Of a DNA stretch of 37,010 bases, positions 1 through 37,010 are shown one piece after another (within the stretch, counting starts at the first letter, position 1; each line of letters begins with the position of its first letter). The position numbers were made by a program, and so were the translations under genes. The notes under the pieces are model-generated. The model was not told the origin of the DNA. It did no database searches and saw only the letters and a list, made by a program, of their open reading frames with translations. The stretch comes from Planctomycetota bacterium. Lineage in GTDB: Bacteria > Planctomycetota > UBA8742 > JACQVU01 > JANLHZ01. The stretch lies in contig JANLHZ010000145.1 of the NCBI GenBank assembly GCA_024653775.1, forward strand, positions 1 to 37,010, read 5' to 3'.

Positions 1-50
1 TCCCAACCAGTCGTACCGTACTGTGGAATGTTTCCGACATTTGGCATTTT

Positions 51-119
51 CGCTCCGTGATATTTCGTGATAACGGAGCGATTGTGTCGTTTCTTGAAAT
101 TACGCGCCAGTAATTTTCA
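51..119. other. Two small hairpins in the gene-free left edge
   Basis: Positions 1-196 hold no gene I can support. Two inverted repeats are visible. The first has CGCTCCGT at 51-58 pairing with ACGGAGCG at 73-80. The second has AAATTA at about 99-104 pairing with TAATTT at about 113-118. Neither is followed by a clear T-tract. They may be the 3' end of a transcript that starts outside the window, or remnants of a repeat. Confidence 0.35.
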
Positions 120-189
120 GTCGAAAGTTACGTGAGAAATTTCACAGGACTGTGAGAATGAATTTGAATTGTCGGTGGAAAGCGAGTGA

Positions 190-224
190 AGTGAGTGCAG
201 AATGCAGAGTGCGGAATGCGGAAT
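190..224. repeat. Heptanucleotide tandem tract (GCRGARTx4)
   Basis: Four consecutive 7-mers occupy 197-224: GCAGAAT, GCAGAGT, GCGGAAT, GCGGAAT. They are preceded by a weaker related 7-mer at 190-196. The tract lies in the leader of the RidA-like gene. It is one of five period-7 tracts in this window. Their sequences differ but their architecture is the same, resembling the short tandemly repeated repetitive sequences known from cyanobacteria and other genomes. Confidence 0.75.
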
Positions 225-242
225 TCAAAACGGGAAAGCAGA

Positions 243-629
243 ATGAAGAGAATCAATATTTCCTCTGGCGCAAAGTGGGAATCCATCGTCGGCTACTCGC
301 GGGCGGTGCGCGTGGGAAACTCGATCGTGGTCTCCGGCACCACCGCAACGGATTCCAGCGGCAAAATCGTCGGCGTCGGCGATCCGTACGCACAGACGAT
401 CCAGACGCTCCGAAACATCGAAAGCGCGCTCAGGAAAGCCGGCGCGGGACTCGATAACGTCGTTCGCACGCGCATCTACGTCAGGAACATCGATTCGTGG
501 GAAGAGATCGGCCGCGCACACGGCGAGTTCTTCGCCAGCGTCATGCCCGCAACGTCGATGGTCGAAGTCAGCCGGCTGATAATGCCAGAGATGCTCGTCG
601 AGATCGAGGCGGACGCGATCGTGGATTAA
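243..629 (+). CDS. RidA/YjgF-family protein, lacking the catalytic arginine
   Basis: The 128-residue product matches the single-domain RidA (YjgF/YER057c/UK114) fold in length and pattern. It has an N-terminal [15 protein letters not shown] segment, the VSGTTA turn near residue 30, and the C-terminal block VEVSRL...[11 protein letters not shown]. Canonical RidA hydrolyses 2-aminoacrylate imines using an Arg in a PARS motif. Here that motif reads PATS, with Thr at residue 104, so classical imine deaminase activity is doubtful and a Rid4-7-type subfamily is more likely. ATG at 243 is preferred over the GTG at 195, because the upstream codons are heptamer repeat DNA and a purine-rich GGGAAAG precedes the ATG. 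The TAA stop (627-629) is also the left flank of a miniature element. The cellular role is unknown; the protein is probably cytosolic. Confidence 0.88.
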
Positions 630-812
630 GGACGTGTACAATAATAACTTACCGATCTCGCATCACATCTTCACACCATCTTCGCTTCGCAGTCGGTCGC
701 GAAATCCTCACCGGAACTATAGCTACGCCTCCGGTTTCGCTCTCTCCCGCAAAACGAACCTGGCGCAAATCCGAGCGCGATTTTCGGTAACTTATTATTG
801 TACACATCCTAA
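627..812. mobile_element. Miniature inverted-repeat element, copy A (about 180 bp, TAA-flanked)
   Basis: The core at 630-809 starts with GGACGTGTACAATAATAA and ends with its near-perfect inverse. The inverted arms are about 24 bp with two mismatches (630-653 against 786-809). Both sides are flanked by TAA (627-629 and 810-812), which looks like a 3-bp target duplication. The left TAA is the stop codon of the RidA-like gene. The interior shares scattered blocks with copy B at 31292-31475: CATCACATCTTCACA near 660, CGGAACTAT near 711, and AAATC.GAGCGCGA near 767. There is no open reading frame, so the element is non-autonomous. It separates convergent genes and may act as a bidirectional terminator. 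Confidence 0.82.
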
Positions 813-844
813 TGAATCGCGATCCATAGAGCGACGTCGTCGTT

Positions 845-3043
845 TCACGCGTTCATATCGCGCTGCGCGAGTTCGCGGTAGAGTTCGCTGTTCGAAAGAA
901 GTTCGTCGTGGGTTCCGATGGCAGCGACTTTGCCTTCGTTGATGACGAGAATCTGATCCGCGTGCATAATCGTGGAGAGTCTGTGCGCGATGACGAACGT
1001 CGTCCGTCCCTTCATAAGTTCATCGAGGGCGGTCTGCACCAGCCGTTCGCTCTCCGAGTCGAGCGCGCTCGTCGCCTCGTCGAGCAGGAGTATCGGCGCT
1101 TCCTTCAGAATCGCGCGCGCGATGGTGATCCGCTGTCGCTGCCCGCCGGAGAGATTCGTGCCGCGTTCCCCGACGAACGTCTCGTACCCTTTTGGGAAGT
1201 CGACGATCTCGTTATGGATGTTCGCGGCCTTCGCCGCGGCTTCGACTTCCTCCGCGGTCGCTTCGAGCCTTCCGAACCTGATATTCTCGCGGATGGTGGT
1301 GTTGAACAGAAACGCGTCCTGCGTGACGATCGAAATGCAGCGCAGTATCGACTCGCGCGTAAGGTTCCGGAGGTCTACTCCGTCGATTGTGATCGATCCG
1401 CCGCGGGGATTGTAGAACCGCGCTAGAAGATCGAGAGTCGTGGATTTGCCATGGCCGCTCTTTCCGACGAGCGCGGTGGTCTGACCCTTTCTCGCGCTGA
1501 AATCGAGCCCGTGGATGACGTCGTTCTCGCCGTCGTAACTGAACGTGACGTTCTCGAACCGAATCTCCCGCTTCACCGACTCAAGCTCCGCGGCGCCGGG
1601 TTTGTCCTCGTTCTGATCGACGGTCTCCATAAGCTGAAATATTCGAGTCGTTCCCGCGAGCGCTTCCTGCATGTCGTTGTATTCCTTCACGAGCGCGCGC
1701 GCTGGTTTGTAGATAATCGCGGTCGCGCCAATAAACGCGAAAAGCCGGCCGATCGTCAGTCCGAAATACTCGCCGAAGACGAGGTAGCAGCCGACGAGAA
1801 TGATTAGCGCCGCGCCTATGCCCGTGATCGCGAAAATGATCGCCTTGCTGAGCGCCTTCGCCTGCGAGACCTTCAGCGACCTCCGCAGGTGCTCCTTGTT
1901 GACGTCGCGAAACTCCTCGTCCTCGAGTCCTTCAAGCGAGAACGCCTTGATGATGCGAACTCCGCTGAACGCCTGCTGCATGTGGTCCGTCACCTCCGCG
2001 AGCTTTTCGAGGCCCTTGAGCGCGTTCCTGTTGATCCTTCGCGCAAGGATGCTCACGGGAATAAAGCACAGCGGAAACACCACGAACACGATCAGCGCCA
2101 GCGGAGGGCACATCAAAAACGCATACGATATCCCCATCACCACCATTATCGGCTGCCGCAGAAACTCGCCGAAGACGAAACGGAGCGCGATCTGGGTCTG
2201 GGTGATGTCGTTCGTCGTCCGGCTGATAAGTTCGCCAACGCGGCTCCGCGACAGCGTGCCCATATCGAATCTGATGATCCTCGAGACGAGCGCGCAGCGA
2301 ACGTCCATCGTCGTTTTAAGCATAACGAGGCGATAGAGATACTCGGAATAGTATTCGAAAACGCCGTGAAGCATCGCCGCTATCACGAGCGCGATGACGA
2401 TGGTCGTCAGCAGACTGAAATCCTTTTTCCAGATGACTCGATCAAGTACGTCCTCCGTGAACGCGACCGGCGCGAACTGCGCGAGATTCGTCAGGACCAT
2501 CAGAACGACGACCAGCGCGATCGTTCCCTTGTACACGAACGCAAACGCCATCAACTTCCGGAGCGTCGCGTACTTCGGCTGTTTGTAAATGGCGAACATC
2601 GACGCGAGGAACGATAGAAGACCGACCACGACCCATATCTCGACGATCTTCAGCGGGCTTATGCCCATATCCGCGCCGCCGGGGGAGGTCTCGTTCGAGA
2701 CAATGTGCTCCGCGAAGATTCTCGTCGCTCCGGACGGAACCCGCGCCCGCACCAGATCGCCCTCCTTCACGGTCGGCGTGGAGACCTCGTCCGAGTAGAG
2801 CGAAAACCCATGTAGCGGATACGACGCGCTCACGATAGTGTCTTCGAGCCTCAGGCTTTCACCGCCGCTGACGACGCTAACTTTCAGTTCGAAGTGTTTT
2901 TCGTTCAGCACCAGCGTGGCGTAACTAAACCGGACTTCCTCGATTTTGAGGATAACGTCGACAAGCGGGGCCTGCGAGTCTTCGCCGAGCATCGCGGAAG
3001 TCGTCAGCGCGAGTACCGCCGATAAAAGAATTCCGGAATTCAA
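845..3043 (-). CDS. ABC exporter (fused permease-ATPase) with secreted N-terminal domain
   Basis: This 732-residue half-transporter resembles MsbA/lipid or multidrug exporters. The nucleotide-binding domain is complete: Walker A GKSGHGKST (527-535), Q-loop Gln575, signature LSGGQ (631-635), Walker B ILLLDE (651-656) and H-loop His687. The type I exporter membrane domain spans about 160-470. Unusually, the protein starts with a signal-peptide-like segment (about 1-20), followed by about 110 residues predicted to be extracytoplasmic and an extra membrane helix at about 134-153. The start is TTG at 3043, with GGAGG nine bases upstream. The frame stays open to 3628, but that part lies opposite the next gene and is rejected. 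The gene is divergent from the YdjY-like lipoprotein gene, with a 78-bp gap. The substrate is unknown. Confidence 0.9.
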   Translation of the reverse strand: MNSGILLSAVLALTTSAMLGEDSQAPLVDVILKIEEVRFSYATLVLNEKHFELKVSVVSGGESLRLEDTIVSASYPLHGFSLYSDEVSTPTVKEGDLVRARVPSGATRIFAEHIVSNETSPGGADMGISPLKIVEIWVVVGLLSFLASMFAIYKQPKYATLRKLMAFAFVYKGTIALVVVLMVLTNLAQFAPVAFTEDVLDRVIWKKDFSLLTTIVIALVIAAMLHGVFEYYSEYLYRLVMLKTTMDVRCALVSRIIRFDMGTLSRSRVGELISRTTNDITQTQIALRFVFGEFLRQPIMVVMGISYAFLMCPPLALIVFVVFPLCFIPVSILARRINRNALKGLEKLAEVTDHMQQAFSGVRIIKAFSLEGLEDEEFRDVNKEHLRRSLKVSQAKALSKAIIFAITGIGAALIILVGCYLVFGEYFGLTIGRLFAFIGATAIIYKPARALVKEYNDMQEALAGTTRIFQLMETVDQNEDKPGAAELESVKREIRFENVTFSYDGENDVIHGLDFSARKGQTTALVGKSGHGKSTTLDLLARFYNPRGGSITIDGVDLRNLTRESILRCISIVTQDAFLFNTTIRENIRFGRLEATAEEVEAAAKAANIHNEIVDFPKGYETFVGERGTNLSGGQRQRITIARAILKEAPILLLDEATSALDSESERLVQTALDELMKGRTTFVIAHRLSTIMHADQILVINEGKVAAIGTHDELLSNSELYRELAQRDMNA

Positions 3044-3121
3044 ACCCTGTGTCCTCCGTGGACGCCGTGGTAAACTTACCCTGGCTAAAACCTTTACCCT
3101 CGAAATATCGTTTAGAAGTCT

Positions 3122-5020
3122 ATGAAAGATCAGCGCCGAAAACAAACCGCCACAATCTTCTTTAAGTCTGGCTTCCTTGCATCTGGCTTCCTTGCGCTCC
3201 AGGCGATGTTCGCGGTTTCCTGCGGCGTCGATTCTTCCGAGGGCAGAGTCGGTTCCTCCGGGAACGTCCAGCCAGGGAATTCCGGTCGCGCCGATATCGA
3301 GATCGCTGTGAACGAGCCGGATCCGTTCGCGGAGGAAGCTCCGGACGACTTCGAGCCTGACTTCTGGGACACATGGGCGGACCGTTCGCCCTGGGACATC
3401 CCCCACCATCCGAACGCGATCCCGCTTCCGTTCGAAGTCCAGTATCCCGGAATCGACCGCGACCTGTACAAACACGCGCCGGGGGTTTACGTCGACCCAG
3501 GCAAACGGAAGGTCGTACTCGAAGCATACGTCGCAACGCCCCGCGGGACGATCGAATTCATAGGCTGCGTCCCTCCCGGCGGCAAGCTGTATGAATCCGT
3601 TTTCCGACTGACGTGCCTTCCGAGCCAACTAAGCGAGGCAATGGAACTCGCCGGGTTCGTCCCTCCACCCATCGAACGCGGCGGACTCCGCTACTTCCGC
3701 GATCCGAATCCGCCCATAGGTCAGCTCGTCGACATCGACGTCGAGTTCAGCGTTGACGGCAATCTCGTCCGCAGAAGCGTCCACGATCTGATCTACGACA
3801 GCGTCACCGGAAGGACGATGGCGGACGTCGGCTTCGTTTACACCGCCGGGTTCTCGTGGCCGATTCGCCCGGATTACAAGGATCGTCACGTCTGCGACAA
3901 TCTTATCCCGACTCTGAAGGAAGACCTGCGCGCGGCGCCCGGACGCTCGCCAAGCGAGATTCCAGAGTCATCCATCAAGAATAGAGACTGCGCGACCTAT
4001 CCGCCCGCAGCGATGACCGAAATGAGCGAAGCGTCGTACGTCGCGCGGGGATTCATCGAGGCGCGAGGAACTGTCGCGAACGAATTCGAGGACGACCGCA
4101 AATTCACCGCTCCGGAGATCGCGCGGAACGCGCTGGTCTCCGCGGAGACGAGAACCCGCGCAGCCGAGATTTCGTCCGCGCCGGAGGACCGCGCCTGCGA
4201 CCTCGGCTGGACCGTCGCCGCTGAAATGAGCGCGGCGCTTATCCGCAAAGGTCCGCTGTTTCCGTACGGACCGAATCGAATCATTGTGCCGAGAAGATTC
4301 GAACGCAGGCCCGCGTGCGAAGTGAATGGCGTGGAGTTTCGCCGAGTTTCGCAGGAAACTTTCGCGGAGAATATTTTCAAAACGCTTCGCCGCGTGAATC
4401 CCGCCTCGCTTCTTCGCGGCGGCACAGCGAGGACGAACGCGTGCGACGGCTTCATTTTCCCGATGACGATTCGCCAGTCCGAGGAAAGAGAAGTCCGGAG
4501 CACGGGAGAATTCAAGGACCGCGTTCCTAATGCGACTCCCGCGGACCTTCCACGCGCCGCGCCAAGTCTCGCGGGACCGCTTGCAAGCTGGCTTAGGCTC
4601 TCCAGCGTGGAAGATCGCGAACTCTCGTCGAACGTCTCGCGAAAGTTCACGGACCAGTTCCGATTCTTCGTCGCCGACCGTCAGGGGGACGTAATAGCGA
4701 GCGAACACGACCCCGCGTGCGTCTTCAACAATCCTCAGCCGGAGCCTCAGAGCTATCTGCGATACGCCGCGAATTCGACTCTCATCCCACAGGCAAGGGA
4801 CGTGCCCGTGAAAATCGTCATTACTGAAAGATCGAAGGACAGACCGAATATGTCCGGCCTCGAAATCGACATCGATGCCGGTCGCACCATCGAAGGTACG
4901 AGATACCGACTTAATTCCTGGGACGACATTAAGCCCGAAGCTCCCCTCCGTGCAGACGGACCGCCGCCGCCGGATTCCGAGTCGACGCCGCGCTACGAAG
5001 AAGAAGAGGAAGAGCAGTGA
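3122..5020 (+). CDS. YdjY-like domain lipoprotein
   Basis: The 632-residue product has a basic N terminus, a hydrophobic stretch and a lipobox-like AVSC with Cys34, so it is probably a lipoprotein (the A at -3 is non-ideal). An acidic, proline-rich segment follows. Residues about 140-190 (LEAYVATPRGTIEFIGCVPPG, then YESVFRLTCLPSQLSEAMELAGF) resemble the YdjY domain found in planctomycete-like genomes. That assignment is from memory of the family pattern. The C-terminal two thirds are unrecognised, and the end is a Glu-rich tail. A 15-nt tandem duplication at 3167-3196 encodes SGFLA twice in the signal sequence. Its stop overlaps the next start by 4 bp, so the two genes are probably translationally coupled. 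Confidence 0.75.
   Translation: MKDQRRKQTATIFFKSGFLASGFLALQAMFAVSCGVDSSEGRVGSSGNVQPGNSGRADIEIAVNEPDPFAEEAPDDFEPDFWDTWADRSPWDIPHHPNAIPLPFEVQYPGIDRDLYKHAPGVYVDPGKRKVVLEAYVATPRGTIEFIGCVPPGGKLYESVFRLTCLPSQLSEAMELAGFVPPPIERGGLRYFRDPNPPIGQLVDIDVEFSVDGNLVRRSVHDLIYDSVTGRTMADVGFVYTAGFSWPIRPDYKDRHVCDNLIPTLKEDLRAAPGRSPSEIPESSIKNRDCATYPPAAMTEMSEASYVARGFIEARGTVANEFEDDRKFTAPEIARNALVSAETRTRAAEISSAPEDRACDLGWTVAAEMSAALIRKGPLFPYGPNRIIVPRRFERRPACEVNGVEFRRVSQETFAENIFKTLRRVNPASLLRGGTARTNACDGFIFPMTIRQSEEREVRSTGEFKDRVPNATPADLPRAAPSLAGPLASWLRLSSVEDRELSSNVSRKFTDQFRFFVADRQGDVIASEHDPACVFNNPQPEPQSYLRYAANSTLIPQARDVPVKIVITERSKDRPNMSGLEIDIDAGRTIEGTRYRLNSWDDIKPEAPLRADGPPPPDSESTPRYEEEEEEQ
3167..3196 (+). repeat. 15-nt tandem duplication in signal-peptide region
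   Basis: TCTGGCTTCCTTGCA (3167-3181) is followed directly by TCTGGCTTCCTTGCG (3182-3196). In frame it duplicates SGFLA and lengthens the hydrophobic core of the lipoprotein signal peptide. Confidence 0.8.
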
Positions 5021-6279
5021 CTATGGCAAGCCACCGATTCGCTGTCGTCCACAGGAAGTTGCTCATTCGCCGTTTCCTACGCGATGCGCTCGATCTGTCC
5101 GCTGTCGTCAGCTTCGCGGTGTGCGCTCTCGCCTTCGCGCTCGTTCTTGCCGGTTTTTCACCGTCGCCGCTGCTCGCGCTTGCGATGCTGATTCCGTTCC
5201 TCGCATCCGGATTAAAACTCGCCCGGAATCCGCAATCCGCACTATCGAGCGCGCTCGCAATCGACCGCCACCTTGGAACTCAGCAGATTGTTTACCACTT
5301 CGTGCTGCTTGCATCGAATCGTGAAGCAGCGAAGTCGAACAGTGAATACGTCGATTATCTCGAGTCGCTTTCAAATGGCTATTTGCGGGACGATCGAATC
5401 GCTGGCATCGCGAGACTGCGCATCGGAGCGAAAGACGCAATCAGAATTTCGTTCTTCTCCCTGACTCTCGCGCTGACTCTCTTCGCGGGATCGTTTCCGC
5501 TTGCGTCAGAAAATCGCGAGAAGGAGCTGATCGCGGCGATCTCGGAACTCGAAATTCAGGCGAATTCTCAGCCTACAGAGGACCTGGAAGCTCTCGCGCA
5601 GAGGTTCAGCGCATTGATCGATTCGATACGCGAACCCGGCGCGGACATCAGCCGGATCGACGACGAACTGGCGCAGATCGAACGCGAAATCGCAAATCGG
5701 CGCACGCGCACCAGAGCCGCCCGCGCACTTGCAAACGATCTTCGAGAACAGAATTTCGGGTACGAGGAACTCGCAAACGCGATCGAGTCCGGTCAAGCGC
5801 TGACGGATATGGCAGCAGAATCCGCCGCCGACGCGCTCGAAGAATCCGGGTTTCCTGCTCCCCCGCCATCGATTGAAAACGAGGCGAACGCCCTCGCAGA
5901 CGCGCTCTCCGGAGGCGACTCCACCGCCGCGCGCAGCGCAGCCGGGTCGCTCTCGAATTTCGCGTCCGATTCCTCGGATTCAGCGATTAGCGAACTCGAA
6001 ATGTCCGCGCACATCGTGAGACTCAGCCTCAGCGAACTCGCCGAAGCCACCGGCAATACGATTTCATCCAGCCGAATTTCAGACTTGCAAGGCTCCGCCT
6101 CTTCCGGAGCTTCCGACGTTGGCGCCGCGCTGAACCCGGAAAATTCTGACGCCCGCTCCGAACGTACGACTTTCATATTTCCGCAGGCGGAAACCGCGAC
6201 CTCAAGACGCACCGCCGTTCCGGAGAAGTACAAGTCTCTCGTCCAAGGCTATTTCTCGAACTCGGGTCACGAAGATTAA
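5017..6279 (+). CDS. Membrane protein with coiled-coil/alanine-rich C-terminal region
   Basis: The 420-residue product is unrecognised at family level. It has two hydrophobic N-terminal helices (about residues 28-50 and 52-68) and a third at about 144-165. These are followed by a charged, alpha-helical, coiled-coil-like segment (about 170-265), a Ser/Ala-rich region, and a C-terminal VPEKYKSLVQGYFS motif. That layout resembles large membrane-anchored proteins near BatA/DUF4175-type genes in planctomycete-like genomes, but this is only an impression. The GTG at 5017 overlaps the upstream TGA by 4 bp and sits six bases after GAGGA; an ATG at 5023 is the alternative. The gene probably forms an operon with the YdjY-like lipoprotein gene. 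Its TAA stop abuts miniature element copy C. Confidence 0.75.
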   Translation: MTMASHRFAVVHRKLLIRRFLRDALDLSAVVSFAVCALAFALVLAGFSPSPLLALAMLIPFLASGLKLARNPQSALSSALAIDRHLGTQQIVYHFVLLASNREAAKSNSEYVDYLESLSNGYLRDDRIAGIARLRIGAKDAIRISFFSLTLALTLFAGSFPLASENREKELIAAISELEIQANSQPTEDLEALAQRFSALIDSIREPGADISRIDDELAQIEREIANRRTRTRAARALANDLREQNFGYEELANAIESGQALTDMAAESAADALEESGFPAPPPSIENEANALADALSGGDSTAARSAAGSLSNFASDSSDSAISELEMSAHIVRLSLSELAEATGNTISSSRISDLQGSASSGASDVGAALNPENSDARSERTTFIFPQAETATSRRTAVPEKYKSLVQGYFSNSGHED

Positions 6280-6314
6280 GGTGTTGTGTCAACTTATTTT
6301 GACACGACGCCTAA
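6277..6314. repeat. Miniature element remnant, copy C (32 bp, TAA-flanked)
   Basis: The core at 6280-6311 begins GGTGTTGTGTCAA and ends TTGACACGACGCC, an inverted repeat of 13 bp with two mismatches. It is flanked on both sides by TAA (6277-6279 and 6312-6314). The left TAA is the stop codon of the upstream gene. The AACTTATTTTGAC segment is identical to part of the right end of copy B at about 31455-31467, so this looks like an internally deleted member of the same family. A plain hairpin is the alternative, but no T-tract follows. Confidence 0.65.
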
Positions 6315-6359
6315 CTTCGTGCGGCCACGATGCCCCTGAAAAAAATTTCACATCATTTA

Positions 6360-6387
6360 TTGATATTGATTCACATTTACATATCAT
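6360..6387 (+). promoter_or_regulatory. Possible sigma-70-type promoter
   Basis: TTGATA (6360-6365) and TATCAT (6382-6387) are 16 bp apart in an AT-rich stretch, about 30 bp upstream of a clear ribosome binding site for the 6418 gene. This is a match to the general consensus only; promoter usage in this lineage is unknown. Confidence 0.35.
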
Positions 6388-6417
6388 TGATCAAACTACC
6401 GAACCAAGGAGTCAATC

Positions 6418-6810
6418 GTGAATCACAGAAGAAATCGAATCGTCTACCCTCCACACCATTCAGGCGCTTGCCGAATAGTGCGTGAGGCGATCAACGACTG
6501 GGAAGTGAGAACGTACGACCAGTCGAAGAACTGTTACGCGTTTAAGTCCTCGCGTGGATTGCTGGACGTACAGCTATGGCACCCGGACCTTGAAATTTCT
6601 CTGTGCTCGCCTTCCCGGAGCACGGACTACTCCTGGGAAATCTTTCCCCACGTTCAGCAAGACTCAGACGGCGAACCGATCGCGATACGCTTCGAATGCC
6701 TTCGCTCGGCGAAACAGTTCATCGAAAGAAACTTCTTCGTGACCTGCGTGAGAGAAATCGACCTGATTCCTTACCAATTATGCGAGGAAGCCCTTCAGAC
6801 CCAGATTTGA
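6418..6810 (+). CDS. Small hypothetical protein (130 aa)
   Basis: I do not recognise this protein. It is soluble-looking, with no signal peptide or membrane helix, and is relatively rich in Tyr, Trp and Cys (Cys19, 39, 62, 104, 120 and 126 approximately). The start is well supported: AAGGAG at 6406-6411 lies six bases before GTG at 6418. A possible promoter is at 6360-6387 and a strong intrinsic terminator follows at 6826-6882, so it is a self-contained single-gene transcription unit. Upstream DNA is AT-rich compared with the neighbours. It may be a lineage-specific gene or a recent arrival. Confidence 0.7.
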   Translation: MNHRRNRIVYPPHHSGACRIVREAINDWEVRTYDQSKNCYAFKSSRGLLDVQLWHPDLEISLCSPSRSTDYSWEIFPHVQQDSDGEPIAIRFECLRSAKQFIERNFFVTCVREIDLIPYQLCEEALQTQI

Positions 6811-6825
6811 AGACATATTTCAAAG

Positions 6826-6882
6826 GCCCCTCCCGCTGAATGTCCTTTCATCACTCCTCTCTCGGCGGGAGGGGCTATTTTT
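6826..6882 (+). terminator. Intrinsic terminator after the 130-aa gene
   Basis: GCCCCTCCCGC (6826-6836) pairs perfectly with GCGGGAGGGGC (6865-6875), an 11-bp stem with a 28-nt loop, followed by TATTTTTA. Confidence 0.85.
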
Positions 6883-6986
6883 ACGACCTACTGAGAAAAT
6901 TCAATCCGTGACCCTCTGGGAACTCTCGCCCTTGTCCGCTTGGATCGAATCGAGACCGCCTCCGGCACCACGTTGCACAACAGCCA

Positions 6987-7023
6987 CAAAAAAGCCGCCG
7001 GACTCGCGAAAATCCGACGGCTT
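6987..7023 (-). terminator. Intrinsic terminator of the Ig-repeat lipoprotein gene
   Basis: AAGCCGCCGGA (6992-7002) pairs with TCCGACGGCTT (7013-7023), with one wobble. On the minus strand it is followed by six T residues. It ends about 20 bp downstream of the minus-strand gene that stops at 7043. Confidence 0.85.
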
Positions 7024-7042
7024 CTGAATTCTTGGCGTCGTT

Positions 7043-9943
7043 TTACTGGACGCTGAATACCACACCGCCTCCCGCGTGGTCGGCGTTTTGCGTGGTCGGA
7101 TTGCCGTTGAAATCGGTGATCGCCGGACCCGCGGCTCCAGTAGCGCGGCTTGCGACGTCGATGTGGAACGCGTTCGCGTTCACGCCATACGACGAACCAA
7201 GACTCGTCTTGAGATCGACGTCCGGAATGTAGTAGACGAGACCGATTGTCTGACCGCTACCGTTACTGGTCGTGTTGTCAACACTGTAAATCCCCGGAAT
7301 CGGCGCTGCGAGCGTGAACCCCTGACACTGCTGGTTTCCACCGAACAGAAGGTTCCCGCCCTGACAGAGAATGCCGCCAGTGTTCTGCGAAATGTTCGTG
7401 TCGAACGGCGAGTAACGCAGATTCGTGAGCGAAAGGCTGTCCGGATCGATCTTCTCGCTCCAATTAGTGAGCGCGCCGGTTATCGGCTCCGCCTGAGTCG
7501 CGATGAGACTGATAACACCGCCGAAGTTGAAAGGCTTGGCGGAAGGTACGCAAGCAGTGGTGTCGTAGGTGCCGAACGGACTCATAAGCACCGGATCCTG
7601 CAAGAATGGCGAAGTAGTGTCCGCCGCGGCGCCCTGACCCGTGGTAAACGTGAACGTATAAGGCTGCACCTGGGTAGGCGTACTTGCACCAGAAGCAACC
7701 GCGTTTCGAACCGTGACCTGATACACCGTATTCGGCGTAAGAGGAGAAGGCGGAACGAGCTGAATGAGGTACGCATTGTTCGGAGAAGCGGTTGCGCCGG
7801 CGGGGCTGAGATAGCGAATCGCACCCGTAGGATTGCTCGCACCGACGAAGCTTCCACCCGCGGCGGGCATCCACTCGATTGGCCAGCCGCCATTTGAGAG
7901 GGTGAGATCGACCGGTCCGCTGAACTCGACTTCGACCGCCTGCTGCAAACCTACGTTGGTCTTGCCGGGATACGGATACGTGCGAATCGGCATCAATCCC
8001 GACGGAACCGTCTGGAACGTGAACACGAACGGTCCTCCCATCGAAGTATTGAGGTCGACGCCGGTGCTCGCGCTCTTCGTTGCTCCGTTGATTGTGACGG
8101 TGTAAGTCAGCCCCTGCTGCATATAGATTCTTCCCGGAGGACGGTTCTGCTGCGCGGTCTGGCTCGGATTCTCAGGCCACCACATTGCAGTTTGATTGCC
8201 GTTCGAGAAAACGACGGTTCCGCTGACGGCGCCCTGCCCGGCGTCAACCGTTACGTAAGTCGTATCGAAAGCGTTGTTGAACGCCCGCGAACCGGGAGGA
8301 TTTCCGGTGGGCGTCCTCGAAATATCCACCGGCTGGCTGAACTGGAGAATGATCGGGTCGAGAGGAAGGATTCCCGTCGCGCCGTTCTGCGGCCACACGC
8401 TCGTGATGCAGAATCCCGAGCAGCCTGCCGAACCGGTGGTGAAAGTGCTCACGTACGGATCGGTCGCGAGCGGCCCGCCCGAAGGATCGGTCACGCCCGT
8501 CACAGTGACGTTATAATTCGCGTTATTCGTGAAGTTCGCATTCGGCGTGAACGTCGCGATCGTGTTCGTGGGATCGAGAGCCACCGTGCCGGGTACAGTC
8601 GCGCCGGACGCGTCCGTAACCTGAATCGTATTAGTGGTCACGGTCGAAGGCTTCGCCGCGCTGCTGAATGTAACCTGAACCGTCGAAGTGACGGGAATGT
8701 TGGTAGCTCCGTTCGCGGGAACGACTGTCGCAACCTGGAAAGGTCCTCCGGTAGTTCCACCGCCGCCGCCAGTGGCAGTCGCCGCGGTCGTGAAGCTCGA
8801 AATATAAGGCGTCTGCGCGAGTCCGTTGCCCGCGAGGTCCGCGATAGTCGAATTCATATTGATCGAATAAGTCGTCGAGGGCGAAAGTCCCGCGGCCGGA
8901 GTGAACGTGCAGTCCTTATTCTGATTCGACCAGGTGAAAGTCCCGACGACCGGCATATTGCTCGGATCGAGGACCATGAAACTGGTGGCGGAAACCGTCG
9001 TCGTGTTCATCGGCTCGGAGAATGAAACGAGAACTGTCGTATTTGTCGGAACGTTCGTCGCGCCGTTCGCGGGAGTAACCGACAAAACCGTGGGCGGTGT
9101 CTGGTCGAGCTGCTGCGCGGTCGCCGTCGTGAACGAGGATGAAACAGACTGCTGGACGGAATTCCCGACCAGATCCTTGATTCCCGTTCCAACGTTAAGT
9201 GTGTAACTCGTCGAGGGAAGAAGCTGCGCGTTCGACTTGAACGTCACGATAGTGTTTCGCGCGCTGAAATTGAACGTGCCGGGAATGCTCGATCCGCCCT
9301 GAAGAAGCTGCATCGAGTTCGAGGTCACAGTCGAAGGATTGACGCTTTCGTTGAAAACGGCGCTGATCGTAACGTCGAGGAGAACGCCGACAGTGTTGTT
9401 GCCAGGATTCGTCGAGAGAACGATCGGACCAGCCGTATCCGGCGCATTCCCCGCGCCCGCGGACGAAGTCGTAGTGAACGTGTGGTTCGTCGGCCCTGTG
9501 TAAGATTCGCCGTCCACGCTCGTCACTGAAGGACTGATCACTACCTCGTAACTCGCACCAGAAACCAGCGGAGATACTGGCGTAATCCTCACAACCTGAT
9601 TCGCCTCCGAAAATTGATGGTTCACCGCGACCAGATTTCCGTTAGCGCGAAAATAAATCGAGGATGCCGTGACGGATGAAACGTTCACGGGTTGGTTGAA
9701 GCGCAGTTCGATTACCGTGTTCGCCGGAACCGCGGAACCGCTGCCCGGCGTCATGGTTGTCAGATCGAGATTCGAAGCCTGATTTATCTGGACGTTACCT
9801 CCGCCGCCATTCGTATTTGTGCCTGTGGCTGGAACGTTGAACGGGGAGGTCCCGCTTCCGTCGCAACCAAATGCCAAAAAGAGCATCGTGCAGGCGACGA
9901 CCGGCGCCAGGAAACTCCAGATGGATTTCGCGTTTGACCTCAT
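7043..9943 (-). CDS. Large lipoprotein with tandem Ig-like (SbsA/Big_5) domains
   Basis: The 966-residue product has a lipoprotein signal ending LAFGC (Cys27) and a Gly/Asn-rich linker. At least four clear tandem domains of about 110 residues follow (from about 58, 170, 288 and 400), then two larger related ones from about 518 and 660. Each domain opens with a variant of 'P.NGATNVP....V.VSFSEPMN..TV' and closes with 'Y..TFTT'. That is the bacterial Ig-like SbsA/Big_5 pattern found in surface and secreted proteins. The last about 180 residues are a distinct, unrecognised domain. GAGGG lies seven bases before the ATG. It probably acts at the cell surface in adhesion or as a structural scaffold. 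Internal DNA repetition follows the domain repeats. Confidence 0.88.
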   Translation of the reverse strand: MRSNAKSIWSFLAPVVACTMLFLAFGCDGSGTSPFNVPATGTNTNGGGGNVQINQASNLDLTTMTPGSGSAVPANTVIELRFNQPVNVSSVTASSIYFRANGNLVAVNHQFSEANQVVRITPVSPLVSGASYEVVISPSVTSVDGESYTGPTNHTFTTTSSAGAGNAPDTAGPIVLSTNPGNNTVGVLLDVTISAVFNESVNPSTVTSNSMQLLQGGSSIPGTFNFSARNTIVTFKSNAQLLPSTSYTLNVGTGIKDLVGNSVQQSVSSSFTTATAQQLDQTPPTVLSVTPANGATNVPTNTTVLVSFSEPMNTTTVSATSFMVLDPSNMPVVGTFTWSNQNKDCTFTPAAGLSPSTTYSINMNSTIADLAGNGLAQTPYISSFTTAATATGGGGGTTGGPFQVATVVPANGATNIPVTSTVQVTFSSAAKPSTVTTNTIQVTDASGATVPGTVALDPTNTIATFTPNANFTNNANYNVTVTGVTDPSGGPLATDPYVSTFTTGSAGCSGFCITSVWPQNGATGILPLDPIILQFSQPVDISRTPTGNPPGSRAFNNAFDTTYVTVDAGQGAVSGTVVFSNGNQTAMWWPENPSQTAQQNRPPGRIYMQQGLTYTVTINGATKSASTGVDLNTSMGGPFVFTFQTVPSGLMPIRTYPYPGKTNVGLQQAVEVEFSGPVDLTLSNGGWPIEWMPAAGGSFVGASNPTGAIRYLSPAGATASPNNAYLIQLVPPSPLTPNTVYQVTVRNAVASGASTPTQVQPYTFTFTTGQGAAADTTSPFLQDPVLMSPFGTYDTTACVPSAKPFNFGGVISLIATQAEPITGALTNWSEKIDPDSLSLTNLRYSPFDTNISQNTGGILCQGGNLLFGGNQQCQGFTLAAPIPGIYSVDNTTSNGSGQTIGLVYYIPDVDLKTSLGSSYGVNANAFHIDVASRATGAAGPAITDFNGNPTTQNADHAGGGVVFSVQ

Positions 9944-10171
9944 TGCTTTACCCTCGATTTGATTATTTACAAAAGGTGTGAATACAGAGTGACGACTAAA
10001 ATCGGTGCAAATTCAGTTCCACGCAGGATAATACTCCGTACAATCGATATACAAGCGAGAATCGTCAAATTTTGCGTTCCCACGAAAATTTTGGTGATTA
10101 CCATGTTGCCGTCGACCGGTTACCCGGTGATAACCTTTATGCCAGTCATCAATCTCAGCCGCAATACCCCG

Positions 10172-10900
10172 ATGAATCTCTTAATTTCCGATCTCCACCT
10201 CGCAATTGACGGTCGCAACGCTACCGATTTCATATATCTTCTCAAAAATATGCCACCGAATGTTGAGAACTTATTCGTTTTAGGCGACCTATTTGATATT
10301 TGGATTTCCGACCACCATTATAAGAAATGCTTTGTAATTGAATTAATCGATACGCTCAAACGCGTTACGTCCAATGGAACTAATATCTGCTTCACACGGG
10401 GAAACCGCGATTTCCTCGTGGGTAACAGCTTTCAACTTCGCACGGGAGTTCAGGTCGAAAACGACGTATTCGACAGAGAAATGTCCGGCCTCAAAGTTCG
10501 ACTGACGCACGGCGATTTACTTTGCACAAGGGATACTCGGTACCAGGCATTCCGAAGAATCGTCCGAAGCGGCTTCGTTTCCGACCTCGCCAGGTCGATG
10601 CCGGAGAAGGTTGCGGCAAAGATCGCCGGGAATGTTCGCGAAGTGACCGTTCGTGACCTTCAAAAGAAAAACTATTCGAATCTGCGCGCGACAAAAACCG
10701 GCTTGCTGAGACACGCTGGGGATGCGGATGTTATCGTATACGGCCACCTGCACGAGCAGAGTTGCCACGAAGGTTTCGCCAACGGAAAGTACCGCAGGAT
10801 ATTCTGCCTCGAACCTTTTTGCGATCGCGGCTACATTCTTGTCGAAAACGAAGGGCAATTCTCATACACTTTCGCGAAATCGATAACTGGTCTGGAGTAA
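10172..10900 (+). CDS. lpxH: UDP-2,3-diacylglucosamine diphosphatase (LpxH-like)
   Basis: LpxH is a metallophosphoesterase that hydrolyses UDP-2,3-diacylglucosamine to lipid X in lipid A synthesis, at the inner face of the cytoplasmic membrane. All hallmark motifs are present in the 242 residues: SDLHL (Asp7, His9), GDLFD (Asp39), GNRDF (Asn78-Arg79-Asp80), THGD (His113) and GHLH (His192, His194). Spacing is almost the same as in E. coli LpxH. ATG at 10172 was chosen because the metal motif normally lies within ten residues of the start. ATG at 10139 and a further frame extension to 9959 are less likely, and no strong ribosome site decides it. It is followed after six bases by an ABC permease gene, so the two are probably co-transcribed. 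Confidence 0.87.
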   Translation: MNLLISDLHLAIDGRNATDFIYLLKNMPPNVENLFVLGDLFDIWISDHHYKKCFVIELIDTLKRVTSNGTNICFTRGNRDFLVGNSFQLRTGVQVENDVFDREMSGLKVRLTHGDLLCTRDTRYQAFRRIVRSGFVSDLARSMPEKVAAKIAGNVREVTVRDLQKKNYSNLRATKTGLLRHAGDADVIVYGHLHEQSCHEGFANGKYRRIFCLEPFCDRGYILVENEGQFSYTFAKSITGLE

Positions 10901-10906
10901 CGTAGA

Positions 10907-12502
10907 ATGTTTTTTTTCGTCGAAATTTGCAGAACGATCTGGAGCAGGCTCGCCTATTCCGTACTGATACTTCTTGTCGCGAGCGTCGCCATTGCCGCGC
11001 CGGTGGCTTTTATAGGAATTTCAGACGGCGCGGCGAACCGTATCAACGACGACGTGTCCAAAGCCGGCTCGGACGTCATATTCTTTCAAAACGATCCCGG
11101 AATTCTAAGAATTCAGTTCGCGACAGCTACCGACTGGTGGGATCACATTCTGGAACTCGGTTATTCCAGATCCCAGTTCGGCGGAAAGACATTATCTTCC
11201 GAACACTTCAGGCTTCTGAAAGAAAACTATAAGAATGAGAAGTTCGACATATATCCGTGCAACATCGAAGACGTCAATGCCATAGTTCCGGCTATAGGCC
11301 AGAATGAATTCGAGACTATAGTCGTAGGGACCGGACCGGAATACCTCGAAGTAGTGGATTTCGGCGTCAACGAGAGCTTCGGCACGTTTATAACCGAAGA
11401 ACATTATGCGAATAACGACGCCGTAGCCGTGATAGATATGGCTATAGCTCGAATAATGGTAGGTATAGACGATAAACAGTCGGATGAAGAAGTGCGGCAG
11501 AAAGTATCGAAGCTACTAAATACTCCATTGCACCTTAGGTGGAGGCAAAGGAACCTGATTCTAAATATCGTTGGTATTATGGACGAACCTTTTCTCGACC
11601 GCGCTCATTACCAGGAAATGGATCGCCTTACCCACAGCAGACCCGCCTTTTTCAAAAGGCTCGAGTTCAAAGGAATCTACGTGCCTTTCAGTTTTCTGCT
11701 CGGTTGCGCCGACAGGGATTCGGAGAGCGCCCAGACGACCGGGCTGCCACCCGAACTGATTTCCATCCCATCGGTAAGTGAGCTATTTCCGGCAATGCAT
11801 CGAGGTTACGCGCCCGAAATTCAAAGTGGAAACAGCGGCAATCAGGAATCGAATGCGGAGGACATTCTCAATTCGATCATAGTAAAGGTTCGGGAGAAGC
11901 CTTCAGAAGAATTATTGAAAAGAAGCAGGGACCTGCCGATTCCGGGATTTCTGAACAGTTACTTCAAAGTTCCGGAAAATTCAAAAACGCCCGCGTATTA
12001 TGAAGACGTAGCGAGGGTAATGTACTGGGACCTTTATTCGAACGGCGTCGACGTTCTACCGGTGTGCCAATATTTCTGGATCAATCAGATACGCGACCTT
12101 ACAAACGCACTGAACCTGATGATTAATGGAATTTCGGGATTCGTGATTTTAGGCGTGGCTATAGTCATGGTTATAGTTATCAACCTGATGATGATTCATC
12201 ACAGGTTCCGGGAGATAGCGATAAGACGATGCGAGGGCGCGACTAAAACCCAGATTATATGCCAGTTCCTTCTCGAAAGTATGATCATAAGCTCCATTGC
12301 CGCGGTATTCGGGATAATCGGCGGCCAAGCCGGAGCGTACTATCTCGCGGAAGCGATAGTTAAGGTGAATCCATATTTCGATCCATGGACGTACGTATAC
12401 GCGGTAGTGTTTTCGATACTGTTCGGAACTCTGACGAACATAATCCCCGCCTTCCGTGCGGCTTCCATCGACCCGGTCAAAATACTTCACCGCGCCGCGT
12501 AG
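10907..12502 (+). CDS. MacB/FtsX-type ABC transporter permease
   Basis: The 531-residue product has the four-helix MacB/LolE plan: a first helix at about 14-36, a large extracytoplasmic domain (about 37-400), and three C-terminal helices at about 405-425, 450-475 and 492-515. Family signatures include RFREIAIRRCEGATKTQI after helix 2 and the terminal PAFRAASIDPVKIL. Such permeases need a LolD/MacB ATPase to move lipoproteins, lipids or peptides, or to drive cell-wall enzymes. None is encoded nearby. It lies six bases after lpxH, so a role in envelope lipid transport is a reasonable inference. Codon use is richer in ATA and TAT than in the flanking genes, which may indicate transfer or low expression. 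The gene ends 10 bp from the convergent lipoprotein gene. Confidence 0.82.
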   Translation: MFFFVEICRTIWSRLAYSVLILLVASVAIAAPVAFIGISDGAANRINDDVSKAGSDVIFFQNDPGILRIQFATATDWWDHILELGYSRSQFGGKTLSSEHFRLLKENYKNEKFDIYPCNIEDVNAIVPAIGQNEFETIVVGTGPEYLEVVDFGVNESFGTFITEEHYANNDAVAVIDMAIARIMVGIDDKQSDEEVRQKVSKLLNTPLHLRWRQRNLILNIVGIMDEPFLDRAHYQEMDRLTHSRPAFFKRLEFKGIYVPFSFLLGCADRDSESAQTTGLPPELISIPSVSELFPAMHRGYAPEIQSGNSGNQESNAEDILNSIIVKVREKPSEELLKRSRDLPIPGFLNSYFKVPENSKTPAYYEDVARVMYWDLYSNGVDVLPVCQYFWINQIRDLTNALNLMINGISGFVILGVAIVMVIVINLMMIHHRFREIAIRRCEGATKTQIICQFLLESMIISSIAAVFGIIGGQAGAYYLAEAIVKVNPYFDPWTYVYAVVFSILFGTLTNIIPAFRAASIDPVKILHRAA

Positions 12503-12512
12503 GCATCTATAT

Positions 12513-13037
12513 TTAATCTGATTCAATCGCGGCAATGCGTCTTATCAGATCGTTCCGGCGCACCTCGAGTTCTGTAATACTTTCCGACGCGTGCGCGTTA
12601 TCATACACGGAATTCCCCGTGTTCGAACCAAGTTCGGCTATTAGCTGCTCCGTTCGATACAAATCGCCTACGACTTTTATTTTATTCACGTTTTCAATAC
12701 GACGACTATTGTCGAACCGGTGCCTGATCAGTTCGATTTCGAGATCATGGAAAAATGCCCAGTCAGGGCTGGTGGCGGGTTTCTGGAACCGCATAATCAC
12801 TTCATTCAACTTACCGTCCACGACATAATTGGCTTTCACCATTGCTGAATAACCGGCGGCGCTCGATTTAATCTCCAGAACTTCAACGGGACAGAGTTCC
12901 GCACAATCGGAAGATACATTCAAAAGCGCCGCTTCCTCGATAGCGCATGACCAGAGCAATTTTTCGACATCCATACTTTCACACGCAGCAAACAGCGACG
13001 AGAAGATGAATACAAATGATAGAAATATTCCGCGCAT
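12513..13037 (-). CDS. Small predicted lipoprotein, unknown function
   Basis: The 174-residue product has a typical short lipoprotein signal ending LFAAC (Cys19). The mature part is mixed alpha/beta, with four further cysteines (in WSC, SDC, ELCP and nearby), and ends in a predicted coiled-coil helix (ITELEVRRNDLIRRIAAIE). I do not recognise the family. It starts five bases after the stop of the TIGR01777 epimerase gene, so they are probably one operon. No clear ribosome site is seen, which suggests translational coupling. Confidence 0.7.
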   Translation of the reverse strand: MRGIFLSFVFIFSSLFAACESMDVEKLLWSCAIEEAALLNVSSDCAELCPVEVLEIKSSAAGYSAMVKANYVVDGKLNEVIMRFQKPATSPDWAFFHDLEIELIRHRFDNSRRIENVNKIKVVGDLYRTEQLIAELGSNTGNSVYDNAHASESITELEVRRNDLIRRIAAIESD

Positions 13038-13042
13038 AACAT

Positions 13043-13975
13043 TTAGGAGGCTTTGTATAAATCGGCGATTGCCTTGTCTATGCTATCGAACTCGAATTGA
13101 AATCCGGAATCAATGGCTTTTTCGGGAACGACGTATTGTCCCCTCGTGATCGCGCCCGCTGCTTCGCCGACGACTATTCTAAGCAACAGTTTTGGCGGGC
13201 CGAGCGGAACATACAAAAATCCGACCTTGGACGCCGCGGCTTTCATCAGGTCACAATTCCTGATCGGATTCGGCGCAGTAACGTTTAGAGGGCCGGAAAT
13301 TCCATCGTTACGGGCGGCGTACTCTACCATTCGAACCGCGTCGGAAACGTGGACCCAGCTCACCCACTGGCCTCCGAAACCGAGCGGAACCGCCATGCGA
13401 AGCCAGGATGTGGCGCCGAGCATCTGAGGCAACGCCCCCTCGTCCTTATCGAGAACGATGCCGAAGCGGAGGTTTACGATACGAATTCCAAACTTGCCCG
13501 CGTCATTCGCTGCGGACTCCCATTCCCGGCATAGTGACGAAAGAAAATCCTCCGTTCCAGGAGAACTGTCTTCCGAAAATCGATCGCGAGTCGACGTTCC
13601 ATAGTATCCTACGGCGGAAGCGCATAGAAAAGTTTTCGGCCTTTCGGTGGCTGCGAGCTTCGAAATCGCGCTGACAAGCCCGTTCGTATTCTCGACCCGA
13701 CTATCGAAAATCTTCTGCTTCTGCCCGCTCGACCAACGCTTTTTAAACAGCGGCTCGCCGGCGACATTGATCAACGCATCACAGCCGGAAATCACTTCGG
13801 CGAGGGTTTCCGCGACGTCAGGAGAATATTTTCTGAAAATGGGGCCATCGGTTGTCGCGGGAAACTCCGTTACGTCGCGGCGCGTCGATACGACGACCTG
13901 ATCGCCGCGGGATATAAACCTCGCGGTGAGCGCTTTTCCGATAAAACCGGACCCTCCGTGAATCGCGACTTTCAT
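13043..13975 (-). CDS. TIGR01777 family NAD-dependent epimerase/dehydratase
   Basis: The 310-residue product is an extended short-chain dehydrogenase. It has the Rossmann nucleotide motif GGSGFIG (7-13), then the family hallmarks INVAGEPLFKKRWS (about 89-102), CASAVGYYGTS (SDR active-site strand and YxxxS-like region), REWESAA, and GGQWVSWVHVSD. This is the YfcH/SDR39U1 (TIGR01777) subgroup, whose substrate is still unclear. Length and motif order are normal, and no disruption is seen. It is first in a two-gene minus-strand operon with the small lipoprotein gene. It is probably cytosolic. Confidence 0.9.
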   Translation of the reverse strand: MKVAIHGGSGFIGKALTARFISRGDQVVVSTRRDVTEFPATTDGPIFRKYSPDVAETLAEVISGCDALINVAGEPLFKKRWSSGQKQKIFDSRVENTNGLVSAISKLAATERPKTFLCASAVGYYGTSTRDRFSEDSSPGTEDFLSSLCREWESAANDAGKFGIRIVNLRFGIVLDKDEGALPQMLGATSWLRMAVPLGFGGQWVSWVHVSDAVRMVEYAARNDGISGPLNVTAPNPIRNCDLMKAAASKVGFLYVPLGPPKLLLRIVVGEAAGAITRGQYVVPEKAIDSGFQFEFDSIDKAIADLYKAS

Positions 13976-14180
13976 TCCGAAAGTGTACCGCTCAAGTCCT
14001 GGATTTTCAGCTACCGTGGGATTTAACTTTCTTCCGCGAACCTGGCAGAGGTCGAGACGTTTTTAACGATTTTCGATGAATTACCACAATATCCGAATTA
14101 GAATGCCAGCGGATAATAGATCATTCCTTTACTCCACAATCTCTCCAGTTTCAATTCCAATCTTTGCCTTCGGGGTGCTT

Positions 14181-16127
14181 ATGCGACATAGGCTTTCGGC
14201 GTTCTCTATCATTTTCCTTATATCCTGCTCGACGGTGGACGAAATCGAAACCAGGTTCGACACGGACGTGCAGGATGGACAGCGAACCCATCTGGGCACG
14301 TACAGACAAGAGCTCGCCTATTTCTACGACGGCGAGGCCGAGCTTCCGGGCGTCGCGCCGACCGACTTCGAGCCTGAGACGAGCGTGACTGTCAGCGCTG
14401 CGCACGGCGGCCCCGCATCGCTGACTTTTGAAATCGATATGTCAGGTGAATCTCCGAGGCTCATCGTTACAGACGGTGAAGGCAGGCGAGAGGAGATCAA
14501 GGGTCAGACCCACGGAATCCCGTATGAAATGGTTACAAGCGTTTCCGCGAGTCTCGACGAAACCTCAGCGGATTACGACATCCGCCATCGTTACGTGTAT
14601 TTCGGCAGCGGTCAGGGAGTCGTACGGTACGACCTGAATTCCGGCGGCTGGAGGTACTACTGGGGGCGAAGGTGGCTCCAGTCGAATGAAGTTATCTCGG
14701 TCAAGGCTGCGTCGGACGGGAGCTGCTGGGTCAAGACGAGCGAAGGTTTCACACACCTTACATACGTCGAATGCACCCTCGAAGAGAAGGCGCTCGCGTT
14801 CACGGAGCGCGCGCAGCACAGACATGATCGGATGGGACTCGTCGCGAGTTCTTCGATTCTAGAGCCGGGCAATTACGAAAGCAACAAGATGCACGACAAC
14901 GACAATGACGGTCTATGGACCGCCATGTACGCCGCGGGGGAATGCTTCAGATACGCAGTTACGAAAGACCCGGTGGCGCTCGAACTCTGCCGGAAACATT
15001 TCCGCGCGCTTGTGAAACTCAGCGACGTCACGGGCATTCCAGGCTTTACCGCTAGAAGCTACGACAATCTCCTCGAAAACGGCGGCGTGCACCCTCATGG
15101 CGAATGGCACGTGTCCGACGTCTATCCGGGCGAGCAGTGGAAAGGCGATACATCGAGCGACGAGATAGACGGCCACTATTTCTTTTTCCCGATCTACTAC
15201 GAACTCGTCGCCGACGACGAGGAGCGCGAGACCTGCCGGATAATTCTCAAGGAGATGACGGACTACATAATCGACGGCGGTTTCTATCTTCGCGACGTCG
15301 ACGGAAAGCCGACAACGTGGGGACGCTGGGCGCCTGAAACGATAAACATCGAACGCCCGTGGCGAAAGCTCTTCGAAGACTACTACTACATGAGCACTTA
15401 CGAGAACGGCCACGACTGGTGGATGGAGCGAGGACTAAACGCCCTCGAAATCCTCGGCTACCTGCGCGCCGCGTACAATATTGTCGGCGACGAAAGGTAC
15501 AAGGACGCGATCGACTACCTCGTCGACGAACACGGCTACCACAAGAACGCGCTCTACCAGAAGATCGTGTTCCCGCCGAACGAGCAGAATCATTCGGACG
15601 ACGAACTCGCGTACCTCGCGTATTACTGCGCTCTTTCGCAGGAACCGGCGGACAGCCGGGTGTTTCCGTACTTTCGCGAGAGCATCCGAAGGTCGCACAA
15701 AACCGTGGGCGCCGAGCACAATCCGCTTTACGATTTCATGTTCAAGTCGGTCGGCGGATTCCCGTTCTTCGGCGCGCTTGAAGCGATCGAACAGCTTCGA
15801 AGGACTCCGGTCGACGTTCGCTCCTGGACGGTGAACAACAGTCAGCGCAGCGATCTCACTTATCCAGAATGGCAGAATCGCAGCGGCTCGAAAATCTCGG
15901 CGAAACCGTTCGCCACGGACGAACGCAGCGCATTGAAGTACAACTCCGATCCGTACTCTCTCGACGGCGGTTCCGACGGCCGTAGCGAGGAAGACGGCGG
16001 ATTTTTCGTGCTGGCTTACTGGTACGGTCGCTACCACGGAATCATATCCGAAAGGAACGCGATCGACCCGGACACAGTCGGAACTCTCTGCGAATACATC
16101 AGCGTGCCGGCTCCGGGAGGCGAATAG
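14181..16127 (+). CDS. Lipoprotein with probable (alpha/alpha)6-barrel, glycosidase-like
   Basis: The 648-residue product starts at ATG 14181 with MRHRL and a lipobox LISC (Cys16). The frame extends to 14076, but the extension has no ribosome site and would bury the signal peptide. Residues about 60-215 look like a beta-rich propeller fragment (VYFGSGQGVVRYD, WVKTSEGFTHL). Residues about 245-560 hold repeated Trp/Tyr-rich helices with HDNDNDGLWTAMYAAGECFRY, EIDGHYFFFPIYYEL, and GHDWWMERGLNALEIL. This pattern is typical of six-hairpin glycosidase-like proteins. I cannot name the family or a catalytic residue with certainty, though conserved Asp/Glu in DNDNDG are candidates. Export to the periplasm or surface is likely. 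Confidence 0.72.
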   Translation: MRHRLSAFSIIFLISCSTVDEIETRFDTDVQDGQRTHLGTYRQELAYFYDGEAELPGVAPTDFEPETSVTVSAAHGGPASLTFEIDMSGESPRLIVTDGEGRREEIKGQTHGIPYEMVTSVSASLDETSADYDIRHRYVYFGSGQGVVRYDLNSGGWRYYWGRRWLQSNEVISVKAASDGSCWVKTSEGFTHLTYVECTLEEKALAFTERAQHRHDRMGLVASSSILEPGNYESNKMHDNDNDGLWTAMYAAGECFRYAVTKDPVALELCRKHFRALVKLSDVTGIPGFTARSYDNLLENGGVHPHGEWHVSDVYPGEQWKGDTSSDEIDGHYFFFPIYYELVADDEERETCRIILKEMTDYIIDGGFYLRDVDGKPTTWGRWAPETINIERPWRKLFEDYYYMSTYENGHDWWMERGLNALEILGYLRAAYNIVGDERYKDAIDYLVDEHGYHKNALYQKIVFPPNEQNHSDDELAYLAYYCALSQEPADSRVFPYFRESIRRSHKTVGAEHNPLYDFMFKSVGGFPFFGALEAIEQLRRTPVDVRSWTVNNSQRSDLTYPEWQNRSGSKISAKPFATDERSALKYNSDPYSLDGGSDGRSEEDGGFFVLAYWYGRYHGIISERNAIDPDTVGTLCEYISVPAPGGE

Positions 16128-16335
16128 ACTTTCATGGTTACAGATGACGCGAATGACTTCGCGGCAAACAAACCCGGTATCACAGCGCGGGCGATTCGTA
16201 CACTTATAAATGGCGCCAGGCCCCGGTCGATTCGAGATCAGCGTCACAGGGCGACTATTTGCGACTTATCCTCACAATGGTGATAGAATTAAACCGGCGC
16301 CCGAGAGTGATTCGTAAGCAGAGTAAGGGAAGACA

Positions 16336-16716
16336 ATGAACGTGCTTGTCGCTGATGCTGACGAAGAATCGAGACTCGAACTCTCGTCACTGATCAAGGA
16401 ATTCTTCAGCGAAAAAGGAGAACCCGTCACGATCTTCGAGGTCGGCACGGGATCGCAAGCGCAGATGACCATCAGTCTTAACGACGTCGACATGATCTTC
16501 ATCGACGTAAGGCTGCCGCACAAGGACGGTCTGTCGATACTTAGGGACCTTCGCGCGGACGACATCGACACGACGGTCGTCTTCGTGTCTTCGATGTCGG
16601 TGCAGTCGATCATCGAACGGGCGAAAGAACTCGATATCGACGATTACATCTGCAAGCCGTTCAGCGATGTCACGATCAAGGAAAAGCTAGCGAAACTATC
16701 CGCTCAGACCGGGTGA
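16336..16716 (+). CDS. Single-domain response regulator (CheY-like receiver)
   Basis: The 126-residue product is a receiver domain alone. The acidic pocket is DADEE (Asp7, Asp9), the phosphoacceptor Asp57 lies in IFIDVRLPHKDG, the switch Ser85/Ser86 in VFVSSMS, and Lys107 in CKPF. It has no DNA-binding or enzymatic output, so it would act by protein contact, like CheY, or as a phosphorelay intermediate. AAGGGAAG precedes the ATG. No histidine kinase lies nearby. Convergent with the next minus-strand gene, 9 bp away. Confidence 0.93.
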   Translation: MNVLVADADEESRLELSSLIKEFFSEKGEPVTIFEVGTGSQAQMTISLNDVDMIFIDVRLPHKDGLSILRDLRADDIDTTVVFVSSMSVQSIIERAKELDIDDYICKPFSDVTIKEKLAKLSAQTG

Positions 16717-16725
16717 AGGATACTT

Positions 16726-18189
16726 CTATCTTCTTCCTTCGCCCTGCATCTCCGTCGGAGCCTGACGCTCCCAACTGATTTCCTGCAGAAGAATCGGATC
16801 TTCGTCGCGATAGAACGCGTCTCCGGTGCGAGCGACCTCCACCACGAGATTCTCTTCCTGCTCCCAGGGCGTGAGATCGATCGAAACTACGCTGCTGACG
16901 AGTCCGCGGACGGTGACTGTCAGCTTGTTCCAGCGACGATCGGTCGCGCCGAAGATGGCGACGCATTCGAGAGTGGACCACTGATGCCCGACGAGTCTTC
17001 CGCCCTGCGAGACGGAACCCATTATCGTCGGGAACTTCTGAATCACGTTTTCGGTGATCGTGTTGCTTCTGCCCTGCGGAACTCCGCGATTATCGACCCG
17101 CATGTTGCGATCGTTCGCGATGATGTTGTCGTAATACGTGACGGTAGTCGTCTCGTACGCAGGTTTGCGAAGAACTTCGTTCCTAAATTCGTAGACCGGC
17201 TGCCAGAGCTGCTCCGACGTGACGGGATCGATTGCAAGCTCGCCGGTTTCGAGAAGCATAGGCACCCGCGCGCCGTTTCTGCGGAAATAAATCACGCGGC
17301 CGTAGCGATCGCGCCTGACGACGGGCTGACCTGTCTGCTCGTCCTTCAGGATTTCCGGCTCGCCGTTCTCGCCCAGAAACGGAACCAGAATCGGCGTGCC
17401 TTTATCGCGGTGAACGATCTCGCCCCAGGGCATGCGAATATCGACGTCCTCCAGGTACGTGTAAGGTTCGCTACTCAGAACGACCTGATTGCCGCGAATC
17501 TGAGGTTTGAAGTCGTAGCGCATCTGGAGCGCGCTCGAACCCCACAAAATCGGAGCTTCCATCGAAGACCACTCCGGATACTTCTGCTCGTGCCGCTTGA
17601 ACTGCTGGTAGTCGGGAAATCCGGTCTGCGGATCGAGAACGCTCTGCCAAGGCACTCCAATGCGGGTCAGAAGGTCTTTCAGCTCGTAGACGCTGTGGAA
17701 ACCCTCCCTGTGCGCGATAGCCGCGACGACGGCAGGGTTTTCGATATCGTGATATTCCTGGAATATGCGGGGCGCGTCCCAATCTTCGGCGGCTGCGATC
17801 GCCGCGGCCGATCGATCGATGTCGACCACGTCGCTGACGGCCTTGACGTCGATCGTCGTGTACACCGGGTAAGTAGGAACGAACCTGTTCTGGCTGTCTC
17901 TTACGCTGTCGGTCCAGTTCTGATTGGTGGGGCTGATGTCCTTCGCGTAAGGCGTGTTTACGATGCGATAGCGCATGTAATAGAAAGTCTTGCCTTCGCC
18001 GTCCGGCATGCGGATCGTGATTGCGCGAACGGGGCGATCCTCGTCCGCGAGTTCGAACCGAAGACGGAACTGCCCGCGTCCGCCCACGTCGTCGTCCGAA
18101 AGAGGCTGAACCGGCGCCATCTGCGCGTGCGAAATCGACGACACGCATCCAAGCAGAAAAACCAGGAATCCGATGCTCTTGAAATTCAT
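16726..18189 (-). CDS. Predicted secreted/lipoprotein, unknown function
   Basis: The 487-residue product has a signal ending FLLGC (Cys15), fitting a lipoprotein; cleavage after SHA (about residue 22) is an alternative. The mature protein is rich in Tyr, Arg and Asp, and no known family is recognised. A notable segment is KGTPILVPFLGENGEPEILKDE followed by YGRVIYFRRNG, which resembles parameter-like beta hairpins. It has no membrane helix after the signal. It is downstream of the PII-like gene on the same strand, with a 160-bp gap that shows no terminator. Very open opposite-strand frames here are shadows. Confidence 0.7.
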   Translation of the reverse strand: MNFKSIGFLVFLLGCVSSISHAQMAPVQPLSDDDVGGRGQFRLRFELADEDRPVRAITIRMPDGEGKTFYYMRYRIVNTPYAKDISPTNQNWTDSVRDSQNRFVPTYPVYTTIDVKAVSDVVDIDRSAAAIAAAEDWDAPRIFQEYHDIENPAVVAAIAHREGFHSVYELKDLLTRIGVPWQSVLDPQTGFPDYQQFKRHEQKYPEWSSMEAPILWGSSALQMRYDFKPQIRGNQVVLSSEPYTYLEDVDIRMPWGEIVHRDKGTPILVPFLGENGEPEILKDEQTGQPVVRRDRYGRVIYFRRNGARVPMLLETGELAIDPVTSEQLWQPVYEFRNEVLRKPAYETTTVTYYDNIIANDRNMRVDNRGVPQGRSNTITENVIQKFPTIMGSVSQGGRLVGHQWSTLECVAIFGATDRRWNKLTVTVRGLVSSVVSIDLTPWEQEENLVVEVARTGDAFYRDEDPILLQEISWERQAPTEMQGEGRR

Positions 18190-18349
18190 CTTTATCCGTG
18201 AGAAAGAAGCTTACAGGGGATTTGGCAAGCTGATCGCAATAACAAAATCCTAATGAACCGACAGCGAGAAGTCAATCAAAAAACTCTTTGCAGAGTAGCC
18301 GCAGGAGAAGAGGCGCAGGGGGACCGGAAATCTACAACTGGCAGACATC

Positions 18350-18664
18350 TCAACTCACGTCTTCGTCAGACTTCTCGGTATTCAGCACGAGGATCTTGCC
18401 GTCGCCGATGCGGCCGGTGCGGGCTTTCTTCACGATGGCGTCGGTGACGTCATTCAAACGGAAATCCTCGCAGAAAAGCTCGATACGCACCTTGGGCAGG
18501 AACGTGATCGCGTATTCGCTGCCCTGGTAGAGTTCGAGATGGCCTTTCTGCCGGCCGTAGCCGCGGACCTCGCCGAAGGTCAGGCACTCGACTTCAAGTT
18601 CGCAAAGCGCATCGAGGACGCTCTGCGCCTTGAACGGCTTGACGAATGCGATTACTTTCTTCAT
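18350..18664 (-). CDS. PII-family nitrogen regulatory protein, C-terminally short
   Basis: The 104-residue product has the PII core: MKKVIAFVKPFK at the start, the T-loop GYGRQKGHLELYQGSEY with Tyr51 (the uridylylation position in GlnB), FLPKVRIELF, and the ATP-site RTGRIGDGK (82-90). PII proteins sense ATP/ADP and 2-oxoglutarate and act on glutamine synthetase regulation, AmtB or metabolic enzymes. The normal C-terminal IRTGE arginines are absent; after residue 92 it ends in an acidic tail, so ligand binding may differ. It lies downstream of fliF, and the gap is entirely heptamer repeat. No ribosome binding site is visible. glnA lies about 3 kb away. Confidence 0.88.
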   Translation of the reverse strand: MKKVIAFVKPFKAQSVLDALCELEVECLTFGEVRGYGRQKGHLELYQGSEYAITFLPKVRIELFCEDFRLNDVTDAIVKKARTGRIGDGKILVLNTEKSDEDVS

Positions 18665-18690
18665 TCGTAATTCGTAATTCGTAATTGAAT
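18663..18690. repeat. Heptanucleotide tract ATTCGTA x3 filling the fliF-PII gap
   Basis: ATTCGTA occurs three times (18663-18683) and is followed by ATTGAAT (18684-18690). The tract touches both the ATG of the PII-like gene and the TAA stop of fliF, so it makes up the whole intercistronic region and replaces the ribosome binding site. Confidence 0.85.
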
Positions 18691-20312
18691 TACATTTCTT
18701 CCGCTTCCTTGATAAGTCTCCAGCGCTTGATCAGATTCGCGGCGCGGGAAGGTTCTTCCTCGCAGAACTTCGCGACCTGTTCCATCCGCCAGTTGGTCTG
18801 GATCAGTTCGGATGGAGTCTTACCCTCGTCGAAGCCAGGGAACATTTCGCCTTCGCGCTCTCCCATACCGAGTCCTTTCAGTCCACCGCCGGTGGTCCTT
18901 TCGAGTTCGAGTTCCGTCATCACGTCTTCGACCGGCTTCGGCGCCGATCCCTTGACCATGAATCCGAGGAAAACCAGCGCGATCACCGCGAAAATCGAAA
19001 GAACTATCGTGTCGCCCTGACCGGGAAGACCGATAGTTTCAAGAACCATTTCCGACCACGTCTTCGGAATCATCGGCGGATCGTTGAATTCCCACGCGAC
19101 CACGACGACGTTTCCGAGAACGACTTCATCCGGTAGCGCGGACGCGCCCTTCAGCGAATTCGTCACCAGATCCTTTATCCGCTCGATCTTGTCGTCGATG
19201 CTTTGAGCGTTGTTCGCGGTCTTCGCCTCTAGGTCCGAAAGCGGAACGAGAATCGAAACCGTCGCGTTCTTGAACTTGCCGTCGCGGTCCTCGACGCGGT
19301 CGCGGACGTGGCTGTTCTCCATTTCCTTTAGATCTTCCGTCAGCGTGGAATTCTCGGTTGTAGTGGTGCCATCGGTTGACTCCGTATTGGCGTTGATCAT
19401 CGTCCCGGGTTCGTCCTGTCTCATCTGAGCGGTGGAAGTCTCCTCCCTGCCCTGAGTCATCCTCGGCGCGCCCGCGACAACCATGTCCTCGTCACGGAGG
19501 TGGGTGTCGAGATCGAGATTGATCTTCGCGACGACGCTGTACCTTCCGACGATGTTTCGAAGCAGAGTTCCCACGTCGGACTTGAGTCGCTCCTCGAGCT
19601 GACGCTCCAGCTCGATCTTGCGCTGAGCCGCCGCGGCGCCTTCCTCGGGCAGAACCGCGTCGTAGTAGCGTCCGGACGTATCGACGATGTTCACGTTCTC
19701 CGCGGGCGTGTCCTCGACCGCGTAACTGACGATTCTCGCAATGGCGAGGGACTGCTCCCTCGTAAGCTGCGCTGTCCCCGAAAGTTCGACCACCACAGTC
19801 GCCCTTCCCGGTTCGTTATTCACAGCGAGAGGACTCAGCCTCGGAGCGACAATGCTGAGACTCGCGTGCTGAACGATATCGAGGCTTTCGATAACCGATT
19901 CGACGAACTGCCGGCGCGACTCGTTGAAACGTCTCGTGTACTGCGAATCCGTCATCGTGAAGCTGGTCTCGCCAAGCCACTCGAACGGTTTCGTGTCCTT
20001 CGGCATACGGTCCGACTGCGCAAGAATGAACAGCGAGCGAGTGCGATCGTCCTCAGCGACCTTCACCATCCCGCCTTCGACGCTGTACTCGATGTTCGAC
20101 CGACTGAGTTCCGTCACGACGCTGTCTATGTCGCCTTTCGAAATCTCGTAGTCGAAAAGCGACGACCTTCCAGGACCTTCGCTCGTCGCGATCAGCAGTA
20201 TCAGCGTAATTACAAGTGCAAGCGAAAGCGCCGCCACGGTCAGCTTCTGCCCAAGGGACATTTTGCCGATCAGTACGATGATTCGTTGTGCTCTTTCCTT
20301 GATTTTTTCCAT
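18690..20312 (-). CDS. fliF: Flagellar M-ring protein FliF homologue
   Basis: FliF forms the MS ring in the cytoplasmic membrane that carries the flagellar switch. The 540-residue product has the first membrane helix at about 22-44, then YscJ/FliF ring-building motifs (PGRSSLFDYEISKGDIDSVV, QYTRRFNESRRQFVESVIESLDIVQHASLSIVAP). A second helix lies at about 432-455. The cytoplasmic tail NWRMEQVAKFCEEEPSRAANLIKRW resembles the FliG-binding end. It is near the usual length of 520-570. The start at 20312 has GGAG seven bases upstream; the open frame to 20348 is less likely. No other flagellar gene is visible within the window, so it is an orphan or the end of a split cluster. Confidence 0.87.
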   Translation of the reverse strand: MEKIKERAQRIIVLIGKMSLGQKLTVAALSLALVITLILLIATSEGPGRSSLFDYEISKGDIDSVVTELSRSNIEYSVEGGMVKVAEDDRTRSLFILAQSDRMPKDTKPFEWLGETSFTMTDSQYTRRFNESRRQFVESVIESLDIVQHASLSIVAPRLSPLAVNNEPGRATVVVELSGTAQLTREQSLAIARIVSYAVEDTPAENVNIVDTSGRYYDAVLPEEGAAAAQRKIELERQLEERLKSDVGTLLRNIVGRYSVVAKINLDLDTHLRDEDMVVAGAPRMTQGREETSTAQMRQDEPGTMINANTESTDGTTTTENSTLTEDLKEMENSHVRDRVEDRDGKFKNATVSILVPLSDLEAKTANNAQSIDDKIERIKDLVTNSLKGASALPDEVVLGNVVVVAWEFNDPPMIPKTWSEMVLETIGLPGQGDTIVLSIFAVIALVFLGFMVKGSAPKPVEDVMTELELERTTGGGLKGLGMGEREGEMFPGFDEGKTPSELIQTNWRMEQVAKFCEEEPSRAANLIKRWRLIKEAEEM

Positions 20313-20495
20313 TTCCACTCCTGGAACTGAATTAAACCGTTCCTTCAAATAAGTTAAAGTTGAGTGCGTGAAGGATTTCAGATTCTAATAATTTGATTGG
20401 CCGAATCCAGTTAATTCCGGCATGTTTTTTCCCCCGCTGAAACGTTCGCTGAGTTCAGGACTCCGCGGACGGATTTCGTTCAGTCTAATGGACTT

Positions 20496-21251
20496 ATGAC
20501 CGCAATCTTCGAGAGTCTTGCCGAGTATTCCGAAATCCTTGCAACCAGGGGGATTTCGACCTTCGATTCGCTTCTACGCTTCGACGAAGGCGTGGTCGTC
20601 AACAGGAACAGCCGCCGCAGCGTCCTGCGCGTCGAGACACTTGTTCCCGGCAAGAAATTTTATTTGAAGCGCTACGGAAAACCGCAATGGAAAGACCTTC
20701 CGGGACATTATCTAACGCTCGGAAGGTTTTCCGGGTACGCCCCGGTCGAAAAACTGATGGTCGAGAGTTTCAGAAGTTTCGGGTTCATAACGCCGCGGAT
20801 CGTCGCGTTCGGCGAAGACCGCGGGAAATCGCTGCTTCTGCTCGAAGGGCTCGAGCCACGGGTGAGTCTTGACGATTACATCGCGCGGTACTCGCCGGAC
20901 GAACCGACGCTTACCGAAATCGCCCGGCAACTCGCGAATCTCGTCGCGGGCGTGCATTCCCGCGGCGCGTGCTATCCTGACCTCAAAATACAGCACATTT
21001 TTATCGATCCGGACGATCCGCGCGGGAAAATAGCCTGTATCGATCACCATCGTTCGAGGCTGTATTCAAGCCCGAAACGACGAATCAAGGACCTCTCGGC
21101 GCTGCTGAAATCCGCGCCTCGGGTGCCACTCAAAACGAAGCTGACGTTCCTTCGGACGTACGTTTCAAGACGACTGCCATACTCCCGCGGGATCGAACTG
21201 CGGAAACTCGCGGATCAGCCCGCGCTGGCGAAAATGATCCTCCGCGGCTGA
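20496..21251 (+). CDS. LPS-core kinase (WaaP/InaA/Kdo kinase family)
   Basis: The 251-residue product has the protein-kinase-like fold of lipopolysaccharide kinases. Lys58 (FYLKRYG) and Glu90 are candidate nucleotide contacts. CYPDLKIQHIFI (159-170) holds the catalytic Asp162, with His where most kinases have Asn. CIDHHR (181-186, Asp183) is the metal-binding DFG equivalent. Family members phosphorylate heptose or Kdo in the LPS core on the cytoplasmic side. The start at ATG 20496 has no good ribosome site. It is divergent from fliF with a 147-bp gap, and together with LpxH it supports an LPS-making cell. Confidence 0.85.
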   Translation: MTAIFESLAEYSEILATRGISTFDSLLRFDEGVVVNRNSRRSVLRVETLVPGKKFYLKRYGKPQWKDLPGHYLTLGRFSGYAPVEKLMVESFRSFGFITPRIVAFGEDRGKSLLLLEGLEPRVSLDDYIARYSPDEPTLTEIARQLANLVAGVHSRGACYPDLKIQHIFIDPDDPRGKIACIDHHRSRLYSSPKRRIKDLSALLKSAPRVPLKTKLTFLRTYVSRRLPYSRGIELRKLADQPALAKMILRG

Positions 21252-21274
21252 AGCATCGAGTTTCAATCAAGTCC

Positions 21275-21302
21275 CCACTAACCACTAACCACCAACCACT
21301 AA
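21275..21302. repeat. Heptanucleotide tract CCACTAA x4
   Basis: Four 7-mers: CCACTAA, CCACTAA, CCACCAA, CCACTAA. They lie in the gap between the LPS kinase gene and glnA, in the possible glnA leader or promoter region. Confidence 0.85.
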
Positions 21303-21432
21303 ACTACTGCTCAACCGTGATTTACGTTCCGTCCCGGACATCCCGACTAAATTCTAAAATTCTGAATTGTTTGTTGCAGTAGCGGGCGCGAATTTCTAAT
21401 TTTGCGGTTCAGTAAGAAGAAAAAGGGGCGCG

Positions 21433-21488
21433 AAGCCTGTTTTTTTTTTTCGACTGAATCAGTCGGAGAAGAAAAACGGGCTTTTTTT
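21433..21488 (+). terminator. Intrinsic terminator/attenuator just upstream of glnA
   Basis: AAGCCTGTTTTT (21433-21444) pairs with AAAAACGGGCTT (21472-21483) over 12 bp with one G-U wobble. It encloses a second perfect hairpin, CGACTG/CAGTCG (21451-21465), and is followed by TTTTTTT. It ends 24 bp before the glnA ATG, leaving no room for a promoter downstream. It is therefore either a regulated attenuator in the glnA leader or requires read-through. Confidence 0.8.
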
Positions 21489-21511
21489 AATTACACGAAA
21501 GTGGGGAGAAA

Positions 21512-22930
21512 ATGAAATCACCGCAGGAAGTCCTTGGTTTGATCCGCGAAAAGAACGTCGTTATGGTGGACCTTCGGTTCACCGACTTTCTCGGACGCTG
21601 GCATCACTTTTCAGTCCCGAGTCACTTTCTGAGGCTGGAAGAGTTCGAAGAAGGACTCGGCTTCGACGGCAGTTCCCTCCGTGGCTGGCAGGCGATCAAC
21701 GAAAGCGACATGCTCGTATTCCCAGACCCGAAAACGGCGTTTCTCGACCCGTTTACCGAGCATCCGACCCTCATCCTGATCTGCGACATCCGCGATCCGA
21801 TCTCCGGCGCAAGCTACAATAAAGACCCGCGCACCATCGCGCAGAAGGCGGTCAACTACCTCAAAAGTACCGGAATCGGCGATGTCGCGTACTTCGGACC
21901 GGAGGCAGAGTTCTTCGTCTTCGACGACGTGCGTTTTGCACAGAACGCCCACGAGGGCTATTACCACCTCGATTCCGTCGAAGGCTGCTGGAACACCGGA
22001 CGCGTCGAGCAGGGCGGAAACCTCAGCTACAAACCTAGGCACAAGGAAGGCTACTTCCCGACCCAGCCGACCGACACCCTTCAGGACCTGCGCTCGGAAA
22101 TGTCCATCGAGCTTGAGAACGCGGGAATCGAAGTCGAGCGGCAGCACCACGAAGTCGCGACCGCCGGACAATGCGAAATCGACATTAAGTATGATTCTCT
22201 CGTCGCGATGGCCGACAAGCTGATGAAGTTCAAATACATCGTCAGAAACGTCGCGCACCGCCGCGGGAAGGTCGTCACGTTCATGCCGAAGCCGCTGTAT
22301 GGCGATAACGGCAGCGGAATGCACACGCACTTCTCGATCTGGAAAAACGGCAAAAACAACTTCTTCGGCGACAAATACGCCGGATTCTCCCAGGAAGGCC
22401 TTTACGCCATAGGCGGAGTGCTTCAGAAGGCGCACGCGCTGATCGCGCTGTCGAATCCCTCGACGAACAGCTATAAGCGCCTCGTTCCGGGTTATGAGGC
22501 TCCGGTTCGCCTCGCGTATTCGAGCCGTAATCGCAGCGCGGCGATACGCATCCCGATGTATTCGAATTCCGAAGGCGCGAAACGTTTCGAGTTCCGCACG
22601 CCGGATTCGACCAGCAATCCGTACATCTTCTTCGCGGCGCTGACGATGGCCGCAATCCACGGGATCAAGAACAAGGTCGATCCGGGCACGCCGCTCGACA
22701 AGGACATCTACGGCCTTTCGCCTGAGGAACTGAAGGACGTGCCGAGCACGCCCAGAAGCTTCGAGGACGCGCTCGACGCGCTCGAGCATGACCATTCATG
22801 GCTCCTCCACGGCGACGTGTTCACGAAAGAGGTCATCGAAACCTGGATTCAGTACAAACGCATCCACGAGGTCGACGCGGTCAAGCTCCGCCCGCACCCC
22901 CACGAGTTCGAGCTTTATATCGACGCGTAA
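21512..22930 (+). CDS. glnA: Glutamine synthetase type I
   Basis: GlnA condenses ammonia with glutamate using ATP and is the main entry point of nitrogen assimilation. The 472-residue product has the usual GSI length. Motifs include [10 protein letters not shown] (50-59), [10 protein letters not shown] with metal ligands Glu131/Glu133, [10 protein letters not shown] (His271 region), [17 protein letters not shown] (315-331) and NRSAAIRIP. Tyr400 in [10 protein letters not shown] sits at the adenylylation position of the GSI-beta type, so GlnE-type control is possible. GGGGAG lies four to five bases before the ATG. Upstream is a leader with a terminator-like hairpin; downstream are palindromes and a strong terminator. 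A PII-like gene lies about 3 kb upstream on the other strand. Confidence 0.97.
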
Positions 22931-22940
22931 TCCTGGGACC

Positions 22941-22988
22941 GCGGACGTCCTCGTCCGCACAATTCATCGGACGTCTCGTCCGATGAAT
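22941..22988. repeat. Twin palindromes with GGACG...CGTCC core
   Basis: GCGGACG/CGTCCGC (22941-22958) and ATTCATCGGACG/CGTCCGATGAAT (22962-22988, 12-bp stem with TCT loop) follow glnA. The core GGACGTCTCGTCC is the exact reverse complement of the core at 27217-27230, so this is a dispersed palindromic repeat (REP-like) rather than a unique terminator. Confidence 0.75.
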
Positions 22989-23626
22989 AAATTTCGAAAG
23001 CAAAAATAGCAAAGGGCGGGTTTCGATCCGCCCTTTTTGTTTTCGAACTTAGCTCTCGTTCTCATAATGTGAGTTACTGTCTCCTTGGAGAGAACTGCCA
23101 ACCGGAAATACATGAGCCATTTTAGCAACCGTTCCATTGCTATTTCTCTGCGCTCCACATTTGCATATTCACAAACTATAAATTTATTTGCTCCCTCAAC
23201 GAATGACTCAGCTAAAGCCTTTATCGACACCATTACCAAGCTGGTGCTAATTGATGGATCGTACCGAACTTCGGGGATTGAGTGGTCAGTATAACCGATT
23301 AAGCGTACGGGATTTTCTTTTCTTCGAGACTTACTTGATTCAGGACCAAAACTGTGAAGCATTCCGCATCTAGCTCCCCACAATTCTTCCCCTGTTACTT
23401 GTTCATTGCATTTGAATTTTATGTATCGATCCACCCAAGAGATAAAGTCTTCTGATTTGACTTCTGTTCTATTTTCAGGCATCGCAATATACGCCATTGT
23501 ATCGATGCCTGAATAAATCAATATTACCGCTGACCCGAAGCATTCGTTCTCAATCGCAACTTTTATTCCACGAATGATACCGTTCTGGACTACGTTGTAT
23601 ACAGGTTCATTTGATAGGGAAGTCAT
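22964..23626 (-). CDS. Hypothetical protein with HEPN-like RxxxxH motif
   Basis: The 220-residue product starts at an ATG with GGAGG six bases upstream. The pattern SAVILIYSGIDTMAYIA...DFISWVDRYI...ELWGARCGMLHSFGPESSKSRR recalls a widespread small family of unknown function. ARCGMLH contains R-x4-H, the catalytic motif of HEPN RNases, and the preceding helices fit, but HEPN membership is inference. Codon use is AT-rich relative to the neighbours. The last about 25 residues are read from the glnA terminator and palindromes, so the original 3' end has probably been lost. There is no partner antitoxin or MNT gene adjacent; the gap upstream (23627-23888) shows no gene. Confidence 0.72.
   Translation of the reverse strand: MTSLSNEPVYNVVQNGIIRGIKVAIENECFGSAVILIYSGIDTMAYIAMPENRTEVKSEDFISWVDRYIKFKCNEQVTGEELWGARCGMLHSFGPESSKSRRKENPVRLIGYTDHSIPEVRYDPSISTSLVMVSIKALAESFVEGANKFIVCEYANVERREIAMERLLKWLMYFRLAVLSKETVTHIMRTRAKFENKKGGSKPALCYFCFRNLFIGRDVR
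23011..23038 (+). terminator. Intrinsic terminator of glnA
   Basis: AAAGGGCGG (23011-23019) pairs perfectly with CCGCCCTTT (23028-23036), followed by T-rich TTGTTTT. It lies inside the 3' end of the minus-strand gene and is symmetrical enough to act in both directions. Confidence 0.85.
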
Positions 23627-23888
23627 TATGATCCTCCGGGAACTGTGTCCGATATTCTATCTACACCATTTTCTTGAAAAAGATTTCACCAACATTTCCA
23701 TCATTTACATTTTCAATATATCGGCAGGGAAGGAACCCGTGGAGTAAATGCAAATCCCGCGAACACATCTCGGGCGCGATCCGGGAGTAAATCCACGAGC
23801 GTGACTTCAGCAGCACAGACTCCGCGCTCTCAAGATTAAACCACGAATAACTCGAAATTCCCGAAGCGAACTTATATTTTGTCTCTCC

Positions 23889-24902
23889 GTGACAGCGCCC
23901 GCAGAACAGCCGAAACCCGTGAAAAACGGTAGCGCCAAAACCCTCGGCCTCATGGTCGTGACGCTCGGCTGTACCCTCGTTGCGGGCTGGATGATCTACA
24001 GGGACTTCGATGGATTCGTCAATACGTTCTCCCGAATCGACGCGGCGCTGTTCACCGCAGGGGTCGTGGTCGCGTTCTACGGCGAGCTTCTCACCTCATC
24101 CGTAACAAACCAGCGACTTTTCGCGATGGGCGGCTTCAAAGTCTCCTGGGTGACGCTTTTCGCCGCGCGAGCGAGCACGCAGCTTATCGACATCGCCCAC
24201 TTCACCATCGGCGTCGGCGCGAAATGCTGGATTCTCGGTAAGCGCGTCGGCCGGGACTGGAGGGAAACTGTCGGACATTTTCTCGTGTCGAATTTTGTCG
24301 ACCTCTCGATTCTCTGGATGTTCTCGGTGATCGGAATTTTCGTCGCAATCGAGTCGCTTCCGGAAGAAACCCTGCTTCCGATAATCGTTGTCGGCGTAGT
24401 AATCGTTGCAATTTTCATGTGGTGGATTCGCCCGCTTACGAGGCTTCTGAAGCGAGAAGTGATGACCGGCGCGGTCAGTTTTTTCGACAGGAGCACGCTT
24501 CTCGCGCAGTTTCGGAACTACGGACCGCGGGAAGCATTTTTCGCGCATCTCCTGAGAATACCACCGATGCTTGTGCCGATCTTCGGATGGTATCTCGCGT
24601 TTCGGGCGTTCGGATTCGACGTCACGCCGACGGTGATGTTCGTCGCGGTGCCGCTATACGCGATGATGGGCGCGCTTCCGACGAATTTCGCGGGTATCGG
24701 CGCGCCGACGTTGGTGTTCGTGGCGATTCTCGGCGCGTACGGATCGAAAGGAGAAATTCTCGCGGTGCCGCTTACGTGGCACGGAGCGTTCGTGATGCTG
24801 AAAGTCATCACCGGGGTCATTTTCATGCCGTATTTCAAAAAGACGCTTGCGGGGGAAACAATCGCAGACCTAAAACGCCATCTATCCGAAGAACAGGCGT
24901 AA
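23889..24902 (+). CDS. LPG-synthase-TM / UPF0104-like integral membrane protein
   Basis: The 337-residue product has about eight membrane helices. The pattern (YRDFDGFVNTFSRIDAALFTAGVVVAF, NFVDLSILWMFS, and late FAGIGAPTLVFVAILGAYG) matches the lysylphosphatidylglycerol synthase membrane-domain family (UPF0104/AglD-like). This family includes flippase or lipid-linked sugar-transfer partners. It lacks the C-terminal aminoacyl-transferase domain of MprF. The start is GTG at 23889 with no ribosome binding site; ATG codons inside (codon 22) are alternatives. Its stop is followed directly by a heptamer tract. Single-gene unit. Confidence 0.8.
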   Translation: MTAPAEQPKPVKNGSAKTLGLMVVTLGCTLVAGWMIYRDFDGFVNTFSRIDAALFTAGVVVAFYGELLTSSVTNQRLFAMGGFKVSWVTLFAARASTQLIDIAHFTIGVGAKCWILGKRVGRDWRETVGHFLVSNFVDLSILWMFSVIGIFVAIESLPEETLLPIIVVGVVIVAIFMWWIRPLTRLLKREVMTGAVSFFDRSTLLAQFRNYGPREAFFAHLLRIPPMLVPIFGWYLAFRAFGFDVTPTVMFVAVPLYAMMGALPTNFAGIGAPTLVFVAILGAYGSKGEILAVPLTWHGAFVMLKVITGVIFMPYFKKTLAGETIADLKRHLSEEQA

Positions 24903-24906
24903 CTCA

Positions 24907-24920
24907 ATTACGAATTACGA
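24907..24920. repeat. Heptanucleotide tract ATTACGA x2
   Basis: ATTACGA occurs twice in tandem directly after the stop of the membrane-protein gene. It differs by about one base from the reverse complement (TACGAAT) of the 18663 tract unit, so it may be a short relative of that tract. Confidence 0.6.
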
Positions 24921-24947
24921 GCGAAGATGCCCAAAATCGAGCAGTAA

Positions 24948-24978
24948 ATAAAAAAGGCACGGATTCGATCCGTGCCTT
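24948..24978 (-). terminator. Intrinsic terminator of the Gln-rich repeat protein gene
   Basis: AAGGCACGGAT (24954-24964) pairs perfectly with ATCCGTGCCTT (24968-24978). On the minus strand a T-tract follows. It ends about 28 bp after the stop at 25006. Confidence 0.87.
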
Positions 24979-25005
24979 CCTGATGTTGTTTACCGGGAGG
25001 TAGAT

Positions 25006-25800
25006 TCAGTTCCCGCCGGCGGAGCCGCCCTGGCGATTCTGCCTGCGCTGCTGTACGCGCTGGTGGAGCTGCTGCTGGCGCTGTTGAGCGTTCTGCTGGT
25101 GCTGCTGAGCGTTCTGCTGATGCTGCTGAGCGTTCTGCTGGTGCTGCTGCATCGCCTGATGGTGCTGCTGCATCGCCTGGTGATGCTGCTGAGCACGCTG
25201 CTGAAGCTGCTGTCTGTGCTGTTGACGCTGCTGAGGAGTCGCGTTCTGATGGTTCTGGCGAGCGTTCTGAAGCCTTTGCTGAACCTGCTGACGGCTGGGA
25301 GCGTTGCCGCCGTTTGCCTGAGCGCCTTGTCTATGCTGCTGAACGCGGGCGCGCGCTCCGGGATGATTCTGGAGGAACTGACGAGCGCGCTGGTTGTTGT
25401 TACCATTCGCACCGGGACGACCCTGTCCGGGTTGACCCTGTCCGGGTTGACCCTGTCCGGGGCGAGCCTGTCCGGGGCGAGCCTGTCCGGGGCGAGCCTG
25501 CGGGGGCTGGGGACGAACGGGCTGCGGACGAGCAGCGGGACCCTGAGGCTGGCCGGGCTGCGCATTCGGACGACCCTGGGCGGGCTGCTGCGGACGCGCG
25601 TTCGGCTGTCCCTGCTGTTGTGGACGCTGTGGCTGCGGACGAGCCTGCTGGCCGCCGCCCTGGTTGCCGGGATTCGGACGGGCGGTCGCGCCGCCTCCGC
25701 CTCCGCCTGCCGGACGACCGCCGCCGCCAGCGCGCTGCGCAAATGCCATCGGCGTAGCCGCGAAAATGAGAGCCGTGAGGATGATGAGAGTTCTGAGCAT
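25006..25800 (-). CDS. Secreted Gln/His/Arg-rich tandem-repeat protein
   Basis: The 264-residue product has a clear signal peptide (1-21, cleavage after AFA) and is otherwise low-complexity. Gly-rich residues 24-50 are followed by a Pro/Gln/Arg region with PGQ(A/G)(R/Q) pentapeptides (104-130). A Gln/His/Asn region then holds six heptads of the type QQH(H/Q)Q(A/N)(M/A) at 204-245. It is strongly basic, with almost no acidic residues, and of unknown family. It might bind anionic polymers or metals (His-rich), or be an unstructured coat component. ATG start at 25800; terminator at 24948-24978. The long open frame on the other strand is a shadow. Confidence 0.8.
   Translation of the reverse strand: MLRTLIILTALIFAATPMAFAQRAGGGGRPAGGGGGGATARPNPGNQGGGQQARPQPQRPQQQGQPNARPQQPAQGRPNAQPGQPQGPAARPQPVRPQPPQARPGQARPGQARPGQGQPGQGQPGQGRPGANGNNNQRARQFLQNHPGARARVQQHRQGAQANGGNAPSRQQVQQRLQNARQNHQNATPQQRQQHRQQLQQRAQQHHQAMQQHHQAMQQHQQNAQQHQQNAQQHQQNAQQRQQQLHQRVQQRRQNRQGGSAGGN
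25066..25191 (-). repeat. 21-nt tandem repeat encoding Q-rich heptads
   Basis: Six 21-nt units encode residues 204-245 (QQHHQAM twice, QQHQQNA three times, one degenerate unit). A separate 15-nt repeat encodes the pentapeptides at residues 104-130. Confidence 0.85.
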
Positions 25801-26074
25801 TTTAAAACCTTTCCAAACCTTGGGATTGAATCTCCGGACCGGAGTCCTTTTAACAGTATCAGACAGACTCCCGAGGCTTAATCTTGCAACGCCGATAAAT
25901 TTTCTGAACTTTTTCGAGCCAAGCCCCGTGCCGCCCTTGTGCGAGACCAGGGTTCCCGCGAAACGCGAGACTCCGGCGTTCAGAAAAGATTTCGGGGTGA
26001 TGGATCGAATGAACGATTTATCGTAAATAAGGAATTGTTAGGAATGTTTGGGGTATGAGGAACCGGGTGAAATT

Positions 26075-27118
26075 ATGGTGAACTCAAAATTCATTGCGCT
26101 TGCGGTAATTTTCGGAGCGCTTGGCCATCTGTTCGGCGGCTGCGCGTGGACTCAGATTCAGACGACTGTCACGCATCCCGCGGAAATCAATCTCGGACCG
26201 TGGAAAAAGATCGCGGTGTGGGGGATAAACGGTCCGGATGGCAGCACCTTCGCCAGTCAGCTTTCGAGCGCCCTCGCGCAGACCGGGAGGTTCGAGGTAG
26301 TCGATTCCGGAACGATGGAAAGGCTTATCAGAGATCGCGGACTCACATCGAGCGAGGCTCTTTTCAGCAACGAAAACGTAGAGTGGGGCGAACTTCTCGT
26401 CGCGAGCGCGGTCCTTGAGGGAGACACGAGAATACCGCAGCCGTTCGAAGACCTGACATACGAGGACATCGTAATTCCTATAATCGATCCCGTTACGAAC
26501 CAGATCCAGAACATCACCCAGCGGCACTACACGAGGGTCGCGGAAGTCTCTATCGAAGTGACCTTCAAGATCACAGACTACAACAAAGGTTCGATCATTC
26601 ATTCGAAAGCATTCACCGCGGAGAGACGCAGGGAGGAGACTTCGGTCGACGCGGAACCCGCGTCTATCAACACTGAAACGATGCTTCGCGAGTGCAGGTA
26701 TGACGTGGTCCAGAAATTCATGCAGAGCATCGCCCCGTGGGACGAGCGAATCAACGTGCTGCTCTTTCAGGGCGACGGCACGTTCGAACTCTTCGGAAGC
26801 TTTCCTGAATGGGACCTTGGAATCAAATTCGCCGCGAACGGCCAGTGGCAGGACGCGCTCCATTCGTTCAATGAGGCGCTGACCCGCTATCAGGGCGAGA
26901 ACGCGCCGGATAGCCACCTCGTTGCGCGGGCGTGGTACAACGTGGGCGTGGCGCAGGAGTACCTCGGCTTTTTCGACGAGGCTCTCGGAGCGTTCACGGA
27001 AGCGAACAAGGCGGAAGCGTCGGACACGTTCTTCGAAGAACGCAAACACTGCGAGCAACTGAAACTCGACGCGGAGCGACTCGCGGAGCAGGAAGCCTCC
27101 TTTTTCGGAGCGAACTGA
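26075..27118 (+). CDS. CsgG-like lipoprotein with TPR C terminus
   Basis: The 347-residue product starts at ATG 26075 (GGGTGA five bases upstream) with a lipobox FGGC (Cys23). Residues about 45-180 resemble the CsgG/LpoB-type domain (KKIAVWGINGPDGSTFASQLSSALAQTGRFEVVDSGTMERL). Residues about 245-325 resemble tetratricopeptide repeats (GQWQDALHSFNEALTRY, ARAWYNVGVAQEYLGFFDEALGAFTEANK). Proteins of this layout are outer-membrane or periplasmic assembly factors; a pore role cannot be claimed from sequence. TTG at 26048 would place non-signal residues first and is rejected. No operon partner. Confidence 0.8.
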   Translation: MVNSKFIALAVIFGALGHLFGGCAWTQIQTTVTHPAEINLGPWKKIAVWGINGPDGSTFASQLSSALAQTGRFEVVDSGTMERLIRDRGLTSSEALFSNENVEWGELLVASAVLEGDTRIPQPFEDLTYEDIVIPIIDPVTNQIQNITQRHYTRVAEVSIEVTFKITDYNKGSIIHSKAFTAERRREETSVDAEPASINTETMLRECRYDVVQKFMQSIAPWDERINVLLFQGDGTFELFGSFPEWDLGIKFAANGQWQDALHSFNEALTRYQGENAPDSHLVARAWYNVGVAQEYLGFFDEALGAFTEANKAEASDTFFEERKHCEQLKLDAERLAEQEASFFGAN

Positions 27119-27184
27119 ATCCAGTCAGCGCGGGCAAATCAAACTCGGCTGGAATTATCGATTCGGTGAACCACGATTCCTTGC

Positions 27185-27237
27185 GTGGCACGGGCATCTT
27201 GCCCGTGAAAACCACACGGACGAGACGTCCGTGCCAC
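27185..27237. repeat. Composite palindrome (GGGCATCTTGCCC and GGACGAGACGTCC cores)
   Basis: Outer arms GTGGCAC (27185-27191) and GTGCCAC (27231-27237) enclose two hairpins, CACGGGC/GCCCGTG (27189-27207) and CACGGACG/CGTCCGTG (27215-27233). It lies between the CsgG-like and the hyperacidic gene, and shares its second core with 22941-22988. It may also act as a terminator, but no strong T-tract follows on either strand. Confidence 0.82.
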
Positions 27238-27253
27238 TTTTCCCGCACGCGGG

Positions 27254-28375
<1,122 letters not shown>

Positions 28376-28476
28376 TTTGTATCCCCGTTTTTGATTAGTG
28401 TGGACCTTGGTTTACGTAGGCGATAGAAATTTACGTTCTATCTGAATTGTCTACAAGCTCGCCTTCAAAACAATCG

Positions 28477-30600
28477 TTACCACGGAATCAGCAGTTCCAG
28501 GAATTCCGGACTCGACATTATCTCGGACACGCGTTCGAAATCCTGGTAGATCGCGCGGTCACGAGACAGCCGCTCGACGCCGCTCGAGCCGAGCAGGCTT
28601 ACGACTTTCCGGATCGCGTTTCCCGGCTGGAGCGGCTGGCGGTACTTCAGTCCCTGATACGCGCAGAGCAGCTCGATAGAAACTATGTCTCGGACGTTTC
28701 CGAGAACCTCGCGCATCTTTCTCGCGCTGATAGTGCCCATGCTGACGTGATCCTCCGTGCCCGCGCAGGTAGGAATGGAATCCACGCTCGCAGGGTGGCA
28801 GAGGATCTTGTTTTCGGACGCGAGCGCCGCGGCGGTGTACTGCGCGATCATAAAGCCGCTGTTCAGGCCGCTCGATTCGATCAGAAACGGAGGAAGCCCG
28901 CGACTGTGGTTTTCATCCACGAGGTGCGCGATCCTTCGCTCGGAAATGTTGCCCGCCTCGGAAATCGCGATCGCGAGATAGTCAAGCCCGATCGCCAGCG
29001 GCTCGCCGTGGAAGTTGCCGCCGCCGATGATGGACCCGGAAAGCGCGTCCGGATTTCCTCGCAGGAATTTACGGTACTCGTCGTCGGAAGCCCCGCGGGG
29101 CGCTTCAGGCGGAAAGATCAGCGGATTGTCGGTCGCGGAGTTGATCTCGACCTGCACAACGTCCCGAACGTGTTCGAGCGCGCGGAACGAGCACGAAATC
29201 ACCTGCGGAAAGCATCTGAAGCTGTAGTCGTCCTGCACGATCGGCGAGTCCGGCACGGCTTCGTTCAGTTGATCGAGTGCCGCGATCACGCTGGTCCGAA
29301 CCTTGTTCGTCCGCGCGAATTCCGCGGCTTCGAGATTTTCGAGCGCGCGCAGGGTTTCGATCGCGCGCTTTCTTATCGGGCTGAGTTTCTGGTCGAAAAA
29401 TTCGATCTGCTCCCGGGCAGGCTTACTCGAAAGAAGCGCGATGAATTCGTCGTCGAGAGCATTTTTCTTCGTACGCGGATACACGCCGACGACCTCGTTC
29501 TCGAGTTCGACGAGCTTTCCGCGAATGGCCTCGAAACTTTGCGGCGCGGAGCCTCCGGAAAGCTCGATCTGCCTCGAAGACTCCAGAAGATGCTCCCGCG
29601 CCTCGGCGAGATGAATCCTCGCACGGTAGACGTTCGCGGAATTCAGGTACAGGTCAACGATCTGCGAGCCTTCGATATACCGCTCGATGCTCCGCGCAAC
29701 TTCGGGCTGGAAGCTCTGAGGGCGAACGAGGTGCAGACGTTCGTCGAAGGCGTCGCGAATGCCGCGGATGGCTTCGAGACTCATCGCGCCGGCGAGTTCC
29801 GCGGTTCGCATAAGCTGCTCCGCGTCGTGGAGCGACAGACATCCGATCGCGGCCATGAACTGGGTTCCGTTGTTGAGCGCAAGCCCTTCCTTCGCCGCGA
29901 GGGTAACTGGCGCGAACGTCCAGCCTTCGCGATTGGCGACCTCCCTGAACTCGCGCCCTGCCGGCATCGGCACGAACGCTTCCGAAGGCGGCTTCAACAC
30001 CACCGGGAACGCGGACGCTTCGCCCGCTACGGTGCGAGAACCTGCGGGCACGGACTTCCTCGACTCCCGCGGATAGAACTTCCCCGAAGGATCGCATATC
30101 AGGACGAGTGAAAGGTGCGAAAGCGGCGCGAGGTCTCCGCTCGCTCCGACGGAACCCTTGCTCGGGACGTAAGGATATACGTCGTCGTTAAGCATGGTCA
30201 CGAGGGATTCGATCACCTCGAGACGAATTCCGGAGTTGCCCTTGCAAAGCGTGTTCGCGCGGAGCAGCATCGCGGCCCGGACGACGTCCTCGTCGAAAGG
30301 TCTCCCCGTCCCCGCAGCGTGGCTGCGAAGAAGGTTCACCTGCAAATCCGCGGCATCCTCCGGCTCGATCGCGACGTCCCGCAGCTTACCGAATCCGGTC
30401 GTCAGCCCGTAGACCTTCTCTCTTCGTTCGAGCAGTGCCTCGACAACCATCCTGCACCTTCGGATTCGACTTTTCGCGCTGTCCGCGACTTTCACCCGCA
30501 CGCGATTCCTCGCTACGCGGACAACGTCCTCGATCGACAACGACTCGCCGTCGATGCAGAGGAAATCCACGTCATTCGATTTTCGAACTATCTTCTTCAT
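28477..30600 (-). CDS. hutH: Histidine ammonia-lyase with two insertions
   Basis: HutH converts histidine to urocanate. The 707-residue product has the catalytic YGLTTGFG (64-71), the MIO-forming ASG (153-155, in GSVGASGDLAPLSH), TLAAKEGLALNNGTQ, NPLIF, GGGNFHGEP, SERRIAHLVD, and TEDHVSMG (Glu that separates HAL from PAL). RSHAAG has the His of HAL specificity. Normal HutH is about 510 residues. Here about 39 extra residues lie in 161-232 and about 125 in about 316-452, before VQDDYSFRCFPQV. Plant PAL is long too, but its insertion is elsewhere. GGGGACGG upstream is a weak ribosome site. There are no other hut genes within the window. Confidence 0.9.
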   Translation of the reverse strand: MKKIVRKSNDVDFLCIDGESLSIEDVVRVARNRVRVKVADSAKSRIRRCRMVVEALLERREKVYGLTTGFGKLRDVAIEPEDAADLQVNLLRSHAAGTGRPFDEDVVRAAMLLRANTLCKGNSGIRLEVIESLVTMLNDDVYPYVPSKGSVGASGDLAPLSHLSLVLICDPSGKFYPRESRKSVPAGSRTVAGEASAFPVVLKPPSEAFVPMPAGREFREVANREGWTFAPVTLAAKEGLALNNGTQFMAAIGCLSLHDAEQLMRTAELAGAMSLEAIRGIRDAFDERLHLVRPQSFQPEVARSIERYIEGSQIVDLYLNSANVYRARIHLAEAREHLLESSRQIELSGGSAPQSFEAIRGKLVELENEVVGVYPRTKKNALDDEFIALLSSKPAREQIEFFDQKLSPIRKRAIETLRALENLEAAEFARTNKVRTSVIAALDQLNEAVPDSPIVQDDYSFRCFPQVISCSFRALEHVRDVVQVEINSATDNPLIFPPEAPRGASDDEYRKFLRGNPDALSGSIIGGGNFHGEPLAIGLDYLAIAISEAGNISERRIAHLVDENHSRGLPPFLIESSGLNSGFMIAQYTAAALASENKILCHPASVDSIPTCAGTEDHVSMGTISARKMREVLGNVRDIVSIELLCAYQGLKYRQPLQPGNAIRKVVSLLGSSGVERLSRDRAIYQDFERVSEIMSSPEFLELLIPW

Positions 30601-30710
30601 TTGATCGACCGTCCCCGCAAGATGCGCACGTTACGCAGATTAGAATTATTAGGTTCTCTGCATCATTGAAAATTCAAAATTTAAAAAACGAAAATCCAGG
30701 AGGCAAAATT

Positions 30711-30744
30711 GGCTCTACCCTGAATTTGTCGACACAACCGGAAT
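30711..30744 (+). repeat. Direct repeat, left copy (bracketing the HTH gene)
   Basis: GGCTCTACCCTGAATTTGTC at 30711 and the bases after it match 31484-31516 (about 28 of 33 positions). The pair brackets the AT-rich HTH gene plus element B, about 770 bp. This left copy has no inverse arm, unlike the right copy, which is the left arm of a terminator. Confidence 0.7.
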
Positions 30745-30761
30745 CATTAACAGACACATAA

Positions 30762-30804
30762 AAAATAATTTATGTATTATTTTCAATAGTCAAATTTTGA
30801 CTAT
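30762..30804. promoter_or_regulatory. Tandem inverted repeats upstream of HTH gene (possible operators)
   Basis: AAAATAAT (30762-30769) faces ATTATTTT (30776-30783). A perfect 19-bp palindrome follows, ATAGTCAAATTTTGACTAT (30786-30804). The second overlaps the -35 element of a likely promoter, so binding there would block transcription. The obvious candidate ligand is the HTH protein encoded just downstream. Confidence 0.6.
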
Positions 30805-30825
30805 AAATTTGTATTGATATTTAAT
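30797..30825 (+). promoter_or_regulatory. Sigma-70-type promoter of the HTH gene
   Basis: TTGACT (30797-30802) and TTTAAT (30820-30825) are 17 bp apart. The -35 lies in the right half of the 19-bp palindrome. Start of the gene is 70 bp downstream. Confidence 0.5.
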
Positions 30826-30894
30826 CGCGTTAGCCTAAAATTGGCTCGATCCTTTCGTTTTTCAGCAATGATTCGTTTACTTGGAGGTGTAACC

Positions 30895-31260
30895 ATGACT
30901 AATGAAACTTCGTTCCTGACGCCGAAGCAGCGGATCGAAAATATCGCGGATGGACTTCGAAAACTCGGATACTCCGATTCCTCTTATTTCATCGCAAGGC
31001 TGCTCTGCGTCACGTTGACAACCGTTGAAAACTGGCTCGCCAATACCAGGAATCCTAACGTGCGACATACCACAAGGATCGGACTCCTGACACGGCTGAT
31101 AAATAAAGCAAACGATGGCGATACGCCAGCGAAAGAAACGCTTCGAAAAATGTCCGCGAAGGACGCGCCCGATATTCTTGCCCTCGGCTATCAGGGCTTC
31201 CTAGCGGTTACTGGACTTGGCTGGTCGATGTCGTTATTCGAAGAAGGGCGATCATTCTGA
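30895..31260 (+). CDS. HTH (XRE-like) transcriptional regulator, small
   Basis: The 121-residue product starts at ATG 30895 with GGAGG seven bases upstream; the frame opens at 30814 but the promoter makes that start unlikely. Residues about 34-60 (FIARLLCVTLTTVENWLANTRNPN) match the helix-turn-helix pattern 'T..TV..W..G...P' of Cro/XRE-like proteins. The C-terminal half is unrecognised. DNA is AT-rich and preceded by palindromes overlapping its own promoter, so autoregulation is likely. Two direct repeats bracket it together with a miniature element. It may be a remnant of an integrated element. Confidence 0.7.
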   Translation: MTNETSFLTPKQRIENIADGLRKLGYSDSSYFIARLLCVTLTTVENWLANTRNPNVRHTTRIGLLTRLINKANDGDTPAKETLRKMSAKDAPDILALGYQGFLAVTGLGWSMSLFEEGRSF

Positions 31261-31288
31261 GGTTTCGCCAAATTCCAGGTGTGTGCTA

Positions 31289-31478
31289 TAAGGACGCGTG
31301 TCAAAATAAGTTGACGTTTTCACATCACATCTTCACATCGCGCTCAATCGTCCCATGGCATCGAGATAATGGCTCGACGGAACTATGGCTACGACTGCGG
31401 TTTGACTCAATCGCGCAATGCGAACCTGACGTAAATCTGAGCGCGAAATCCGTAAACTTATTTTGACGCGCGTCCTGA
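31289..31478. mobile_element. Miniature inverted-repeat element, copy B (about 184 bp)
   Basis: The core 31292-31475 begins GGACGCGTGTCAAAATAAG and ends with its inverse, arms of about 25 bp with two mismatches. Flanks are TAA (31289-31291) and TGA (31476-31478), one mismatch from a 3-bp duplication. Interior blocks match copy A (CATCACATCTTCACA, CGGAACTAT.GCTACG, AAATC.GAGCGCGA). No open frame encodes a transposase. Confidence 0.82.
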
Positions 31479-31483
31479 CTTTA

Positions 31484-31544
31484 GGCTCTACCCCGATTTT
31501 GTCGACGGAACCGAATGGACAAAATCCGGGTAGAGCTTTTTTAT
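31484..31544 (+). terminator. Intrinsic terminator, with right copy of the direct repeat
   Basis: The arms 31485-31504 (GCTCTACCCC...) and 31517-31536 pair over 20 bp with two mismatches, followed by TTTTTTATTG. It terminates plus-strand transcription from the HTH side. Its left half (31484-31516) is the repeat also found at 30711-30744. Confidence 0.8.
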
Positions 31545-31560
31545 TGTCCCGGAACTATAA

Positions 31561-34500
31561 TCAGGTGCGATGGTGATCCTGCAGCGGAACCACTTCGAGG
31601 GTTTCGTCGCGCATCGCGCGGATTCCGACCAGCGCGGCCTGCGCGGCTTTCATCGTCGAAAGCAGCGGAACGCCGTGGACGTAGGCCGCGCGGCGGATGC
31701 GCTTTTCGTCCTTCCTCGACTGCTTGCCTGCGGGAGTGTTGATCAGCAGCGAAATCTCGCCGTCCATGATGCGGTCGATGACGTTCCTCCGAAGGCCGCT
31801 CGTGATCTTCGGGATCTCCTCGACTTCGACCCCGCTGCGGCGGAGGACTTTGGCGGTGCCCGTTGTCGCGATGACGCGCATTCCGAGGTCCGCGATCCCA
31901 CGGGCGATGTCGATAACCGCGCGCTTGTCGCGATCGCAGACGCTGATGAACGCGCTTCCCGACGTTGGAAGCGGCGTGCCCGCGCTCATATACGCCTTCG
32001 CGAGGGCGTTTCCGAAAGTCTTCGAAATCCCCATCACTTCGCCCGTAGAGCGCATTTCAGGCCCGAGCAGCACGTCAGTACCAGGCAGTTTCGCGAACGG
32101 AAACACCGGAGCCTTCACCGACACGTGTTTCGGCGTCGCGATCTTCGTCATTCCCTGCTCGCGAAGCGAAACGCCCATCATCACTTTCGTCGCGATCTTC
32201 GCAAGTGAAACGCCGATCGCCTTCGAAACGAACGGCACCGTCCGACTCGCGCGTGGATTCACCTCGAGCACGAAAACCTGCTCGTCCTTCACCGCGAACT
32301 GAATATTCATAAGGCCGCGGACGCTGAGCGCCTTCGCAAGACGGTGGGTCGCGTCCTCGATCGCTGAGATGATCTTTGCGGGAAGCGTCATCGGCGGAAG
32401 CACGCAGGTCGAATCCCCGGAATGGATTCCAGCCTCCTCGATGTGCTCCATAATTCCGCCGATGAGGACGTCGGTATCGTCGCACACGGCGTCGACGTCG
32501 ACTTCGACCGCTTCCTCCAGGTACTTGTCGATCAGAATCGGCTCGCCTTCCCCGATGCGCACGGCGGCGGTGGCGTACTGTCTGAGCTGGTGCACGTCGT
32601 CAACGACCATCATCGCGCGGCCTCCGAGAACGAAGCTCGGACGGACGAGAACCGGATACCCGATCTTGTGGGCCTGATCGATCGCGCCTTCCACCGTGGT
32701 CGCGGTGCCTCCTTCCGGCGAACGCAGTCCGAGGGCTTTGATTATGTCGCCGAAGAGTTCGCGATTCTCCGCGAGGTGGATGCTGCTGACGCTCGTCCCG
32801 ATGATCGGAATCCCGGCGTTATCGAGGCCGCGGGCGAGGTTGAGCGGCGTCTGCCCCCCGAACTGGACGATGCAGCCCTTCAGATTCCCCGCCGAACGAT
32901 CCTTCTTCTCTGGCCTTCGATCGCAGATCAGCGCGAGCGCGTCGTCGATCTGCGATCTTTCGAGTCCGGTGAGTTCTTCGAGCAACGCGGACGTTCGACC
33001 ATCGGAGAGCAGGTAGAACACCTTGCGATCCGGGAAGCTCCTCAGCGCGCGATGCTCAAAAACGCGGATCATCTTGCGTTCGTCGATAGTGAACGCGAGG
33101 CGTGAGGCTTTGAACTCGCGGACGAACGCTATAGCGAAACTCTCCGCGTCCGTCTGCTTTACGCGCCGCGAGAGTTCGTCGAGTTCCCTCTTGCTGAATA
33201 GTTCCGCCCAGCCGCCTTCGTCCGGAGCCGCGAGCTTCGCGTATGGTCGGTTCCTTCCGCTGACGCACTCCGCTACCGCGCGGACGTCCTCGAAAGTCAG
33301 CGGCTCGAAGAACAGATGATCGCTGGTGTCGTAGTCGGTAGAGACGGTTTCCGGGTTCGAGTTCACCATCACGCTTTCATAACCGAGTTCGCGGATGGCG
33401 AAGCTTCCGTGAACGCAGCAGTAGTCGAACTCGATCCCCTGGCCGATGCGATTCGGACCGCCTCCGATGATCATTATCTTCGGCTTGTCGCCAAGATCGG
33501 CTTCCGTCTCCTTTTCGTAGGACGAGTAGTAGTAAGGCGTGAACGCCTCGAACTCGCCCGCGCAGGTATCGACGAGCTTGAACGCGGGACGAATCCCGAA
33601 ACCTTCGCGTAGCTCCACGATTTCCTTCTGCGTCGTTTCGAAAAGCCACGCGAGCTGACGATCGCTGAACCCCTGGCGCTTGGATTCGAAAAGCAGCTCT
33701 GGAGTCAGTTTCGAGATATCGCCTTCGAGCGCGCTCAGTTTCTTCTCGTGATCGATGATTTCCTTGATGTGTCTTATGAACCACGGATCGATTTCCGTGA
33801 GATTCCGGATTTCTTCGAAGTCGAATCCCGCGAGGAACGCCTGGCGAATAAAGAAAAGCCGCGTAGCGCCGGGCACGCGAAGTTTCCGTCGGATCTCCTC
33901 CAAATCCGCCTCCTCCTCGTTGGCGCCGTCCGCGCCGAGGCCGTAGCGCTGGATTTCGAGGCTGCGGATGGCTTTCTGCAGCGACTCCTTGAACGTGCGC
34001 CCGATCGCCATCGTCTCGCCGACGCTTTTCATCTGCGTGGTGAGCGCCTCGTCGGCGCCGGGGAATTTTTCGAACGCGAACCGCGGGAACTTCGTTACGA
34101 CGTAATCTATCGACGGCTCGAACACCGCTGGAGTCTTTCGCGTTATATCGTTCGCGATCTCGTCGAGGCGGTATCCGACCGCGAGTTTCGCCGCAATCTT
34201 CGCTATCGGGAATCCAGTCGCCTTGCTTGCGAGCGCGCTCGACCTCGATACCCGCGGGTTCATCTCGATTATCGTCATCCTGCCGTCCCGCGGATTCACC
34301 GCGAACTGGATGTTGCTTCCGCCCGTGTCGACTCCGATCGCGCGGATGCACCTTATCGCGGCGTCACGCATGAGCTGGTATTCCTTGTCGGTCAGCGTCT
34401 GCGCGGGAGCTACGGTGATCGAGTCTCCGGTGTGAACTCCCATCGGGTCGAGGTTCTCGATAGAGCAGATGATGACGACGTTATCCGCCTTGTCGCGCAT

Positions 34501-35160
34501 CACCTCAAGCTCGTACTCCTTCCAGCCCGAAAGGTATTCCTCGACGAGCACCTCGTTCGTGGGCGAGAGTTTGATTCCTTCCTTGCAGATGTCCTCGAAT
34601 TCGACCTTGTTGTACGCGATGCCGCCGCCGGTTCCGCCGAGGGTGTAGGACGGACGGATCACCGCGGGAAGTCCGACGAACTCGCGCGCCAATTCGACCT
34701 CCGCCTGATTGTGCGCAAGCGCGCTTTTCGGGACGTCGATCCCGACGCTGATCATCAGCTCCTTGAACATCTCGCGATTCTCCGCGCGCTCGATCGCCTC
34801 CTTGCTCGCGGCAAGCAGTTCGATGCCGAGGTCGTCGAGGACGCCTTCCCTCGCGAGCGCCATCGCGATGTTGAGCGCGGTCTGGCCGCCGAGGGTCGGG
34901 AGCAGCGCGTCGACCTTTTCCTTCTTCAGAATCTTTGCGACCATCCTCGGCGTCAGCGGCTCGATATACGTGCGATCGCTGAACCCTGGGTCGGTCATTA
35001 TCGTCGCGGGATTCGAGTTCACGAGGACGATCTCGTAGCCTTCCTCGCGAAGCGCCTTGCACGCCTGTACGCCGGAATAATCGAATTCGCATGCCTGGCC
35101 GATGATTATTGGTCCCGACCCTATGAGGCAGATTCTCTTTATGTCGTCGCGCCTTGGCAT
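31561..35160 (-). CDS. carB: Carbamoyl-phosphate synthase large subunit with insertion
   Basis: CarB makes carbamoyl phosphate for arginine and pyrimidine synthesis. The 1199-residue product has both synthetase halves: [20 protein letters not shown] (11-30), [19 protein letters not shown] and [10 protein letters not shown] in half one; [17 protein letters not shown] (564-580), [24 protein letters not shown] and SFVLGGRAM in half two; and the C-terminal MGS-like allosteric domain (about 1060-1199). Typical length is about 1070. About 125 extra residues lie between EDVRAVAE (to 631) and GCIVQFGG (from 762); this region is usually only a short linker. The ATG start has no strong ribosome site. 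No carA is in the window. Confidence 0.95.
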
Positions 35161-35266
35161 ACTTCGAGAATTGCTGGTCCGTGCATTGCAAAGTTCCGTT
35201 CGTCCATGGAAACGCCATACCGTACTTGTTTCAAAGCGCTCGTTAAAGCGAAAAGAAAATAGTGGT

Positions 35267-35308
35267 CAGGGAGCAGGGAGTAGGGAGTTCATTCCTAATT
35301 CCTCATTC
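35267..35308. repeat. Heptanucleotide tract, two unit types
   Basis: Three [CT]AGGGAG 7-mers (35267-35287) are followed by three [TC]T[CA]ATTC 7-mers (35288-35308), so the period continues in phase across a change of unit. It lies between carB and the HEAT-repeat lipoprotein gene. The rest of 35161-35422 shows no gene. Confidence 0.85.
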
Positions 35309-35422
35309 CAACGACTCCGGCTTTTGTTCGTTAGATGTTGTATTAAGTCGTATGCCGTTTAGAATCCGTGTTCCGGATCGCCTTCCCAGGGCGAATATCA
35401 AGACACCAAAACCAGTCTCATC

Positions 35423-36847
35423 ATGAAAAAGACAATTATCGTTTTTGGCGCATTCGCCGCGCTTTCCGCGGGATGCGTGTCCCAGCGCAGCGTCGTCGTC
35501 GGCTATGCAGAACCGCAGGAAATGACGGTTCTTGCCGGCGGCGAGGAAATCGTCCCGCAGCTTCCCGAGGTGGTGATCCAGGAACTCGACCAGTTCCTCG
35601 GGTTCTGGGAGGAGGCGCACAACGCCGCGGACAGGTATCGCGAGGACTCGGAGGCGTACAAGATCGGGTCGAAAGTAAGACAGCACTACGAAAGCATCAT
35701 AAACGGAATGATCTACGGCGAGCCTCTGGAGCGCAGAGTTTGTTCGGCGGCGCTCGGATTTTTAAGGCCTGTGGAAAACAACGTCGAAGTCATCGATCCG
35801 CAGAAAGTGCCGGAGTCCGTCCGCTACCTCGAATATTACGGCATCGGCGACGACAACTACAAGGTCAGATCCGCCGCGCTATTCTCGCTCGGAAGGCTGA
35901 AACATCCGTCAACGAACCTCCGGCTCGTCGACGAGCTTATGATGGACAACCTCGGCGAGCAGCCGCCCGTGGTGCGCGCGATGGGAGTCTACGCGATGGG
36001 TAGGATTCTCGATCCGCGCGCGGACGAGAACGACGAGTATTTCTACCATGTGGTTTCCAGGCTTGCTGACACCCACGTTTTCGTCCGCGAGCAGGCGATC
36101 TACGCGCTGATCAACATCGACGACGAGCGGGCGACCGAACAGCTCGTCGCGTACACGCTGAGCGATTCGCAGCAATCGATCCGTCGCGCGACGGTTCTTG
36201 CGCTCGAACACTTCCGCGATCCGGATGCGGTTCCCGCGCTCGTTCGGATTCTGTCCGATGACGACGTGGACCTCGTGATGCTCGTCGCGAGGGTTCTGAG
36301 CGTATTCTCGGACGATCCCCGCGCCGAAGCCGCGCTGCGCGAACTCCTCGCCCACGAGACGGACGCGGTACGCGCGGTCGCTGCGAAGGAGATCGTGTTC
36401 TTCACCTCTCCCGGCGCGATCGCAAAAAACGTCCCGATTCTGATAAAACTGGTAAGAGACGAAGCGCAGAACGACGAAATCCGGCTCGAATCGCTGCTTA
36501 CGATCAAAAGCCACGCGGACGCCAAACTCGTCGGTGTGGAACTCGTGCCATCGCTGATTCCGCTGCTCGACTACCGCGAGCCGGAAATTCGCGCCTCGGC
36601 GTACGAATCGCTCCGCGCGATAACGGGGAACAAGCAACTCCCGAGCGATCCGTATATGTGGGAAGAGTGGGCGCGCAACCAGGACCGCTTCGACATCGAG
36701 TTCCCGCTCGATTATCGCTGGCACCCAGTGCGCCGGAGGACCATCGATTTCCAGACCCCTCTGGAGCAGCAGACTCCCGCGGCTGGCAATCCCGCGGGCG
36801 CGAACCAGCCCCAGCCGGCGACGACTCCGAATCAGAGCGGGAACTGA
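35423..36847 (+). CDS. HEAT-repeat lipoprotein
   Basis: The 474-residue product has a lipoprotein signal ending SAGC (Cys18). From about 135 to 420 it contains repeated antiparallel helix pairs (KVRSAALFSLGRLKHP, FVREQAIYALINIDD, SIRRATVLALEHFRDPDAVPALVRIL, AVRAVAAKEIVFF), the HEAT/PBS-lyase-like pattern that builds protein-binding solenoids. The tail (435-474) is Pro/Gln/Asn-rich and disordered. It is probably anchored in a membrane facing the periplasm as a scaffold. No ribosome site is obvious before the ATG. No enzyme motif is visible. Confidence 0.85.
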   Translation: MKKTIIVFGAFAALSAGCVSQRSVVVGYAEPQEMTVLAGGEEIVPQLPEVVIQELDQFLGFWEEAHNAADRYREDSEAYKIGSKVRQHYESIINGMIYGEPLERRVCSAALGFLRPVENNVEVIDPQKVPESVRYLEYYGIGDDNYKVRSAALFSLGRLKHPSTNLRLVDELMMDNLGEQPPVVRAMGVYAMGRILDPRADENDEYFYHVVSRLADTHVFVREQAIYALINIDDERATEQLVAYTLSDSQQSIRRATVLALEHFRDPDAVPALVRILSDDDVDLVMLVARVLSVFSDDPRAEAALRELLAHETDAVRAVAAKEIVFFTSPGAIAKNVPILIKLVRDEAQNDEIRLESLLTIKSHADAKLVGVELVPSLIPLLDYREPEIRASAYESLRAITGNKQLPSDPYMWEEWARNQDRFDIEFPLDYRWHPVRRRTIDFQTPLEQQTPAAGNPAGANQPQPATTPNQSGN

Positions 36848-36875
36848 CCGCACGCCGCGGATAAGGAAAGAGGTA

Positions 36876-37010
36876 ACTGTTCATGGAGTAGTTCGCGTTG
36901 GTAGTGGCGCCGTAAGGCGTTTCTTTGATCCACCACACCGCGAAAATATGCTCTCACGAGCACACTACTACAGAATCCCGCTATAGACTGCGATCTACCC
37001 CGTGAACAGT
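36876..37010. repeat. Inverted-repeat-bounded segment at the window edge
   Basis: ACTGTTCATGGAGTAG (36876-36891) and CTACCCCGTGAACAGT (36995-37010) are inverted copies with two mismatches over 16 bp, about 135 bp overall. No gene lies inside. It may be another miniature element cut by the window end; it does not share the GGACG ends of copies A-C. Confidence 0.6.

Follow-up and report, generated by a model that had tools for sequence, protein, structure and literature searches.

A probable transcription attenuator with an antiterminator-like competitor in the glnA leader of a planctomycete

Results

The glnA leader contains an unusually stable terminator

The window, the whole 37,010-nucleotide stretch of Planctomycetota DNA analyzed here, carries in the 5' leader of glnA an intrinsic terminator (21432-21488, +) that is overlapped by an antiterminator-like hairpin, and the two together probably constitute a transcription attenuator. 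The gene itself (21512-22930, +) encodes a type I glutamine synthetase (glutamate-ammonia ligase; TIGR00653, 634.9 bits; PF00120 and PF03951) and has a likely ribosome-binding site, GGGGAG (21503-21508, +), 3 nt before its ATG. Upstream on the same strand lies a gene with a Kdo/WaaP-type lipopolysaccharide kinase domain (20496-21251, +; Pfam PF06293, E 1.4e-17).

The terminator stem pairs residues 21432-21456 with 21460-21484 in 25 uninterrupted base pairs closed by an AAU loop (-33.7 kcal/mol; z of -6.87 relative to 200 dinucleotide shuffles), and the immediate T7 tract (21482-21488) ends 23 bases 5' of the glnA ATG, so that a stable hairpin and its T tract stand together on the glnA strand as in an intrinsic terminator. 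An earlier note on this DNA had described a 12-bp stem, a nested hairpin and T7; the terminator and the T tract hold, whereas the anatomy is that of one continuous and stronger 25-bp stem. As a background for this element, a further ~1.03 Mb from this genome was combined with the window (1.07 Mb in all), genes were called by codon bias and one strict hairpin plus T-run rule was applied, giving 52 intergenic terminator-like sites. The glnA-leader hairpin ranks first in stability among these sites, is present as a single copy in the genome, and is near-unique in its placement in the 1.07 Mb, lying 181 nt past the kinase stop codon and 27 nt ahead of a co-directional start. Including this hairpin, 4 of the 52 sites are found within 60 nt 5' of a co-directional start; one of the other three follows a stop codon by 26 nt and is an ordinary 3' end, and the remaining two are weak irregular hairpins.

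A promoter candidate would place the start shortly before the hairpins

A sigma-70-like promoter candidate (21374-21402, +) is formed by TTGCAG (21374-21379), a 17-nt spacer and TAATTT (21397-21402), with a predicted start at about 21409. It is the top-scoring site of the leader (8.15) in a position-weight scan calibrated on divergent-gene upstream regions and on coding windows of the same genome, exceeding 91% of the coding windows and falling at about the 31st percentile of the divergent-gene upstream regions. These scores suggest a mediocre site of weak to average strength, and a stricter consensus scan found no promoter-like site in the leader. Given the predicted start, a terminated RNA would be about 80 nt long and most of 21303-21432 would be left untranscribed.

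Past the hairpin and ahead of the ATG, the position-weight scan gave no credible promoter: the top score there was 4.1, compared with a median of 5.3 for coding sequence, and a promoter within the 23 bases following T7 was discarded on the same score. Since no promoter-like site lies 3' of the hairpin, the scan supports the proposal that transcripts initiated upstream must pass it.

An antiterminator-like hairpin competes for the terminator 5' arm

Residues 21414-21429 pair with 21435-21450 to form the antiterminator-like hairpin (21414-21450, +), which has 15 pairs with one mismatch, a predicted GCGAA loop and a stability of -15.3 kcal/mol. The strand 21435-21450 is common to this hairpin and to the terminator, and the two structures are mutually exclusive. 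The sequence AGAAGAAAAAGGGGC at 21415-21429 matches the terminator 3' arm (21467-21481) at 14 of 15 bases and can therefore pair with the terminator 5' arm; this repeat of the arm had not been mentioned in the earlier note. No equally good copy of the arm arose among 400 dinucleotide-shuffled leaders or among 400 random genomic 180-mers, which sets the repeat apart from chance.

When folding is followed stepwise from 21409, the 21414-21450 hairpin forms first and is replaced by the terminator at about base 21475. Scored by capture of the 5' arm by upstream sequence, the glnA terminator is the fullest of the 52 intergenic terminators; taken alone this measure is weak, because in 12 of the 52 upstream sequence can pair with 10 or more positions of the 5' arm. 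The competing arms of the glnA leader are, moreover, A/G- and T-rich. The terminator exceeds the competing hairpin in stability by 18 kcal/mol, and so should nearly always win in the absence of a factor.

The remaining leader sequence

An ACCACTA-type heptamer repeat (21275-21302, +), containing a 14-nt direct repeat, occupies the upstream part of the intergenic region. It is a generic intergenic microsatellite: in either orientation such repeats occur at 4 sites in 1.07 Mb, all of them intergenic and none in genes, and the stretch is not part of a sensor. ACCACTA repeats were observed in other intergenic spaces of this genome (L112, ~1505-1535; L113, ~58-105; L114, ~1501-1522). Apart from the heptamer stretch the leader is single-copy, and a mobile or repeated element was rejected on this ground. 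In a long fold residues 21271-21279 (TCCCCACT) pair with the ribosome-binding-site stretch, probably by chance, because they lie 5' of the likely start and within or beside the heptamer repeat.

Inspection of the leader by eye revealed no short ORF with a ribosome-binding site and regulatory codons, as ribosome-mediated attenuation by a leader peptide would require; the only candidates were GTG/TTG mini-ORFs lacking a ribosome-binding site, and from 21409 to the terminator there is no mini-ORF. Rfam searches of the entire window at the gathering threshold, and of the leader with E values allowed up to 10, returned chance hairpin matches only, and neither glutamine riboswitch covariance model (RF01739, RF01704) was matched. 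Within the limits of Rfam, and even at the permissive threshold, this bears out the statement that no known glutamine riboswitch motif is present.

A similar layout recurs at glnA in same-class relatives

The class is represented by 20 genomes in the collection, and in the only order-mate glnA is truncated by a contig end. In one family of 16 genomes (f4), 14 glnA leaders were compared. These leaders are conserved, span ~80 nt (L013:1347-1425; L017:1347-1426; L016:1347-1429; L119:2450-2531 on the minus strand; and others) and consist, in order, of a promoter (CTTGAT-16/17-TAnnnT), a hairpin (CCCCGUAnCGGGG), a linker (CACCCGAUACA), a terminator-like hairpin (GACCCGCC..GGCGGGC), a T run and a ribosome-binding site. 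With terminator-like hairpins counted at up to 75 nt from the glnA start, 10 of the 14 f4 leaders carry a hairpin and T run interposed between glnA and a predicted sigma-70 promoter; as f4 members are related, the 10 do not count as independent cases. Outside f4 the corresponding figure is 6 of 91 glnA loci. From the -10 element to the T run the distance is 82-86 nt among the f4 leaders, a range that includes the 85 nt at the window glnA.

A covariance model built on the f4 leader (R1) gave one strong match per genome in 11 of the 16 f4 genomes, in each case at glnA. Matching no Rfam family and having a single clear copy per genome, located at glnA, this leader represents a candidate motif not described before and the more novel by-product of this analysis. 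The same model had no match in the genome of the window, so that homology between the two leaders was rejected: as far as the comparison reaches, they share a layout without detectable sequence likeness. As the f4 leader is unrelated in sequence, the likeness in layout could be convergent. An f4 antiterminator capturing the terminator arm was absent from most folds, and a consensus alternative (GUAnCGGG:CCCGnUAC) showed little covariation, with 2 double changes across the whole structure; both were set aside.

Nitrogen-regulation context and other genes of the window

A search for Sigma54_DBD detected no RpoN in the genome of the window (96% complete) or in the order-mate, where the absence carries less weight since the genome is no more than 79% complete. 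Controls were positive and RpoN is present in all 18 of 18 other class members, and sigma-54 has thus apparently been lost in the order of the window. Since RpoN was found neither here nor in the order-mate, glnA is unlikely to be under classical NtrC/sigma-54 control in this genome; a sigma-54 promoter for glnA was likewise rejected, its pattern not exceeding chance frequency. The genome encodes three P-II genes, one of which lies in the window (18350-18664, -), 2.8 kb from glnA and beside a FliF-like gene. A nitrogen response of the glnA leader is plausible from the identity of the gene.

Two further genes of the window may carry insertions. The histidine ammonia-lyase-like protein (28477-30600, -; 707 aa) has a family match split into 14-316 and 444-700, which suggests a ~128-aa insertion, and the carbamoyl-phosphate synthase large subunit (31561-35160, -; 1199 aa) has a two-part model match and exceeds the model by ~140 aa, again suggesting an insertion.

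Discussion

Proposed mechanism

In the mechanism we propose, transcription would begin at about 21409, and within the nascent ~80-nt RNA the antiterminator-like hairpin would be the first to fold. As 21467-21481 emerges, the more stable terminator could displace this first hairpin, and RNA polymerase would then halt in the T7 tract. If instead the first hairpin were kept, or the terminator 3' arm were occupied, transcription would proceed into glnA. Because the terminator is much the more stable structure, low default read-through is expected, so that glnA would be mostly off or attenuated until a protein, an RNA, pausing or some other condition favors the first hairpin and permits read-through. 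The attenuation of glnA predicted in the earlier note gains support from the position and strength of the hairpin, from its competitor and from the same layout in same-class relatives, and its regulation is what we infer from them.

Alternative explanations

The hairpin is intergenic and lies on the strand of the kinase gene, and could be the ordinary 3' terminator of that gene, with a glnA promoter overlapping or following it; a precedent for such crowding is provided by one other sampled site, 26 nt past a stop codon and 23 nt ahead of a start. We consider this quite unlikely. The clear 3' terminators among the 52 sites mostly lie ~10-85 nt past the stop codon, far short of the distance found here, the best downstream promoter score falls under the coding median, and the stem is unlike the short AAAGGGC..GCCCTTT type usual in this genome, to which the terminator 3' of glnA (23011-23036, +) belongs. 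Still less credible, and in our estimation very improbable, is a metabolite riboswitch along the lines of the earlier note, which had suggested a new sensor in 21303-21432; an aptamer would occupy this interval and the hairpin would serve as the expression platform. The anatomy of the terminator is compatible with an expression platform, and the whole leader folds better than its shuffles (z of -4.1, a value that includes the terminator hairpin). Against it, the likely promoter falls inside the supposed aptamer region, the repeat within the wider leader is generic, and there is no Rfam match; with most of 21303-21432 lying 5' of the probable start, a new sensor in this interval finds no support.

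A different possibility is that the attenuator is fixed and unregulated, reducing glnA transcription by a constant fraction without any signal, the antiterminator pairing being incidental. The large excess in stability of the terminator over its competitor would fit such an arrangement, as would the failure to find an aptamer, a leader peptide or a known antiterminator target in the leader, and a search for ANTAR-domain proteins gave 0 matches in this genome, though likewise 0 in every control genome. It is nevertheless somewhat unlikely, as the 14/15 repeat with its precisely overlapping hairpin is unexpected by chance and a fixed terminator of this strength would impose a cost when placed ahead of an essential biosynthetic gene. 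We therefore favor an attenuator whose competing hairpin contributes to control.

Implications

To our knowledge, the control of glutamine synthetase in bacteria without NtrC/sigma-54 and NtcA is poorly understood, and the leader offers a defined ~80-nt RNA on which glnA control could be tested in a planctomycete order that has apparently lost sigma-54. Extended further, the layout might reflect a class-wide planctomycete glnA attenuator in which the spacing from promoter to terminator is fixed and the leader is lineage-specific, and which in the sigma-54-less order would be the main nitrogen control, acting via an undescribed factor or RNA; this extension is speculative and we regard it as unlikely.

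Comparison with known systems

The glutamine riboswitches, glnA RNA (RF01739) and Downstream-peptide RNA (RF01704), are cyanobacterial (PMC2864571, PMC6316151) and have been described as restricted to cyanobacteria (PMC6316151). The window leader resembles them in being a cis-acting leader before a nitrogen-assimilation gene, and differs in that it matches no Rfam family and shows no multi-stem aptamer in its predicted ~80 nt. With generic three-segment attenuators it shares two mutually exclusive hairpins that have one strand in common, the second being the terminator, but it differs from these in that neither a leader peptide preceded by a ribosome-binding site nor a known effector site was recognized in it.

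ANTAR targets are composed of two hairpins with hexanucleotide loops, of which the second overlaps the terminator. The predicted folds of the window leader do not form this structure, their AAU and GCGAA loops setting them apart. ANTAR targets also occur near glutamine synthetase genes (PMC3369936), and glnA of Clostridium saccharobutylicum is described as controlled by antitermination through the ANTAR protein NitR (PMC6316151). As in that system, read-through of a leader terminator would set glnA expression and an alternative RNA structure could prevent termination. The principle of antitermination in a glnA leader is thus already known from NitR/ANTAR, and by this analogy the window leader appears to be another instance of it.
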